A DNA stretch of 64,000 bases, from the NCBI GenBank assembly GCA_900469955.1, contig UBYX01000002.1, positions 193-64,192 of the forward strand. Direction: 5' to 3'. Each line of letters starts with the position of its first letter. Positions within the stretch are counted from its first letter, which is position 1. Shown piece by piece: positions 1 to 64,000 of this stretch. The translations under genes were made by a program, and so were the position numbers. The notes under the pieces were generated by a model. That model was not told where the DNA came from. It saw nothing but the letters and a program-made list of their open reading frames with translations, and did not search any database. Source of the stretch: Hyphomicrobiales bacterium (GTDB lineage Bacteria > Pseudomonadota > Alphaproteobacteria > Rhizobiales > Rhizobiaceae).

Positions 1-506
1 TTCGACAGCGGCTCGTCGAGCAGCAGCACCTCTGGTTCGAAAACCAGCGCCCGGGCGATCGCCACGCGCTGTTGCTGGCCGCCCGACAGCGCCGGCGACG
101 GACGTTCGGCATATTGTTCCATCTCGACGAGGCGCAACGCGTTCATCACCCGGTCCTGGATTTCCTTGTCGGTCCGGCGGCGAATACGCAAGGGATAGGC
201 GACATTGTCGAACACCGTCATATGCGGCCAGATCGCATAGGACTGGAAGACCATGCCGAGCCTGCGCCGTTCGGAGGGGACGAAATAGCCCTTGTCCGCA
301 TCCGAAACCACATTGTCGCCGATGCTGATGCGCCCGCCCGTATTCTTCTCCAGTCCTGCCACCATGCGCAGCGTCGTCGTCTTGCCGCAGCCGGAAGGAC
401 CGAGCAACGTGACGAATTCGCCGCTTCTGACCTTCAGATTCACCTGATCCACGGCCGTGATTGCACCATACATGCGGGTCACGTTCTCGAGTGTTACCGA
501 AGCCAT
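1..506 (-). CDS. ABC transporter ATP-binding protein, ferric/polyamine type (3' end cut by window)
   Basis: Only the first 168 residues lie in the window; the gene runs off its left edge. Visible are a Walker A (GPSGCGKTT, residues 36-44), the Q-loop (MVFQSYAIWPHM, near 85-96), the signature LSGGQ (140-144) and the Walker B LLLDEP (161-166). This is the start of an FbpC/PotA-type importer ATPase that energises the membrane permease from the cytoplasm. It is the last visible gene of a minus-strand operon, 73 bp after the double permease, whose binding protein comes first. The start ATG follows an AAGGAAGA-like ribosome site. The substrate cannot be read from the ATPase; the context next to a catabolic operon suggests an organic ligand rather than iron, which is inference. 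Confidence 0.95.
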   Translation of the reverse strand, partial: MASVTLENVTRMYGAITAVDQVNLKVRSGEFVTLLGPSGCGKTTTLRMVAGLEKNTGGRISIGDNVVSDADKGYFVPSERRRLGMVFQSYAIWPHMTVFDNVAYPLRIRRRTDKEIQDRVMNALRLVEMEQYAERPSPALSGGQQQRVAIARALVFEPEVLLLDEPLS

Positions 507-579
507 ACTCTTCTTCCTTTCGGTGCGGACACTTGCAGCCGCAAACTAAACCGGCAGGGCCGGAAAACAGGTCCCGGAT

Positions 580-2346
580 TTAAAGCTTGCTGATGCGCGC
601 CTTGATGAATCGAAGCTGTACCCAGCGGAACAGAATGACGAGCAGCATCATCATCAGGCCGATGACGCTCACCTGTTCGGCATTACCATTCGCCCAGAGT
701 TTGAGCAGCACCACGGCCAGCGTTTCGGAGCCCACCGAATAGAGCAGGATCGACGCGGAAAGTTCTCGCATGATGCCGAAGAAAGTCAGCACCCAGCCGA
801 CCGCAAACGCCGGCCACGCGAGCGCGACCATGATGCGCCACATGGTCTGGAACCAGTTCGCGCCATGGACCCGCGAACATTCCTCGAGATCATAGGAAAG
901 CTGGTGGTAGGCGCCCGTCATCACGCGCACGGCGACCGGCGTACCGAGCGCCAGATAGGCTAGCAGGAGCGCCCAGACGGTCCCATAGATCGGGATCGGC
1001 CCCGGGAGCATTGCGAAGGCCCAGAGGAAACCCACGCCGAGCACCATGCCGGGCATCATCCACGGCAGCCAGGCCATGCCGTCGATCAGGCTGCGACCGC
1101 GCCAGCGGGTGCGGACCGAGACATAGGCGACCACTGCGCCGAGCGCCATCGTCGCGGTGGCGCCAAGCAGCCCCAGCATCATCGTGTTGCGCAGCGCCCG
1201 CCAGAATTCCGAATTGGAAAAGACCGCCCTGTAATGCTCCAGCGTCAGCATCTCGTAGGTGTAGAAGCCGAAGAAGCGGAAGAAGGAGCCGAGCAGAAGC
1301 TGACCGACCGGCAGGACCACGGTGATGACGAAGAAGAGAACGCAAAAGCCGAAGGTCACCCAGCGCCAGGGGCCGAGCTCCATCACATTCGGCCGAAAGC
1401 CCTTGCCGGTAACGGTCTGGAAACTCTTGCCGCGCAGCAGCGCCCATTGCCAGATCACCAGCAGGAACATCAGCCCCATGATCGCGAAGGATAGCGCCGT
1501 CGCATATTGATAATCCGGCGTGGCGCGGTGGTTGATCGCCTCGTAGATGTCGGTGGTGATCACCTTGATGCCGGCCGGAAGGCCGAAGAACAACGGCGAC
1601 TCGAAGGATTCGATGCCGCGAATGAAGCTCAGCATGAAAGAGCTGGTCAGCACCGGCAGCATCATGAGCAGCGTGATCTTGCGGAAGGTCGTCCAACGCG
1701 AGGCGCCGCACATGCGGCTCGATTCCTCGAGCGACGGGTCCATGGCCCGGAAGGCATCGACGGTGAAGAGGAAGAGGAACGGGATCGAATACTGGCACAT
1801 ATGCCAGACCACGCCCCCATAGGAATAGACGTTGACGAGCGGATCCTGCGAGCCGCTGATCGAGCGCCAGACGAGGTTGATGACACCGACCTGCGGATTG
1901 CCGAGCATGCCCCAGGCCATGGCCGTCAGGATCGGCGGAATGAAGAAGGGCAGCGTGATCAGCACTTCGAGGGTGCCGCGGAAGGGCGTGTCGGTGCGGG
2001 CGATGATCCAGGCCAGAAACACCGCAATCGTCAGCGAGGGAACGGTCTTCGCAAGCGAGATGCCGACCGTGTTGACTAGAACGAGAAAGTTCTGGGTCGT
2101 CATGATGGCGCGATAGCCGTTGAGGTTGAACTCGCCGGCAAGGCCGGGCGGGGTCGAATGGAGGCTTCCGTAAAGCAGCATGGCCAAAGGGTAGATCGTC
2201 AGGAATCCCAGTATGGCGATCAGCGCCAGCATGCCGATCAACCGCCCGATCGAACCGCCCGAAAAAGCGCGGGTAACGGCGTTGCCGCCGAGTGTGGGTG
2301 CGGTTTCGGCAACATCGTCGAGGGATCGATTATGGATTAAGGTCAT
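580..2346 (-). CDS. ABC transporter permease, fused double-domain FbpB type
   Basis: A 588-residue inner-membrane permease made of two homologous six-helix halves. Each half has the cytoplasmic EAA loop that docks the ATPase: EESSRMCGASRW in the first half and EECSRVHGANWF in the second. The length and duplication fit the FbpB family, which normally pairs with one ATPase and one periplasmic binding protein, both found here. It lies 74 bp downstream of the binding-protein gene and upstream of the ATPase, so the three form one operon. A GAGGA ribosome site precedes the ATG. Many members annotated as iron permeases carry other anions or organic acids, so specificity is open. Confidence 0.95.
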   Translation of the reverse strand: MTLIHNRSLDDVAETAPTLGGNAVTRAFSGGSIGRLIGMLALIAILGFLTIYPLAMLLYGSLHSTPPGLAGEFNLNGYRAIMTTQNFLVLVNTVGISLAKTVPSLTIAVFLAWIIARTDTPFRGTLEVLITLPFFIPPILTAMAWGMLGNPQVGVINLVWRSISGSQDPLVNVYSYGGVVWHMCQYSIPFLFLFTVDAFRAMDPSLEESSRMCGASRWTTFRKITLLMMLPVLTSSFMLSFIRGIESFESPLFFGLPAGIKVITTDIYEAINHRATPDYQYATALSFAIMGLMFLLVIWQWALLRGKSFQTVTGKGFRPNVMELGPWRWVTFGFCVLFFVITVVLPVGQLLLGSFFRFFGFYTYEMLTLEHYRAVFSNSEFWRALRNTMMLGLLGATATMALGAVVAYVSVRTRWRGRSLIDGMAWLPWMMPGMVLGVGFLWAFAMLPGPIPIYGTVWALLLAYLALGTPVAVRVMTGAYHQLSYDLEECSRVHGANWFQTMWRIMVALAWPAFAVGWVLTFFGIMRELSASILLYSVGSETLAVVLLKLWANGNAEQVSVIGLMMMLLVILFRWVQLRFIKARISKL

Positions 2347-2420
2347 GCGGTCCTCGCGGCTCCGATGGCATTGGATATCGCCCCATCGCTAGCCCGCGGG
2401 CCGGCAACGGGGCGACAACT

Positions 2421-3485
2421 TCATTTGAAGATTTCTTTCGCCTTCCCCAGCATCTCGTTCTGTCGGCGCGAGTCGCTTGTGCCGTAGAGTTTGGCCTCAG
2501 AAATCGCCTTGATGTCGGCCGGCAATCCTTCGGTTACGCCGTCGATCACCGGTCCATAACCGAGGCTGGCATAGATCTTCTGTGCAGTCGGTCCCTGGAG
2601 GAAGTCGAGATAGAGCTTGGCGGCATTCGGATGCGGCGCCTTCTTCAGAAGCACGTTGCCGTAGAGAACGTAACCGACGCCCTCCTCCGGTACGATGAAC
2701 TTCACCGGCAGTCCCTTCAAGTCCGACATATCAGTGAGAATGACGGGCATATAGATCGAATATTCCCCACGCGCGGTGCGGCGCTGGGATTCCCGCTGGT
2801 CGCGGGTAAAGACGAGCTTCTGACCCGCGACCTTCCTGAGGTAATCCTCGCCGATCCGGTCATGGGTGGAGAAAAACCACAGGTAACCGGCCCCGATCGC
2901 CCGCGGGTCGTCCGCGAGGATCTTGCCCTGCCATTTTGGATCGGCAAGATCCTTCCAGCTCTTGGGTTCATCGGCCGGCTTGACGAGCCCGGTATTGATC
3001 ATGATGCCATAGGGGATGGTCATGACCGACGCCATCGGCACCTGAAGCTTGAACTGCGGCTTGATCTTCTGGGAATTCGGCGTCACCGGAAGCGGATCGA
3101 TGGACTTGTCCTCGGCGTCGTAAAGCCGCGTCTGCCCCTCGCTGGTGAACATCACGTCCGCCGCAAAACGGCCCGCTGCCTGCTCGACGCGTACGCGCTC
3201 ACGGATTTCGCTGGCGCGAGCTTCCAGAACCTCGACGGAAATTCCATATTCCTCGGTGAAGGCTTTGGCGATCTTCTTGGTGCTCGGCTGCCCGACGAGT
3301 GCGGTGTAGAGGACGAGAGTCCCCTCTTTCTTGCCCGCCTCGACCACCTTCTCCCATTCGGCATCCTGTGCCTGCACCGGCTGCCATACCGCCGTTGCAA
3401 TGGCGATGCCGCCCGCAGCGGTCAGAAAAAGCCGCCTCGACCATTGTCTTATGGTCGCCGCCGTCATGGATTTGTTGCTCGTCAC
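2421..3485 (-). CDS. ABC transporter extracellular solute-binding protein, FbpA-like, Tat-type signal
   Basis: A 354-residue periplasmic binding protein for the downstream permease and ATPase. I start it at GTG 3485, which has a GGGAGGAG site 8 bases upstream; the longer in-frame ATG at 3533 lacks this. The N-terminus carries a twin-arginine motif (SRRLFLT, R17-R18) and a hydrophobic stretch ending near AQA, so export folded through Tat is likely. The mature part begins with QDAEWEKVVEAGKKEG, closely like the second binding protein at 10028-11047, so the two are paralogues flanking the amidohydrolase operon. The family binds ferric ions, polyamines, phosphonates or small acids; ligand unknown. 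Confidence 0.92.
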   Translation of the reverse strand: MTSNKSMTAATIRQWSRRLFLTAAGGIAIATAVWQPVQAQDAEWEKVVEAGKKEGTLVLYTALVGQPSTKKIAKAFTEEYGISVEVLEARASEIRERVRVEQAAGRFAADVMFTSEGQTRLYDAEDKSIDPLPVTPNSQKIKPQFKLQVPMASVMTIPYGIMINTGLVKPADEPKSWKDLADPKWQGKILADDPRAIGAGYLWFFSTHDRIGEDYLRKVAGQKLVFTRDQRESQRRTARGEYSIYMPVILTDMSDLKGLPVKFIVPEEGVGYVLYGNVLLKKAPHPNAAKLYLDFLQGPTAQKIYASLGYGPVIDGVTEGLPADIKAISEAKLYGTSDSRRQNEMLGKAKEIFK

Positions 3486-3997
3486 GTGTCTCTCCTCCCT
3501 GGAACTGACGACTGAGCGCAATCGCGGGGCCATGCCCCGCTTTCGATTTCGAATTATATGCGGCTCGAGCGCCGCCCTCTCCTACTCCGCTTCGGTGGCA
3601 CCGTTTTCCCGAGCGGCACCGCCGGATTCTCCCGACGTTCATCTATCTTGGAAGATGATCCTTACTGGTTCCTATATCCTCGCGATATGAGGCTCGTTTT
3701 GGGTGTGACAAGGACCCCTGATATGCGCCGTGCGACACGGCGCCAGAAGGTTTGCCCTCCCAAGGGTCAGGTTCGCCAAACAAAACTCCTGCTCTTCGAG
3801 CTCCACCTACCCCGCGGGCTCGAACGAGCACAACAGCGCCTTCGCAAGCGAAACTTCCTCCATTGTTAGATTGACCTTTTCCCTCGCAGGGGAAAAGCAT
3901 CATTTTTTTACATTCACTTTTCTCGAAAGCAGAAAGATGAAGTGTGTTAGGGTCACCCAGGATTTGACCATAGCGCTGGGTTGGGAGGCCTAAAGCA
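3486..3997. other. 512-bp divergent intergenic region
   Basis: Lies between the minus-strand binding-protein gene and the plus-strand lysR. I see no convincing coding sequence: a 124-codon minus-strand reading frame crosses it and enters lysR but has no ribosome site and no family-like content. It holds a hairpin-like inverted repeat (TTTTCCC at 3877-3883 and GGGAAAA at 3890-3896) and, at 3919-3935, the candidate LysR site annotated separately. It must carry promoters for both directions; no -10/-35 pair is clear enough to call. Confidence 0.6.
3919..3935. promoter_or_regulatory. Candidate LysR-type operator upstream of lysR
   Basis: The 17-base sequence has arms TTTCTCG and GCAGAAA around AAA, giving T-N11-A spacing inside an imperfect palindrome. 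Its left arm is identical to that of the perfect palindrome at 4948-4964. It lies 63 bp before the lysR start, where autoregulatory LysR sites normally sit. Inference from spacing and recurrence; not proven. Confidence 0.5.
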
Positions 3998-4903
3998 TTG
4001 GACACACTCATCAACATCCGTACTTTTCTCGCGGTCGCCCGCTCCGGAAGCTTCTCTGCGGCTGGCCGTCATCTGGGAGTCGCACCCTCGGTGGTCACCA
4101 AACGGATCAGCCGGCTGGAGGACCAGATGCGGGTAAAACTGTTTATCCGGTCGACGCGCCAACTCATCCTGACCGAGGTGGGAGAACGCTACCTCCCGCG
4201 CTATCAGTCACTGGTGAAGGAAATCGATGATGCCATCGGCGGCGCAGCCGCGGTCGCTCAGCGAATAGAGGGGCATTTGCGCATCAAGGCCCCGACAACG
4301 GTGACGATTGCCTTTCTGGCGCGGATTCTGAGCGATTTTCAGCAGGAGAACCCCAACGTGACGATGGATGTCGCGCTGGTGGACCGCTCGGTCAATCCGG
4401 CCGAAGAGGGATACGACATTGCGCTTGGCGCACTTCCGGCCTCCTACTCCAACGTGGTCGATGAACCGCTCTGTCCCTATCCCCGCAAACTCTGTGCCGC
4501 TCCATCTTATCTGGAAAGCCACGGTGTCCCGAAACACCCGCGCGATCTCGTCGATCACATCTGCCTCACCTTTCATGCCACCGGATCAACTTGGTCGTTC
4601 CTCAGTCCCGGCGGACCGATCGACGTGGAGGTCCGCTCCGCCTTCAGCGCCAACGACACCCAGGTGCTGCATGACTTGGCCTTGCGCGGTCGCGGCATCG
4701 CCATGGTGGCGACCTATGTCGCGGAAGATTCGTTTCGGACGGGAAAACTGATCGAACTGCTGCCGGAATATCCCGTCGCCGAGCTTTGGTTGAAGGCGCT
4801 GATCCCGCAAACGCAGGCGCGCAAACCGACCGTGAGAGCCGTCATGGAATGGCTTCGGGTTCATATGCCCACCGCGCACCTTCTCGGCCAAAAATCCGCA
4901 TAA
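3998..4903 (+). CDS. LysR family transcriptional regulator
   Basis: 301 residues with an N-terminal winged helix-turn-helix (about 1-60; core FSAAGRHLGVAPSVVTKRIS) and a C-terminal periplasmic-binding-like effector domain (about 90-295). It starts at TTG 3998 with GGGAGG upstream. LysR proteins usually need a small-molecule co-inducer, commonly a pathway intermediate of the operon they control. It lies between the ABC importer genes (divergent) and the four-amidohydrolase operon (same direction), and matching T-N11-A palindromes occur before its own start and before that operon. It is therefore the likely regulator of both, with the imported compound or a derivative as effector (inference). 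Confidence 0.93.
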   Translation: MDTLINIRTFLAVARSGSFSAAGRHLGVAPSVVTKRISRLEDQMRVKLFIRSTRQLILTEVGERYLPRYQSLVKEIDDAIGGAAAVAQRIEGHLRIKAPTTVTIAFLARILSDFQQENPNVTMDVALVDRSVNPAEEGYDIALGALPASYSNVVDEPLCPYPRKLCAAPSYLESHGVPKHPRDLVDHICLTFHATGSTWSFLSPGGPIDVEVRSAFSANDTQVLHDLALRGRGIAMVATYVAEDSFRTGKLIELLPEYPVAELWLKALIPQTQARKPTVRAVMEWLRVHMPTAHLLGQKSA

Positions 4904-4913
4904 CCCGGTTATC

Positions 4914-4936
4914 TTTGCCTTCAGAGAAAAGGCAAA
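4914..4936 (+). terminator. Hairpin after lysR, possible terminator
   Basis: Perfect 8-bp arms TTTGCCTT (4914-4921) and AAGGCAAA (4929-4936) with a 7-base loop, starting 11 bp after the lysR stop codon. No U-tract follows, so it is a weak intrinsic terminator candidate; it could equally be a protein-binding palindrome in the operon promoter region. Confidence 0.35.
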
Positions 4937-4947
4937 CCCCGTTCAGC

Positions 4948-4964
4948 TTTCTCGATTCGAGAAA
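4948..4964. promoter_or_regulatory. Perfect LysR-type T-N11-A palindrome before the amidohydrolase operon
   Basis: Arms TTTCTCG and CGAGAAA around ATT are a perfect inverted repeat containing the T-N11-A core of LysR sites. It is 178 bp before the start chosen for the first amidohydrolase. The left arm recurs at 3919-3935 before lysR. The pairing of both copies around the regulator gene is the reason for calling it an operator. Confidence 0.6.
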
Positions 4965-5141
4965 ACCGTTACGACTAAAAAGCCTATTCTCTCTGGCTTC
5001 CAGGCCCCTTACCCTTTCGCATCGAGGATACGCATCGCGAATGCGGGGTGCCTTGCGCCTTTGAGTGCATCACCTGGAATGGAAGCCGGCGACGTCTGGG
5101 AAGAGGACGCGTCGGCCGGCGAAAACAGGGAGGCTTGTGTA

Positions 5142-6227
5142 GTGGACACTGCTGTCACCAGGCAGCGCCCGGTGCTTTCGCAATTGGGCGCAATCGACTG
5201 TGACGTTCACCCCGATGCGCCGCAACGCTCCGACCTCCTGCCCTATTTTGACGACTACTGGAAAGAGATCGTCACCACTCGAGACGTGGATCGGCTGGAA
5301 CTCACCAATTTCCCCACCCGGACTAAACCGTTCTTCCGGGAGGACTGGAAGGCGTCGAGAGGCGGTGGCGTCGAAAAGCTGCGCCGCAATCTGCTCGATC
5401 CCTTCGGCCTCAAATACGCGATCCTGAACTGCGTCACCGGCGTGCATGCGATCTACGATCCCTATCTGGCAGCCGCTGTGTGCCGCGCCACCAACGATTG
5501 GCTGAAGGCGGAATGGCTGGACCGGGATCCAAGGCTGCGCGCCTCTCTGGTGCTCCCGATGCAAAATCCGGAAGCCGCCGTGGAAGAGATCGGGCGCTTT
5601 GCGGACGACCGGCGTTTCGTCCAGGTCCTCACCCTCTGTATGGGCGAGATGCCCCTTGGCCGCCGCTATTACTGGCCGATCTACGAGGCCGCCCAGCGCC
5701 ACGGTTTCTCGCTCGGCATTCACGCAGGCAGCGCCTATCGCCACGCCCCTAGCCAGAGCGGATTCCTTTCCTATCTCGCCGAAGACTATGTGCACCAAGT
5801 TCAAGGCTTCGCGGCCCAGGTCGGCAGCTTCGTCGCAGAAGGCGTGCTCGGCAAATTCCCCGACATGAAGATCGTGCTGATCGAATCCGGCGTTTCATGG
5901 CTCCCCGGCCAGATGTGGCGGATGAGCAAGGACTGGCGCGGCGCGCGCATTGAAGTGCCGTGGGTCAAGGAGCCACCATCTGCACTGGTTAGGCGCCAGA
6001 TCCGCATGACGACGCAGCCCTTCGACGCGCCGCGCGACCCGGCTGAACTGGAGCGCATTATCGAACATCTCGACGCGGACGACATGCTGCTTTTTTCCAC
6101 CGACTATCCACATGCGCAATTTGAGGGCGACGCCGCGATCCCCGAGGGTTTCCCCGAACGCCTCATCGATCGTCTGGTGCGGGAGAACGCGCTCGCTACC
6201 TATCCACGACTGGAGGACCGGCCATGA
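5142..6227 (+). CDS. Amidohydrolase family 2 protein, A-type copy 1
   Basis: 361 residues, a TIM-barrel metal hydrolase/decarboxylase of the ACMSD-related amidohydrolase-2 family. The GTG at 5142 is chosen because AGGGAGG lies 8 bases upstream and the length then matches the three sister proteins; the in-frame TTG at 5061 adds 27 residues of poor sequence. Metal-site residues visible: DCDVHP (D21, H23; the usual HxH is DxH here), the strand-end histidine in GIHAGS, and the aspartate in FSTDYPH near the C-terminus. It is most like the third gene (7343-8464), sharing an LLPYxxxYW segment and a DW-K-x-(E/S) segment. First gene of the operon; it overlaps the next by ATGA. Members hydrolyse or decarboxylate ring-cleavage products or lactones; the substrate is unknown. 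Confidence 0.92.
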   Translation: MDTAVTRQRPVLSQLGAIDCDVHPDAPQRSDLLPYFDDYWKEIVTTRDVDRLELTNFPTRTKPFFREDWKASRGGGVEKLRRNLLDPFGLKYAILNCVTGVHAIYDPYLAAAVCRATNDWLKAEWLDRDPRLRASLVLPMQNPEAAVEEIGRFADDRRFVQVLTLCMGEMPLGRRYYWPIYEAAQRHGFSLGIHAGSAYRHAPSQSGFLSYLAEDYVHQVQGFAAQVGSFVAEGVLGKFPDMKIVLIESGVSWLPGQMWRMSKDWRGARIEVPWVKEPPSALVRRQIRMTTQPFDAPRDPAELERIIEHLDADDMLLFSTDYPHAQFEGDAAIPEGFPERLIDRLVRENALATYPRLEDRP

Positions 6228-7327
6228 ATCAAGCTGTTCTCGAAAAGGAAAAAAACGCCGAAGCCAAACTCGGGATCGTCGACTGCGATATCCATCCGGC
6301 CTTCGGCACCCCGAATGAGCTTGCGAAATTTCTGCCGCAGCGCTGGCGCGATCACTTGGCGGATTATGGCCAGCGGAGCGCCAATCCGCTGGTCGGCACC
6401 CTGCCCTACCCGCGCATGACGCCCGGCAACGGCATGCGCCGCGACGCCTGGCCTCCGAATGGCGGGCCGCCGGCCTCCGATCTTGCCTATCTGCAGGAAC
6501 AACTCCTTGATCCGCTCGGCATCGAATACGGGATCCTTCAGCCGCTCGCCGCCGGGTCCTCCACCCTCAATCAAGACCTGGGCGCCGCCATGTGCGCTGC
6601 GGTCAACGATTGGCAGCTCGACAAATGGACGGGTCCGGAACCTCGCCTCAAAGCCTCCATTTCCGTTGCCCAGGAAGACGCAGCCGCAGCGATCGCCGAG
6701 ATCGAAGCACGCATCGGCGACAGGAGCTTCGTGCAGATCGCCATCCCGCCACGAACCATCGAGCCGGCCGGCCGGCGGCGCTATTGGCCGATCTACGAAG
6801 CCGCCGAACATTACGACATGCCGATCGGCATGCATTCTGCCGCCTTCGGCTGGCACACCAACAGTGGCGCCGGCTGGCTGAATTTCTATATCGAGGAACA
6901 CTACGCCTTCTCGCACAGTCTGCAGAGCGTCGTGACCAGCATGGTTTTCGAAGGCGTTTTCGAACGTTTTCCCAAATTGAAGCTGATTGTCGTCGAAGGC
7001 GGTTTTGCCTGGGCGGCGCCGTTGATGTGGCGGCTCGACAAGCAGTGGGAGCGGATGCGTTCCGAAGTTCCGCATGTGAAGCGGCCGCCGTCCGAATATA
7101 TCCGCGAGAACGTCTGGTTCACCACCCAGCCGATCGAGGAGCCGGAAAACAATCGTCACCTGCTCGATACGTTGCGATGGGTGGGAGCCGACCGGCTGAT
7201 GTTCTCGACGGATTATCCCCACTGGGATTTCGACGACCCGCGCTACGCCTTCAAGGTGCCGCTGTCGCCGACGGAACGCCAGCAGATCTTTCGCGAAAAC
7301 GCAAAACAGGTCTACCGCCTGCCTTGA
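6224..7327 (+). CDS. Amidohydrolase family 2 protein, B-type copy 1
   Basis: 367 residues, overlapping the previous gene by ATGA. The DCDIHP metal motif, the histidine in GMHSAAFGWH, the EGGFAW segment and FSTDYPHWDFDDP are all present, so the active site looks complete. It belongs to a distinct B subtype: QRWRDHL near the start, WPPNGGPPASD near residue 80 and HVKRPPSEYIREN near 285 are shared with the fourth gene but not with the A-type genes. An A protein and a B protein made from overlapping genes in fixed order suggest a heteromeric enzyme or two consecutive steps (inference). No signal peptide; cytoplasmic. Confidence 0.92.
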   Translation: MNQAVLEKEKNAEAKLGIVDCDIHPAFGTPNELAKFLPQRWRDHLADYGQRSANPLVGTLPYPRMTPGNGMRRDAWPPNGGPPASDLAYLQEQLLDPLGIEYGILQPLAAGSSTLNQDLGAAMCAAVNDWQLDKWTGPEPRLKASISVAQEDAAAAIAEIEARIGDRSFVQIAIPPRTIEPAGRRRYWPIYEAAEHYDMPIGMHSAAFGWHTNSGAGWLNFYIEEHYAFSHSLQSVVTSMVFEGVFERFPKLKLIVVEGGFAWAAPLMWRLDKQWERMRSEVPHVKRPPSEYIRENVWFTTQPIEEPENNRHLLDTLRWVGADRLMFSTDYPHWDFDDPRYAFKVPLSPTERQQIFRENAKQVYRLP

Positions 7328-7342
7328 TACGGGAGTGCCCTC

Positions 7343-8464
7343 ATGAATGAGATGATCCGATCATTGGAGAACAAGCCGGGGCTTTCGACCGTCGGCGGCA
7401 TAGACTGCGACCTCCATCCGGCATCCCCGGCGACGAAGACGCTGCTTCCCTACCTCGAGGAATATTGGCGCGAGACTTTCGTCATGCGTGGCGTCGATCG
7501 CTTGAGCCTCGCAATGACCTCCTCGCCGTCACGGGCGCCAATCAATGTGCGCTCCGACTGGAAGGCCGAGAGCGGCTTTGCCGGCGATACGCTGGAGGCG
7601 GTTCGCACCCAGGCACTCGATCCGTTCGGCACTCGACTGGCGATCTGCAATGTCCTGCACGGCTCGATGATCATGCATTCCGACGATATGGCCGCAGCCC
7701 TCTGCGGCGCCGTCAACGAATGGCTGGCCAGGGAATGGCTCGACCGGGAACCGCGGCTGCGGGGTTCGATCATCGTTTCCGCCCAGAATTCGGACCTTGC
7801 GGTCGCCGAGATCGAAAAACGCGCCGCAGACCACCGTTTCGTGCAGGTCCTGATCCTCGCCCAGAACGACGAGCCGCTCGGTCGCCGGCGCTACTGGCCG
7901 ATCTACGAGGCAGCCGCCCGCAACAAGCTGCCGCTCTGTATCCATGCCGGCGGCAGCAACCGCCATGCGCCCACCGCCACCGGCTGGCCGAGCTATTTCG
8001 TCGAGTCCTATGTGGCGCAGGCATCGATTTTCGAAAGCCAGTTGTTGAGCCTTGTCGCCGAGGGCGTCTTTCACAAGGTGCCGGACCTCAAGGTGGTCTT
8101 CGCCGAAAGCGGCTTTACATGGCTGCCGTCCTTCTTCTGGCGGGCTGACAAGACCTGGCGCGGCGTGCGCGCCGAAACGCCATGGCTGACGGAGCAGCCG
8201 AGCGATATCGTCAAGCGTCATGTCCGCTTCACGCTCCATCCCGTCGATGCGCCGGACCAGGACGCACTTGCCCGCACTCTCGAACACATTGATTGCGACG
8301 ACATCCTGCTCTTCTCGACCGATTATCCGCATGCCCAGTTCGATGGCTTGAACGCGCTCCCGGCCGCCTTCGGCGAGACGCTTGCGAAAAAGATCCTGAT
8401 CGACAACCCGCTTGCCACCTATCCGCGGATCGCTGCGGATTTTCAGAAGGAGGTCGCGAAATGA
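7343..8464 (+). CDS. Amidohydrolase family 2 protein, A-type copy 2
   Basis: 373 residues, same A subtype as the first amidohydrolase. It shares TLLPYLEEYWRE near the start, the RSDWKAESG segment, CIHAGGSNRHAP and LFSTDYPHAQFDG. DCDLHP and the FSTDYPH aspartate keep the metal site intact. It follows the first B gene by 15 bp and overlaps the second B gene by ATGA, as the first A gene does with its B partner. The arrangement is what tandem duplication of an A-B pair would give. Protein divergence from copy 1 is considerable, so the duplication is old or the second pair was acquired. Confidence 0.92.
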   Translation: MNEMIRSLENKPGLSTVGGIDCDLHPASPATKTLLPYLEEYWRETFVMRGVDRLSLAMTSSPSRAPINVRSDWKAESGFAGDTLEAVRTQALDPFGTRLAICNVLHGSMIMHSDDMAAALCGAVNEWLAREWLDREPRLRGSIIVSAQNSDLAVAEIEKRAADHRFVQVLILAQNDEPLGRRRYWPIYEAAARNKLPLCIHAGGSNRHAPTATGWPSYFVESYVAQASIFESQLLSLVAEGVFHKVPDLKVVFAESGFTWLPSFFWRADKTWRGVRAETPWLTEQPSDIVKRHVRFTLHPVDAPDQDALARTLEHIDCDDILLFSTDYPHAQFDGLNALPAAFGETLAKKILIDNPLATYPRIAADFQKEVAK

Positions 8465-9567
8465 CGGAAACCGGCACTCTGGAACGCCCGGTCGAGACGA
8501 AGACCAAATACAATCTGATAGACTGCGACATTCATCCGGCGATGAGAACGCCAGCCGAGATGCAGCCTTACCTCGCGCAGCGCTGGAAGGATCATCTCGC
8601 AACCTATGGCGGCCATACGCGCCAGGGGTTGTCGGAAACGCTCTCCCATCCGCGCATGGTGCCGGAAGTCTCGCGCGTCGATTCGTGGCCGCCGTCGGGC
8701 GGCCCGCCGGGTTCCGACCTGCCCTTTCTGTGCGAACAGCATCTCGACAACCTCGGCATCGACCTTGGCGTCCTCGTGCCGCTGCGCTTCAATGCCAGCG
8801 GCCAGCGCCACCCGGACTTCGCCAGCGCGATCGCCACGGCCATCAATGATTGGCAGGTAGGCAAGTTTTTGGATCCGGAACCGCGTCTGCGCGGCTCGAT
8901 CATCGCCACGCAGGAAGATCCGGCCAATGCCGTCGCCGAGATCGACCGCCGCGCCTCGGACAAACGCTTCGTGCAGGTCCTCCTGCCGCCACGCTCCATC
9001 GAGCCTTTGGGAAAACGCCGCCACTGGCCTATCTTCGAGGCCGCCATTAGCCATGGGCTGCCGCTATCGCTGCATGTCGGCGGCGTCGGGGGGCACCAGG
9101 CGACCGGCGCCGGCTGGCCTTCCTATTATCTCGAGGAGCATCACAGCCAGGTGCAGACCATGCAGGCGGTGATCGCAAGCCTCATCTTCGAGGGCGTCTT
9201 CGAGCATTTCCCGGAACTGAAGGTTTCCTTCGTCGAAGGCGGCTTCTCCTGGGTACCGTCGTTTGGCTGGCGCATGGACAAGGCCTGGCAAGCGATGCGC
9301 GACGAGGTCCCGCATGTGAAACGCCCGCCGTCCGAATATCTGCGCCAGAACATCTGGTTCACCACCCAGCCGATGGAGGAGCCGAACCCGGCGAAAAACC
9401 TCACCGATACGTTGAACTGGATCGGTACCGACCGGCTGATGTTCTCGACCGACTATCCCCACTGGGATTTCGACGATCCCCGCTACGCCTTCAAGGTGCC
9501 GCTCAGCGCAGCCGAAAAGGCGGCGATCTTCGCCGGAAATGCTGTCAACTTCTATGGATTGAACTGA
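8461..9567 (+). CDS. Amidohydrolase family 2 protein, B-type copy 2
   Basis: 368 residues from the ATG at 8461, which overlaps the upstream stop (ATGA). A longer in-frame start at 8293 would lie inside the third gene and is rejected. B-subtype features match the second gene: QRWKDHLATYG, WPPSGGPPGSD, HVKRPPSEYLRQN and FSTDYPHWDFDDP. DCDIHP and the central histidine (LSLHVGGVGGH) keep the metal ligands. It is followed 2 bp later by the Rieske gene, so all five are translationally linked. The reaction is unknown. Confidence 0.92.
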   Translation: MTETGTLERPVETKTKYNLIDCDIHPAMRTPAEMQPYLAQRWKDHLATYGGHTRQGLSETLSHPRMVPEVSRVDSWPPSGGPPGSDLPFLCEQHLDNLGIDLGVLVPLRFNASGQRHPDFASAIATAINDWQVGKFLDPEPRLRGSIIATQEDPANAVAEIDRRASDKRFVQVLLPPRSIEPLGKRRHWPIFEAAISHGLPLSLHVGGVGGHQATGAGWPSYYLEEHHSQVQTMQAVIASLIFEGVFEHFPELKVSFVEGGFSWVPSFGWRMDKAWQAMRDEVPHVKRPPSEYLRQNIWFTTQPMEEPNPAKNLTDTLNWIGTDRLMFSTDYPHWDFDDPRYAFKVPLSAAEKAAIFAGNAVNFYGLN

Positions 9568-9569
9568 GA

Positions 9570-9983
9570 ATGGCTCGTCACGTCGTTGCCAGGGTCGATG
9601 AACTCGATATCGGCAAATCCAAACTGGTGAAGGTCGCCGGCCGCGACATCGCCCTCTTCAACGTCAAGGGCGAATTCTTCGCCATCGCCAACCGGTGCCC
9701 GCACGAGGGCGCCGATCTCTGCCGCGGCCAGGTCGTGGGCCTCGCCGAATCCGACGAACCCGGCCAATACCGGATGACGCGGCACGGCGAACTGGTGCGC
9801 TGCCCGTGGCACGGCTGGGAATTCGACATCCGCACGGGAAAGTCCTGGTGCGATCCGGCCCGCACCCGCGTCAAGAGTTTCGATGTTTCCGTTACGAAAG
9901 GCGGAGCGCTCGCGGAAGGTCCCTACCAAGCGGAAACTTTTCCGGTCTCCATCGATGAGGACTACGTCGTGGTGGAGATCTGA
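9570..9983 (+). CDS. Stand-alone Rieske [2Fe-2S] protein
   Basis: 137 residues with both halves of the Rieske cluster site: C43-P-H45 and C78-P-W-H81. It has no membrane segment and no oxygenase catalytic domain, and there is no mononuclear-iron oxygenase subunit or reductase in the window. It may be a ferredoxin donating electrons to an oxygenase encoded elsewhere, or part of a complex with the amidohydrolases. The insert between the two motifs (about 32 residues) is longer than in typical NirD or BphF-type ferredoxins. It is 2 bp after the fourth amidohydrolase and 44 bp before the second binding protein, so it is part of the same transcript. Confidence 0.9.
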   Translation: MARHVVARVDELDIGKSKLVKVAGRDIALFNVKGEFFAIANRCPHEGADLCRGQVVGLAESDEPGQYRMTRHGELVRCPWHGWEFDIRTGKSWCDPARTRVKSFDVSVTKGGALAEGPYQAETFPVSIDEDYVVVEI

Positions 9984-10027
9984 ACCCGCATAAAAACCAA
10001 GATGGCGAATATTCCAGGGAGGAGAAA

Positions 10028-11047
10028 ATGTCGCTTATCCGTAAATTGGCAGCCTTTGCGGTTGCCGCGGTCATTGCAGGTCCGGTTTTCGCGCAGGATG
10101 CGGAGTGGGACAAGGTCGTGGAGGCCGCCAAGAAGGAAGGCACCGTCACCGTCTACAATTCGCAGCTCGGCGCACCGAACTTCGTGGCGGTGACCGAGTC
10201 CTTCCAGAAAAAATACGGCATCAAGGTCGAGTCGCTCGATGTGCGCGCCAGCGAACTGACCGAGCGGCTCCGCTCCGAGCAGGCGGCGGGACGTTATCTG
10301 GCCGACATCCAGATGCACTCCGCCAATTCGATCGAAACGGGCAAGACGCAAGGCATTCTGGTCGAACCTCTCGGCAAGATACCGAACGTCGCCAATATCC
10401 GCGACGACATGAAAAAAGAGGTCACGGCCGATCATGTGCCCGGCTTCCTGCAGGCTTACGGTATCTTGGTCAATACCGGCCTCGTGAAGCCGGAGGACGA
10501 ACCGAAGAGCTGGAAGGACCTCGCCGACCCGAAGTGGAAGGGCAAGATCCTGTCCGACGACATGCGCCCGCTGGGTTCAGGCGGAACCATGTTCGTGGTC
10601 TTCAACAAGACCTACGGACAGGCCTTCAACGAGAAGCTCGCGGAGAACAAGCCGGTCTTCAGCCGCGACCTGCGCAACGACGCCCGTCGCGTCGCCCGCG
10701 GCGAGTATCCCGTCTACATCCCGCAGATGTTCGCCTTCGCCAATGACCTTAAAGGGCTGCCGATCAAGGTGATCGTGCCCGAGGAAGGTGTACCCTATGT
10801 TTCGATCCACTTCGCGATCATGAAGAACGCGCCGCATCCCAATGCCGCCAAGCTCTTCATCAACCACTTCCTCGACATGGAGCAGCAAGTCACCTACGCC
10901 AAGGCGTGGATGTTGCCCGTCGCCAAGGGCGTCGAGGATCAGCTCGATCCGGAATCAAGGCGCTTTGCGAGTGCCAAGCTACTCGGCACCCGTGAAATGA
11001 ACGAATACGGCCCGCTGATGGAGTTGGCCAAGAAAATCTATCCCTGA
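10028..11047 (+). CDS. ABC transporter extracellular solute-binding protein, paralogue of 2421-3485
   Basis: 339 residues with a Sec signal (MSLIRKLAAFAVAAVIAG, cleavage after VFA) and a mature start QDAEWDKVVEAAKKEG nearly identical in pattern to the binding protein of the divergent transporter. Further shared stretches are RASELTERLRSEQAAGR, GLVKPEDEPKSWKDLADP and VIVPEEGV(P/G)YV. It is the last gene of the amidohydrolase operon and is followed by a strong terminator. No permease or ATPase accompanies it. The simplest reading is that both binding proteins feed the one permease at 580-2346, widening its substrate range (inference). Start ATG follows GGGAGGAG. Confidence 0.93.
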   Translation: MSLIRKLAAFAVAAVIAGPVFAQDAEWDKVVEAAKKEGTVTVYNSQLGAPNFVAVTESFQKKYGIKVESLDVRASELTERLRSEQAAGRYLADIQMHSANSIETGKTQGILVEPLGKIPNVANIRDDMKKEVTADHVPGFLQAYGILVNTGLVKPEDEPKSWKDLADPKWKGKILSDDMRPLGSGGTMFVVFNKTYGQAFNEKLAENKPVFSRDLRNDARRVARGEYPVYIPQMFAFANDLKGLPIKVIVPEEGVPYVSIHFAIMKNAPHPNAAKLFINHFLDMEQQVTYAKAWMLPVAKGVEDQLDPESRRFASAKLLGTREMNEYGPLMELAKKIYP

Positions 11048-11066
11048 CCCTCCTCCCAGGGCGCCT

Positions 11067-11101
11067 GCCCCGGCGGCACGGTCTGCCGCCGGGGCCTTTT
11101 T
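11067..11101 (+). terminator. Rho-independent terminator of the amidohydrolase operon
   Basis: Perfect 12-bp GC-rich stem (GCCCCGGCGGCA with TGCCGCCGGGGC), 5-base loop, then CTTTTT, 20 bp after the stop codon of the second binding protein. Confidence 0.9.
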
Positions 11102-11164
11102 GCCGACGCATGTCGCCCGAGACCGGAAGCCAGTCTCGGGAAAACGGAAAGCGCGTCCGGGGGA

Positions 11165-12343
11165 TCACAGCATTTCGAGTGCCAGCGCGATGCCCTGGCC
11201 GCCGCCGATGCAGAGCGTCACGACGCCGCGCTTCAGGCCGTCGCGTTGCATCGAATGGAGAAGCCGCGTCGTCAGAATCGCACCGGTCGCACCGATCGGA
11301 TGGCCGTGCGCCACCGCGCCGCCTTCGACATTGGCGATGTCCTCCGGCAGGCCGAGCCCCTTGAGGACCGCGAGCGGTACCGCCGCATAGGCCTCGTTGA
11401 TCTCGATCCGCTCGATATCGCCGATCGTCCAGCCGGCCCGCTCCAGCGCCTGGTTGACGGCGGGGATAGGACCAAGCGCAAACATGCCGGGTTCGACCGC
11501 GGCGACACCGTAAGAGACCAGCCGCGCCATCGGGCGCAGGCCCCTGGCTTCGGCAAAGGCGCGGTCGGCGACGATCATTGCCGCAGCACCGCTGTTCAGG
11601 CCCGGGGCGTTGCCGGCGGTGATCGCGCCGTCCTCACGGAATGCGGGCTTGAGTTTGGCAAGGGCTTCAATCGTAGTATCCGGCCTTGGCGTTTCATCGG
11701 CGGCGAAACTCTTCACGCCACCCTTCACGGGAAGATCGATCCCAATGATCTCCGCCGCGAACCTGCCTTGTGCCTGTGCAGCGCTGAAGCGCTGCTGCGA
11801 GCGCGCCGCCCAGCGGTCCTGATCCGCGCGGCTGATCTGCTGTGCGGCGATCATATCCTCCGTATGCCAGCCGGAATGCCTGTCCGAAAACGCATCGTGG
11901 AGACCGTCGAGCAGCATGCTGTCGAAGATTTCCGCATGGCCCATGCGGTACCCCCAGCGGCCGCCGCTCATCAGGTATGGCGCGCGGTCCATGTTCTCCA
12001 TGCCGCCGGCGATCGCGGCCTTGGCATGGCCGAGCCAGATATCCTTGGCCGCGCTGGCGATCGCCTCGGCACCCGAGCCGCAGACGCGGTTGACGGTGAC
12101 GGCCGGGACAGAAACCGGCAGGCCGCCATGGATCGCCGCCTGCCGCGCCGGGTTCATCCTGTTGCCGGCCTGGACGACATTGCCCATGGTGACCGAGGCC
12201 ACCTCGGCGGCGTCGAGGCCGGAGCGCGCGATCGTCTCGCGGATCACCGCGGCGCCGAGATCGACGGCCGGAATACCGGCGAGCGAGCCGTTATATTTGC
12301 CGATCGCAGTGCGGACCGGCTGGACGATGACAACTTCGGACAT
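11165..12343 (-). CDS. Acetyl-CoA acetyltransferase family thiolase
   Basis: 392 residues, the normal length for a biosynthetic or degradative thiolase. Nucleophile C88 lies in NRVCGSGAEAI, the general base H348 in GHPIGATGA and the second cysteine C378 in CIGGGQGIA. The reaction is condensation of two acyl-CoAs or thiolytic cleavage of a 3-ketoacyl-CoA. It is 10 bp downstream of a ketoacyl-ACP synthase gene with AAGGA as ribosome site, so the two are co-transcribed from the TetR-controlled promoter region. No hydroxyacyl-CoA dehydrogenase or hydratase is next to it, so a complete beta-oxidation set is absent here. Confidence 0.95.
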   Translation of the reverse strand: MSEVVIVQPVRTAIGKYNGSLAGIPAVDLGAAVIRETIARSGLDAAEVASVTMGNVVQAGNRMNPARQAAIHGGLPVSVPAVTVNRVCGSGAEAIASAAKDIWLGHAKAAIAGGMENMDRAPYLMSGGRWGYRMGHAEIFDSMLLDGLHDAFSDRHSGWHTEDMIAAQQISRADQDRWAARSQQRFSAAQAQGRFAAEIIGIDLPVKGGVKSFAADETPRPDTTIEALAKLKPAFREDGAITAGNAPGLNSGAAAMIVADRAFAEARGLRPMARLVSYGVAAVEPGMFALGPIPAVNQALERAGWTIGDIERIEINEAYAAVPLAVLKGLGLPEDIANVEGGAVAHGHPIGATGAILTTRLLHSMQRDGLKRGVVTLCIGGGQGIALALEML

Positions 12344-12353
12344 GGAGTTTTCC

Positions 12354-13658
12354 TTAGTTTGTGTTTTCGCCGAAACGGCGGAGGATCACGCTGGCATTGA
12401 CGCCGCCGAAACCGAAACCGTTGGACAGCGCGTATTCGACCTGTGCATGACGAGCCTGCGGACCGATGAGATCGAGGCCTTCGGCGAGCGGATCCGGATC
12501 TTCCAGATTGAGCGTCGGCGGCAATATGCCCTCGCGCAGCGCAAGCGCGGTGATGATGGCTTCGAGCCCGCCCGCCGCACCGAGCAGATGGCCGGTCGCC
12601 GACTTGGTGGACGAGATCGCCGGACCACCATCGGTGCCGAAGATCGTCTTGATCGCCGCAAGCTCCCCCGCATCGCCCACCGGTGTCGATGTGGCATGCG
12701 CATTGAGATAGCCGATCGCTTCCGGCTGAAGGCCGGCCATCTGAAGCGCGCGCCGGATCGCCCTCTGGGCTCCCGAGCCGTCGGCCGGGCCGGACGTCAG
12801 GTGATAGGCGTCGGCACTGGTGCCGTAGCCGACTACTTCGACCAGCGGCGTCGCACCACGCGCCAGCGCGTGTTCGAGGGTTTCGAGGACGACGATGCCG
12901 GCGCCCTCGCCCATGACGAAACCGTCGCGCGCCGCATCGAACGGCCGGGAAGCCTTTTCCGGCGTGTCGTTGAACGCGCTGGAAAGACTGCGCGCAGCCG
13001 CAAAACCGCCAAGCGCAACGCGGTTGATGCAGGCCTCGGTGCCGCCGCAAAGCGCGACATCGACTTCGCCGCTCCGGATCATCCGCACGCCGTCGCCGAT
13101 CGCCTGGACGCTTGCCGCGCAGGCGGTCACCGGCGCGCCGATCGGCCCCTTGAAGCCGTAGCGGATTGAGACATGGCCGGCCGCGAGATTGACTAGGAAG
13201 GACGGCACCGTGAAGGGCGACAGCCGGCCGGCGCCGCGCGCATCCACCGTACGCACCGCCTCGGCGATCGAATGGAAACCACCGATGCCCGACGCGATGA
13301 CCGTTGCAGTACGATCCTGCTTCTCGTCCGTATCGGCCACCCAACCGGACTGTTCCAATGCCTGCCGCGAGGCTTCGAGCGCAAATGCGATGAAGCGGTC
13401 CATCTTCTTGCGCTCCTTGTGCGGCACAGCAAGATCGATGTTGAAGCCGAATTCGTCCTCATCGATGCCGGGCACGACGCCGCCGACTTTCGCATCGATA
13501 TCCGGCACCATCTCGTCGGCAAGCCGCCGAAGGCCGGAACGGCCCTCGATCAACCGTTTCCAGGTGGCTTCCGTGCCACTCGCCAGCGGCGAGACCACGC
13601 CCATGCCGGTGATCACTATTCTGTGGTCCACTCTTCCCGTGTTCGGTCTTCCCGGCAT
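12354..13658 (-). CDS. 3-oxoacyl-[acyl-carrier-protein] synthase II (FabF type)
   Basis: 434 residues with the Cys-His-His triad of elongating ketosynthases: C180 in VTACAASVQ, H321 in NAHATSTP and H357 in SATGHLLGAAGG. It condenses malonyl-ACP with acyl-ACP. The ATG is preceded by GAGGTG. This is not the housekeeping fabF context: no acpP, fabG or fabD is adjacent, and it is paired with a thiolase under a divergent TetR gene. It may be a specialised or stress-induced synthase acting on an unusual acyl chain (inference). Confidence 0.93.
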   Translation of the reverse strand: MPGRPNTGRVDHRIVITGMGVVSPLASGTEATWKRLIEGRSGLRRLADEMVPDIDAKVGGVVPGIDEDEFGFNIDLAVPHKERKKMDRFIAFALEASRQALEQSGWVADTDEKQDRTATVIASGIGGFHSIAEAVRTVDARGAGRLSPFTVPSFLVNLAAGHVSIRYGFKGPIGAPVTACAASVQAIGDGVRMIRSGEVDVALCGGTEACINRVALGGFAAARSLSSAFNDTPEKASRPFDAARDGFVMGEGAGIVVLETLEHALARGATPLVEVVGYGTSADAYHLTSGPADGSGAQRAIRRALQMAGLQPEAIGYLNAHATSTPVGDAGELAAIKTIFGTDGGPAISSTKSATGHLLGAAGGLEAIITALALREGILPPTLNLEDPDPLAEGLDLIGPQARHAQVEYALSNGFGFGGVNASVILRRFGENTN

Positions 13659-13680
13659 GTTTCACCTCGATTTAAATTTT

Positions 13681-13711
13681 GACCATCATTTATCCCCTTT
13701 AAATGACGATC
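13681..13711. promoter_or_regulatory. Imperfect palindrome, candidate TetR operator
   Basis: Arms GACCATCATTTA and TAAATGACGATC match at 10 of 12 positions around a 7-base centre. It lies in the 89-bp gap between the divergent fabF and tetR genes, where a TetR repressor controlling both would bind. Inference from position and symmetry. Confidence 0.55.
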
Positions 13712-13747
13712 CAAATATAAGTGTCAAGGTGTTCGAAGGAGAAGACG

Positions 13748-14320
13748 ATGAAGGTGAGCCGCCAGGAAGCCGTAGAAAACCGCATGCGCGTGGTGCTGAA
13801 AGCCGGGGAATTGTTCCGCGAATACGGCTTTGACGGCATCGGCATTGCCGACCTGATGAAGGCAGCCGGCCTGACGCATGGAGGATTTTACGGCCAGTTC
13901 AAATCCAAGGTGGACTTGGCGGCAGAAGCCTCTCGGCAGGCGCTTGCGCTCAACGCCGCCACCTGGCGGGAGACGATCAACCGCACTCGCGAAAAGGCGC
14001 TGAAGGCGCTCACCGGCATGTATCTTTCCCGACCGAACCTGATCTTCAGGGCCAAGGGCTGCACCTTCGCCTCGCTCTGCGCCGACGCCTCCCGCCAAGG
14101 CGAAGCAGTGCAATCCGTCTTCGCGGAGGGCATCGAAAACCATCTGCAGCTACTGCAGGAGATCATCGACGACAATGGCGACGAGGATCGGCGCCGCAAG
14201 TCGATCGTCATCCTGTCGCAGATGGTCGGAGGGCTGACGCTCGCCCGTGCAGTCGGCGATGCGCCGCTTGCAGAAGAGATCCTCGCCACCCTTCGCGACG
14301 AACTGGAAACCCGGCACTAA
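13748..14320 (+). CDS. TetR/AcrR family transcriptional regulator
   Basis: 190 residues starting at the ATG preceded by GAAGGAG; an upstream in-frame GTG at 13721 is less well placed. The N-terminal helix-turn-helix (about 10-60; IADLMKAAGLTHGGFYGQF) is followed by a C-terminal ligand-binding helical domain. The recognition segment GGFYGQFKSK resembles that of electrophile/aldehyde-responsive family members, but no ligand can be assigned. Divergent from the fabF-thiolase operon with a palindrome between, so it probably represses that pair and itself. Confidence 0.92.
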   Translation: MKVSRQEAVENRMRVVLKAGELFREYGFDGIGIADLMKAAGLTHGGFYGQFKSKVDLAAEASRQALALNAATWRETINRTREKALKALTGMYLSRPNLIFRAKGCTFASLCADASRQGEAVQSVFAEGIENHLQLLQEIIDDNGDEDRRRKSIVILSQMVGGLTLARAVGDAPLAEEILATLRDELETRH

Positions 14321-14329
14321 GCCCTTATG

Positions 14330-14348
14330 ACGCAACGAAAATGCGTCT
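14330..14348 (+). terminator. Weak hairpin after tetR
   Basis: Arms GACGCA and TGCGTC (6 bp) with an A-rich 7-base loop, 9 bp after the tetR stop, followed by TTCCCCC. A short candidate terminator; no proper U-tract. Confidence 0.35.
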
Positions 14349-14465
14349 TCCCCCGCCCCGCATCCAAGAATTTGTTCCCGAACCGCCCGCAGAGAAATTT
14401 CGTGCCTGTGCGGGCGCTCGTTTCGCTGCCAATATGCTGCGAAAGACCGCACTGAGGAGAGAGCC

Positions 14466-16076
14466 ATGACGATCGCCAACCTATCTCGACGCATCCTTTT
14501 GCAGGCAGGCGCTGCCCTCCTCGCTTCGACCGCCCTGCCGACGCTGGCGCACGCTCAAGATGCTCCGGCGGGCGGCCGGCTGATCGTCGCGGCGGATTCC
14601 GAACCGAAAAACCTCAACCCGGCGATCGTCGCTTCGAACGGCGTCTTCTTCATCGCAAGCAAAGTTGTCGAACCGCTTGCAGAAGCCTCCTTCGACGGCA
14701 AGGACGGGCTTTCTCCGCGCCTTGCGACCTCCTGGGAAGGATCGGCGGACGGCAAGTCGGTGACCTTCAAGCTGCGCGAAGGCGTGAAATGGCATGACGG
14801 CAAGCCATTCACCTCCGCCGACGTCGCCTATTCGGCTCTCAATATCTGGAAGCCGCTGCAAAATCTCGGCCGCCTCGTCTTCGCCAATCTCGAAGCGGTC
14901 GACACACCGGACGCGGCGACGGCGGTTTTCCGCTTCTCCAAGCCCACGCCCTTCCAGCTCATCCGCAATGCTCTGCCGGTGGTCAGCAGCGTCGTGCCTA
15001 AACACCTCTACGAAGGCACCGACATCGCCACCAATCCTGCCAATGTGAAGCTCGTCGGCACCGGTCCGTTCAAGTTTACGGAGTATAAGCCGGGCGAATA
15101 TTACCGCCTGACGAAGAATGCCGACTATTGGAACAAGGGTGAACCGAAGCTGGACGAAGTGATCTTCCGCGTGCTGCCGGATCGTGCCGGCGCTGGCGCC
15201 GCCCTCGAGGCGGAAGAAATCCAGCTCGCCGCCTTCTCGGCCGTGCCGCTTACCGATCTTGCCCGCATTTCCAAGATACCCGGCATCAAGGTCATCTCCA
15301 AGGGTTACGAGGGCCTGACCTACCAGCTCGTTGTGGAGATCAACCACCGCCGCAAGGAACTCGCCGATCTCAAGGTGCGCCAGGCGATCGCGCACGCGAT
15401 CGACAAGAAGTTCGTCGTCGACACGATCTTCCTCGGCTATGCCGCAGCCTCGACCGGGCCGGTGCCGAAAAACGCCCCGGAGTTTTACGACGCCAGCGTG
15501 CCGGCCCATGATTTCGACGTCGTAAAGGCCAACGCGCTGCTCGACGAAGCCGGTTATCGGAAGGGCGCCGACGGCAACCGTTTCTCGCTCAAGCTGCGCC
15601 CGGCTCCGTATTTCAACGAAACGAAACAGTTCGGCGCCTATCTCCGCCAGGCGCTCGCCGCGATCGGCATCGACGCGCAGCTCGTCAATGCGGATTCCGC
15701 CGCTCACCAGAAAGCGGTTTATACCGACCACGACTTCGATCTCGCTGTCGCTCCGCCGGTCTTCCGCGGCGACCCGGCAATCTCGACGACAATTCTCGTG
15801 AAGTCCGGCACCCCGGCCGGCGTGCCCTTTTCCAATCAGGGGGGCTACGCCAACAAGGAGCTGGACGACGTCATCTCCAAGGCGGCCGAGACGGTTGACA
15901 CCGAGGCCCGCACCGATCTCTACAAGCAGTTCCAGAAATTGGTCGCCACCGACCTGCCGTTGATCAACGTCGCCGAATGGGGCTTCATCACCGTGGCGCG
16001 CGACAGCGTGCTGAACGTTTCGAACAATCCGCGCTGGGCAGTCTCCAACTGGGCGGATACCGCGCTGCAATCGTGA
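14466..16076 (+). CDS. ABC transporter substrate-binding protein, family 5 (peptide/opine/nickel)
   Basis: 536 residues, the normal length for a DppA/OppA-type binding protein. A signal peptide with a twin arginine-like start (LSRRILLQAGAALLAS) ends near AHAQD. Typical family segments are LKEGVKWHDGKPFTSADV near residue 105 and the ADYWNKGEPKLDEVIFRV stretch. It captures di/oligopeptides, opines or related amino compounds in the periplasm for the two permeases and two ATPases that follow. First gene of a six-gene operon ending in an aminotransferase. AGGAGAGAGCC precedes the ATG. Confidence 0.95.
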   Translation: MTIANLSRRILLQAGAALLASTALPTLAHAQDAPAGGRLIVAADSEPKNLNPAIVASNGVFFIASKVVEPLAEASFDGKDGLSPRLATSWEGSADGKSVTFKLREGVKWHDGKPFTSADVAYSALNIWKPLQNLGRLVFANLEAVDTPDAATAVFRFSKPTPFQLIRNALPVVSSVVPKHLYEGTDIATNPANVKLVGTGPFKFTEYKPGEYYRLTKNADYWNKGEPKLDEVIFRVLPDRAGAGAALEAEEIQLAAFSAVPLTDLARISKIPGIKVISKGYEGLTYQLVVEINHRRKELADLKVRQAIAHAIDKKFVVDTIFLGYAAASTGPVPKNAPEFYDASVPAHDFDVVKANALLDEAGYRKGADGNRFSLKLRPAPYFNETKQFGAYLRQALAAIGIDAQLVNADSAAHQKAVYTDHDFDLAVAPPVFRGDPAISTTILVKSGTPAGVPFSNQGGYANKELDDVISKAAETVDTEARTDLYKQFQKLVATDLPLINVAEWGFITVARDSVLNVSNNPRWAVSNWADTALQS

Positions 16077-16119
16077 TAGGCTCGGGGTCCGAAAAACGAG
16101 TCCCAAGGCCTTCCGCAGC

Positions 16120-17109
16120 GTGAACCGTGCCCTTCGATTGATCAGGCGACGCGCGATCAGCAGCATTCCGGTGCTGCTGATCGTCATCGTCCTGACTTTC
16201 CTGCTGCTCGAATCCGCCTCGGGCGACGCCGTGGACGCCTATCTGCTGTCGATCGGCGGCGGGGATGCGACGGTGGCGCAATCGCTGCGCCAGGCCTATG
16301 ACCTCGACCAGTCCATGCTCGCCCGCCTCTGGCTTTACGTCTCCTCGCTGGCACGGCTTGACCTCGGCTGGTCCGTCGCCTTCGATCGGCCGGTGCTCGA
16401 CCTCATCATTGAACGCCTGCCGAACACGCTGCTCCTGATGGGAAGCGCCACCGCGCTTTCCTTCGGGCTCGGCTCGGCGCTCGGCATCGTCGCCGGCGCG
16501 AGACCGGAAAGCGCCGGCGACAGAGTGCTTTCTACCATTTCCCTGATTCTCTACGCCATCCCGAGCTTCTGGCTCGGCCTGGTGCTCAGCATCGTCTTTG
16601 CCGTGCAGCTTCGCTGGTTGCCGACCTCCGGCATCGAGTCGATTGCCTCCGGCAAGGCGGGCTTTGCCTGCGCCGCCGACATCGCGACCCATCTTGCCCT
16701 GCCGGTCGGAGCATTGGCGCTGATCTACATGGCGCTTTTCCTGCGGGTGATGCGTGCCGGGATGGCCGAGGTATGGGCACTGGATTTCGTGCTCTTCGCC
16801 CGCTCCAAGGGTCTTTCCCGTAGCCGCATCGTGCTGCGCCACGTCGCCCGCAACGCGCTATTGCCGCTCGTCACCATGCTTGGGCTGCAATCGGCAGCGA
16901 TGCTCGGCGGCAGCGTCGTCATCGAGAGCATCTTTGCGATCCCCGGCTTCGGACGGCTGGCTCAGGAGGCGGTGGGCGGCCGCGACGCGCCGCTCCTGAT
17001 GGGCATCATCCTCTTCAGCGCCGTGCTCGTCATCTGCATCAACCTCATGATCGACATCTTCTATGCAGCGCTCGATCCACGCGTCGGCGCCTCGGAGGCG
17101 GATGCATGA
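16120..17109 (+). CDS. ABC transporter permease, DppB type
   Basis: 329 residues with about six membrane helices, starting at GTG. It has the N-terminal helix, a long periplasmic segment and the cytoplasmic EAA-type loop (SKGLSRSRIVLRHVARNALLPLV) typical of DppB/OppB permeases. It pairs with the DppC-type permease, whose start overlaps its stop by ATGA. 43 bp after the binding-protein gene. Confidence 0.94.
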   Translation: MNRALRLIRRRAISSIPVLLIVIVLTFLLLESASGDAVDAYLLSIGGGDATVAQSLRQAYDLDQSMLARLWLYVSSLARLDLGWSVAFDRPVLDLIIERLPNTLLLMGSATALSFGLGSALGIVAGARPESAGDRVLSTISLILYAIPSFWLGLVLSIVFAVQLRWLPTSGIESIASGKAGFACAADIATHLALPVGALALIYMALFLRVMRAGMAEVWALDFVLFARSKGLSRSRIVLRHVARNALLPLVTMLGLQSAAMLGGSVVIESIFAIPGFGRLAQEAVGGRDAPLLMGIILFSAVLVICINLMIDIFYAALDPRVGASEADA

Positions 17110-17936
17110 GGCGGATTCAAAATATCACGAAAACGCCGGAGGGCGCGATCGGCTTTGGCATAATAGCCGCGCTGATGCTCGTAGCGCTGTTCGCACCAAT
17201 TGTGTCGCCCGGTGATCCTCTGCGTATTGCAGGTAGCCCGTTGCTGGCGCCCTTCGTCGATCCCGCCTTCCCGCTCGGCACGGATCGGCTCGGCCGGGAT
17301 GTGCTGGCCGGCATCATACACGGAACCCGCACTTCTCTTGCGGTCGGCATTGCGGCGGCGATTGCTGCCATCGCCATCGGGCTCTGCGTCGGCCTGGCGG
17401 CTGGCTTTGCCGGCGGCGCCGTCGATGAAGCCCTGATGCGCATTGTCGATGCCTTCCAAATCGTTCCGAGCTTCCTCCTTGCTCTTGCCTTCGTCAGCGT
17501 CATCGGCGCCTCCGTTCCCGTCGTGGTGCTGGCAATCGCTTTGGGCGCGTGGGCGGACCCGGCACGGCTGACACGGGCGCAGGTGCTCTCAATCCGGGAA
17601 AGGGACTACGTCGCCTCCGCCCGGGTGATCGGCATGCATCCGGTCGAAATCGCCTGGAAGGAAATCCTGCCGAACGCCCTGCCGCCGGTGCTCGCGTTGT
17701 CGGCGATCATCGTCGCTGCGGCGATCCTCACGGAGGCGGCGCTCTCCTTCCTTGGCTTGGGCGATCCCAATATCGTCACCTGGGGTTCGATGATCGCCGA
17801 AGGCCGCAACGTTCTGCGCTCGTCGCCATCGCTCTCGATCTTTCCCGGCCTCGCGCTGGTGATAACGGTGATCGGCGTCTATCTCCTAAGCGAGGGGCTG
17901 ACCAAAGCGCTCGCCGGGCGCAGGAGCGAGGCATGA
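17106..17936 (+). CDS. ABC transporter permease, DppC type
   Basis: 276 residues, multi-spanning. The family marker LGTDRLGRDVLAGIIHGTR occurs near residue 57 and the EAA loop (ASARVIGMHPVEIAWKEILPN) near 170. Forms the membrane channel with the DppB-type subunit. Overlaps both neighbouring genes by ATGA, showing tight translational coupling. Confidence 0.94.
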   Translation: MRRIQNITKTPEGAIGFGIIAALMLVALFAPIVSPGDPLRIAGSPLLAPFVDPAFPLGTDRLGRDVLAGIIHGTRTSLAVGIAAAIAAIAIGLCVGLAAGFAGGAVDEALMRIVDAFQIVPSFLLALAFVSVIGASVPVVVLAIALGAWADPARLTRAQVLSIRERDYVASARVIGMHPVEIAWKEILPNALPPVLALSAIIVAAAILTEAALSFLGLGDPNIVTWGSMIAEGRNVLRSSPSLSIFPGLALVITVIGVYLLSEGLTKALAGRRSEA

Positions 17937-18715
17937 GCGCACTTTGCGAGATCAGAGGTCTTTCGGCGACCTATCGCGGTCATCCTGTGCCGGCCCTGAC
18001 GAATATCGACCTCGATATCCACGCCGGCGAGCGGCTGGCGATCATCGGAGAAAGCGGGTCCGGCAAGAGTACCCTTGCGCGAACCATCGCCGGGCTTCTG
18101 CCGGCTGGTGCGAGGGTGCGCGGAGAGATGCGCTGGTCCGTCGGCCAGGCGCCGCTTCCCGGCCGGGACATGGGATTCGTCTTCCAGGACCCTTCCGCGA
18201 GCCTCAACCCGGTGCTGACGATCGGCGAACAGGTGGCCGAAGGTGCGCGCCGCCACCTCGGATTGACATGGAAGGCCGCCGATCAGCGGGCTCTCGATAT
18301 GCTGGAGCGGGTCCGCGTTCCCGATCCGGCAAAGGTACTGAAGGCGTTTCCGCATCAGCTTTCCGGGGGACAAAGGCAACGCGTGGCGATCGCCGCCGCA
18401 CTGGCGGCCAGCCCCGGCATTCTGATTGCGGACGAAGCGACGAGTGCGCTCGATATGATCGTTCAGGCTGAAATCGTCTCGCTGCTCGACGAATTGGTAC
18501 GCGAAGCCGGAATGACGCTTGTTTTCATCACCCACGACGTCGCACTCGCCTCCGGCTTCGCAGACCGGGTGGCAATCTTCCGGGGCGGCGAACTGGTCGA
18601 GGCCGGACCGGTCGGTGCCGTCCTCAGCGTGCCGGAGAACATCTATACCAAGACATTACTTGCCAGCCATCGCGACCTCTCCACGCCCCCGCTCATCCGT
18701 GAGACAGCGACATGA
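17933..18715 (+). CDS. ABC transporter ATP-binding protein, DppD type
   Basis: 260 residues from the ATG overlapping the permease stop. Walker A GESGSGKST, signature LSGGQRQR and Walker B ILIADEATSALD are all present. It is one of two ATPases of the transporter. Somewhat shorter than E. coli DppD, and the usual C-terminal oligopeptide-transporter extension with its cysteine motif is missing. Confidence 0.94.
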   Translation: MSALCEIRGLSATYRGHPVPALTNIDLDIHAGERLAIIGESGSGKSTLARTIAGLLPAGARVRGEMRWSVGQAPLPGRDMGFVFQDPSASLNPVLTIGEQVAEGARRHLGLTWKAADQRALDMLERVRVPDPAKVLKAFPHQLSGGQRQRVAIAAALAASPGILIADEATSALDMIVQAEIVSLLDELVREAGMTLVFITHDVALASGFADRVAIFRGGELVEAGPVGAVLSVPENIYTKTLLASHRDLSTPPLIRETAT

Positions 18716-19509
18716 TGCTGCTCGATATCGCAGACCTTTCCAGACGCTTCTCCTCCGGCGGCCGCGACGTTGCGGCGCTGAGCGATGTTTCGCTGACGCT
18801 TGCTCCCGGGGAAACCCTTGGCCTCGCAGGGGCTTCGGGAAGCGGAAAGTCGACGCTCGCCCGCATCCTCCTGCGGCTGATCCCGGCCGATGGCGGCACG
18901 ATCCATTTCGAAGGGAAAGACTGGCTGACGCTTTCGGGCGCGGAACTGCGCCGCCGTCGCGCAAAAATGCAGATGGTGTTTCAGGATATACTTGGCGCGT
19001 TCAATCCGCGCGCTACCGTCGCCTCGGTGCTCGATGATCCATTGCGGATCCACGAGATCGTTCCGAAGGCCGAGCGGCCTGGTGAGATAGCCGCCCTGCT
19101 CGAACGGGTCGGCTTGCCCGCAAGTTACGCCACCCGTTCGATCCGCGAGGTGTCCGGCGGGCAGCGGCAGCGGATTGCGATAGCCCGGGCCATTGCCACA
19201 CGGCCATCCCTGATCGTGCTCGACGAGGCGGTCTCGGCGCTCGATGTCTCCATCCGGGGAAAGATCCTCGAACTTCTGGTCGAACTGCAGCAGGAGCGCG
19301 GCATCGCCTATCTCTTCGTCTCGCACGATCTTGCGGTGCTGCGCGCCGTCTCCCACCGCATCGCCGTCATGCAAGCGGGGCGGCTTGTGGAAATCGGCAC
19401 CGCCTCTCAAGTGATCGAAAATCCGCAATCGTCGGCGGCGCGGGCGCTGATCGCCGCCGTGCCGCGTCTCGTCACCGGACTGCCAGAAAGACACTATTAT
19501 GACGTTTGA
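18712..19509 (+). CDS. ABC transporter ATP-binding protein, DppF type
   Basis: 265 residues with Walker A GASGSGKST, signature VSGGQRQR (V in place of L) and Walker B LIVLDEAVSALD. The second ATPase of the transporter. Overlaps the previous gene by ATGA and the aminotransferase by 11 bp. Confidence 0.94.
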   Translation: MMLLDIADLSRRFSSGGRDVAALSDVSLTLAPGETLGLAGASGSGKSTLARILLRLIPADGGTIHFEGKDWLTLSGAELRRRRAKMQMVFQDILGAFNPRATVASVLDDPLRIHEIVPKAERPGEIAALLERVGLPASYATRSIREVSGGQRQRIAIARAIATRPSLIVLDEAVSALDVSIRGKILELLVELQQERGIAYLFVSHDLAVLRAVSHRIAVMQAGRLVEIGTASQVIENPQSSAARALIAAVPRLVTGLPERHYYDV

Positions 19510-20593
19510 ATCCTGGAACCCGCTCAACGATCCGCCCGCCTTCCCGGCCGCGCGCTATGCCTCGGTTGCCGATCGGCTGAAAAACATCCTGAAGACGCGA
19601 AAAGACGTGCTGTTCATTCAGGCGGAGGCGGTGGTGGCGCTGGAGGCGGTGGCCGCCAGCGTCGCACGGCCGGGCATGAAGGTCCTCAACATCGTTACGA
19701 GCCTTTACGGCGGCTGGTTCGGAAGCTGGCTGAGACGCGCTGGCGCCGAGGTGATCGAACTCTGGGCCGAACCGGCACGCCCGATCGATGCGGAAGCCGT
19801 CGAGGCCAGCCTCAAGGCGCATCCGGAGATAGCGGTTCTTGCGCTCGTCCATGCGGAATCGGCAAGCGGCATCCGCAATCCGCTCGAGGAGATCATGCAG
19901 CTCGCCCGCGCCCGCGGGATAATGACGATCGTAGATGCGGTCGCATCTGTCGGCGGCCATGCCTTGAATGTCGATGAACTCGGTATCGACATCACCGTCA
20001 TCGGCCCTCAGAAATCGCTGGCTGGTCCAGCCGGCGTTTCCGCCCTTTCGGTCAGTCCCGCCGCCTGGAAACTGATCTCGCAGCCAGGTGGGCCGACGAC
20101 CTCGATCCTCTCGCTCCTCGACCAGAAGGCCTGGCTCGACGCAGGCCGCGGCGCCCTTCCCGGAACCACGGCGCCGATCGAATTCTTCGCTCTGGAAGCG
20201 GCGCTGGATCGCGTCGAAGCCGAAGGGGTGGACAACATCGTCGCCCGCCATGCCCGAGCCGCAAGGGCAACGCGCACAGGTCTGATCGCACTCGGGGCCA
20301 CTCCCTGGATTGATCAGGTGAAAGGCTCCAACCTCGTCACGACGGCAAAGTTGCCGGATGGCACCGACTTGGAAACTGCGCTCGCTGCTGCCGCTCCGCT
20401 TGGCATGGAGCTATCGGCCGGCGTCGGTTCAGGCGCCGAGCGGCTCGTCCGGCTGAACCACACAGGCCGCCGCGCGCGCTTCGATATCGTACTCGGCAAC
20501 GTCCTGGCCTATGGCATGGCCTTGCGCAAGCTTGGGTTCAAGGCGGATATCGCCGCGGCCGCGGACGTGATCTCGTTCCACCATACCGACTGA
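19499..20593 (+). CDS. Class V (fold I) pyridoxal-phosphate aminotransferase
   Basis: 364 residues of the alanine-glyoxylate/serine-pyruvate aminotransferase fold. The lysine of GPQKSLAGPAGVS (near residue 172) is the expected Schiff-base lysine, and VDAVASVGG (near 146) holds the aspartate that contacts the pyridine nitrogen. It overlaps the last transporter gene by 11 bp, so it is made together with the importer and probably acts on the imported amino compound. Alanine, serine, 2-aminoethylphosphonate or taurine-type donors occur in this fold; I cannot choose among them. Confidence 0.88.
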   Translation: MTFESWNPLNDPPAFPAARYASVADRLKNILKTRKDVLFIQAEAVVALEAVAASVARPGMKVLNIVTSLYGGWFGSWLRRAGAEVIELWAEPARPIDAEAVEASLKAHPEIAVLALVHAESASGIRNPLEEIMQLARARGIMTIVDAVASVGGHALNVDELGIDITVIGPQKSLAGPAGVSALSVSPAAWKLISQPGGPTTSILSLLDQKAWLDAGRGALPGTTAPIEFFALEAALDRVEAEGVDNIVARHARAARATRTGLIALGATPWIDQVKGSNLVTTAKLPDGTDLETALAAAAPLGMELSAGVGSGAERLVRLNHTGRRARFDIVLGNVLAYGMALRKLGFKADIAAAADVISFHHTD

Positions 20594-22150
20594 TCAGAAG
20601 CCCTTTTCGTTCAGCCAGTTCCGGATGCTTTCCTCATCCGCACGCTCGAGTGCATGACCGGCTTCAATCTGCCTTGACGTAACGTCAGCCTTGGCTGCGA
20701 CGAGCCGGTTTTCCAGTTCTGCGGTATAGGAAGCGTAGAGATCCTGGGCCGCGCTGACGGAGAGCACTTGCGTACCGGAGAGATCGACCACCGGCCGCTC
20801 TTCCAGCACGTTCATCGGCCTAAGCAGCGCCACCTTTTGGACCACGCCCGGATGAAGCTGCATGAGCGCACCCAGCATGTTCGCGCCGTTGGAATAACCT
20901 ATGAATGCGGTCCGCGCCGGATCGACGCCGTAGGCCGGCCCGATGTCCTCCGCAAAGGCTGCGAACGCTTCGGCCTCGGAGAGAATGTCCTTCTGGTCGA
21001 ATGTCATCATGCTCAGGCGCCGGAAGAAGCGGGCTATACCCTCCTCGGTCGCTCGGCCTCGCACGCCGATCAACACGGCATTCGGCCCCACCTTCCGTCC
21101 GAGCGGCAAAAGGTCGGTCTCGCTGCCGCCGCTGCCATGCAACAGCACCAGCGTCGAACCGTCGGGCTCATCCGGCATGTGGATCCGGTGTACGAACGAC
21201 AGGTCGCGATAGGTGATCCGCTCCTCTCCCGGCAGGCCGAACTGTGGAAGCATGACCCGAAGGTCGTCGTGATCGATCTTGAAATGTGCCGGAATGAAAA
21301 GCTTCGTCCCGAGGCTCTCCACCGGCTCGTCGATGGCAAAACCGGGGCCGTCGGCCGCAAGTTCGATCAGCGTCCCGGATGGTTCCCGCACATAGAGCGA
21401 ATAGAAATAGTGCCGGTCGTGCACGTTCATCTCGCCGCTGTTTTCCGCTTCCAGCGTCGAATGCACCGCCTCCACCTGTGCCCGGTCGGACGCCCGGAAA
21501 GCGATATGGTCGATCGTTCCGGTCCCCGGAGCGGCGGTCCAGAAGCCGCCGGCGTCACGGACATCGACGATGTCCTGCGCATCCGAGACGAGCCGCTGGA
21601 TATTGCCCTCCTTCGGGCCGAGCGTAAGCCCCATGTGACGCGTGAGGAAATCCGCGGTCGCCTCGGGCTTCTCCGAGAGGATCGTCGCGCCACGCAGCCT
21701 GCGGATCGCATCCGCCTCGGCAATACCGCCGTCGGCCCACCAGATCCAGGGCGAGGTTTCCTCGACCCCGACCAGCTTCACTATAATGCCGTCCGGATCC
21801 GTCAGCCGCAGGACCGGTTCACCGAATTCCTGTGTCGGGCCGCTGAGTTTGACATTGTACTGCAGCGCCCGCGTCAGCCAGAAACCGATTGCGTCCGGCG
21901 CGATCGAAAAGCTGATTTCGCTCGGAGCCCCATGGCCCACTCGACCGAGCGATCCATCTTCCCAGGCGAGAAACGTCACCAGCGAGCCCGGAGAGGCGCC
22001 ACCGTCACCGTAAAACAGGTGGAGTTGCTGCGCGTCTTCGAATCCGGCTGTCCGCTTCACGAGCCTCAACCCGAGGAAACCCACATAGAAATCGACATTC
22101 GCCTGGATCTTGCGGGTTATGGCTGTGACGTGATGAAGGCCGCTGGTCAC
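20594..22150 (-). CDS. Fusion of VOC ring-cleaving dioxygenase (MhqO/PcpA-like) and alpha/beta hydrolase (MhqD-like)
   Basis: 518 residues in two parts. Residues 1-310 are a four-module VOC dioxygenase with a His-His-Glu iron site: HHVT (H6/H7), IDHIAF (H215) and GTLIEL (E263), as in hydroquinone 1,2-dioxygenases. Residues 330-518 are a small serine hydrolase with oxyanion motif LLHGSGG, nucleophile elbow GYSNGA (S420) and GHAL histidine (H499). In Bacillus the two functions are separate genes (mhqO, mhqD) induced by quinones. The fusion would cleave a (hydro)quinone ring and then hydrolyse a product or ester. Stop codon abuts the convergent aminotransferase stop, with no space between them. 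Confidence 0.88.
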   Translation of the reverse strand: MTSGLHHVTAITRKIQANVDFYVGFLGLRLVKRTAGFEDAQQLHLFYGDGGASPGSLVTFLAWEDGSLGRVGHGAPSEISFSIAPDAIGFWLTRALQYNVKLSGPTQEFGEPVLRLTDPDGIIVKLVGVEETSPWIWWADGGIAEADAIRRLRGATILSEKPEATADFLTRHMGLTLGPKEGNIQRLVSDAQDIVDVRDAGGFWTAAPGTGTIDHIAFRASDRAQVEAVHSTLEAENSGEMNVHDRHYFYSLYVREPSGTLIELAADGPGFAIDEPVESLGTKLFIPAHFKIDHDDLRVMLPQFGLPGEERITYRDLSFVHRIHMPDEPDGSTLVLLHGSGGSETDLLPLGRKVGPNAVLIGVRGRATEEGIARFFRRLSMMTFDQKDILSEAEAFAAFAEDIGPAYGVDPARTAFIGYSNGANMLGALMQLHPGVVQKVALLRPMNVLEERPVVDLSGTQVLSVSAAQDLYASYTAELENRLVAAKADVTSRQIEAGHALERADEESIRNWLNEKGF

Positions 22151-22423
22151 GTGAGTTCTCCTATCGTCAAGCTAACCGAGGTCTTCCGAAGGTGGCAACG
22201 GTCCAGCTTGTTCATATCCAGGTCCTCGGGTTTGCTAAAAGACGGCCTGGGCAGAGTCGCTTGCCTGAGTCAGCCGATCCGACCTTTTCGCCCACGAAAC
22301 GGGTTTCTTCAAGCTCTCAGACGCCCCACCGTTCGGACCACGCCGTTCGGGGACGTGACGAGATTTTCCGATCAAAACACCTGCATTTTGTCAATTGAGT
22401 TGACTGGCAATTACGGTTGTGCA

Positions 22424-22440
22424 CGCTAGGTCATCTAGCG
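22424..22440 (+). other. Perfect stem-loop in the leader of the ABC exporter genes
   Basis: Arms CGCTAG and CTAGCG, 5-base loop. First of two closely spaced hairpins 70 to 25 bp upstream of the exporter start codon. Could be an operator or an RNA element. Confidence 0.45.
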
Positions 22441-22463
22441 AGTCTCATCTCATAGTGGTCTTC

Positions 22464-22480
22464 CCGGATATGCTATCCGG
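22464..22480 (+). other. Second perfect stem-loop in the exporter leader
   Basis: Arms CCGGATA and TATCCGG with a 3-base loop, ending 27 bp before the GTG start. No U-tract follows. Confidence 0.45.
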
Positions 22481-22507
22481 CCCAGTGATTCATTTTGGAA
22501 TAAAACC

Positions 22508-24361
22508 GTGAGCAGCGAAGCAAAACTTCGCGCCGCGAAGCCGTCGGCTTCGTTGGCGTTCGTGAATGCGACAGGCTGGGGCAAGGGCCTCTCGATCCTC
22601 ACCCGCATCACCGTCATGGCCTTCCGCCATCCCTGGCAATCCAGCTTTGCGATCGGCGCGACCCTCGTCGCATCGACCTTTCAGTTGATGATCCCGCAGT
22701 TGCTTGGCCAGGCGGTGGATCACACGCAGGTCGTACTCACCGGCGGCGATGCCGGTCGGGCCGCACAGGACGCGCTACTCACGACCGCACTGCTTCTGCT
22801 CGGCGCGAGCGTATTGCGCGGCATCTTCACGCTTGTGCAAAACTACTACAGCGAATCCGTCGGGCATCACATGGGCTACCGGCTGAGGCTCGCCTGCTAC
22901 GAGAAGATCCAGCGGCTGTCCTTCAGTTTTCACGACAGCATGCATTCAGGCGACCTGATCACTGTCGGGCTTCTCGATCTCGAAGGTGTGCGCATGTATT
23001 TCTCGACGGCGCTGGTGCGCATGGTGCTGCTCACCATGCTGATCGGCATCGGCGCTTACCTGTTGCTCTCCACCGATGTCGTCCTCGGTCTCCTCGCCCT
23101 GAGCTTCGTTCCCTTCGTCGGTTGGCGATCATCCGTCACCCAACTGCGCTTGCGCGCGACCTGGCTCGAACTGCAGGAGCGGCTTTCGGTGCTGACCCGC
23201 GTGATGGAGGAAAATCTCGGCGGTATTCGCGTCGTCCGAGCCTTCGCCGCGCAGGAGCATGAACTCGACAAATTCGAGACGGCGTCGCAAAGTGCCGTGA
23301 GCCTCGCGCATCAACGCGTCGGCATCCGGGTTGCGAACACCAGCGCCATGACATTCTCGTTCTTCCTTGCCATGGTGCTCGTGCTCTGGCTGGGCGGCAG
23401 CAAGGTGATGGCGGGAGAGATGACGGTCGGCACCCTCACCTCGTTCCTGACCTTCATGACGATCATGCAGATGCCGGTGCGCCAGCTCGGCCTGATGGTC
23501 AACGCCTTTGCCCGCGCTTCCACCTGCGGAGCGCGGCTCTTCGAACTGCTCGACCTGGACATTGCGATCAAGGACGAAAAGGATGCCAGGGAACTCGCCG
23601 TCCCCCACGGCACGCTGCGCTTCGAGCATGTGGATTTCGCCTATCCCGGCGCGGAACAACACCGGGTCCTAACGAACATCTCGTTTGAAGCAAAACGGGG
23701 TGAAACGATCGGTATCGTCGGACCTCCCGGCAGCGGCAAGTCGACCCTGGCGCATCTGATCCCGCGCTTCTATGACGTAACCGGTGGCCGCATCACCATC
23801 GACGGGCAGGATATCCGCGGGGCGACGTTGCAGTCCCTGCGCCGCAAGGTCGTCGTGGTCCAGCAGGACTCCTTCCTGTTTACCACCACCATTGAAAACA
23901 ATATCGCCTACGGCGATCCGTGGGCAAAGGAAGGCCGCATCGAGCGTGCCAGCGAAAGTGCGCAGCTCCACAATTATGTCCTCGGCCTACCCACCGGATA
24001 TGACACTGTCGTCGGCGAACGCGGCGTCTCTCTTTCCGGCGGCCAGCGCCAGCGCCTGTCGATCGCCCGCACCCTGATGCTGCGCCCCGCCGTGATGGTT
24101 CTGGACGACTCGACTGCTGCGATAGACGCGGGCACCGAGCAGCGCATCCGCAGCGCCATGCGGAGATACGCCGCCGATCGGGTGACGATCATCGTCGCAC
24201 ACCGCCTGAGTTCGCTGATGCATGCCGACCGGATCCTCTTCATGGAAGAAGGCCGGATCGTCGAAAGCGGCACGCACGAGGAGCTGCTCGCATTGGGCGG
24301 CCGCTACAAGGCGCTTTACGATCTGCAGATTCGCCCCGACGACGATGCGCTTACCGCTTGA
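22508..24361 (+). CDS. ABC exporter half-transporter, subunit with degenerate catalytic site
   Basis: 617 residues: six membrane helices (about 40-340) and an ATPase domain (about 370-605). Walker A GPPGSGKST (405-413) and signature LSGGQ (509-513) are canonical, but the catalytic glutamate after Walker B is aspartate (VLDDSTAAID, D534). The downstream gene has the complementary defect, as in heterodimeric exporters with one inactive ATP site. Probably exports lipids, drugs or peptides; no substrate clue beyond the divergent quinone-type enzyme. Starts at GTG. Confidence 0.93.
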   Translation: MSSEAKLRAAKPSASLAFVNATGWGKGLSILTRITVMAFRHPWQSSFAIGATLVASTFQLMIPQLLGQAVDHTQVVLTGGDAGRAAQDALLTTALLLLGASVLRGIFTLVQNYYSESVGHHMGYRLRLACYEKIQRLSFSFHDSMHSGDLITVGLLDLEGVRMYFSTALVRMVLLTMLIGIGAYLLLSTDVVLGLLALSFVPFVGWRSSVTQLRLRATWLELQERLSVLTRVMEENLGGIRVVRAFAAQEHELDKFETASQSAVSLAHQRVGIRVANTSAMTFSFFLAMVLVLWLGGSKVMAGEMTVGTLTSFLTFMTIMQMPVRQLGLMVNAFARASTCGARLFELLDLDIAIKDEKDARELAVPHGTLRFEHVDFAYPGAEQHRVLTNISFEAKRGETIGIVGPPGSGKSTLAHLIPRFYDVTGGRITIDGQDIRGATLQSLRRKVVVVQQDSFLFTTTIENNIAYGDPWAKEGRIERASESAQLHNYVLGLPTGYDTVVGERGVSLSGGQRQRLSIARTLMLRPAVMVLDDSTAAIDAGTEQRIRSAMRRYAADRVTIIVAHRLSSLMHADRILFMEEGRIVESGTHEELLALGGRYKALYDLQIRPDDDALTA

Positions 24362-24385
24362 TGACGGCCTGAGGAGGAGCCTGTA

Positions 24386-26284
24386 ATGGCCGATGAACTA
24401 GAAACCGAACGCGCCGACGTGCGCGACGACGGCAGGCGCCCGCCCCGGGCGGTCGTCGGCTCGCACCGGATCGAAGAGGAAATCTTCGGCAAGGTCTTCG
24501 ACGGCGACATCGTCAAGCGGATATGGGCGTTCGTGCGGCCCTACCGGGGAAAAATCTATTGGGCTGTGGTCGCCGTCCTGGTCTTCACCGCCATGCAGCT
24601 TATCATCCCTCTGATCATCCGCTACGCCATCGACCATGGCATGCAGCCCGGAAGCACCGATCACGGCGTGCTCACCTGGGCAATCATCGCCTTTCTTGGA
24701 GCGATCGTCATCAATTTCGGCGCGAGCTACGCGCAGGAAACGCTGGTGGGAAATGTCGCCGAGGATGTGCTCTTCGACATCCGCAAGGCGATGTTCAGCC
24801 ATCTGCAGCGCGTCTCTCTTTCGTGGATGGACAAGACCGAAGTCGGCCGGCTGATGTCGCGGCTGCAGGGCGACGTCAATTCCATGCAGGAGTTCCTGGA
24901 AACCTCGGTGCTGTCGGTGGGCGATATCGCCCTTCTCTTCGGCATCGTCTTCGTGATGCTCTATCTCGATTTCAAACTAGGCCTGCTGACGCTTTCAGCC
25001 TTGCCTGTACTTTTCGTCGTCCGCATCTTCTGGCTGCCCAGGGCACGCAAGTCCTTCATGGCCGCGCACGAGACCAATTCCGTCGCGAACGGCGCTCTCG
25101 CCGAAGCGATCCACGGCGTCCGCGCCGTCCAGAGCATGGACCGGGAGCGGACTAACTTCATGCTCTACGACGACAAAGCACAGGCAAACCTCAGGACACA
25201 TCTGACGGCCGCAAAATACGCGCAGGTCATGGTGCCGATCGTGGATACGCTCACGGGCCTTGCGATGGCGCTGGTTATCGTCGTGGGAGGCGCACGCGTC
25301 CTCAATCAGGCACTCGACGTCGGCGTGATGGTCGCCTTCCTGTTTTACATCCAGCGCTTCTTCGACCCTATCCGCTCGCTGACGCTGCAATATTCGGTGA
25401 TGCAGCGCGCCATGGCATCGGGCCAAAGGCTCACCGAAGTGCTGGACGTGCCGGTCGATATCAAAGATGCACCGAATGCCAAGGTTCTCTCGCCGGACAT
25501 GGACGGTTCGGTCGAATTCCGTGACGTCGTCTTCGGCTACAATCCCAAGCACCCGGTGCTGAAACATGTGAGCTTCAAGGTCAATCCGGGAGAAACGGTC
25601 GCGCTTGTCGGGCCGACGGGTTCCGGCAAGTCGAGCTGCATGTCGCTTATTCATCGTTTCTACGATGTCCAGCAGGGCCAGGTTCTGGTGGGCGGCCACG
25701 ACGTGCGGGAGCTGACGCAGGATTCCTTGGGCCGACAGATCGCCATGGTGCTGCAGGAGCCCTTCCTGTTCACCGGCACCGTCTTTGACAACATCCGCTA
25801 TCACAAGACTGAAGCGACGCGGGAGCAGGTGATCGAAGCGGCCAAAGCGGTTGGCGCCCATGACTTCATCATGCGCATGCCGGGCGGTTACGATGCCGAA
25901 CTCGGCCAGCGCGGCGGCAACCTCTCGCTCGGGCAGCGGCAGTTGATCAGTTTCGCCCGTGCGCTTGTGGCCGATGCCAAGATCCTCGTGCTCGACGAGG
26001 CGACCGCCAATATCGACAGCTACACCGAAATGCTGATCCAGAAGGCGCTGGTGAAATTGCTCGAAGGCCGCACCGGCCTGGTCATTGCCCACCGCCTCGC
26101 CACCATCCGCGAGGCGGACCGTATCATCGTGCTGCAAAACGGCGAGTTGATCGAAAGCGGCAACCACGGGGAACTGATGCGGAACCGCAAGCTCTATGCC
26201 AAGCTCTACAACCTCAACTACGCGTCCTTCGACGATATCCCCGAAGAGATCATCGAGGAAGCCGTCACGGAATCGGCAACCTGA
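24386..26284 (+). CDS. ABC exporter half-transporter, partner subunit
   Basis: 632 residues, with an N-terminal extension of about 45 charged residues before the first membrane helix. Walker A GPTGSGKS (409-416) and the catalytic glutamate E538 (LVLDEATA) are intact, but the signature is LSLGQ (513-517) instead of LSGGQ. With the upstream subunit's D534 this yields one consensus and one degenerate ATP site in the dimer. 24 bp after the partner gene, with GAGGAGGAG as ribosome site. Followed by a strong hairpin terminator. Confidence 0.93.
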   Translation: MADELETERADVRDDGRRPPRAVVGSHRIEEEIFGKVFDGDIVKRIWAFVRPYRGKIYWAVVAVLVFTAMQLIIPLIIRYAIDHGMQPGSTDHGVLTWAIIAFLGAIVINFGASYAQETLVGNVAEDVLFDIRKAMFSHLQRVSLSWMDKTEVGRLMSRLQGDVNSMQEFLETSVLSVGDIALLFGIVFVMLYLDFKLGLLTLSALPVLFVVRIFWLPRARKSFMAAHETNSVANGALAEAIHGVRAVQSMDRERTNFMLYDDKAQANLRTHLTAAKYAQVMVPIVDTLTGLAMALVIVVGGARVLNQALDVGVMVAFLFYIQRFFDPIRSLTLQYSVMQRAMASGQRLTEVLDVPVDIKDAPNAKVLSPDMDGSVEFRDVVFGYNPKHPVLKHVSFKVNPGETVALVGPTGSGKSSCMSLIHRFYDVQQGQVLVGGHDVRELTQDSLGRQIAMVLQEPFLFTGTVFDNIRYHKTEATREQVIEAAKAVGAHDFIMRMPGGYDAELGQRGGNLSLGQRQLISFARALVADAKILVLDEATANIDSYTEMLIQKALVKLLEGRTGLVIAHRLATIREADRIIVLQNGELIESGNHGELMRNRKLYAKLYNLNYASFDDIPEEIIEEAVTESAT

Positions 26285-26328
26285 CCCGCTCCAGCGGGGG
26301 TCTCCCTTTTCAACATTCTCCAAACGCA

Positions 26329-26365
26329 AGATCGCCCGGAAGCGGCAACCGCTTCCGGGCGATCT
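26329..26365. terminator. Long hairpin terminator between convergent operons
   Basis: A perfect 17-bp stem (from AGATCGCCCGGAAGCGG) with a 3-base loop, 44 bp after the exporter stop and 31 bp before the end of gguB. GTTGTTTG follows on the plus strand. It can serve both converging transcripts. Confidence 0.85.
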
Positions 26366-26396
26366 GTTGTTTGCAGATGCCTGTTTTGTCAGACGC

Positions 26397-27587
26397 TCAA
26401 CGCCGCTGGTTGTAAACGTCCACGCAGACGGCGCCGAGAAGCACCAGCCCCTTGATGACCTGCTGATAGTCGATGCCAATGCCGAGGATCGACATGCCGT
26501 TGTTCATCACGCCCATCAGGAATGCGCCGATAACCGCACCGGTTACCTTGCCGACGCCGCCATAGGCCGAGGCGCCGCCGATAAAGCAGGCCGCGATGAC
26601 GTCGAGTTCGAAGCCGGAGCCGGCTTTCGGCGTGGCGCTGTTGAGACGGGCAGCGACGACGAGCCCTCCAAGAGCCGCCAGAACGCCCATATTGACGAAG
26701 GTCCAGAAGACAAGACGCGTGGTCTTGATGCCGGAAAGCTCAGCCGCACGGGCATTGCCGCCGACGGCGTAGATCTGCCGCCCGATGATGGTGCGGTTGG
26801 TGAAGAAGCCGTAAGCCGCAATCAGCACCGCCATGATGATCAGCACGTTCGGCATGCCGCGGTGCGTGGAGATCAGATACGCGACATAGCCGATCGCAGC
26901 CAGAACCACGATGTTCTTGCCGATGAAGAAGCCCATCGGTTCGCTCTCGACGCCGTGTGAGATGCGACGGGCGCGGCTGCGGAAGTTCTGCCAGACGAGC
27001 GCCGCGGCAAGCAGCAGACCGAGAATGAACGAGGTCAGGTAGATGCCGCCATCGGAGGAGATGAGCTCAACGACATAGCCGGACGACAGCTTCTGGAAGA
27101 TCGGCGGGAACGGGCCGATGGCCTGGCTGCCCAGAATGGCGATCATGAAGCCACGGAAGACAAGCATGCCCGCCAGCGTCACGATGAAAGACGGGATCTT
27201 GAAATAGGCGACAAAGTAGCCCTGAATCGCGCCGATGAGTCCGCCAACCACGAGGCAGATGAGGATGGAACTCACGAAATCGAAGCCCCACCGGACCATC
27301 AGAAGCCCAGCCAAACCGCCGATAAAGCCGGCAACCGAGCCGACCGACAGATCGATATGGCCGGTCACGATCACCATCAGCATACCAAGCGCCATGATGA
27401 CGATATAGCTGTTCTGCAAGACGATATTCGTTACGTTGAGCGGCTTGAGGAGAATGCCACCAGTCGCAAACTGGAAGAAGATGACGATCACGACCAGCGA
27501 GATCAGCATCCCGTAGTCGCGCAGGTTATCTTTCCAGAAACTCGTCGCCAGCTTGGGAGCGGTAATTGCTTCCTGCGGGGTGCTCAT
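26397..27587 (-). CDS. gguB: Sugar ABC transporter permease, GguB/XylH family
   Basis: 396 residues, hydrophobic with about 10-12 membrane spans, of the XylH/GguB ribose-type permease family. DLSVGSVAGFIG near residue 75 and the GGNARAAELSGI loop near 275 are family markers. Last gene of the chvE-gguA-gguB set and 2 bp after gguA. Imports aldoses such as xylose, arabinose, galactose or glucose captured by ChvE. Confidence 0.94.
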   Translation of the reverse strand: MSTPQEAITAPKLATSFWKDNLRDYGMLISLVVIVIFFQFATGGILLKPLNVTNIVLQNSYIVIMALGMLMVIVTGHIDLSVGSVAGFIGGLAGLLMVRWGFDFVSSILICLVVGGLIGAIQGYFVAYFKIPSFIVTLAGMLVFRGFMIAILGSQAIGPFPPIFQKLSSGYVVELISSDGGIYLTSFILGLLLAAALVWQNFRSRARRISHGVESEPMGFFIGKNIVVLAAIGYVAYLISTHRGMPNVLIIMAVLIAAYGFFTNRTIIGRQIYAVGGNARAAELSGIKTTRLVFWTFVNMGVLAALGGLVVAARLNSATPKAGSGFELDVIAACFIGGASAYGGVGKVTGAVIGAFLMGVMNNGMSILGIGIDYQQVIKGLVLLGAVCVDVYNQRR

Positions 27588-27589
27588 GA

Positions 27590-29146
27590 TTATCTCCCTT
27601 TGCGACGCATGATGGCGCGCATGATATTTTCCTGCGTTGCCTGCTCGCCGGCCACTTCGCCGACAAACTCACCCTCATGCATCACCATGATCCTATCGCA
27701 GGTGCCGATCAGCTCTGGCATTTCGGATGAGATCACGATGACGGCTTTTCCGGCGTCCGCAAGTTCGTTGATGATGGAATAGATCTCGTACTTCGCGCCC
27801 ACGTCGATGCCGCGGGTTGGCTCGTCCAGGATCAGGATGTCGGGCCCGGTGAACAGCCATTTCGACAGCACCACCTTCTGTTGGTTGCCGCCGGAGAGCT
27901 TACCGGTTTCCTGGTAGACGGTATGGCTGCGAATCCGCATCCGAGTGCGGAACTCCTGGGCCACCTTCATTTCCTGGATGTCGTCGATGACGCCGCGGTT
28001 GGAGACGCCGCCCAGATGCGCAAGCGAGATGTTCTTGCGGATATCTTCCGCCAGAATGAGACCCAGGTGCTTGCGGTCTTCGGTCACATAGGCGAGGCCC
28101 GCCTTGATGGCGCGATGCACATCCGACGTATCGACTTCCTTGCCATGGATCTTCACCGTGCCGGTGATGTCGCGACCATAAGTGCGGCCGAAGACGCTCA
28201 TGGCGAATTCGGTGCGGCCGGCGCCCATGAGGCCCGAAATACCGACGACTTCGCCGGCACGGACCTTCATGGACACGTTCTTGACGACCTGCCGGCTTGC
28301 GTGCAGCGGATGATAGACGGACCAGTTTTCGACTTCGAAGATGATGTCGCCGATCTTGGGGGTGCGTGCCGGATAACGGCTTTCGAGGTCGCGGTCGACC
28401 ATTCGCCGGACGATCTCATCCTCGTCGACGGTGCCTTCGTGGCAGTCCAGCGTGCCGACGGTTCGGCCGTCGCGCAGGACGGTGATGCGGTCAGCGACCT
28501 CGGTGATCTCGTTAAGCTTGTGGCTGATCATGATCGAGGTGATGCCGTTGCGGCGGAATTCCTTGAGCAGTTCGAGAAGCGCCGCGCTGTCTGTTTCGTT
28601 GAGCGACGCAGTCGGCTCATCGAGGATCAGCAGGCGCACTTCCTTCGATAGCGCCTTGGCAATTTCTACCAGCTGCTGCTTGCCAACGCCGAGATTGGTG
28701 ATCAGCGTTTCCGGCGCTTCGGTGAGCCCGACCTTGGCCAGGAGCTGCTTGGTGAGCTTGTAGCGCTCGTCGCGATCGATCACGCCGTATTTGGACGGCC
28801 CCTTGGCGAGAAAGATATTCTCGGCAATCGACATCAGCGGGATGAGCGCGAGTTCCTGATGGATGATGATGATGCCAAGCTTTTCGGAATCATTGATGTC
28901 GCGGAAGTGCCGTTCTTGCCCGTCATAGAGGATCGAGCCTTCATAGGAGCCATGCGGATAGACCCCCGACAGCACCTTCATCAACGTTGACTTACCGGCA
29001 CCGTTCTCGCCGACGAGCGCATGAATCTCGCCTTCTTTGACGGTGAAACTAACATCGGAAAGCGCCTTTACGGCGCCAAAGCTCTTCGAAATGCCCCGCA
29101 TCTCGAGGATCGGCGGCTTTTCGGGAAGAGAGACGGGATCGAGCAT
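27590..29146 (-). CDS. gguA: Sugar ABC transporter ATP-binding protein, GguA/XylG family
   Basis: 518 residues with two fused ATPase domains. The first has Walker [10 protein letters not shown], the second a degenerate nucleotide loop (GLMGAGRTE) and signature LSGGNQQKV, as normal in ribose/xylose-type ATPases. The ATG at 29146 is preferred over the GTG two codons upstream because the GGAG site is then 5 bases away, whereas it would touch the GTG. Lies 60 bp after chvE, across a hairpin. Confidence 0.94.
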
Positions 29147-29167
29147 GATCACTCCGCGATAAGAAAG

Positions 29168-29197
29168 CCCGCGCAGCGGATTGCTCCGCTGCGCGGG
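29168..29197 (-). terminator. Intra-operon hairpin directly after chvE
   Basis: Perfect 12-bp stem (CCCGCGCAGCGG with its complement), 6-base loop, 9 bp beyond the chvE stop and followed on the minus strand by CTTTCTTAT. It probably attenuates or protects the message so that the binding protein is made in excess over gguAB. Confidence 0.75.
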
Positions 29198-29206
29198 TCG
29201 ATGACA

Positions 29207-30271
29207 TTACTTAAGCTGGGCTTCGGTGTAGTAGCCGCTGCCGATCAGGACTTCTTTCCAGTTGGTCTTGTCGACGATGACCGGCTTCAGCAGGTAGGAC
29301 GGTACGACCTTCTTGCCGTTGTCGTAGGTCTTCGTGTCGTTGACCTGGGGTTCCTTGCCGCTCATGGCCGCATCCACCATATCGACAGTCACCTTAGCAA
29401 GTTCGCGGGTGTCCTTGAAGATCGTGGAATACTGCTCGCCGGCGAGGATTGACTTGACGGACGGGACTTCCGCGTCCTGGCCGCTGACGATCGGCATCGG
29501 CATGTCGCCGCTGCCATAACCAACGCCCTTCAGCGAAGACAGGATGCCGATTGAGATGCCGTCATAAGGAGACAGAACGCCGTTCAGCTTCTTGTCGGAA
29601 TAGGTGGAGGAAAGGATGGCGTCCATGCGGGCCTGTGCGGTCGCGCCGTCCCAACGAAGGGTTGCAACCTGATCCATGCCGGTCTGGCCGCTGCCGACGA
29701 TCAGCGTACCCTTGTCGATCAGCGGCTGAAGCACGCTCATCGCACCATTGTAGAAGAAGTAGGCGTTGTTGTCGTCCGGGGAACCGCCGAAGAGTTCGAT
29801 GTGGAACGGACCCTTTTCGGTGTCAGCCTTCAGGCCCTTCACGAGCGAGGTTGCCTGCTGCACGCCCACCTGGAAGTTGTCGAAGGTGGCGTAGTAGTCG
29901 ACATTCGGCGTATCGCGGATCAGGCGGTCGTAGGCGATGACCTTGATCTTCTGGTCAGCGGCCTGCTGCAGCACGTCGGAGAGCGTCGTGCCGTCGATCG
30001 AGGCCACGACGAGAACCTTCGCACCCTTGGTGATCATGTTCTCGATCTGCGAGAGCTGGTTCGGAACGTCGTCTTCCGCATACTGCAGGTCGACTTGGTA
30101 GCCGCGCTCCTTGAGAACCTTCACCATGTTGTCGCCGTCGGCGATCCAGCGCGCCGAAGACTTGGTCGGCATGGCAACGCCGACGAGACCCTTTTCCTGG
30201 GCTGCGGCAGGTGCCGCAAAGGCCAGGCCCGCCAGCATGGCAGCCGTGGTCATATACTTCAAAATGCTCAT
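29207..30271 (-). CDS. chvE: Multiple-sugar-binding periplasmic protein ChvE
   Basis: 354 residues with a signal peptide (to AAAQE). The body follows ChvE closely: [73 protein letters not shown] and [20 protein letters not shown]. ChvE binds arabinose, galactose, glucose, xylose and fucose and in Agrobacterium also signals to the VirA kinase. No vir gene is in the window. GGAGGAG precedes the start. Encoded between the dehydratase and gguA in one minus-strand operon. Confidence 0.94.
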
Positions 30272-30323
30272 GTAGTACTCCTCCTTGAGGTCGGCTCTCC
30301 TTGAGCCGCCGTAGCTAAGGTTA

Positions 30324-30342
30324 GGGCGGCCCCCCGCCGCCC
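30324..30342 (-). other. GC-rich hairpin between the dehydratase gene and chvE
   Basis: Arms GGGCGGC and GCCGCCC with a loop of five C on the plus strand, 18 bp after the dehydratase stop. No U-tract. It may be a weak attenuator or message-processing site; chvE may also have its own promoter in this 89-bp gap. Confidence 0.45.
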
Positions 30343-30360
30343 CTGGGGATCGTTTACCGA

Positions 30361-32205
30361 TCAGTGGTTATCGCGCGGCAGCCCGGCTGTCTGGGCGATC
30401 CGCTGGTATTTGATGGCCGGTTCCAGAACCGCGCCGGTTTCCATCTGACCCACGATGCCTCGCTGGATTTCCTGCCAGGGGGTCTGATGCTTCGGATATT
30501 CGTATCCGCCGTTTGCTTCCAAAGCCTTACGGCGTTCGGTTAATTCTTCGTCAGAGATCAGGATGTCGGCCGTGCCCCGTCCGAGATCAATTCGAACGCG
30601 GTCGCCGGTGCGCAAGAGAGCCAGGCCGCCCCCGGCCGCCGCCTCAGGCGAAGCGTTGAGGATGGACGGGCTGCCAGACGTACCCGACTGGCGTCCGTCG
30701 CCGATGCAGGCGAGAGACGTGATGCCCTTTTTCAACAGGTAGTCGGGCGCACGCATGTTCACCACTTCCGCAGCCCCTGGATAACCGATCGGGCCGGCGC
30801 CGCGCATGAAGAGGACGGTATGCTCATCGATCTCCAGCGACGGATCGTCGATCCGGTGATGATAATCCTCCGGTCCATCGAACACCACGGCCCGGCCCTC
30901 GAAAGCTTCAGGGTCATTCGGGTTCGACAGATAACGCTCGCGGAATTCCGGCGAAATGACGCTGGTCTTCATGATGGCGGAGGAGAAGAGGTTGCCGCGC
31001 AGCACCCGGAAACCGGCACGTTCCTTGAGCGGCTCGTCATAGCGGCGGATGACCTTGGCGTCCTCGATGATGGCGCCGCGGCAGTTCTCGCCGATCGTCT
31101 TGCCGTTCACGGTCATCGCGTCCTCGTTGATGAGGCCCTGTTCCATGAGCTGGTTGACGACGGCCGGCACGCCGCCCGCATGATAGTAATCTTCGCCGAG
31201 ATATTCGCCGGCCGGCTGCAGGTTGACCAACAGCGGCACTTCTTCACCATAAGTCTGCCAGTCGTCGACGGTAAGATCGACGCCGATGTGGCGCGCCAGC
31301 GCATTCAGATGGATCGGAGCGTTGGTAGAGCCGCCGATCGCGGAATTGACGCGGATCGCGTTGATGAAGGCATCCTTGGTCAGGATGTCGGAAGGCTTCA
31401 GGTCCTCCTTGACCATCTCGACGATGCGGAGACCGGTGAGGTAGGAAACTTCCTGACGGTCGCGATAGGGTGCCGGGATTGCGGCCGAACCCGGCAACTG
31501 CATGCCGAGCGCTTCGGCAAGCGAATTCATCGTCGTTGCCGTGCCCATGGTGTTGCAGTAACCGGTCGACGGCGCAGACGACGCGACCAGCTTGACGAAG
31601 CCCGCATAGTCGATCTCGCCCTTCGCGAGCAGCTCGCGCGCCTTCCAGACGATCGTGCCGGAGCCGGTACGTTCACCGCGGAACCATCCGTTCAACATCG
31701 GGCCGACCGACAAGGCGATCGCCGGAATGTTGACGGTGGCAGCGGCCATGAGACAGGCTGGCGTCGTCTTGTCGCAACCGATGGTCAGAACGACGCCGTC
31801 GAGCGGATAGCCGTAGAGCACCTCGACGAGGCCGAGATAGGCGAGGTTACGGTCGAGACCTGCGGTCGGACGCTTGCCGGTCTCCTGGATCGGATGGACC
31901 GGGAATTCGATTGCGATGCCGCCGGCTTCCCGGATGCCTTCGCGCAGGCGGTTAGCGAGTTCGAGGTGATGGCGGTTGCACGGAGAAAGGTCGGACCCGG
32001 TCTGCGCGATGCCGATGATTGGCCGATCCGACTGGAGTTCTGCCTGGCTGAGACCGAAATTCATGTAACGCTCGAGATAAAGCGCCGTCATGTCGACATT
32101 CGCCGGGTTATCGAACCAGGCGCGCGAGCGGAGCTTCTTCACTTCCTGCCGGCGCCGATCGGTTTCGGCGATTTCATTGGATGGAGCGTTTTCCGAATTG
32201 CTCAT
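30361..32205 (-). CDS. IlvD/Edd family sugar-acid dehydratase, D-xylonate/L-arabinonate type
   Basis: 614 residues. Three cysteines for the iron-sulfur cluster are visible: C76 ([10 protein letters not shown]), C144 (GCDKTTP) and C217 (GYCNTMGTA). The pattern, including [20 protein letters not shown] near the start and the ending LPRDNH, fits the pentonate/hexonate dehydratases such as Caulobacter XylD rather than housekeeping IlvD. The N-terminus has about 25 extra charged residues. It dehydrates the aldonate from the neighbouring dehydrogenase to a 2-keto-3-deoxy acid. Gap to the dehydrogenase gene is 2 bp. Confidence 0.92.
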
Positions 32206-32207
32206 AA

Positions 32208-33134
32208 TCAGTCCTCGAATGCATCTGTTTGAATGCGCCGGCCCAGCATGAAGGCATCGGCGACATGCACCAGCGGCGAAAAGTCGGCATCACTCCGGCC
32301 GGCAGCCACCAATGCGACGAAATCACGATAAAGGTTACGGTACTCGCGATCCTCTTCGAGAATCGCGTTTTGACCATCCACAAAAAGCCGGCTGCCGCCA
32401 TGTGTCAAAACGACCGGACCCTCGTCGGTCTCGACTCGAATATCCCATGTTTGCGGACCTGTCTGCCGCCAATCGAATTCCGCCGACACCGGAAGCCCGC
32501 TATCGGTCTCGAAGGCGAGATTTGCGGCAATAGGCGCCGCACGGTTGGCCGGGAAGGTCAGTTCGGAATTGGTGAGATGGAATTTTTCCGGCATGATCTG
32601 AGTGACGATCGACAACGCGTTAATGCCTGGATCGAATACGCCGAGACCGCCCGGCTCCCAGATCCAGGCCTGCCCCGGATGCCAGTGACGAACGTCTTCC
32701 TTCCACTCGACGGCCACGCTGCGGATTTTACGTTTGGCGAGCAGCGCGCGCGCCGGCTCGACTGCAGCCGCCGCGCGGGAATGCCAAGTCGAATACAGCG
32801 TCAGCCCTTTCGCCTTCGCAAGCGCTTCCAACGCATAGACCTCGGAAAGTGTGGCGCCCGGCGGCTTTTCGAGCATTACGTGCTTGCCTGCATCCAGCGC
32901 CGCCTTGGCCTGCTCGAAACGGCCCTGAGGCGGCGTACAGAGCGAAACGGCGTCGATTTCCATGCCGGAGGCAAGCAGATCGCCGATTTCGTGGAAACAG
33001 GCGACTCCGTCAAGCTGCGCATTGCGGCTTGCGACAGCCACCAGCTCGATGCCGTCGGTTGCCTTGATCGCACCGAGATGCTGATCCCTTGCGATCTTTC
33101 CGAGTCCGACTATGGCGAGACGAATGGAAGCCAT
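32208..33134 (-). CDS. Gfo/Idh/MocA-type sugar 1-dehydrogenase (L-arabinose/D-galactose type)
   Basis: 308 residues from the ATG at 33134; the longer reading to 33179 would run into gguC. A Rossmann start [13 protein letters not shown], the catalytic EKPPGATL segment (lysine in EKP) and [20 protein letters not shown] agree with Azospirillum-type L-arabinose 1-dehydrogenase, which also takes D-galactose and D-fucose. It oxidises C1 of the aldose to the lactone. No lactonase gene is seen here; opening may be spontaneous or encoded elsewhere. 7 bp after gguC. Confidence 0.92.
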
Positions 33135-33141
33135 GGCGCCC

Positions 33142-34143
33142 TCAGAGTTTCTTGATCGTGACCGCCCTGTCGGCGGCAACCGTCAACCGGTTGACGAGCG
33201 GCAGCTTGAAGGGAGCCGCAGCGATCTCGAAGACATCGCCCGGCTCGGTCTTTACGCCTTCGGAGAAGGAAAGGGTAGCCGTGCCAAAGAAATGCACATG
33301 AAGATCACCCGGCTCGCGGAACAGCTCGTATTTGAAGTTGTGATGTTCCAGATTGGCGATGGTATGCGACATGTTCGCCTCCCCGGAGAGGAAGGGCTTT
33401 TCGAAGATGACCTTATCGCCGCGGCGCACCCGCGACGTTCCCTCCACATGATCGGGAAGATCGCCGACCAGAAGCTCGGCGCCAAGCGAAGCCTGGCGAA
33501 GTTTCGAGTGGGCAAGCCAGAGATAGTTGCCTTTTTCGGTCACGTGGTCGGAAAACTCGTTGGCGAGGCAGAAGCCAACGCGGAAGGGCGTGCCGTCCGG
33601 GCCGATCAGGTAGATGCCGGCAAGTTCCGGCTCTTCGCCGCCGTCAAGCGCGAAGGCAGGCGATACAAGATCATCACCGGTTGCGCGCAGCTGCGTGCCG
33701 TTGCCCTTGTAGAACCATTCCGGCTGCGCTCCGATCTGCCCCGGAGCAGGCTTGCCGCCCTCGACGCCCATCAGGAACATGCGCATGGAATCGGTCGGCT
33801 TTTCCGAGGACTGAGCTGCCTTGTGCATCTTGTCGCGACCGTCCGCAGAACCGAGATGTGTGAGCCCCGTCCCTGCCACGACGAAATGGCCGGGGTCCGG
33901 ATGCGTGATCGGCAGGGCAAGACGCCCCTCGTCCGCAGCCTTTTGAACGTCTACGACATCGCCCAGGCCCGCGGCATCGATGCGCTGCGCCAAAGTCTGG
34001 CCGGCGGCGATCGCCTGCTGGGCAAGCTCATAAGTCGAAGAAACCCCCTGCACGACGCGGGCCGCCCCTTCTCCATCCCATGCGACGACCTGCAGCTTAC
34101 CGCTGCCATCTTTAACCTGAAGAATGCGCAACATCGATTCCAT
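33142..34143 (-). CDS. gguC: GguC/AraD1, fumarylacetoacetase-fold protein
   Basis: 333 residues in the fumarylacetoacetate hydrolase fold (catalytic part about 85-330, with THLGSADGRDKMH and the AGIYLIGPDGTPF region). In Agrobacterium gguC accompanies chvE-gguAB. FAH-fold relatives such as XylX dehydrate 2-keto-3-deoxypentonates to 2-oxoglutarate semialdehyde, and this protein is the only candidate for that step in the operon (inference). It is the first gene of the operon. An ATG three codons downstream (34134) has a slightly better ribosome site. Confidence 0.88.
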   Translation of the reverse strand: MESMLRILQVKDGSGKLQVVAWDGEGAARVVQGVSSTYELAQQAIAAGQTLAQRIDAAGLGDVVDVQKAADEGRLALPITHPDPGHFVVAGTGLTHLGSADGRDKMHKAAQSSEKPTDSMRMFLMGVEGGKPAPGQIGAQPEWFYKGNGTQLRATGDDLVSPAFALDGGEEPELAGIYLIGPDGTPFRVGFCLANEFSDHVTEKGNYLWLAHSKLRQASLGAELLVGDLPDHVEGTSRVRRGDKVIFEKPFLSGEANMSHTIANLEHHNFKYELFREPGDLHVHFFGTATLSFSEGVKTEPGDVFEIAAAPFKLPLVNRLTVAADRAVTIKKL

Positions 34144-34459
34144 TACCCAATGAATTCATAACCTGCATGGCGTCTCCTGCCACCATGCGCCCTCCCATCA
34201 GAACCTTCAGGTCTGATGCGGCCATAAATACGACTATTGGATTGATCGCACGCTTGTCAAGAACGATCCGGAAGCATTCTAAACATGCGGGAAATTTTTC
34301 TTAGAACAAATTACTAAGTAGAATCAACATGTTGAAAACTGATGACACGCGTTCGACCTGAAGTTTTGTGTCACTTCACCCAAAATGCCTCTTGAAAAAG
34401 TAATATTATATGCTCATCCTCCGCTCCGTCAGTTTGCTTCATCTCTGGGAGGATTAAAG
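34144..34459. promoter_or_regulatory. 316-bp divergent promoter region between gguC and ytfQ
   Basis: AT-richer than its surroundings and without a gene. It contains two inverted copies of a 9-mer, CTTCAGGTC (34205-34213) and GACCTGAAG (34355-34363), 141 bp apart, and a CTTAG-N9-CTAAG repeat at 34300-34318. These are candidate sites for the FadR-type regulator at the end of the ytfQ operon. GGGAGGA at 34447-34453 is the ytfQ ribosome site. Confidence 0.5.
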
Positions 34460-35419
34460 ATGAAAAAGGCACTCGCGGCGGTTACCGTCGCACTCGGTCT
34501 GACTCTCGCTTCAGGCGTATCCGCACAATCACTCACCGTTGGCTTCTCGCAGATCGGCTCCGAATCGGGCTGGCGCGCGGCTGAAACCACCGTTACCAAA
34601 CAGGAAGCACAAAAACGTGGCGTGAATCTGAAATTTGCGGACGCGCAGCAGAAGCAGGAAAACCAGATCAAGGCCATCCGCGGCTTCATCGCCCAGGGCG
34701 TTGACGCCATCTTCATCGCACCGGTCGTGGCAACCGGCTGGGACGCTGTCCTGAAGGAAGCCAAAGAAGAGAAAATCCCGGTCATCCTGCTCGATCGCGA
34801 AATCGATGCGCCGAAGGACCTCTACCTGACCGCGGTGACGTCCGACACCGTCTTTGAAGGCAAGGTCGCTGGCGAGTGGCTGGTCAAGGAAGTCGGCTCC
34901 AAGGATTGCAAGGTCGTCGAATTGCAGGGAACGACCGGCTCTTCGCCCGCCATCAACCGCAAGAAGGGTTTTGAGCAGGCGATCGCCGGCCACGCCAACA
35001 TCAAGATCACCCGCTCGCAGACCGGCGACTTTACCCGCACCAAGGGTAAGGAAGTCATGGAAAGCTTCATCAAGGCCGAAGGCGGCGGCAAGGGTATCTG
35101 CGCTGTCTACGCTCACAATGACGACATGGCAGTCGGCGCCATCCAGGCAATCAAGGAAGCCGGCCTGAAGCCGGGCACCGACATCAAGGTCCTTTCGATC
35201 GATGCCGTTCCGGATATCTTCCAGGCCATGGCCAAGGGTGAAGCCAACGCGACGGTGGAATTGACCCCGAACATGGCCGGTCCCGCCTTCGATGCGCTCG
35301 AAGCTTATCTGAAGAGCAAGAAAGAGCCGCCGAAGTGGATACAGACGGAATCCAAGCTCTACACGGCCAAGGATGATCCGATGAAGGTCTATGAGTCCAA
35401 GAAGGGTCTCGGCTACTAA
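34460..35419 (+). CDS. ytfQ: Sugar ABC transporter substrate-binding protein, YtfQ-like
   Basis: 319 residues with signal peptide MKKALAAVTVALGLTLASG cut near SAQ. The mature part tracks E. coli YtfQ, the galactofuranose/arabinofuranose binding protein: LTVGFSQIGSESGWRAAET, GVDAIFIAPVVATGW, FTRTKGKEVMESFIKAE and the ending near GLGY. Start set at the ATG after GGGAGGA. Heads the operon ytfQ-ytfR-ytfT-yjfF in the same order as in E. coli. Confidence 0.94.
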   Translation: MKKALAAVTVALGLTLASGVSAQSLTVGFSQIGSESGWRAAETTVTKQEAQKRGVNLKFADAQQKQENQIKAIRGFIAQGVDAIFIAPVVATGWDAVLKEAKEEKIPVILLDREIDAPKDLYLTAVTSDTVFEGKVAGEWLVKEVGSKDCKVVELQGTTGSSPAINRKKGFEQAIAGHANIKITRSQTGDFTRTKGKEVMESFIKAEGGGKGICAVYAHNDDMAVGAIQAIKEAGLKPGTDIKVLSIDAVPDIFQAMAKGEANATVELTPNMAGPAFDALEAYLKSKKEPPKWIQTESKLYTAKDDPMKVYESKKGLGY

Positions 35420-35469
35420 GTCCTCCCGCCGCCCGGCCTGCTCTTCATCTCGGGTCGGGCGCTAACTGA

Positions 35470-35501
35470 AACCGGAGCGGAGCCCCCATACCGCTCCGGT
35501 T
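35470..35501 (+). terminator. Intra-operon hairpin after ytfQ
   Basis: Perfect 11-bp stem (AACCGGAGCGG with complement) and 10-base loop, 50 bp after the ytfQ stop and 25 bp before ytfR; CTTTG follows. Probably a partial terminator or 3'-end stabiliser that raises binding protein over the rest. Confidence 0.7.
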
Positions 35502-35526
35502 CTTTGATACGTGCGGGAATAACGGC

Positions 35527-37053
35527 ATGTCAGACTCCTATTCTCTTCTGGAAGCCCGCGGCATCGGCAAGGCCTTCCTCGGCATCACGGCGCTCGACGG
35601 CGTCGATTTCTCTCTGGAGCGGGGCGAAATCCACGCGCTGCTCGGCGAAAACGGCGCCGGCAAATCAACGCTGATCAAAATCTTGACCGGGGTCTACAGC
35701 CGCGACCGCGGAACGATGCACCTCGACGGTAGCGACGTGACGCCGGCAAGCGTGGCTGAGGCTCAGGCGCTCGGCATCGGCACGGTTTACCAGGAGGTCA
35801 ATCTGCTGGAAAACCTGACGGTGGCCGAAAACCTCTTTCTTGGACGCCAGCCACACCGCTTCGGCCTGATCGACCGCCGCGAGATGCGCCAACGCTCGAA
35901 GACGCTGCTTGCGCGCTATGGGCTGGATATCGATGTTGACGCCCTGCTCTCCTCCTATTCCGTCGCCATTCGCCAGATTGTCGCGATTGCTCGCGCCGTC
36001 GACCTGTCCGGCAAGGTCCTGGTTCTCGACGAGCCGACCGCCAGCCTCGATTCCCATGAGGTCGAGATGCTGTTTTCGGTGCTGCGCCGGCTTCGCGAAG
36101 AAGGCCTCGGCATCATCATCATCACCCATTTCCTGAACCAGGTTTATGCGATCGCAGACCGGGTCACCGTTTTGCGCAACGGGCGCCTGGTGGGCACCCG
36201 CAAACTTTCGGAACTGCCGCAGCTGGACCTCATCTCGATGATGCTCGGCCGCGAATTGCAGCACATCACCCGCGAACATCAGGCGCAGGACGAGACGGTC
36301 GCGGCAACCGCCGAAGCACCCATCCGTTTTGCAGGCTATGGCAAGCGCGGCAGCGTGGCGCCCTTTGACCTCGATATTCGCCCCGGCGAAGTGGTTGGCA
36401 TTGCCGGGCTTCTCGGTTCGGGCCGAACCGAGACCGCGTTCCTGCTCTTCGGCATCGACCGCGCCGACAGCGGCACTGCGACGATAGACGGCCAGCCGGT
36501 TTCCCTCACCTCACCCGAGGCGGCGATCGTCAACGGCTTCGGCTTCTGCCCTGAGGAACGCAAGACGGATGGCATCATCGGCGACTTCTCGGTTGCCGAC
36601 AACATTGCTCTCGCACTGCAGGCCCGGCAGGGCTGGGCAAAGCCGATCTCCTCGCGAGAAAAGCAGGCCCTCGCCGAGAGTTTCATCAAATCCCTAGACA
36701 TCCGCCCCCCGGATGCCGAGCGGCCGATCAAATTCCTCTCCGGCGGCAATCAGCAGAAGGCGATCCTCGCCCGCTGGCTGGCGACCGAGCCACGCCTCCT
36801 GATCCTCGACGAACCGACGCGCGGCATCGATATCGGCGCCCATGCGGAAATCCTGAAGATGATCGAGCGCCTGTGTTCCGAAGGCATGTCCCTGGTGGTA
36901 ATATCGTCGGAACTCGAGGAACTTACAGCGGTCGCCCACCGGGTCATCGTGCTCTCGGACCGCCGGCATGTCGCGGAACTGTCGGGCGAGGCCTTGACCG
37001 CCGACAATATCATGCAGGCAATCGCCACGTCAGCCCGCACGGAGGCCGCGTGA
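35527..37053 (+). CDS. ytfR: Sugar ABC transporter ATP-binding protein, YtfR-like
   Basis: 508 residues, two ATPase domains. First Walker [10 protein letters not shown] (about 37-45) with Walker [13 protein letters not shown]. The second domain has GLLGSGRTE in place of a proper P-loop and signature LSGGNQQKA with [12 protein letters not shown]. Pairs with the two following permeases. Its stop overlaps the next start (TGATG). Confidence 0.94.
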   Translation: MSDSYSLLEARGIGKAFLGITALDGVDFSLERGEIHALLGENGAGKSTLIKILTGVYSRDRGTMHLDGSDVTPASVAEAQALGIGTVYQEVNLLENLTVAENLFLGRQPHRFGLIDRREMRQRSKTLLARYGLDIDVDALLSSYSVAIRQIVAIARAVDLSGKVLVLDEPTASLDSHEVEMLFSVLRRLREEGLGIIIITHFLNQVYAIADRVTVLRNGRLVGTRKLSELPQLDLISMMLGRELQHITREHQAQDETVAATAEAPIRFAGYGKRGSVAPFDLDIRPGEVVGIAGLLGSGRTETAFLLFGIDRADSGTATIDGQPVSLTSPEAAIVNGFGFCPEERKTDGIIGDFSVADNIALALQARQGWAKPISSREKQALAESFIKSLDIRPPDAERPIKFLSGGNQQKAILARWLATEPRLLILDEPTRGIDIGAHAEILKMIERLCSEGMSLVVISSELEELTAVAHRVIVLSDRRHVAELSGEALTADNIMQAIATSARTEAA

Positions 37054-38087
37054 TGAACCGGTTTACCCGCCGCTTGCGCCGCCTCGCTCCGCAGATCGCT
37101 GCACTGGCGATCATCCTCGCGCTGATTACCGCGATCGCCCCTGGCTTTCTTACAGTCTCCTTCCAGAACGGCCGCCTCTACGGCAGCTTGATCGACATCC
37201 TGGTGCGCGCTGCCCCGGTGGCGCTGCTGACGATCGGCATGACACTGGTCATCGCGACCCGTGGCATCGACCTTTCGATCGGCGCGGTGATCGCCATTTG
37301 CGGCGCCGTTGCCGCGACCCTCATCAGCAAGGGCTACCCGCTGCCGGTGGTGATCCTGACGTCGCTCGGCGTCGGCCTTGCCTGCGGTCTGTGGAATGGC
37401 GTCCTCGTCGCGCTCCTCGACATACAGCCGATCATTGCCACCCTGATCCTGATGGTGGCCGGGCGCGGCATTGCGCAGCTCATTACCGAGGGCGTCATCC
37501 TCACTTTCAACGATGACGGCTTCTCGGCTCTCGGTTCCGGCTCTCTGGGCGGCGTACCAATCCCGATCCTGATCTGGATCCTGGCTGCGCTTTTGATCGG
37601 CGTGCTCGTCCGACGTTCGGCTCTCGGACTTCTGATCGAGGCGACCGGCATCAACCGACGCGCCGCGACGCTTGCAGGCGTCCGCGCCCGTTTCCTCCTG
37701 TTCTTCGTCTATGCGATCTCCGGCATCTGCGCAGCCGTGGCCGGCCTGATTGTCACTGCCGACATCCGTGGCGCCGACGCCAACAATGCCGGTCTCTGGC
37801 TGGAACTGGATGCAATCCTGGCTGTGGTCATCGGCGGAACGTCGCTGAATGGCGGCCGCTTCTCGATCCTGGCCTCGCTGATCGGCGCCCTGATCATCCA
37901 GTCCATCAATACCGGCATCCTGGTCTCGGGATTCCCGCCGGAATTCAACCTCATCATCAAGGCGGGCATCATCATCGTCGTGCTGACACTTCAATCTCCG
38001 GCGATCATGAATCTCCTCGGCTTCATGAAAACCGCGAAGACCCGGCCCGAAACTGCCACTAGCAAAGCGGAAGGAGCAGCGCGATGA
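37053..38087 (+). CDS. ytfT: Sugar ABC transporter permease, YtfT-like
   Basis: 344 residues from the ATG overlapping the ytfR stop; an upstream in-frame extension lies inside ytfR and is rejected. Ribose-type permease with GIDLSIGAVIAICGAV near residue 70, multiple membrane spans and the usual GANRRAATLAGV-like loop (here TGINRRAATLAGV). Forms a heterodimeric channel with the next permease, as in the E. coli system. Confidence 0.93.
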   Translation: MNRFTRRLRRLAPQIAALAIILALITAIAPGFLTVSFQNGRLYGSLIDILVRAAPVALLTIGMTLVIATRGIDLSIGAVIAICGAVAATLISKGYPLPVVILTSLGVGLACGLWNGVLVALLDIQPIIATLILMVAGRGIAQLITEGVILTFNDDGFSALGSGSLGGVPIPILIWILAALLIGVLVRRSALGLLIEATGINRRAATLAGVRARFLLFFVYAISGICAAVAGLIVTADIRGADANNAGLWLELDAILAVVIGGTSLNGGRFSILASLIGALIIQSINTGILVSGFPPEFNLIIKAGIIIVVLTLQSPAIMNLLGFMKTAKTRPETATSKAEGAAR

Positions 38088-39070
38088 TCCATACCCGCAA
38101 CCTGCCTTTCGTCACCACGCTCGGCATCTTCGTCATCGCCTATGCGCTCTGCATCCTGCAGTTCCCGAACATGCTGTCCACCCGGGTGATCGGCAATCTC
38201 CTGACGGACAATGCATTCCTCGGCATTGCGGCGGTCGGAATGACATTCGTGATCCTTTCGGGCGGCATAGACCTTTCCATCGGCTCGGTCATCGCGTTTA
38301 CCAGCGTCTTCGTCGCCGTGATGGTCGGATCCCTTGGTGTCCATCCGCTTGTCGCCTTTGTCGCGGTGCTGGTGATCTCGACGCTGTTCGGCAGCCTGAT
38401 GGGGGCGATGATCCGCTATCTCGGCATCCCGCCGTTCGTGGTCACGCTTGCAGGAATGTTTCTCGCGCGTGGCGCGGCCTATCTCATCTCCACCCAATCC
38501 GTGCCGATCTCGCACGAGATGATCGACACGATCCAGAGCTTCTACTTCCGAATTCCGGGCGGAGGCAGGCTGACAGCGCTCGCAATGCTGATGCTGCTGG
38601 TCTTCATCATTGGAGCCTTCGTTGCCGGCCGCACCCGCTTTGGCGCCAATGTCTACGCGATCGGCGGCAGCGAACAGTCCGCGGAACTGATGGGTGTCCC
38701 CGTCGGGCCGACGACCATCGGCATATATGCGCTCTCCGGTTTCCTCTCCGGTCTCTCCGGGATCGCCTATACGCTCTACACATCTTCGGGCTATTCACTG
38801 GCGACCGTTGGCGTCGAGCTGGATGCGATCGCGGCCGTGGTCATCGGCGGTACGTTGTTGACGGGCGGCGTGGGCCTCGTTGCGGGAACGTTCGTCGGCA
38901 TTCTCATTCAAGGCCTTATTCAGACCTACATCGTCTTCGACGGTACGCTGTCTTCCTGGTGGACCAAGATCGTCATTGGCATCCTGCTCTTCATATTCAT
39001 TGTGTTGCAGCGCGGAATCATCTGGTATTCGAATAGACGATTGGCCGAGGGACGGCTTAAGGAGGTTTGA
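38084..39070 (+). CDS. yjfF: Sugar ABC transporter permease, YjfF-like
   Basis: 328 residues, ATGA overlap with ytfT. GGIDLSIGSVIAFTSVF and IGGSEQSAELMGVPV are family markers. The last transporter gene; the regulator begins 0 bp after its stop codon, with its AAGGAGG site inside the end of this gene. Confidence 0.93.
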   Translation: MIHTRNLPFVTTLGIFVIAYALCILQFPNMLSTRVIGNLLTDNAFLGIAAVGMTFVILSGGIDLSIGSVIAFTSVFVAVMVGSLGVHPLVAFVAVLVISTLFGSLMGAMIRYLGIPPFVVTLAGMFLARGAAYLISTQSVPISHEMIDTIQSFYFRIPGGGRLTALAMLMLLVFIIGAFVAGRTRFGANVYAIGGSEQSAELMGVPVGPTTIGIYALSGFLSGLSGIAYTLYTSSGYSLATVGVELDAIAAVVIGGTLLTGGVGLVAGTFVGILIQGLIQTYIVFDGTLSSWWTKIVIGILLFIFIVLQRGIIWYSNRRLAEGRLKEV

Positions 39071-39814
39071 TTGGGTCTTCTGGAAACGACGATCAGTGGA
39101 CGGAAGCGCCGCAGCAACCACGCGCATGTGGTGGCGGAGCTGGGCCGCGGGATCGTATCCGGGAAGATACCGGAAGGGTCGCTGCTTCCCGGCGATGCCG
39201 AGCTTTCGGCTCGTTTCGGAGTGTCCCGCACGGTGCTTCGGGAAGCCATGAAGACACTTGCTGCCAAACGGCTTGTCGAGGCGAAGGCAAAGGTCGGGAC
39301 CCGCGTCCTCGACAAGGCGACTTGGAACTTTTTCGATCCCGACGTTCTCGGCTGGCGGTTCGAGTCCGGGCTGGACTACGAGTTCATCGAGCACCTGGCG
39401 GAAATGCGAATGGCTCTCGAACCCGCGGCGGCGGCGGCGGCTTCCTTACGCGCCTCCAGCGACGACATTATCGCGCTCTATGCCATTGCCGCCAAATTTG
39501 ATGATCTCTCCCACACTCCGGAAACGATCGCCAATGTGGATCTCGAATTCCACCTTGCCATCGCCCGAATGTCCGGCAATCCGTTTATGCGCTCGGCGAG
39601 CGCTCTGATCGAGGCGGCACTGGCCATATCGTTCCAGCTATCCTCTCCAGCGGCCTCTCCCGAGATGATCGACGAAGTGGCCACCAACCACCTGAAGATC
39701 GCTCATGCGATCGCATCGCGTGATCCCCAGAAAGCCATCGCCGCCATGCGTCACGTCATCGATGTCGGCAAGAGCCGTATCCGCAACTCGTTCGAGGTGC
39801 CGCTACCGGCCTGA
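39071..39814 (+). CDS. FadR-subfamily GntR transcriptional regulator
   Basis: 247 residues starting at TTG with AAGGAGG 5 bases upstream. Winged helix-turn-helix about 15-80 (LPGDAELSARFGVSRTVLREAM) and a C-terminal all-helical FCD domain whose histidines (EFHLAIA, NHLKIAHAI, MRHVIDVG) would bind a metal and a small acid. Being co-transcribed with the sugar transporter it probably responds to a sugar acid and controls the divergent ytfQ and gguC promoters. Its stop is 1 bp from the stop of the convergent peptidase gene. Confidence 0.92.
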   Translation: MGLLETTISGRKRRSNHAHVVAELGRGIVSGKIPEGSLLPGDAELSARFGVSRTVLREAMKTLAAKRLVEAKAKVGTRVLDKATWNFFDPDVLGWRFESGLDYEFIEHLAEMRMALEPAAAAAASLRASSDDIIALYAIAAKFDDLSHTPETIANVDLEFHLAIARMSGNPFMRSASALIEAALAISFQLSSPAASPEMIDEVATNHLKIAHAIASRDPQKAIAAMRHVIDVGKSRIRNSFEVPLPA

Positions 39815-39815
39815 T

Positions 39816-40964
39816 CTATCCTCCCCTGAGCGACATCATCAAATTGGCAAGCAACGCGGTGCGCGGCGCAATGCTGCTCAAGAAGATGTGCTCGTCGAAT
39901 GTGTGAGCACCGGCACCATCCGCACCGAGACCATCGAGTGTCGGTACACCGAGGGCGGCGGTGAAATTGCCGTCCGATCCGCCACCGGTCGCCATGCCTT
40001 CAAGCTTGATACCGAGACCGAGGGCTATGTCGGCCGCGACATCAAACAGTCTCCGTCCCTCTTCCGATTGCGCAAAGGGCGGCCGGTTCATCTGTCCGAC
40101 GATCTCGAACGTGATGTCGGGATCGACCGGCACCATCGCCTCGATCTTGCCCCTCACTTCCTTACCAATGACCTCATTGGGCACACGCACATCGACCTGC
40201 AGCCGGCATTCGGCGGGAACGGTATTGCGCCCTGTGCCGCCCTCAATGGTACCGACGGTTACGGTTATGCCCCGTTCCATGTCGTTGAGGGCTTCCAGTT
40301 CGAGCACCAGCCGAGCGGCGGCGCGAATCGCACTACGGCCGGCCTGCGGCCTTACCCCCGCATGAGCCGCGCGACCGTGCAAGGTGACGTCATACATGGC
40401 GACGCCCTTGCGGGCGACGACGATCTTGCCGCCATCGCGCGCGGGTTCCACGACAAGCGCATATCCGGCTTTCCGCGCCGCATCCTCCATGAAAACCCGC
40501 GAAGAGAGGCTGCCCGTCTCTTCGTCAGGCACGAAGATCAGATCGATCGGCATATGGCTTGACTGTTTGACGGCAAGCTTCATGGCTTCGAGCGCCATCA
40601 GGGCACCGGACTTCATGTCATAGATGCCGGGACCGTAAAGTTTGTCGCCCTCCTGCCGCAGTGGCAGTTGCTTGCGGATGACGCCTTCCGCATGAACCGT
40701 ATCCAGATGGGCAAGGACGAGGAGGGTCTTTTCATTGCTGCCGGCAGGGCGGGGAGAACGGACCGCCAAGATATCACCGAGGCCGAGCGTACCCGGCAGC
40801 CGCTCGATCTCGAAGCCCGCCTGCCTGCCCAGCGCTTCGACGCGATCTGCAAGACGATTGACGGCCTCCGCATTGGATGTCGGGGTTTCCATCTCGACCC
40901 AGCGCTTCAGCTCCTCGATCAGCGCAAGGTCGTCAATGTCTCTGGCGGAAATGGCAAGCGTCAT
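39816..40964 (-). CDS. M20 family metallopeptidase (glutamate carboxypeptidase-like)
   Basis: 382 residues. Dizinc-site segments are visible: LAHLDTVH (metal H and catalytic D), GIYDMKSG (bridging D), PDEETGS (general base E and metal E), VEPAR and the terminal HTFDEH histidine. The middle dimerisation domain carries TLHGRAAHAG. Most like carboxypeptidase G2/ArgE-type enzymes that remove an acidic residue from an amide. No signal peptide. It stands between the sugar operon and the shikimate-dehydrogenase/TRAP operon and could belong to neither. Confidence 0.9.
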   Translation of the reverse strand: MTLAISARDIDDLALIEELKRWVEMETPTSNAEAVNRLADRVEALGRQAGFEIERLPGTLGLGDILAVRSPRPAGSNEKTLLVLAHLDTVHAEGVIRKQLPLRQEGDKLYGPGIYDMKSGALMALEAMKLAVKQSSHMPIDLIFVPDEETGSLSSRVFMEDAARKAGYALVVEPARDGGKIVVARKGVAMYDVTLHGRAAHAGVRPQAGRSAIRAAARLVLELEALNDMERGITVTVGTIEGGTGRNTVPAECRLQVDVRVPNEVIGKEVRGKIEAMVPVDPDITFEIVGQMNRPPFAQSEEGRRLFDVAADIALGLGIKLEGMATGGGSDGNFTAALGVPTLDGLGADGAGAHTFDEHIFLSSIAPRTALLANLMMSLRGG

Positions 40965-41080
40965 GGAAAAACGTCCCGGGAAAGCGTGGGGTGGGAGGCC
41001 GCGAGAGCGGCCGGTCCACTATAATAAGCTCTCCCGGGATCGCCAGACTTAAATCCCGCCGGTCATCCCGATACGGGCAA

Positions 41081-41944
41081 TCAAGCCGTCATGGTCTCGA
41101 AATGCCGTATCATGCGGCTGACATCCGGCTCGCGACCGGTGAAGAGCCGGAAGGCACCGACGGCCTGAAAGACGGCCATGCCGCCGCCGTTGAGAACCTG
41201 GCATCCGCGCGCTCTGGCCTTCGTCAGAAGCTCGGTTTCCAGCGGAAAATAGACAATCTCCGCCACCCAGTGATGCGGTTTCAGAAGGTCCGGCGGCAGC
41301 GGTACACCCGGATATTTCGCCATGCCGGTCGGGGTCGCGTGAATGAGTCCTGACGTTGCCGCCATGGCGGAAGCAATGTCGTTCGAAGCCGAAATCGTGG
41401 CATCCGGGAAGAGTGCCGACATGCTGTCCGCGAGCTGCTTCGCTCTCTCCGGCTCGCGGTCGACAACCGTCAGCTTCTTCAGGCCGAGGGAGAGAATGGC
41501 GTAGGCAGTGGCGACACCAGCTCCACCGGCACCGAGCTGAACCGCCGCCTGCAGATCTGCACCGGGCAGACCGCGCTTGAAACTCTCGGCAAAGCCCCAC
41601 CAGTCGGTATTGTGGCCAAAGCGCTTTCCGTCCTTCAGCACGACCGTATTGACCGCCCCCAGCGCCCTCGCCTCATCGGAGAGTTCATCGAGATAGGGAA
41701 TGACGAGCTGCTTGCAGGGATGCGTGATATTGAGGCCGCTCAGACCTCTGGCTTCAGCATCGCCGAGCAGGTCCGGCAGGCTGTCCGGAGTCTGGCCGAG
41801 CTGGTTCAGGTCGATGAGTTCGTAGTCGTAGCGGATACCCTGTGCCGCACCTTCCTTCATGTGCATGGCGGGCGTCAGCGAGGCCTGGATGCCGGCGCCG
41901 ATCAGCCCGGCCTTCAACGGTTTCAGCAATGTTTCGGCCATCAT
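41081..41944 (-). CDS. Shikimate dehydrogenase family protein in a TRAP operon
   Basis: 287 residues from the ATG at 41944. An AroE-type substrate site (IQASLTPAMH, NTDWWGF) and a Rossmann nucleotide site (GAGGAGVATAYA) are visible. SLTPAMHMKEG differs from the usual SxSPxxHN of housekeeping AroE, so this is likely a YdiB/quinate-shikimate or related paralogue used in catabolism. It follows a TRAP transporter (dctQ-dctM-dctP) as last gene, suggesting import and oxidation of shikimate, quinate or a similar cyclic acid (inference). No dehydroquinase is adjacent. Confidence 0.9.
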   Translation of the reverse strand: MMAETLLKPLKAGLIGAGIQASLTPAMHMKEGAAQGIRYDYELIDLNQLGQTPDSLPDLLGDAEARGLSGLNITHPCKQLVIPYLDELSDEARALGAVNTVVLKDGKRFGHNTDWWGFAESFKRGLPGADLQAAVQLGAGGAGVATAYAILSLGLKKLTVVDREPERAKQLADSMSALFPDATISASNDIASAMAATSGLIHATPTGMAKYPGVPLPPDLLKPHHWVAEIVYFPLETELLTKARARGCQVLNGGGMAVFQAVGAFRLFTGREPDVSRMIRHFETMTA

Positions 41945-41969
41945 TTTCGTGCCTCGTATGCGTGGGTGG

Positions 41970-41998
41970 ATCGGCCCGCCCCTTGAGGACGGGCCGAT
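41970..41998 (-). other. Hairpin between dctP and the shikimate dehydrogenase gene
   Basis: Perfect 9-bp stem ATCGGCCCG/CGGGCCGAT with an 11-base loop, 7 bp after the dctP stop. No U-tract on the minus strand. Same position relative to a binding-protein gene as the hairpins after chvE, ytfQ and the second dctP. Confidence 0.6.
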
Positions 41999-42005
41999 GG
42001 AACGA

Positions 42006-43019
42006 TCACTTCTTGCGTGCGGCGTCGAGTTCCTTGAAGAGCAACGAGACGGTGTCGGCACCGATGTCGGCGCTGAACTTGTCGATCAGCGGCTTTACGG
42101 CGTCGCGAAGCCTCTGGGTTTCGGTCGCGCTGAGTTCGTCGACCTGCATGCCCTTCTCCTTGATCTCGGCGACCGCCTTCGCATCCGCGTCACGCGAAAC
42201 CTTGCGCTGGAAGTCGCGCGCCTCGGTCGCCGCCGACTGAAGCACTGCCTTCTCCTCGTCGTTCAGCTTGTCCCAGAACTTCTTGCTGATCAGCACGATC
42301 TGCGGATTGTACTGATGGCGCGAGAGCGTCATGTACTTCTGGACTTCGTAGAACTTGGCGTTGATGATGTTGGCGGCCGGATTTTCCTGACCGTCCACCG
42401 TGCCGGTTTCGAGCGCCGTATAGAGTTCGGTATAGGGCAGCGGCACGGCGTTGGCGCCAAGGCTGTTGAACATCTCGATCGGGATCGGCGACTGCAGCGT
42501 GCGAATCTTCAGGCCCTTGATGTCCTCGAGCTTCGTCACGGGGCGGCGTTCGTTGGTCAGGTTACGGAAGCCGAGTTCCCAATAGGCAAGTCCGACGAGA
42601 CCGGTGGCCGGCAGCTTGTCGGCGAGGCTCTTGCCGAACGCGCCGTCCATCACCTTGTCCGCTTCCTCGCCGCTGTTGAAGAGGAAGGGCAGGTCAACGG
42701 CACCGAAGGCCTTGACATTGCTCGCCAGAATGCCGGCGTTCAATACCAGCATTTCCACCACGCCGCCCTGCAGCGCCGACACGGTCTGAACGTCGCCGCC
42801 GAGAACGCCGCCCGGGAACAGCTTCACGTCGATCTTGCCGCCGCTCTTTGCCTTGACGATCTCAGCGAATTTCTCCATCCCGGTGACCTGCGGATGGCCC
42901 TTGTTGTTGGCGGCTGCGAACTTCAGCGTATGCGCGCCGATCTCGGCCGATGCCGTGCCTGCGAACAGCAGTGCCGGCAAGGCAATTCCCATCGCCAGTT
43001 TCATCATCTTGTTGAACAT
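42006..43019 (-). CDS. dctP: TRAP transporter substrate-binding protein, DctP type
   Basis: 337 residues with signal peptide MFNKMMKLAMGIALPALLFA, cut near ASAE. DctP-family segments: ELGFRNLTNERRPVTKLEDIKGLKIRT has the ligand-carboxylate arginine near residue 170, and YTALETGTVDGQENP follows. It binds an organic acid in the periplasm for the DctQM membrane subunits encoded upstream. GGGAGGAAACC precedes the ATG. Confidence 0.94.
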   Translation of the reverse strand: MFNKMMKLAMGIALPALLFAGTASAEIGAHTLKFAAANNKGHPQVTGMEKFAEIVKAKSGGKIDVKLFPGGVLGGDVQTVSALQGGVVEMLVLNAGILASNVKAFGAVDLPFLFNSGEEADKVMDGAFGKSLADKLPATGLVGLAYWELGFRNLTNERRPVTKLEDIKGLKIRTLQSPIPIEMFNSLGANAVPLPYTELYTALETGTVDGQENPAANIINAKFYEVQKYMTLSRHQYNPQIVLISKKFWDKLNDEEKAVLQSAATEARDFQRKVSRDADAKAVAEIKEKGMQVDELSATETQRLRDAVKPLIDKFSADIGADTVSLLFKELDAARKK

Positions 43020-43089
43020 GGTTTCCTCCCAAAGAATGGCCGGGATCTTCGCGGCCGGTTGACATTGACTTGCAAAGGACCTTCCGGTC

Positions 43090-44370
43090 TCACCGCGCGA
43101 ACCAGGCGACCGGCACGGTCACCAGTTGCGGGAAGAGAACGAGAAGGAAAAGGACGATCAGCTCGGCGATCATGAAAGGCATCACACCCTTCATGAGATC
43201 TTCCATCGACAGCTTGGACACGCCGCAGATGACGTTGAGCACGGTGCCGACCGGCGGCGTGATGAGGCCGATCGAATTGTTGATGATGAACAGCACGCCG
43301 AAGTAAACCGGATCGATGCCGGCCTGCTTGATGATCGGCATCAGCACGGGCGTCATGACGAGGATGGTGGGCGTCATGTCCATCGCCGTGCCGACAACCA
43401 CGATCAGCACCATGATCGCGATCAGCAGAAGCGTCTGGTTGTCCATCAGAGGCTCGATGAGCGCAACGAGACTGCCCGGCACGTCGGCGACGGTGATGAG
43501 CCAGGCGGAGACTGCCGCACAGGCAACGAGGAACATGACCACCGCGGTAATTTTCCCCGCCGCGACGAATACCGAAAAGAGCTGCGAGGGCGCCAGTTCG
43601 CGATAAACCACCATCGATACGAAGAGCGAATAGACGGCAGCAACCACGCCGGCTTCGGTGGGTGTAAAGACCCCAAATTTCAGTCCGACAATGATGATGA
43701 CCGGCAGCATCAGCGCCCAGATGCTTTCAAGGAAGGCCTCGATACGCACCTGCCGGCTCTGTCGCGGCGGAAGTTCGAACTGCTCTTTTCTCGCAACGAT
43801 CAGCCAGGTGATGCAGAGCGCCAGCGCAATCATCAGGCCCGGCACGATACCGGCGAGGAAAAGCTTCGTGATCGAAACGCCACCGATAACGCCATAGAGG
43901 ATGAAACCGATAGACGGCGGAATAATCGGGCCTATGACCGAGGCCGAAGCCAGGAGGCCGCCGGTGCGGGCCGGATCATGACCGGACTTGATCATCATCG
44001 GAAAGAGCAACGCGCCCAGCGCCGCAGCATCCGCCACCGCGGAGCCGGAAAGGCTGGACAGGATGCAGGCGGCAAAGATTGCGACGAAGCCAAGTCCGCC
44101 GCGAATATGGCCGACCATCGCCATGGCGAGATAGACGATGCGCTTCGACAAACCGCCGGTGTTCATGATCTCGCCGGCAAGCAGGAAAAAGGGCACCGCC
44201 ATCAGAGGGAAACTGTCCGCACCGTTGAGCACGTTCTGGGCGACGATCTGCGCGTCGAAGATGTCCATGTACATCATCAGCGCGACGCCGCTGAGAATGA
44301 GCGCGAACGCGATCGGTACGCCGAGCGCCATGGGACCGAGAAGGGCGCCGAGGAAAATGGTCAGTGTCAT
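43090..44370 (-). CDS. dctM: TRAP transporter large permease, DctM type
   Basis: 426 residues, about 12 membrane segments. ALGVPIAFALILSGVALM at the start and LITPPVGTVLNVICGVS near the C-terminus are family hallmarks. It carries the sodium-coupled transport path. 11 bp after dctQ with GAGGAG as ribosome site. Confidence 0.95.
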   Translation of the reverse strand: MTLTIFLGALLGPMALGVPIAFALILSGVALMMYMDIFDAQIVAQNVLNGADSFPLMAVPFFLLAGEIMNTGGLSKRIVYLAMAMVGHIRGGLGFVAIFAACILSSLSGSAVADAAALGALLFPMMIKSGHDPARTGGLLASASVIGPIIPPSIGFILYGVIGGVSITKLFLAGIVPGLMIALALCITWLIVARKEQFELPPRQSRQVRIEAFLESIWALMLPVIIIVGLKFGVFTPTEAGVVAAVYSLFVSMVVYRELAPSQLFSVFVAAGKITAVVMFLVACAAVSAWLITVADVPGSLVALIEPLMDNQTLLLIAIMVLIVVVGTAMDMTPTILVMTPVLMPIIKQAGIDPVYFGVLFIINNSIGLITPPVGTVLNVICGVSKLSMEDLMKGVMPFMIAELIVLFLLVLFPQLVTVPVAWFAR

Positions 44371-44381
44371 GGCGGCTCTCC

Positions 44382-44942
44382 TCAGACCTTGGTGGCGCCG
44401 GCAGCGGCGGCTTCAGGGTGGCTGTCGAGGGCAACCTCTTCCTCGCTGTCGCGGACAAGATGAGCAGTCGCAAGATCGATGCGCCCGGTCGCCACCTGGA
44501 AGGCGTCATAGAGAATGATGAGGAAGGTCGGGACGCCGAAGGCAAGCCCGGCTCCGTAGAACCAGCCCATTGAAATGCCCGTCGCCGGCATGCTGGCAGG
44601 CAGGTTGATAATCGTCTGGGTCCAGCTTCCGCTCACCATCAGCCACGTGGCCGCGAGCATCAGCCCGTGCCCCAGCAGCACAGCGATCTTTGCAAAGGCC
44701 GGCGGCAAGCGCCTCAAGAGCGAATCGACCCCAAGATGGCCGTGCTCGCGCATTGCGACGACAGCACCGAGGAACGTCAGCCAGACGAAGAAAACCCGCG
44801 AAAGCTCTTCAGACGCCGTAATGCCCTGGTTGAAGGCATAACGCAGCACCACATTGCCGAAGACGAGCACGACCATGGCCGCCAATAGCAGCGCGATGAT
44901 CACCTTCAAGGTAAAAAAATAGAAATCGATGATTCGTGTCAT
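44382..44942 (-). CDS. dctQ: TRAP transporter small permease, DctQ type
   Basis: 186 residues, four membrane helices; VVLRYAFNQGITASEELSR is the usual family core. First gene of the minus-strand operon dctQ-dctM-dctP-aroE-like. The hydrophilic C-terminal tail of about 35 residues is longer than typical. GGGAGGACTGA precedes the start. Confidence 0.94.
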   Translation of the reverse strand: MTRIIDFYFFTLKVIIALLLAAMVVLVFGNVVLRYAFNQGITASEELSRVFFVWLTFLGAVVAMREHGHLGVDSLLRRLPPAFAKIAVLLGHGLMLAATWLMVSGSWTQTIINLPASMPATGISMGWFYGAGLAFGVPTFLIILYDAFQVATGRIDLATAHLVRDSEEEVALDSHPEAAAAGATKV

Positions 44943-45064
44943 TCAGTCCTCCCAAGCTTCCGCCACCTGGCCTGTCGCAGTGACGCCTAAAAAGTCACAC
45001 CCGCACCTGACAAGAAGCTTAACCAGCGCCGCCTCCTCAGGGCCGCCAGCTTTCGGTTAAAATG

Positions 45065-45080
45065 TACTAACTAGTGCGTA
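45065..45080. promoter_or_regulatory. Imperfect palindrome between divergent dctQ and tetR
   Basis: TACTAACTAGTGCGTA is symmetrical at 12 of 16 positions around ACTAGT. It sits between the TRAP operon and the divergent TetR gene, the usual place for a TetR operator controlling both. Confidence 0.5.
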
Positions 45081-45164
45081 TGTCAAGCATGATCTGTTGA
45101 AATTGCTGAAGCGGCCCGCTATGACTTTGGAAAAGATGTGAAAATTCGAAGAGGCGGCTTGGGG

Positions 45165-45812
45165 ATGGCAGCGAAACGCCAAAACACCAGGAAGAACGAT
45201 CCGCAGCGCACCCAGGAGGATATCCTGGAGGTCGCAACGGAGGAATTCTCCACCCATGGCCTCGCGGGAGGCCGGGTCGACGCCATCGCCGAAAAGACCC
45301 GAACCTCGAAGCGAATGATCTACTATTATTTCGGCAGCAAGGAAGGCCTTTATCTCGCCGTTCTGGAGCGCGCCTATCGCAAGATCCGCACCTTGGAGGC
45401 CGATCTCCAGCTGTCCAATCTGCCGCCGGAACAGGCGTTGCGGACGCTGATCTCCACCACGTTCGAACATGACGAAGCCAATCCGGACTTCGTGCGCCTG
45501 GTCAGTATCGAGAACATCCACCACGCGGCCCACATGCTGCGTTCGGACGCGATCCGTGATTTGAACGTTTCCATCATCGAGACGATCGCGGCGGTTCTGG
45601 AACGGGGTATCGCCGGCGGCGTCTTCACGAGAAGAGCCGATCCGATCGACGTGCATATGCTGATAAGCGCCTTCTGCTTTTTCCGGGTCTCGAACCGCTA
45701 CACGTTCGGCACGATCTTCCGTCGCGATCTATCCGAACCGGAGACGCTGCAGCGCCACAAGGGGATGATTGCCGACGCCGTGATCAGCTATCTTCAATCC
45801 GGGACCGCGTGA
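45165..45812 (+). CDS. TetR/AcrR family transcriptional regulator
   Basis: 215 residues from ATG 45165 with AAGAGG upstream; an in-frame GTG at 45138 adds nine residues and cannot be excluded. Helix-turn-helix about 15-60 (RVDAIAEKTRTSKRMIYYYF). The C-terminal part would bind the effector. Divergent from the TRAP/shikimate-dehydrogenase operon with a palindrome in the gap, so likely its repressor, relieved by the imported compound. Confidence 0.92.
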   Translation: MAAKRQNTRKNDPQRTQEDILEVATEEFSTHGLAGGRVDAIAEKTRTSKRMIYYYFGSKEGLYLAVLERAYRKIRTLEADLQLSNLPPEQALRTLISTTFEHDEANPDFVRLVSIENIHHAAHMLRSDAIRDLNVSIIETIAAVLERGIAGGVFTRRADPIDVHMLISAFCFFRVSNRYTFGTIFRRDLSEPETLQRHKGMIADAVISYLQSGTA

Positions 45813-45829
45813 CCGCAGCCGCTCGGTTT

Positions 45830-46144
45830 TTATCGGTCGATCAGGATCTTCGTGATTGCCACCCTCTCCGGAAGAGCGACGAGGAATTCGGGATCGCGGT
45901 CGAGGTGATGGACCTTGCTGGGATCGCCACCCGTAAACGCTGCCATAGAATCAAAATCCCGCCAATAGGAGGTCGTGATGAACTCCGTCTCCGCGCCGAT
46001 GTCATCGCGAAAGAGCTGTACCGCAAGGGCCGTTTTCTCAAGCGGCGGAATCCCGACCTCCCGCAGATAAGCCTCATATTCGTCGGCGACTTCCGCCAGC
46101 GTTCGGCCCCGCCAGATGCGTGCGATCGTTGCTTTGGTATCCAT
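45830..46144 (-). CDS. Small hypothetical protein, possible dimeric alpha/beta-barrel (ABM-like)
   Basis: 104 residues with GAGGAA before the ATG. Pattern IARIWRGRTLAEVADEYEAYL and TSYWRDFDSMAAFTG, with a VHHLDRDPEF segment, looks like antibiotic biosynthesis monooxygenase/DUF4188-like stress proteins: a strand, a helix, then a YW..(M)..F motif. No catalytic assignment is possible. Convergent with the TetR gene, 17 bp from its stop, and probably monocistronic. Confidence 0.75.
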   Translation of the reverse strand: MDTKATIARIWRGRTLAEVADEYEAYLREVGIPPLEKTALAVQLFRDDIGAETEFITTSYWRDFDSMAAFTGGDPSKVHHLDRDPEFLVALPERVAITKILIDR

Positions 46145-46227
46145 GGGCGTTCCTCGGCTTCGTCTGCCGGAGGAAGTAGAACAACGGCCCGAGGAGACAA
46201 CATCCTATCCCATATGAAAAATTGGGC

Positions 46228-47154
46228 TCACCTCGCCCGCCCCGGCGAGAGGAAGGCGGCGATCGCGGGCTCGTCGTGCCCCGCCTCGCGCAAAAACCGT
46301 TGGGCGAATTGCGCAGCCGTCCCGCGAAGCGCCTCATTGGACCGGATAAGGTGAAAGGCAACGTGATGATCGACCGTTCTTTCCGACACCTTCACGATCC
46401 GCCCGCTAGCAAGCGCCGCGTCGGCAAGCGGCGGGCGGGCAAGCGCGACGCCTAGTCCCTGCGCACAGGCATCGATCACGAGGTTGTAATCCTCGAAGCG
46501 CCGGTCATGCCCGCGCGGCACGTAGTTCAGCCCTTCGTCCGCCAGCCAGCGTCGCCAGGCTTCGATGTTGGAATCGTGCAGGATCGGCCATTCGAGCAGC
46601 GACTTTGAGTCGGGATGCGGGCCTAGGCGCTCCGCAAGCACAGGCGCGGCGATCGGGTAGAGTTTCTCCTGCCAGAGCGGCAAGCTTCGCACTCCGGCCC
46701 ACGGCCCCTTTCCGCAACGAATCGCAAGATCGATCCCCTCGCTGAAATCAGCCAGCCGATGCTCAAGCACCAGTTCGAGATGAATGTCGTCGCCTTCCAG
46801 CCTGGGCAGCCGTGAGAACAGCCAGAGCGACGCGACTGATGGCGTCACCGAAAGCCGCACCACCGTCTTGTTGCGCCGTGGCAGCCATCGCTCGTCCGTA
46901 TTGCCGAGGAGTGCAAGAGCCTCCTCGGCGCGGGCGAAAAACCGGATTCCCTCCGGCGTCAGCGTCACGCCCCGCGCCTCACGCAGGAAAAGCCGGACGC
47001 CCATCCAGCGTTCCAACCGCGATACCTGCCGGGACACCGCCCCGTGCGTCACGCCGCCCTCCTCCGCTGCGGCCGAAAAGGACCCGAGGCGGGCCGCTCG
47101 GGCAAATGTCTCCAGAGTATCGAGCGGCGGCAAAGCCTGGGAGCTGTGAACCAT
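46228..47154 (-). CDS. LysR family transcriptional regulator (GcvA-like)
   Basis: 308 residues from ATG 47154; a GTG two codons upstream is possible. Helix-turn-helix about 10-60 (FSAAAEEGGVTHGAVSRQVS) and the C-terminal effector domain with the GcvA-type WRRWL segment near residue 185. Divergent from an EamA-type exporter with 86 bp between, a common pairing in which the regulator controls the exporter. Confidence 0.92.
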   Translation of the reverse strand: MVHSSQALPPLDTLETFARAARLGSFSAAAEEGGVTHGAVSRQVSRLERWMGVRLFLREARGVTLTPEGIRFFARAEEALALLGNTDERWLPRRNKTVVRLSVTPSVASLWLFSRLPRLEGDDIHLELVLEHRLADFSEGIDLAIRCGKGPWAGVRSLPLWQEKLYPIAAPVLAERLGPHPDSKSLLEWPILHDSNIEAWRRWLADEGLNYVPRGHDRRFEDYNLVIDACAQGLGVALARPPLADAALASGRIVKVSERTVDHHVAFHLIRSNEALRGTAAQFAQRFLREAGHDEPAIAAFLSPGRAR

Positions 47155-47240
47155 ACGCACATATGATCATCGATCGCGTTGCTTTTCAAGCATAGACCGA
47201 GAGCGTAAGTCAGGCTTGACAACGTCGGATGGAGGCAGAC

Positions 47241-48149
47241 ATGAGCACCGTTGCGCTGGAATCTCAAACGATGAGTGAAAGACATGGATTTGACTGGGTC
47301 GCTTTCGCAGCGATCCTTGTTACCATCATTTTCTGGGCTTCGTCCTTTGCAGCCATCCGCATCGGCCTGGGATCACTGACTCCCGTCGAACTCGCCGCCG
47401 CGCGCTATGTCTCGGCAGCCTTGATCGCAGTCCTTTATCTCGCCGCGGCCAGACCCAAGCTTCCGGCAAGGCGGGATGTCTCGAGGCTCTCGGTCGCCGC
47501 AATCCTGTTCATTGCGGCTTACGCGGTCCTCCTGAATATGGGCGAGCGGACGGTCGCGGCCGGCCCAGCAAGCTTCATTATCAACACGATGCCCGTCTTT
47601 ACCGCGCTGATCGCGACCTTCGTCCTCGGCGAGCGGTTCGGGCGATGGGGTTGGGTCGGCACGGCGGTCTCCTTTGCCGGCGTCGCTCTGATCGCGGCTT
47701 CGAGCGAAAACGGCTTCGATCTCGACCCGAACGCGATCCTAATTCTGGGCGCCGCCCTCTGCTCGGCAGTGGCAAGCGTAATGCAGAAACCCCTTCTCGG
47801 TCGCATACCGGTGCTCGCCGTCACGGCGTGGATGATGCTGATCGGCTCCATTCCCCTGCTGCCGGCGGTTCCCTCCGCGATACAGGCTCTTGCCGTCGCG
47901 CCCGCCGACGTGAACTGGAGCGTCGCCTATCTGGTCATCTTTCCGACCGTCATCGGCTACGTCACCTGGGCCATCGCATTGAAGCGCCTTTCCGCCGCAC
48001 GCGCCGCGAACTTCCTCTACGGCGTTCCTCCGACCGCCACCCTGATCGGCTTTTTCTGGCTTGGCGAGGTGCCGACCGTCATCGGAGCCGCAGGCGGCAT
48101 CATGGCGATCCTCGGCGTCCTGGTCGTCAACTTGATGCGGAAGAGGTAA
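47241..48149 (+). CDS. EamA/DMT family transporter
   Basis: 302 residues from the ATG with TGGAGG 5 bases upstream (an ATG four codons earlier overlaps that site). Ten membrane helices in two EamA repeats; [20 protein letters not shown] and [21 protein letters not shown] are typical. These transporters export amino acids, metabolites or drugs. Substrate unknown; probably regulated by the divergent LysR. Confidence 0.92.
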
Positions 48150-48229
48150 AGAGTTTGCTTAGCGGTAACAGCTAGTTACGTCGCCTTTTTTGAATAGTCA
48201 TTGGAAGCCGCGCCGGCGGCTGCCAGTGA

Positions 48230-48835
48230 CTATTTGCCGTTCACCAGGTTCAGGATGAGCTGATGGACATTGCCGCCCTCGTTCATCTCCATCTTGTCGA
48301 AATCACTGCTGCGCTTGCGTTGGGCCTTGGAAATCTCCCCCAGCTTTGCAGTCAGCTCGGTCCTGATCTTCGCGCATTTCGGATCGTCGGCGACGGTGAG
48401 GCCGACGCTCACCCGCTCAATCTCCTTCACCATGTCGACGATCATGACCCCGTGCACGTCTTCGTGCCGGCGCACGCCGGCGATGAACGTATCCCATTTC
48501 CTCTTGAGCTCCGGCGACAGAGGCGAAACGGGCTTCGGCACCACATAAGTGATGATGAGCTTTGGTTTTGCCGAGACCAGCGTACAGGCGCCGTTCTGCT
48601 GCGGTTCGTATTTCCGCGTCCAGGTGAGCTTGAAGTTGGTATGCGCAATGGCGCGCACCTCCTTCCCAACCTTTGGACCCCGTTCGCCAATCGACGCATA
48701 GAGATCGATCCCGGAATCTCCGGTGACGGGATAGGTCTGCACCTGTTCGACCGGCTGCCATTGAACCTGCGCCCATGCCTCAGCCGATAGGAGTGCAAAA
48801 GAGGCTACCGCCCAAAACCCGATATTTTTCGACAA
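48230..48835 (-). CDS. DUF922-type secreted protein with HEDVH motif
   Basis: 201 residues when started at TTG 48835, which has GGGGA 5 bases upstream and begins directly with a signal peptide (SKNIGFWAVASFALLSAEAWA); a TTG nine codons upstream is the alternative. RRHEDVHG matches the HExxH of zinc proteases, as predicted for DUF922 proteins. Pairs KKLW-type YPVTGDSGIDLYASI at the mature N-terminus. Periplasmic, activity unproven. Stands downstream of the htrA-like gene on the same strand. Confidence 0.82.
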   Translation of the reverse strand: MSKNIGFWAVASFALLSAEAWAQVQWQPVEQVQTYPVTGDSGIDLYASIGERGPKVGKEVRAIAHTNFKLTWTRKYEPQQNGACTLVSAKPKLIITYVVPKPVSPLSPELKRKWDTFIAGVRRHEDVHGVMIVDMVKEIERVSVGLTVADDPKCAKIRTELTAKLGEISKAQRKRSSDFDKMEMNEGGNVHQLILNLVNGK

Positions 48836-48982
48836 CCGATTCCCCGCGCATGTTTCGGCCAAACCGTAGCGAGAGCCGCCACAAGTTTCAATTTCCCTCG
48901 CCGTCTTTCACCGCGTCTGTTCCCATGCACCCACCAACGATCCTGATCGGGAACAGGTGCCGACCGGCGCCGGCTAGCATGA

Positions 48983-49945
48983 CTATCTGTTCGCCGGCCG
49001 CGCCGCGGGAACCAGCACCCGGTGGGTAATCCGCGAATCAAGGTCAAAGAGGGTAATCGGCGTTTCCTTGCCTATGCGCGTACCATCCAGGAGGCGGATG
49101 AGATCATCGCCACCGGCGACCGGCTGGCCGTCGATTGCCAGGATGAAATCCCCTTCCTTCAACCCGGCTCTCTCCGCTGGACTGCCCGGCTCGATGCGGC
49201 GAATGCGCACCGTCGTCTCCTGGGTCATGCCAGCCTTCAGGGCGACCCGACGCGGCAGCGCTATCGTATCGACGACGATACCGACGAAGGCCCGGCGCAC
49301 ATGCCCGAAACGCAGAATTTCGGAGACCACGAAATTCGCCGTGTTCGAGGCGACGGCGAACGCGATGCCCTGCGCACCCTGGATGACGGCCGTATTGACA
49401 CCGACGACTTCCCCAGCGGCCGATACGAGCGGCCCCCCGGAATTGCCGGGATTGAGTGCTGCGTCCGTCTGTACGACGTCTTCGATCAGCCGGCCGGTCG
49501 ATGCCCTCATCGAGCGACCGAGCGCCGAGACCACGCCCGCCGTGACCGACCAGTCGAAGCCAAGCGGATTGCCGATCGCGATTGCGACATGGCCGCGGCG
49601 CAGTGTCTTCGAATCGCCTAGCTTCGCCCAGGCCTGGACGTCCATGTCGGCACGAACGAGCGCGATATCGGTGTCCGCATCGCGGCCGAGCACGCTCGCC
49701 TGCCCCACCGCGCCGTCGGCACTGCGGATGCGCACCGCCTTCGCGTCTCCGACGACATGATGATTGGTGATGATCAATCCGTCGGGCGATATGGCAAAAC
49801 CGGAGCCATGGCCGTTGGCGCCAAGCCGTTCGATGCGGCTGACCGCAGGACCTACGCGATCGACCGCGCCGGCAACAGTCTCGGAATAGGCGTCGAGCAG
49901 CGCGCCATCCTCGGGAACAGGAGGATTGATGTCGATGAAACCCAT
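48983..49945 (-). CDS. HtrA/DegP-like trypsin-type serine protease without signal peptide
   Basis: 320 residues from ATG 49945 (GGAG 8 bases upstream; an ATG six codons earlier is possible). Catalytic triad visible: H63 (TNHHVV), D93 (DTDIAL) and S169 (GNSGGP). One PDZ domain follows (about 215-305), with EPGSPAERAGLKEGDFIL. No signal peptide or membrane anchor is seen at either start, unlike DegP and DegS. It is probably cytoplasmic or exported in a non-classical way. Confidence 0.9.
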   Translation of the reverse strand: MGFIDINPPVPEDGALLDAYSETVAGAVDRVGPAVSRIERLGANGHGSGFAISPDGLIITNHHVVGDAKAVRIRSADGAVGQASVLGRDADTDIALVRADMDVQAWAKLGDSKTLRRGHVAIAIGNPLGFDWSVTAGVVSALGRSMRASTGRLIEDVVQTDAALNPGNSGGPLVSAAGEVVGVNTAVIQGAQGIAFAVASNTANFVVSEILRFGHVRRAFVGIVVDTIALPRRVALKAGMTQETTVRIRRIEPGSPAERAGLKEGDFILAIDGQPVAGGDDLIRLLDGTRIGKETPITLFDLDSRITHRVLVPAARPANR

Positions 49946-50288
49946 GGCAAGAACTCCAGACATTCAGCTTCTGAAAATGAAAGAAGCGGAAGAAGAACCG
50001 CATGTGGTGGGCGGGAGGTCTCGAAACAAGAATGCGCGCCGACCATCCAGACCAGACAATATTTTCTCCAGCAGACTCGCTGGATCTTACGCAGGATTTT
50101 GCCAAGGCGGGCCATCGACGCCCCTTCCATCCATCTCCGGGCTGCACCTGCAACCGCGCTTCTCCGCGCGGGACCAACGTTGTTGATGACAAGCATCCAA
50201 ACTTATCATACATGTTGTGGAAGTGAGCGTCAGAGCGAGCGCTGTCCGAGTGCCGCATTCGGCTAGCTGGAAAACGATGAGGAAGCAT
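49946..50288. other. 343-bp divergent region between the protease gene and gntR
   Basis: Several overlapping open frames cross it on both strands but none has a ribosome site with family-like content, so I call no gene. It must hold both promoters. ACTT-N5-ACATGT at 50201-50215 resembles a motif just before kdgD (51041-51056). Confidence 0.5.
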
Positions 50289-51041
50289 ATGAGCGTGGAG
50301 ACGAATTCGGATACGGGCAAAAAATCAGGAACGCTCGTATCCCAGCTTGACGAAACGCTCCGGCGAGCAATTGCCAGCGGCCAGTTTCCGCCAGGTTCGA
50401 AACTGCCGAGCGAAGCCCAGCTGACGGCGGCCCACGGTGTCAGCCGCACCGTTGTGCGAGAGGCTATAGCAGCGCTTCGTGCCGACCGGCTGGTCGAGGC
50501 GCGGCAGGGCGCGGGCGTCTTCGTGCTGGAGACCTCCGCGCCAAACCGCCCCACCATGCTCTCGCTTTCGGATACCGATCTTGCTCGGGTGTCGTCGATG
50601 ATCGAACTGCTTGAGCTCAGAACCGCTGTTGAGGTCGAGGCCGCGGGGCTCGCGGCGCTACGGCGGTCGCCTGCCCAGGAAGAGGTTATCCTCGAGCGGC
50701 ATGACGCTGTCCGGTCCTGCCTGGAGGCCGCAAAGCCGACGAGCGAGGCGGACTTCGCATTGCATCTCGCGATCGCCGAAGCGACAAACAACCCCCGTTT
50801 TCGTGAATTTCTCACGATGATCGGACGCAATCTCATTCCACGCGCGGCTCTGCGCCCGGACGACTCCGAGGCCGATCAGGCGGCTTATATCAAGCTGCTG
50901 GACGATGAACATCATGCCATCGTGGCCGCCATTTCCAATGGCGACGAGGAAGGTGCTCGCGAGGCGATGCGACGGCATCTGCGCGGGGCCCAATTGCGTT
51001 ACCGCACCCTCTTGAGAGAGATGCGGGAATCTGTAAGATAA
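50289..51041 (+). CDS. FadR-subfamily GntR regulator of the galactarate operon
   Basis: 250 residues starting at the ATG with GAGGA 5 bases upstream; longer frames to 50217 are possible. Winged helix domain about 15-85 (LPSEAQLTAAHGVSRTVVREAI) and FCD effector domain with histidines in DFALHLAIAE, DDEHHAIVAAI and MRRHLRGA. Located directly before kdgD in the same direction, with a promoter in the 74-bp gap; likely represses the uronate/galactarate genes until a sugar acid binds. Confidence 0.92.
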   Translation: MSVETNSDTGKKSGTLVSQLDETLRRAIASGQFPPGSKLPSEAQLTAAHGVSRTVVREAIAALRADRLVEARQGAGVFVLETSAPNRPTMLSLSDTDLARVSSMIELLELRTAVEVEAAGLAALRRSPAQEEVILERHDAVRSCLEAAKPTSEADFALHLAIAEATNNPRFREFLTMIGRNLIPRAALRPDDSEADQAAYIKLLDDEHHAIVAAISNGDEEGAREAMRRHLRGAQLRYRTLLREMRESVR

Positions 51042-51045
51042 CTTG

Positions 51046-52021
<976 letters not shown>

Positions 52022-52025
52022 CGCC

Positions 52026-53162
52026 ATGAAAATTGCGTCGGTTCGCACTCACCTTCTCGAACACAAGCTCGATGTGGCCTTCGAGAGCGCTTCCATGCGC
52101 TTCGATCGCCGTGCACATGTTCTGGTCGAGATCGAGTGCGACGACGGCACGATCGGCTGGGGAGAGTGCCTCGGCCCTGCCCGGCCGAACGCCGCGGTCG
52201 TCGCGGCCTATGCAAATTGGCTGATCGGCGAAAATCCGCTGGAAACGGAAAAGATCTGGGCGCGGCTCTACAATGCGCTGCGCGACCAGGGCCAGCGTGG
52301 CCTTGCCGTCACGGCTCTTTCCGGCATCGACATCGCGCTCTGGGACATCAAGGGCAAGCATTTCGGCGTACCGGTCTCGATCCTGCTTGGCGGACGTTTC
52401 CGCGAGTCAGTCAAGGCCTATGCGACCGGCAGCTTCAAACGGGACGGCGTCGATCGCGTCGAGGACAACGCCACGGATGTCGCCCGCTACTGGAGTGAGG
52501 GCTTTCACGCCAGCAAGATCAAGATCGGCTTCGGCGTCGAGGAAGACTTGCGCGTCATCCGCGCCGTGCGCGATGCCGTCGGCCCCGACATGCGGCTGAT
52601 GGTGGATGCCAACCACGGTTATGACGCCATCGAGGCGATTCGTTTCGGCCAGGCGGCCGCAGAACTCAATATCGACTGGTTCGAGGAGCCGGTGGTGCCG
52701 GAGCAGCTCGCGGCTTACCGCGAAGTCCGCGCCCGCCAGTCGATCCCGGTTGCTGGCGGCGAGACCTGGCACAGCCGCTGGGGCATGCGCGAGCCGGTGG
52801 AAACCCGCGCCGTCGATATCCTGCAGCCCGATCTGGCCGGCGTCGGCGGTTTCACCGAAGCAAAGCGCGTCGCCGACATGGCGGCTCTCCACGGCATTCG
52901 CGTCGTGCCGCATGTCTGGGGCACCGCCGTGCATATCGCCGCAGCGTTGCAGTTCATGGCGGCGATGATCCCGAGCCCCGTCCGGGTCAACCCGATCGAG
53001 CCGATCCTCGAATTCGACCGCACCCACAACCCGTTCCGACAGGCGGTGATCAAAACGCCGCTCGAACACGAGCGCGGCGTGGTGAGTATCCCGGACGGTC
53101 CCGGCCTCGGGATCGAGATCAACCGCGATGCGCTCGCTGAATTCCGCATGGGAGATATCTGA
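52026..53162 (+). CDS. gci: D-galactarolactone cycloisomerase
   Basis: 378 residues, enolase superfamily (mandelate racemase branch). K164-x-K166 (SKIKIG), metal ligands D194 and E220 with E246 (GGETWH), and base H296 (PHVWGT) are visible. The sequence, including ESASMRFDRRAHVLVEIECD and RVNPIEPI-EFDRTHNPFRQ, follows Agrobacterium Gci residue for residue in long stretches. It opens galactaro-1,4-lactone to 5-keto-4-deoxyglucarate. 4 bp after kdgD. Confidence 0.95.
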   Translation: MKIASVRTHLLEHKLDVAFESASMRFDRRAHVLVEIECDDGTIGWGECLGPARPNAAVVAAYANWLIGENPLETEKIWARLYNALRDQGQRGLAVTALSGIDIALWDIKGKHFGVPVSILLGGRFRESVKAYATGSFKRDGVDRVEDNATDVARYWSEGFHASKIKIGFGVEEDLRVIRAVRDAVGPDMRLMVDANHGYDAIEAIRFGQAAAELNIDWFEEPVVPEQLAAYREVRARQSIPVAGGETWHSRWGMREPVETRAVDILQPDLAGVGGFTEAKRVADMAALHGIRVVPHVWGTAVHIAAALQFMAAMIPSPVRVNPIEPILEFDRTHNPFRQAVIKTPLEHERGVVSIPDGPGLGIEINRDALAEFRMGDI

Positions 53163-54046
53163 TGCTCGTCCGCCCCCTTTCCGGCAATCCTCCCAAGACT
53201 AAACTGCCCAAGGGCGCGGTCGATACGCAGATGCATGCCTATCTGCCGGGCTTTCCCTCCCTGCCCGGCGGACCCGGCTTGCCCGCTGGAGATCTGCCGA
53301 CGCCCGCGCAGTATCTCGAATTCATGCGCTGGCTCGGCATCGATCGGGTCATCGTCACACAGGGCAATGCCCAGCAGCGCGACAATTCCAATCTCAACGC
53401 ATGCGTTGCTGAATTCGGCTCGATCGCCCGCGGCGTCTGCGTCATCGATAGCACCACATCGGACGCCGAACTGGAGCGCCTTTCCGCAGCTGGCAATGTC
53501 GGTGCGCGGATCATGGATCTGCCCGGCGGCGCGGTGAACCTCGGCGAACTCGAAGCCGTCGACGCCAAGGCAGCCTCCCAGGGCTGGATGCTCGCCGTCC
53601 AGTTCGATGGCAGCAACATTCTCGACCACGAGGCACGGCTGGCCAAGCTGAAATCCCGCTGGGTGCTCGATCATCACGGTAAATTCTTCGCTGGCGTCAC
53701 GCCCGACAGTCCGCAGGTCGACGCCGTCAAGCGGCTGATCGACGGCGGCAGGTGCTGGTTCAAATTCGCCGGCGTTTACGAATCGTCGAAATCCGGCGGC
53801 CCCGACTATGCCGATGTCGCCGCGGTCGCTCGGGTGATTGCAGCCTATGCGCCTGAACGCATCGTCTGGGGCACCAACTGGCCGCACAACCTTGCGCGCG
53901 AACAGGCCGATTATCCGGACGACGTGGCGCTGACGGATACGGTGCTTGGCTGGCTCCCCGACGACACGGCACGCGAACTCGCGCTCGTGAAAAACCCAGA
54001 AGAACTTTACGGCCTGCCCGCCCCGCAAACGGCACGGGAAGCCTGA
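53162..54046 (+). CDS. gli: D-galactarolactone isomerase, amidohydrolase superfamily
   Basis: 294 residues; start overlaps the gci stop (TGATG). It is a small amidohydrolase in which the usual HxH reads Q23-M-H25 (VDTQMH), with LDHHGKF and TNWPHN later. This matches the Agrobacterium isomerase that turns galactaro-1,5-lactone into the 1,4-lactone used by Gci, and it is next to gci as there. The altered metal motif means mechanism may be metal-independent (inference). Confidence 0.9.
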   Translation: MLVRPLSGNPPKTKLPKGAVDTQMHAYLPGFPSLPGGPGLPAGDLPTPAQYLEFMRWLGIDRVIVTQGNAQQRDNSNLNACVAEFGSIARGVCVIDSTTSDAELERLSAAGNVGARIMDLPGGAVNLGELEAVDAKAASQGWMLAVQFDGSNILDHEARLAKLKSRWVLDHHGKFFAGVTPDSPQVDAVKRLIDGGRCWFKFAGVYESSKSGGPDYADVAAVARVIAAYAPERIVWGTNWPHNLAREQADYPDDVALTDTVLGWLPDDTARELALVKNPEELYGLPAPQTAREA

Positions 54047-54107
54047 AGAAGATTGATATCCAACGACCGGCGCGTGGAGGCGCCGGCGATCAACTGAGGA
54101 GGAAAAC

Positions 54108-55082
54108 ATGAAACTCACCAAAATGCTCGGCCTCGCACTGGGCCTCGCGCTCGCTGCGACCACCGCCCACGCGCAGCAAGTGACGCTGCGTTCCGCCGAC
54201 ATCCATCCGGACGGCTATCCGACGGTGGAAGCGGTCAAATATATGGGTGAACTGCTGTCCAAGAGCACCAATGGCCGCATCAAGATCCAGGTCATGAACA
54301 ACTCGGTGCTCGGCAGCGAGAAGGACACGATCGAACAGACCCGTTTCGGCGTCATCGACATGAACCGCGTGAACGCGGCTCCGTTCAACAACCTGGTGCC
54401 GCAAACGACCGTTCTCGGCCTGCCCTTCCTGTTCCGTTCGACGGAACACATGCACAAGGTGGTTGACGGCCCGATCGGCGAGGAAATCCTCAAGGCCTTC
54501 GAACCCCACGGCCTGGTCGGCCTCGCCTATTACGACTCCGGCGCCCGCTCCTTCTACACCACGAAAAAGCCGATCCAGAAGCTCGCCGATCTGAAAGGCA
54601 TGAAGATCCGCGTCCAGCAGTCCGATCTCTGGATCGCCATGATGCAAGCCTTCGGCGCGAATCCGACCCCGATGCCGATGGGCGAAGTCTATTCGTCGCT
54701 GGAAACCGGCGTTGTCGACGGCGCAGAGAACAACTGGCCCTCCTACGAGTCGGCCCGCCACTACGAAGTCGCGAAAAACTATACGCTGACCCAGCACTCG
54801 CTGAACCCGGAAATCCTGGTCATGTCCAAGCTTTCCTGGGACAAGCTCTCGCCGGAGGACCAGAAGGCCGTCCGCCAGGCCGCCAAGGAATCGACGACAA
54901 AGATGCGCGAACTCTGGGCTGCCCGCGAAAAGTCGTCGGAAGCCAAGGTGCGCGCCGGCGGCTCCAACGTCATCGAGGTCAACAAGGAAGAGTTCGCGGC
55001 TGCGATGAAGCCGGTCTACGACAAGTTCGTAACCGATCCGAAGCAGAAGGCTCTTCTGGAACAGATCCAGGCAGTCAAGTAA
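54108..55082 (+). CDS. dctP: TRAP transporter substrate-binding protein, DctP type (sugar-acid)
   Basis: 324 residues with signal peptide MKLTKMLGLALGLALAATT, cut near AHAQQ. YDSGARSFYTTKKPIQKLADLKGMKIRVQ near residue 145 carries the ligand arginine, and VYSSLETGVVDGAENN follows. Probably binds galacturonate/glucuronate or galactarate given the operon. GAGGAGG precedes the ATG. A strong terminator hairpin follows within the operon. Confidence 0.94.
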   Translation: MKLTKMLGLALGLALAATTAHAQQVTLRSADIHPDGYPTVEAVKYMGELLSKSTNGRIKIQVMNNSVLGSEKDTIEQTRFGVIDMNRVNAAPFNNLVPQTTVLGLPFLFRSTEHMHKVVDGPIGEEILKAFEPHGLVGLAYYDSGARSFYTTKKPIQKLADLKGMKIRVQQSDLWIAMMQAFGANPTPMPMGEVYSSLETGVVDGAENNWPSYESARHYEVAKNYTLTQHSLNPEILVMSKLSWDKLSPEDQKAVRQAAKESTTKMRELWAAREKSSEAKVRAGGSNVIEVNKEEFAAAMKPVYDKFVTDPKQKALLEQIQAVK

Positions 55083-55097
55083 ATCAAGAAAACCAAG

Positions 55098-55130
55098 AAC
55101 CGGCCCTCCAACACGAGGGCCGGTTTTTTT
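55098..55130 (+). terminator. Intra-operon terminator after dctP
   Basis: Perfect 11-bp stem (AACCGGCCCTC with complement), 6-base loop and seven consecutive T, starting 15 bp past the stop codon. A full intrinsic terminator by sequence yet inside the operon, so dctQM and the dehydrogenase would be read at a reduced level. Confidence 0.88.
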
Positions 55131-55177
55131 CATTTCCGGCACAGGGGATGTCGCCGGATCCTGGAGGACGAGGGACA

Positions 55178-55699
55178 ATGAGGAATTTCATGTTGGCCGT
55201 GAGGCCCATTCTGGGCGGACTTAGCCGCCTATCGCTTTATATCGCCGGCATCGGCATCATCGCCATGACCCTCATCGTCGGCTGGCAGGTATTCGGCCGC
55301 TACATACTGAACGACTCGCCCAGCTGGTCTGAGCCGTTATCGCTCTATCTGATGTCCTGGTTCATCATGCTCGGCGCGGCCGTCGGCGTGCGCGAGAGCG
55401 TTCACCTCGGGCTAGACATCGTCCGTTACGTCATGCCCCCGGTCATCCAGAAGACGATGGATCTCGTAAGCCTCGGCCTCATCGTGCTCTTCGGCATCGG
55501 CATGGCCTATTATTCGACGCTGCTTGCAATCGGTACCTGGTCGGCCACCATTCCCGTTCTCGGCTGGCCCGGCGGCACGGACTTCTTCCCGATGATCGTC
55601 GGTGGCGCCATGATTTCCCTTTTCGCTCTGGAGCGCTTTGTCGATGTCGTCGTCGGCATTGAAGTGGCTGCGGACGTCCTCGTGCAGGAGGCTGCGTAA
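55178..55699 (+). CDS. dctQ: TRAP transporter small permease, DctQ type
   Basis: 173 residues from the ATG after GAGGACGAGGG. Four membrane segments; VFGRYILNDSPSWSEPLSLYL is the family core. It links the binding protein and the large permease. Stop overlaps the dctM start (TAATG). Confidence 0.93.
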   Translation: MRNFMLAVRPILGGLSRLSLYIAGIGIIAMTLIVGWQVFGRYILNDSPSWSEPLSLYLMSWFIMLGAAVGVRESVHLGLDIVRYVMPPVIQKTMDLVSLGLIVLFGIGMAYYSTLLAIGTWSATIPVLGWPGGTDFFPMIVGGAMISLFALERFVDVVVGIEVAADVLVQEAA

Positions 55700-56979
55700 T
55701 GGCCTACGCCATCCTTTTCGGTTCTTTCACGCTCCTCATGCTGATCGGCATGCCGATCGCCTTCTGCTTGGGGATCGCGTCCTTCGCGACGGTCCTCTAC
55801 ATGGGACTGCCGCCGATCGTCGTCTTCCAGCAACTGAACTCCGGCATGAACGTCTTCGCCATGATGGCGATCCCGTTCTTCATCTTCGCGGGCGACCTGA
55901 TGGTGCGCGGCGGCATTGCCCATCGACTGATCCGCTTCGCAGCAGGCCTCGTCGGGCATCTGCGCGGCGGCCTCGGCCAAGTCAACGTCGTGGCATCGAC
56001 GCTGTTCGGCGGCATTTCCGGTTCGGCGGTTGCGGACGCCTCAGCCGTCGGTGGTCTTATGATCCCGCAAATGGCTGCTCGCGGCTACGACAAGGACTAC
56101 GCGGTGAACGTGACGGTCAACGCCGCCATCATCGCGCTGATGATCCCGCCCTCCCACAACATGATCCTCTATTCGATCGCTGCGGGCGGCAACGTCTCCG
56201 TCGCCGACCTCTTCACCGCCGGCATCATTCCCGGCCTGCTGCTGGCCGCAGCGCTGATGTTCACGGCCTGGTGGGTTGCCCGCAAGCGTGGCTATCCGGC
56301 AGAACCCTTTCCGGGTTTTGCGCGCGTAGGCTATTACCTGCTCGCCTCGCTGCCGGGCATCCTTCTGATCGGCATCATCTTCGGCGGCGTCCGCTCCGGC
56401 ATCTTCACGGCGACGGAAAGCTCCTGCATTGCCGTCCTCTACGCCTTTCTCGTGGCGATGCTCGTTTATCGGGAACTGAATTGGGACGGTTTTGTCGAGG
56501 CGGTCATGGGCGCGGTGCGCACAACGGCGATGGTGCTGCTGGTCATAGGCACGGCTGCCTCATTTGGCTGGCTGATGGCATTCCTGCAGGTCCAGACGCT
56601 GATCATTGCCGCGATCAGCGCGGTCTCGGATAATCCGATCATCGTCCTCCTGATGATCAACATCATCCTGCTGGTCCTTGGCACCTTCATGGACATGGCG
56701 CCGATGGTCATCATCTCGACGCCGATCCTGCTTCCCGTCGTCAAGGCATTCGGCATCGACCCCGTGCATTTCGGCGTGGTGATGATCCTGAACGCCGGCA
56801 TCGGCCTCAATACGCCTCCGGTCGGAACGGTGCTCTTCGTGGGTTGTGCCGTGGGTGGCATCTCGATTAGAGAAGCAATGCGCACGATTTGGCCCTTCTT
56901 CGGTGCCAGCATCGCCGTTCTACTGGCAGTCACCTATATACCGGCTCTTTCGCTTTGGCTGCCAAGCCTGTTTAGATAA
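55699..56979 (+). CDS. dctM: TRAP transporter large permease, DctM type
   Basis: 426 residues with about 12 membrane segments. LIGMPIAFCLGIASFATVLYM at the N-terminus and GLNTPPVGTVLFVGCAVG near the end are typical. Same length as the other DctM in the window but a different subfamily. Confidence 0.95.
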   Translation: MAYAILFGSFTLLMLIGMPIAFCLGIASFATVLYMGLPPIVVFQQLNSGMNVFAMMAIPFFIFAGDLMVRGGIAHRLIRFAAGLVGHLRGGLGQVNVVASTLFGGISGSAVADASAVGGLMIPQMAARGYDKDYAVNVTVNAAIIALMIPPSHNMILYSIAAGGNVSVADLFTAGIIPGLLLAAALMFTAWWVARKRGYPAEPFPGFARVGYYLLASLPGILLIGIIFGGVRSGIFTATESSCIAVLYAFLVAMLVYRELNWDGFVEAVMGAVRTTAMVLLVIGTAASFGWLMAFLQVQTLIIAAISAVSDNPIIVLLMINIILLVLGTFMDMAPMVIISTPILLPVVKAFGIDPVHFGVVMILNAGIGLNTPPVGTVLFVGCAVGGISIREAMRTIWPFFGASIAVLLAVTYIPALSLWLPSLFR

Positions 56980-57006
56980 TAGACAAGGCACCTCTTCGCT
57001 TTCCCC

Positions 57007-57028
57007 GGTCCCGCGGCCTCGCGGGACC
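57007..57028 (+). other. Hairpin before the aldehyde dehydrogenase gene
   Basis: Perfect 9-bp stem GGTCCCGCG/CGCGGGACC with a 4-base loop, then TTTCCC, 27 bp after dctM and 22 bp before the next start. Possible partial terminator. Confidence 0.6.
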
Positions 57029-57050
57029 TTTCCCATGAAAGGAGTGGTTC

Positions 57051-58484
57051 ATGACCATCTACCAGAACCTGATCGCCGGCGAATGGGTCGGTTCCGATGC
57101 TTCCAAGAACATCAACCCGTCCGACACCAACGACGTCGTGGGCATGTATGCCCAGGGTAGCGCCGAAGACGCCAAACAGGCGATATCAGCGGCGAAAGCT
57201 GCCTTTCCGGCCTGGTCGCGCTCCGGCATCCTCGAACGCCATGCGATCCTTAGAAAGACCTCCGACGAAATCCTGGCCCGCAAGGACGAACTCGGCGCGC
57301 TTCTCGCCCGCGAGGAAGGCAAGATCCTTCCCGAAGCAACCGGCGAAGTCATCCGCGCCGCCCAGATCTTCGATTTCTTCGCCGGCGAAGCGCTGCGCCT
57401 GACCGGTGAAATGGTGCCCTCCGCCCGTCCGAATATCGGCGTAGAGATTACCCGCGAACCGCTCGGCGTCATCGGCATCATCACGCCCTGGAACTTCCCG
57501 ATCGCCATTCCGGCCTGGAAGATCGCTCCGGCCCTCTGCTACGGCAATACCGTGGTCTTCAAGCCCGCCGATCTGGTCCCGGGTTGTGGCTGGGCGATCG
57601 TTGACATCCTGCACCGTGCCGGCCTCCCGAAGGGCGTCCTGAACCTCGTCATGGGCCGCGGCTCGGTCGTCGGCCAGGCCATGCTCGACAGTCCGGACCT
57701 CGCCGGCATCACCTTCACCGGCTCCACAGGCACCGGCAAGCGTGTTGCACTTGCTTCCATCGAGCATAACCGCAAGTTCCAGCTCGAAATGGGCGGCAAG
57801 AACCCGATGGTCGTCCTTGACGACGCGGATCTCAATGTTGCCGTCGAGGCTGCGGCGAATTCCGGCTTCTTCTCGACCGGCCAGCGCTGCACCGCCTCCT
57901 CGCGCCTGATCGTGACGGAAGGTATCCACGACAAGTTCGTCGCGGCGCTGACCGAGAAGCTGAAGACGCTCAATGTCGACAACGCCATGAAGGCCGGCAG
58001 CCATATCGGCCCGGTTGTGGACGACAAGCAGCTGAAGCAGGACACCGACTATATCGACATCGGCAAGTCGGAAGGCGCCAAGCTCGCCTTCGGCGGCGAG
58101 GTTATCAAGCGCGACACCCCCGGCTTCTACCTGCAGCCGACGCTGTTCACCGAAGCGACCAACCAGATGCGCATCTCCCGCGAGGAGATTTTTGGACCGG
58201 TCGCAAGCGTCATCCGCGCCAAGAACTACGAGGAAGCGCTGGCGATTGCCAACGACACGCCATTTGGCCTGTCCGCCGGCATCGCCACCACCAGCCTGAA
58301 GCATGCCACCCATTTCAAGCGCAACTCGGAAGCGGGCATGGTGATGGTCAACCTGCCGACCGCAGGCGTCGATTTCCACGTGCCGTTCGGTGGCCGCAAG
58401 GCTTCCTCTTTCGGCCCGCGCGAACAGGGTAAGTATGCTGCGGAATTCTTCACCGTCGTGAAGACCGCCTACACCTTGGCCTAA
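57051..58484 (+). CDS. 2-oxoglutarate semialdehyde dehydrogenase
   Basis: 477 residues of the aldehyde dehydrogenase superfamily. Catalytic C280 (STGQRCTASSR) and E246 (QLEMGGKNP), the FTGST nucleotide segment near 222 and ITPWNFP near 144 are present. Last gene of the kdgD-gci-gli-dct operon, where KdgD produces 2-oxoglutarate semialdehyde, so oxidation to 2-oxoglutarate is the expected step. It can equally finish the arabinose/xylose route of the gguC operon, which has no dehydrogenase of its own here. Confidence 0.92.
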   Translation: MTIYQNLIAGEWVGSDASKNINPSDTNDVVGMYAQGSAEDAKQAISAAKAAFPAWSRSGILERHAILRKTSDEILARKDELGALLAREEGKILPEATGEVIRAAQIFDFFAGEALRLTGEMVPSARPNIGVEITREPLGVIGIITPWNFPIAIPAWKIAPALCYGNTVVFKPADLVPGCGWAIVDILHRAGLPKGVLNLVMGRGSVVGQAMLDSPDLAGITFTGSTGTGKRVALASIEHNRKFQLEMGGKNPMVVLDDADLNVAVEAAANSGFFSTGQRCTASSRLIVTEGIHDKFVAALTEKLKTLNVDNAMKAGSHIGPVVDDKQLKQDTDYIDIGKSEGAKLAFGGEVIKRDTPGFYLQPTLFTEATNQMRISREEIFGPVASVIRAKNYEEALAIANDTPFGLSAGIATTSLKHATHFKRNSEAGMVMVNLPTAGVDFHVPFGGRKASSFGPREQGKYAAEFFTVVKTAYTLA

Positions 58485-58492
58485 ACAAAAAA

Positions 58493-58520
58493 GGCGCTGC
58501 CATTCTGAAATGGCAGCGCC
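58493..58520 (-). terminator. Intrinsic terminator of msrA (bidirectional stem)
   Basis: Perfect 12-bp stem GGCGCTGCCATT/AATGGCAGCGCC with 4-base loop. On the minus strand it is followed by TTTTTTG, so it terminates msrA; for the plus-strand dehydrogenase the stem lies 8 bp after the stop but lacks the T-run. Confidence 0.88.
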
Positions 58521-58543
58521 TCCGATTCATGGATTGAGACAGG

Positions 58544-59077
58544 TTATTCGGCCGCAGCGACTTTGGCGCTTTCGCTGCGCTTCGGCAGCTTCCAGTTCGG
58601 ACGCGGGAAATGGCATGTATAGCCATTCGGATAGCGCTCCAGATAATCCTGGTGTTCCGGCTCCGCCTGCCAGAAGTCACCGACCGGCTCCACTTCCGTC
58701 ACCACCTTGCCCGGCCACAATCCGGATGCGTTGACATCGGCGATCGTGTCTTCGGCAATACGCTTCTGGTCGTCGTTCTCGTAGTAGATCGCCGAACGAT
58801 AGCTCATGCCGACATCGTTGCCCTGACGGTTTTTCGTGCTCGGATCATGGATCTGGAAGAAGAATTCCAGGATATCGCGGTAACTGGTTCTGGCCGGATC
58901 GAAGATGATCTCGATGGCCTCGGCATGCGTGCCGTGATTGCGATAGGTGGCATTGGGGACATCGCCGCCGCTATAGCCGACACGAGTGGAGATCACCCCC
59001 GGCAAACGCCGGATCAGGTCCTGCATGCCCCAGAAACAGCCGCCCGCCAGGACGGCCCGTTCGGTAGTCGTCGCCAT
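58544..59077 (-). CDS. msrA: Peptide-methionine (S)-S-oxide reductase
   Basis: 177 residues from the ATG with AAGGAGG 6 bases upstream; a longer frame to 59197 adds an unlike extension. Catalytic C14 lies in GGCFWGM, and [20 protein letters not shown] and [10 protein letters not shown] are classic. Repairs oxidised methionine with thioredoxin. Unrelated to the sugar operons on either side. Confidence 0.95.
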
Positions 59078-59282
59078 GCTTTCCTCCTTCGGTTTTGGAT
59101 TTGCCCCTAAAATGGCGATGGAAGCGGAGAAATTCAATGATGCTATGCCAAGCAGCTCCGGCTCGGTGAGCATCCGGCGGCGGTTCGCAATTATCATACT
59201 TATTCCAGATCACCCCTCGACAGGACGCCAGGCGGCAGGCTATCGAAAGGGCCGAAAACGCATCCGGAGGAACGCCATAGCC

Positions 59283-60215
59283 ATGCCCCAACCGACCTCG
59301 ATCATCTTGGACTGGGGCACGAGTTCGCTGCGTGCCATGCTCGTTTCCGAAGCCGGGGAGACGCTCGATACCCGCGAAAGTTCCGAAGGCGGGATCCAGT
59401 TCGTCAAGGACGGCGCCTTCGAAGCGGCTCTTATGCGCACGGTCGGCGAATGGTTTTCCGCTCACGGACCTCTCCCTGTCCTTGCCACCGGTATGATCAC
59501 CAGCCGCAACGGCTGGATCGAGGTGCCATACGTCGATGCACCGGCCGGCATTGCGGAATTGGCGGCCGGCACCCGCAGAAAGACGCTGGAAAACGGCGCC
59601 GTCATCACCTTCCTGCCAGGCATGCGCAACCCGGCCGCACAGCCGTTCCCGGATGTCATGCGGGGTGAAGAAACCCAGATCGTCGGCTTTGGCCTGGACA
59701 AGGACAGGACGCTGGTCCTGCCCGGCACCCACAGCAAATGGGCGCGTATCACGTCAGGTCGGATCGCCGGCTTCCAGACCTATGCAACAGGCGAGGTCTT
59801 CGCGCTTCTGACGAAACACTCGTTCATCGCCAAGGCCCTTGAGCCGCAGCCAGGCAGCGACACCAATTGGAGCGCCTTCGACCAGGGCGCCAAATTTGCA
59901 GCAAGCGACGCGGCTGGAGCGGACGCATTCCTCTCGGCGATCTTCAGCGCCCGCACCGGCATCCTCGACGGCAAGCTGAAGCCCGAGGATATTCTCGACT
60001 ACGTTTCAGGCCTCGTTATCGGCTCCGAGTTCCGCCAGGCCCGCGCCGCCGGCTGGTTTCAAAACGGCGATCAGATCGGCATCGTCGGCAACAATATCCT
60101 GAACAGCCGCTATAGCCGCGTCGCACCGCTCTTTGCTCTGACTGTCGAGCCCGGCCCGGAAAACGCGGCCAAACGCGGCATTCTCTTGATTGCTGCCGAG
60201 GCGGCAAAGCACTGA
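59283..60215 (+). CDS. dgoK: 2-dehydro-3-deoxygalactonokinase
   Basis: 310 residues, DgoK family of actin-fold kinases. The phosphate loop LDWGTSSLRAML, PFPDVMRGEETQIVG and VLPGTHSKWA are characteristic. It phosphorylates 2-keto-3-deoxygalactonate at C6 in the De Ley-Doudoroff route. The start ATG is 12 bases after GGAGG, a little far; the family start supports it. Followed after 19 bp by the matching aldolase. Confidence 0.93.
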   Translation: MPQPTSIILDWGTSSLRAMLVSEAGETLDTRESSEGGIQFVKDGAFEAALMRTVGEWFSAHGPLPVLATGMITSRNGWIEVPYVDAPAGIAELAAGTRRKTLENGAVITFLPGMRNPAAQPFPDVMRGEETQIVGFGLDKDRTLVLPGTHSKWARITSGRIAGFQTYATGEVFALLTKHSFIAKALEPQPGSDTNWSAFDQGAKFAASDAAGADAFLSAIFSARTGILDGKLKPEDILDYVSGLVIGSEFRQARAAGWFQNGDQIGIVGNNILNSRYSRVAPLFALTVEPGPENAAKRGILLIAAEAAKH

Positions 60216-60234
60216 AATACGAAGGAGTTTCGAC

Positions 60235-60855
60235 ATGACGTTTGAAGAAGCACTCAAGGCCTGCAACCTAGTCGCCATCCTGCGCGGCATCACGCCGGGG
60301 GAAGTCGAAGCGGTCGGTGAAACGTTGATCGCCGCAGGATGGCGCATCATCGAAGTGCCGCTCAACTCGCCGGAGCCCTTGAAAAGCATCGAGAAACTGG
60401 TGAAACGTTTCGGAGAACAGGCAATCATCGGCGCAGGCACCGTATTGACGCCTTCACAGGTCGCCGACGTGGCAGCTACAGGCTCCAGGGTCATCATATC
60501 GCCCAATGCCAACCCGGAAGTCATCAGAGCCACATGCGCAGCCGGCATGGTGAGCCTGCCCGGCGTAGCCACGCCGACGGAGGCCTTCGCGGCGATCGAG
60601 GCCGGCGCCACCGGGGTCAAAGCCTTTCCCGCCGAGTCGATCCCACCCTTGATCATCAAGGCTTGGAAAGCTGTCCTGCCGAAGGAAATCCCCGTACTCG
60701 CCGTCGGTGGTGTAACGCCGGAAAACATGACCGCTTACAGCCAAGCCGGTGCAGCCGGCTTCGGCATCGGCTCTTCTCTCTATAAGCCCGGTTCGGATCT
60801 CGCCACCGTTGCCGAAAGAGCGAAGACGTTTATCGAAGCCATGCGCGCCGCATGA
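60235..60855 (+). CDS. dgoA: 2-dehydro-3-deoxy-6-phosphogalactonate aldolase
   Basis: 206 residues, KDPG-aldolase fold. Schiff-base K129 (GVKAFPAE) and catalytic E40 (IIEVPLNSP) with R17 (ILRGI) are visible; VPLNSP in place of VTLRT fits the galacto-type enzyme. It cleaves the kinase product to pyruvate and glyceraldehyde 3-phosphate. ATG follows GAAGGAG. Confidence 0.94.
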   Translation: MTFEEALKACNLVAILRGITPGEVEAVGETLIAAGWRIIEVPLNSPEPLKSIEKLVKRFGEQAIIGAGTVLTPSQVADVAATGSRVIISPNANPEVIRATCAAGMVSLPGVATPTEAFAAIEAGATGVKAFPAESIPPLIIKAWKAVLPKEIPVLAVGGVTPENMTAYSQAGAAGFGIGSSLYKPGSDLATVAERAKTFIEAMRAA

Positions 60856-60926
60856 GCAGAGTCTGCTCGCCGTCGTAAAACGGCAATCTGCGGGAACCAT
60901 CATCCCCATCGAGAGTTTCACGGAAC

Positions 60927-61607
60927 GTGACGAGCTATCGATGGGGGGCAATCTTGGCAGAAATCCGGAACAATGTGGAGCATCAGCGAAAGGTCTATCA
61001 ACGCTGGGCTCCGATTTACGATCGCGTCTATCGCGGGCTCCTGCGCGACAGCCACCGGACGGTTGCGAAACTGGCGGCTGAAGCGGGACACGATATCCTG
61101 GAAGTCGGCGTCGGCACCGGCCTGATGCTTCCCTACTATCCCAAGCAATGCCGGGTGACGGGCGTTGATCTTTCCGAGCACATGATTGCCGAAGCCCGGA
61201 AAAAGGTCGCCCGCGATGGGCTGGACCATGTCGTGGCCCTGCATGTGATGAACGCCCACCGGCTTGAATTTGCCGATCGCTCCTTCGACGCCGTCTGCCT
61301 GCCCTTCGTGGTCACCCTTATTCCCGATCCCGAGCGGGCGCTGGATGAATGCGCCCGCGTATTGAGGCTAGGCGGTGAGATCATCATCGCCAGCAAGCTT
61401 GGCGACGGACGGGGTATTCAGGGCGTAATAGAGGAAGCGGTCGCGCCGCTCGTCCACAAGGTGGGCTGGAGTTCGGCTTTCCGTATCTCACGGATCTCCG
61501 AATGGGCTGAGCGTCGAGGCAATTTCGAGGTTGCCGATATCCGCCGGACCTTTCCGAACGGCTTCTTTAAGGTCATGCGCCTGAAGCACCGACCGGCTTC
61601 CGTGTAG
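60927..61607 (+). CDS. Class I SAM-dependent methyltransferase, possibly phospholipid N-methyltransferase
   Basis: 226 residues from GTG 60927; a TTG at 60954 behind GGGGGG is a good alternative. The SAM site ILEVGVGTGLML (near 58) is followed by VDLSEHMI and the post-motif LPFVVTLIPDPERAL. YQRWAPIYDRVY at the start resembles the Rhodobacter-type phosphatidylethanolamine N-methyltransferases (PmtA) common in rhizobia, but UbiE-like quinone methylation cannot be excluded. Convergent with the RpiR gene; stop codons 4 bp apart. Confidence 0.82.
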   Translation: MTSYRWGAILAEIRNNVEHQRKVYQRWAPIYDRVYRGLLRDSHRTVAKLAAEAGHDILEVGVGTGLMLPYYPKQCRVTGVDLSEHMIAEARKKVARDGLDHVVALHVMNAHRLEFADRSFDAVCLPFVVTLIPDPERALDECARVLRLGGEIIIASKLGDGRGIQGVIEEAVAPLVHKVGWSSAFRISRISEWAERRGNFEVADIRRTFPNGFFKVMRLKHRPASV

Positions 61608-61611
61608 ATAT

Positions 61612-62463
61612 CTATCTGGCCTTCAAGACCGAAACGGCGGTCTCGCTGTTGTGGACATAGTCGTTGGCGTCGGGCTGGCGCTGTATGAGGAGAATGAAAA
61701 GAAGGTCCGTCAGCATGAGCTGCGCATCGCGCGCCGTGATGGATGACGAACGCACCCTCTCCTCGTCGGCGGCGGTATAAAGCCGGATATTGGCGACCTG
61801 CGTGAGCGGTACGCCGTTAAGGCCGGTGACAGCAACGACGGTGGCACCTCGCTCTCGCGCGAGTTCCGCAATCCTCAGCGTCTCGATGCTCGCGCCGGAA
61901 TAGGAAAATGCGAATAGGACATCAGCAGCATTCAAGGTGGAGGCATTGGCCATCTGCACATGGCTGTCGCTGTCATGCAGCACGTTGCGGCCGAGCTTCA
62001 TCAGCTTGTAGGAGAAGTCCCGGGCAACCAGTGACGATGCTCCAACGCCAGCCATGTGGATACGGCGCGCGTCGTTCAAAGCCGTCAACGCCCTCTCGAT
62101 TTCCTGTTCTCCGTTGACCGCAAGCGTCTGCTGCATCGCAAGCATCTTGCTGCTGATCAGCTTCTGCAGGATCGTGAGATAGCCGTCTCCCACTTCAATC
62201 GAACCGTGAATCATACCGGGAGGAGCATGCCATTCCTGGGCTTTCGCCTTGCTGACGGCGAGCTTCAGCTCCTGATAGCCCGCAAAACCGAGCTTCTGGC
62301 TGAATTTGACGACGCTCGATTGACTGCGACCCGTTTCCGCCGCGAGCGCCGCCGATGACAGTTTCAGCATCTGGTCCGGGTGATCCAGGATGAACCGGCC
62401 GATCTGGCGATCCGCTGGAGCCATATCCTCAAGCTGTGCGTTGATCTTCCGTAGGACTGACAT
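61612..62463 (-). CDS. MurR/RpiR family transcriptional regulator
   Basis: 283 residues: N-terminal helix-turn-helix (about 1-75; LAAETGRSQSSVVKFSQKLGF) and a SIS sugar-phosphate domain (about 125-260; GVGASSLVARDF, FSYSGASIETL). The family responds to phosphosugars such as MurNAc-6-P or GlcNAc-6-P. Divergent from the murA-like/kinase operon with a palindrome and promoter between, so it probably controls it. Confidence 0.93.
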   Translation of the reverse strand: MSVLRKINAQLEDMAPADRQIGRFILDHPDQMLKLSSAALAAETGRSQSSVVKFSQKLGFAGYQELKLAVSKAKAQEWHAPPGMIHGSIEVGDGYLTILQKLISSKMLAMQQTLAVNGEQEIERALTALNDARRIHMAGVGASSLVARDFSYKLMKLGRNVLHDSDSHVQMANASTLNAADVLFAFSYSGASIETLRIAELARERGATVVAVTGLNGVPLTQVANIRLYTAADEERVRSSSITARDAQLMLTDLLFILLIQRQPDANDYVHNSETAVSVLKAR

Positions 62464-62516
62464 TGGCCTTTCCGTCGCCTTTTCCGTGCCGACATATCAC
62501 ACTACCAGCAAAAAGT

Positions 62517-62533
62517 CGGAATAAAAAATTCCG
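62517..62533. promoter_or_regulatory. Palindromic candidate RpiR operator
   Basis: CGGAAT-AAAAA-ATTCCG, perfect 6-bp arms, in the divergent gap and ending 5 bp before the -35 box of the murA-like gene. AT-rich palindromes of this shape are usual for RpiR-type regulators. Confidence 0.6.
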
Positions 62534-62538
62534 AAAGA

Positions 62539-62566
62539 TTGACACCGACGATGGTGCGTTTACTTT
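62539..62566 (+). promoter_or_regulatory. Promoter of the murA-like operon
   Basis: TTGACA (62539-62544), 16-base spacer, TACTTT (62561-62566). It puts the transcript start about 40 bp before the chosen start codon and rules out the in-frame TTG at 62539 as a start. Confidence 0.6.
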
Positions 62567-62610
62567 CGTTGCCTGAGCAGAATCCCTGCACTCCTTCGGC
62601 AGCCTCCGTC

Positions 62611-63867
62611 ATGGACAGATTGCAAATTATCGGCGGTCACAAGCTTCAGGGCGCCGTCACCATTGCCGGCGCCAAGAATGCCGCGCTTCCCCAGATCGCA
62701 GCAGCCCTGCTGAGTCCCCACCCGGTCGAGCTCACCAACCTGCCGCAGGTCAGCGACGTGGAGAATATGCTTGGCGTCATCAGCCTGCATGGCGCGAAGG
62801 TGACGCGATCGGCCCACTCCACCATTATCGATGCCGGTTCCATCGTCTCGAAGGAAACGTCCTACGATACCGTGCGCAGGATGCGGGCTACCGTTCTCGT
62901 GCTGGCGCCGCTCCTTGCCCGCTTCGGTCATGCACGGGTGTCACTGCCCGGTGGCTGCGCCATCGGCGCCCGTCCCGTCGATATGCATATCAAGGTTCTG
63001 GCTGCCCTCGGCGCTGAAATCCGCATCGAAAGCGGCCTCATCGTCGCCTCGGCCCCCAATGGCCTCAAAGGTGGACGGGTTGTTCTGCCCTCGCCTTCGG
63101 TCGGCGCGACCGAGACGGCGATGATGGCGGCAACTTCGGCGAAAGGCGAGACGGAAATCCTCAATGCCGCCCGCGAGCCGGAAGTCGCCGATCTTGCCGC
63201 CTGTCTCGGTGCGATGGGGGCCCGCATCGAGGGAGCCGGCACCCACCGTTTGCTCATCGAAGGACCGACGAATTGGCGGCCGGCCAGACACCACGGCATC
63301 CCCGACCGCATCGAGGCGGGAACCTATGCCGTGGCAGCAGCCATTACCGGCGGCTCGCTGGAATTGATCAATGCCCGGCTGGAAAACATGGCTTCGGTCG
63401 TTCAGGTGCTGGAGGCCATGGGTGCCAGCGTCTGGCCGAGCGACCGTGGCCTTGTCGTGTCGCGCGACGGACCGCTGGGGGCCGCCGATATCACCACGGA
63501 ACCCTATCCCGGCTTCCCGACGGACCTCCAGGCGCAGTTCATGGCGCTTGCCGCCTGCGCGGACGGCCCGTCCCTGATCCGTGAAACGGTCTTTGAAAGC
63601 CGGTTCATGCACGTTCCGGAATTGATGCGGCTCGGAGCCAACATTTCCCTTCAGGGCACGACCGCGCTGGTGCGGGGCGGCACGCCTCTCAAGGGCGCGC
63701 AAGTCATGGCGACCGACCTTCGCGCATCGGTTTCACTCGTGCTGGCAGGACTGGTGTCGAGCGGTGAAACCATTGTCAACCGGGTCTACCATCTCGACCG
63801 CGGTTACGAGCAGCTCGACCGGAAACTGCGGCTTTGCGGCGCCGATATCGAACGGCTCAGCGAATGA
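62611..63867 (+). CDS. murA: UDP-N-acetylglucosamine 1-carboxyvinyltransferase family protein, operon-borne MurA paralogue
   Basis: 418 residues with the two-lobed EPT fold. Active-site C116 is in [16 protein letters not shown], and GAKNAALPQ (K22, N23) at the start matches MurA. ATG 62611 fits the family start; no clear ribosome site is seen. The enzyme adds enolpyruvate to UDP-GlcNAc, the first committed step of peptidoglycan synthesis. Housekeeping murA is usually found elsewhere; here it is regulated by RpiR and overlaps a GlcNAc kinase-like gene, so it may serve a specialised amino-sugar route. Confidence 0.92.
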
Positions 63868-64000
63868 CGGCATCGGGCCAACACTATTTCCTGGGCGTCG
63901 ACGGGGGCGGCACGGGTTGCCGCGCACGTGTCGAGGACGGTTCAGGCGCCGTGCTGGGACAAGGCCTCTCCGGTCCTGCCACCACCCGCCTCGGCATCGA
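63864..64000 (+). CDS. BadF/N-acetylglucosamine kinase-like protein (5' part only)
   Basis: The first 45 residues are in the window; the gene continues beyond the right edge. FLGVDGGGTGCRARVED is the phosphate-1 loop of the BadF/BcrAD/GlcNAc kinase family (DGGGTx(C)). Overlaps the murA-like stop by ATGA. Probably phosphorylates GlcNAc, MurNAc or glucosamine in the RpiR-controlled operon; the full sequence is needed to choose. Confidence 0.8.
   Translation, partial: MTASGQHYFLGVDGGGTGCRARVEDGSGAVLGQGLSGPATTRLGI

Follow-up and report, generated by a model that had tools for sequence, protein, structure and literature searches.

Four adjacent genes on the forward strand of the window (the whole 64,000-nucleotide stretch of Hyphomicrobiales DNA analyzed here) encode, in the order A1-B1-A2-B2, two AibH1-like (A) and two AibH2-like (B) proteins, by homology the two subunit types of the heterotetrameric Mn/Fe 2-aminoisobutyrate (Aib) monooxygenase. 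They probably represent two separate AibH1H2-type hydroxylases served by one ferredoxin and by a single ABC importer core that works with two solute-binding proteins; A2, B2 and one of these binding proteins (SBP2) would be an added module.

A1 (5142..6227, +; 361 aa) is an AibH1-like (alpha-prime) subunit that starts with GTG at 5142, with TTG at 5061 also possible as the start of the open frame. It is followed by the AibH2-like, putatively catalytic B1 (6224..7327, +; 367 aa), the second AibH1-like subunit, A2 (7343..8464, +; 373 aa), and the second AibH2-like catalytic subunit, B2 (8461..9567, +; 368 aa). The order of the genes between 5142 and 9567 and the ATGA coupling within both pairs (overlaps at 6224-6227 for A1/B1 and 8461-8464 for A2/B2), as described in the sequence-only reading, were borne out; each motif it quoted was located in its protein, and a ligand alignment confirmed that the metal residues are kept in all four proteins. 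B1 and A2 are separated by 15 nt, and a gene for an AibG-like Rieske [2Fe-2S] ferredoxin (9570..9983, +; CPH...CPWH) begins 2 nt after B2. All four proteins match Pfam Amidohydro_2 (PF04909; E 1e-35 to 1e-46), and they share 51% (A1-A2), 54% (B1-B2) and 33-42% (A-B) identity. Gene order is kept in nine tandem loci of the genus (in G001 the contig ends inside B1, leaving A1 out of view), and dN/dS is 0.03-0.12 for A1, B1, A2 and B2 in five genome comparisons; from the kept order and these ratios, the arrangement is beyond chance.

The earlier claim that no such system had been described does not hold, as AibH1H2 is known and each protein has its best PDB match in a chain of that enzyme: AibH1 for A1 and A2 (267 and 245 bits), and AibH2 for B1 and B2 (316 and 307 bits). 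Identity over the aligned PDB rows is 45% (B1) and 41% (B2) to AibH2, and 38% (A1) and 37% (A2) to AibH1, which leaves room for a substrate other than Aib. A feature that the sequence-only reading did not notice separates the two classes: DYPH is followed by A-Q in A (DYPHAQ in A2) and by W-D in B (DYPHWD in B1 and B2). The AibH2 ligands given in PMC7782822 are D25, H27, H211, E265, D337 and H340, plus the acidic D342; B1 and B2 keep equivalents of all of these, and the D of DYPHWD marks the second metal site. A1 (D,H,H,E,D,H) and A2 keep the mononuclear ligands, with Q replacing the acid at the D342 position. Across relatives, D occupies position 342 in 85/85 B proteins, a figure biased at positions 337-342 by the inclusion of TDYPHWD among the scan motifs. 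The A figures are unaffected by this: all six ligands are kept in 82 of 84 A proteins, and position 342 is Q in 49, H in 34 and R in 1, and never acidic. In a tree built with a quick method and containing several long branches, AibH1 falls inside the A group (54 rows, support 100, starred) and AibH2 in the B group, with four other PDB AROs outside (55 rows, support 95, starred). A2 is placed as AibH1-like by its score, its missing acid and the tree; its plain identity (36.5% to AibH1 vs 37.9% to AibH2) does not place it there and counts against our preferred reading. B1 and B2 differ in the loop after the central His; in all, 7 B1 sequences are separated from 5 B2 sequences by 80 fixed differences.

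The pairing of A with B extends well beyond the window. We assembled 79 loci, comprising the window and the best 78 of 524 relatives, and counted A, B and ferredoxin genes in the fetched loci by six-frame scan (plasmid records with a match numbered 247, 8 of which were examined). An A gene lies directly upstream of 85/85 B genes in these loci (one such A is cut by a contig end). In a class-wide draw, the same holds for 7/7 B genes from genomes other than that of the window, at an identity of 48% or more. Distances among A and among B proteins co-vary (r 0.877; 53 pairs, tree set). The obligate A:B partnership proposed earlier is thus well supported, since all B genes in these loci have an upstream A and the A distances are correlated with the B distances (r 0.88); judged from these sequences, A and B are very probably two fixed classes and hetero-oligomer partners.

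The closest described system is the 2-aminoisobutyrate monooxygenase AibH1H2-AibG-AibF of Rhodococcus wratislaviensis, as presented in PMC7782822 and PMC10401708 (PDB 6m1w, 6m2i, 8ful-8fuo). It resembles the window in having a pair of PF04909 subunits with matching gene order and ligand pattern (mononuclear H1, dinuclear H2), an adjoining gene for a small Rieske ferredoxin and nearby transport genes. Unlike AibH1H2, the window has two diverged pairs beside one ferredoxin gene, an operon without a reductase gene, and ABC importer genes, including two for binding proteins, where the AibH1H2 system has an amino-acid permease. The catabolic enzymes AibA, C, D1 and E of the Aib cluster were not seen among the subset of neighboring genes scanned. 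Other relevant enzymes are amidohydrolase-related dinuclear oxygenases (AROs) studied as single proteins. SfbO (8sm6) and 8sm7, 8sm8 and 8sm9, chosen for a neighboring Rieske gene (PMC10811679), and PtmU3, which PMC10401708 describes as having no mononuclear partner, have the catalytic B-type subunit in common with the window; unlike the A:B pairs, they are expressed as single proteins. SfbO and 8sm7-8sm9 fall outside the group formed by AibH2 and the A-linked B proteins; PtmU3 was left out of the tree.

The ferredoxin is 42% identical to one beside an A-B pair of R. pseudokoreensis, and is present in 16/16 loci of the genus and 67 of the 78 fetched loci; the 11 fetched loci with no ferredoxin match count against the preferred reading. 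It clusters with the ferredoxins found in loci related to A1B1 (SH-aLRT 93, not starred). The R. pseudokoreensis layout is A-B-Rieske-reductase. No AibF-like reductase was found among the six operon genes scanned, which also counts against the preferred reading, and genome-wide reductase matches were weak (35% and 32% identity). AROs in general have been sought by their Rieske neighbor, so an adjacent reductase is not a general ARO criterion (PMC10811679).

Transport genes flank the run on both sides. SBP2 (10028..11047, +), an extracellular solute-binding protein, lies downstream, followed by a terminator-like hairpin of 12 pairs and a T run (11067..11095, +), which is probably the operon end; the hairpin comes from a consensus scan only, which gave 11 sites in the region vs 7.6 expected. 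A LysR-family regulator (3998..4903, +) lies upstream of A1. On the reverse strand are SBP1 (2421..3533, -), a solute-binding protein 46% identical to SBP2, a fused ABC permease (580..2346, -) and the N-terminal part of an ABC ATPase (1..506, -), cut by the window edge and the nearby contig end. The best models for the permease, all sub-threshold, are for 2-aminoethylphosphonate, molybdate, sulfate and polyamine. Models matched by the ATPase, permease and solute-binding protein include those for 2-aminoethylphosphonate, iron, polyamine and sulfate, among others (for the ATPase, 25 of 186 matches listed); transporter type was rejected as a guide to substrate because every listed model scores below its cut-off. 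In relatives, the region past the window edge holds the remainder of the ATPase, sometimes a GntR regulator, and then a gene for a LigM-like demethylase (691 bits to NF047885, cut-off 580; 609.5 bits to PDB 5tl4). LigM is a vanillate/3-O-methylgallate O-demethylase (NF047885; PDB 5tl4, 5x1i); the LigM-like gene is a neighbor outside the four-gene set, its presence in relatives is a further difference from the AibH1H2 system, and its activity on such substrates here is putative.

Duplication of a fixed A-B unit, which had been suggested as the origin of the two pairs, is not supported. Phylogeny recovers neither A1+A2 nor B1+B2 as sisters; a single A1+A2 clade is rejected (p-AU 0.003), as is, less strongly, a B1+B2 clade (p-AU 0.030), and in-place tandem duplication is therefore rejected. 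Non-sister placement is the outcome that the sequence-only reading itself had named as refuting its proposal.

Within the genus, the locus was found in 16 of 57 genomes. A2B2 is present in 9 of these 16 loci and absent from 7, all of which keep A1B1, the ferredoxin, SBP1 and the permease; SBP2 is found in 9/9 loci with A2B2 and 0/7 without. Single-pair loci retain sequence resembling the 3' end of B2 ahead of the ferredoxin gene, 6 of 7 scoring above all 2000 shuffles (G071 narrowly, 23 vs 22); for the seventh, G063, 2 of 2000 shuffles score as high. The shuffle test was set up after the match was seen, its shuffles keep base composition only, and its one control, the shorter (35 nt) B-to-ferredoxin gap of L040, scores 11. 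Because of this remnant, we do not favor the view that single-pair loci never had A2B2. The locus tree needs 4 presence/absence changes, 3 of them forced by starred branches (few events); two tandem genomes nest among single-pair ones, and loss alone from one ancestor is therefore not the simplest count. Given their co-occurrence, their joint absence and the remaining B2 3' end, A2B2 and SBP2 behave like a module that can be removed from a locus of A1B1, ferredoxin and transporter genes, which also has a LigM-like demethylase gene.

The same pattern bears on whether the pairs work together. They might act in sequence on one substrate (e.g., two hydroxylations), and the two solute-binding proteins would then take up the starting compound and an intermediate or variant of it; the shared gene run, single ferredoxin, ATGA-coupled pairs and shared importer genes fit this. 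We consider it unlikely, as the single-pair loci lack A2B2 and SBP2 tracks A2B2; loss of nothing but an obligate second step would be unexpected, whereas an optional step could go missing in this way. An obligate four-step path, one of two readings offered earlier, is not supported by these loci, and two substrate ranges is the better of the two. Quite improbable is a single four-subunit hydroxylase of A1B1 and A2B2 heterodimers with two different dinuclear sites, conceivable because AibH1H2 is described as an alpha2-alpha'2 tetramer (PMC7782822) and because the four genes overlap or lie 15 nt apart; A1B1 occurs without A2B2, however, and 73 of 78 fetched loci have a single B gene. If true, gain or loss of A2B2+SBP2 would retune one Mn/Fe oxygenase complex. 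Ordinary PF04909 hydrolases or decarboxylases fit the family, whose characterized members, as described in PMC10401708, more often use a monometallic zinc cofactor and catalyze non-redox reactions, but this is the least credible alternative and we reject it on the AibH1/AibH2 matches (245-316 bits, vs ≤53 for A1 and A2 and ≤61 for B1 and B2 to PDB members outside AibH1H2, 8sm6-8sm9 and PtmU3, and ≤73 to PtmU3), the dinuclear ligand set in B, the adjacent Rieske gene, and the different tree groups of A and B.

In the preferred reading of two separate monooxygenase hydroxylases, the B subunit of each pair would activate O2 at a dinuclear Mn/Fe (or diiron) site and hydroxylate a small solute, brought in by the importer, at a C-H bond, with A as a necessary non-catalytic partner holding one metal ion. 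A reductase whose gene lies elsewhere would pass electrons from NAD(P)H to the Rieske ferredoxin, which, like the importer core, would serve both pairs. An older operon would have consisted of A1B1 and the ferredoxin gene; A2B2 would have entered it downstream of B1, ahead of the ferredoxin gene, and would have been lost again, with SBP2, in some lineages. The module is perhaps for a second, probably related, substrate, and SBP2 might serve either pair.

In the literature examined, AibH1H2 is the sole heteromeric member of its oxygenase group with a known substrate, and the role of H1 is described there as unsettled. Because a single cell here has two naturally diverged A:B pairs beside one ferredoxin gene, A1/B2 and A2/B1 swaps would allow the role of H1 in specificity to be tested, and comparing sister genomes that have A2B2+SBP2 with those that lack it may indicate how substrates are divided between the pairs. 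The A-B type seems to form a single lineage whose gene order is fixed, and this would help mend 'amidohydrolase' labels in databases.

A1 (5142-6227), B1 (6224-7327), A2 (7343-8464) and B2 (8461-9567) lie on the forward strand in the alternating order, and with the motifs and ATGA overlaps, that the sequence-only reading had described; ORF and motif inspection bore out all of these features. A Rieske ferredoxin gene (9570-9983, +) lies 2 nt 3' of B2 and is separated by 44 nt from SBP2, a solute-binding protein gene (10028-11047, +). A terminator-like hairpin occurs 3' of SBP2 at 11067-11095 (11 such sites were found in the region vs. 7.6 expected). A LysR gene (3998-4903, +) lies 5' of the four-gene set on the same strand, while SBP1 (2421-3533), a fused ABC permease gene (580-2346) and the 5' part of an ABC ATPase gene (1-506), which is interrupted by the window edge and a nearby contig end, are 5' on the opposite strand. 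With B2 as query against its own genome (E 0.001), only A1, B1, A2 and B2 were matched. Elsewhere in the window, a predicted protein (20594-22150) combines matches to glyoxalase-type domains with an MhqD-like esterase region.

A PDB-wide sequence search gave AibH1 as the best match of A1 and A2, and AibH2 as that of B1 and B2 (PDB chains were assigned as H1 or H2 from their ligand residues). Plain identity to AibH2 is 45% for B1 and 41% for B2, and A1 is 38% identical to AibH1. A2 is no closer to AibH1 (36.5%) than to AibH2 (37.9%), so it was placed by score, ligand pattern and tree. Published work describes AibH1H2 as an alpha2-alpha'2 oxygenase with a dinuclear Mn/Fe site in H2 and one metal ion in H1 (PMC7782822, PMC10401708, PMC10811679, PMC12141560); an acid in H2, D342, two residues past the last His ligand, is absent from H1 (PMC7782822). 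In the window, position 342 is D in B1 and B2, and Q in A1 and A2. Ligands were counted in 84 A and 85 B sequences from the window and 78 fetched loci (the distinct loci among the best 80 of 524 relatives), excluding one more A truncated by a contig end. The six ligands are kept in 82/84 A, with Q (49), H (34) or R (1) at position 342. D occupies this position in 85/85 B, a figure biased by the use of TDYPHWD as one of two scan patterns in fetching; the A figures were not chosen by this motif. The A subunits of two fetched loci, L049 and L074, have Q in place of H211 and G in place of E265 (AibH2 numbering), and the H1 metal may thus be dispensable.

The locus probably encodes two separate AibH1H2-type oxygenases (A1:B1 and A2:B2) that share one ferredoxin, with A2B2 and SBP2 as an added module; our confidence was lowered to this level by the A2 identities and by the nesting of tandem genomes among single-pair ones. 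The proposal that A and B are fixed neighbors held among relatives, as A lies directly upstream of B (once as a gene truncated by a contig end) for 85/85 B genes in 79 loci (the window and the 78 fetched, best-scoring of 524). Of 84 A-B junctions, 34 allow an ATGA overlap, 9 overlap in some other way and 41 have a gap; 67/78 fetched loci have a Rieske ferredoxin. Distance matrices of A and B are correlated across the 53 A-B pairs used for the tree (r 0.877; 0 of 2000 permutations as high). In a class-wide draw of 289 genomes (1e-50; at most six candidates scored in larger cases), 6 had a match, own genome included; in the other genomes, A was upstream in 7/7 B genes with an identity of 48% or more, and one 37% match had no A neighbor. 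Plasmids supply exceptions to the pairing: among eight records examined of 247 with a match, Mesorhizobium and Rhodococcus have single-gene relatives with a Rieske gene. On a Sulfitobacter plasmid (L114, 7203-9505), an IS5-like transposase gene directly precedes B and Rieske genes, with no A adjoining.

The sequence-only reading had explained the layout as duplication of an A-B unit, which would make A1 and A2, and B1 and B2, sisters. Neither sisterhood was upheld: forcing A1 and A2 together cost 85 log units (p-AU 0.003) and forcing B1 and B2 together cost 62 (p-AU 0.030). The tree, built by a quick method and with several long branches, had 118 rows (112 from 53 chosen loci and six from the PDB; one weak L117 row was excluded). 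One branch splits off the A rows, AibH1 among them (54 rows, 100, starred), and AibH2 groups with 54 B rows, Sulfitobacter B included (55 rows, 95, starred); the AibH2/B group excludes SfbO, 8sm7, 8sm8, 8sm9 and five distant B-like rows. A1 and B1 are in 20-row groups containing pairs of Neorhizobium, Chelativorans and Rhodobacter kin, while A2 and B2 are in six-row groups placed elsewhere. Two old units were therefore brought together. Among 41 chosen ferredoxins, that of the window clusters with its counterparts from A1B1-related loci (SH-aLRT 93, unstarred), which suggests that A2B2 was a later arrival in an A1B1-ferredoxin operon. In Chelativorans sp. J32 (L043, 4811-11101), A-B-ferredoxin is followed ~2 kb on by a second A-B, and the two pairs sit in different tree groups.

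Within the source genus, 18/57 genomes had a match at 1e-30 and 16/57 the A1B1 locus. A2B2 is at the same position in 9/16 loci (counting G001, whose contig ends inside B1 with A1 out of sight) and missing from 7/16; SBP2 is present in 9/9 loci with A2B2 vs. 0/7 without, and the ferredoxin is kept in 16/16. A2B2 and SBP2 thus behave like a removable module. In single-pair loci, sequence 5' of the ferredoxin resembles the B2 3' end; in a shuffle test devised after the match was noticed, 6/7 beat all 2000 shuffles, G071 only just, and G063 did not (2 of 2000 as high). By eye, six of the seven junctions are of one type and that of G076 is of another. On a locus tree (15/16 loci, G001 excluded), the presence/absence pattern needs 4 changes, 3 forced by starred branches. 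Two tandem genomes, G077 and G079, are placed within groups of single-pair genomes, so an explanation must include loss followed by regain, exchange between strains or more than one loss. The named species with a tandem locus in the fetched set of 78 are Neorhizobium alkalisoli, N. huautlense, Rhizobium populisoli and Xaviernesmea oryzae. One genome (G067; X. oryzae L039, L046, L097) contains four A-B pairs that belong to different subgroups.

dN/dS of A1, B1, A2 and B2 is 0.03-0.12 (five comparisons). B1 (n=7) and B2 (n=5) sequences have 80 fixed differences, some of them in the loop that follows the central His ligand, a pattern that fits two substrates. No reductase gene was found among the operon genes scanned, and a search of the own genome gave weak matches. 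Beyond the ABC genes, 13/13 relatives' loci whose sequence extends there have a demethylase gene; that of L045 scores 691 (cut-off 580) as NCBIfam vanillate/3-O-methylgallate O-demethylase and 609.5 bits against LigM. A likely orthologue (91%) is near the start of another contig of the own genome. From this LigM-like demethylase and ABC importer context, we would guess, and no more than that, that the substrate is a small solute taken up by the cell, perhaps one bearing a methoxy or N-methyl group. Loci L085 and L091 have A-B-ferredoxin followed by two sets of solute-binding protein and permease genes. In Neorhizobium petrolearium (L113, 5318-9107), a GMC oxidoreductase gene directly precedes the A1B1-related pair and could possibly encode the next step for a hydroxylated product.

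Searches of open-access literature turned up no title or abstract describing two AibH1H2-type pairs in one operon, and the words tandem, paralog and duplicat are absent from the main text of two JACS papers (PMC10401708, PMC10811679). The AibH1H2-type oxygenase is already known; what would be new, judging from sequence, is the presence of two such pairs in one operon.
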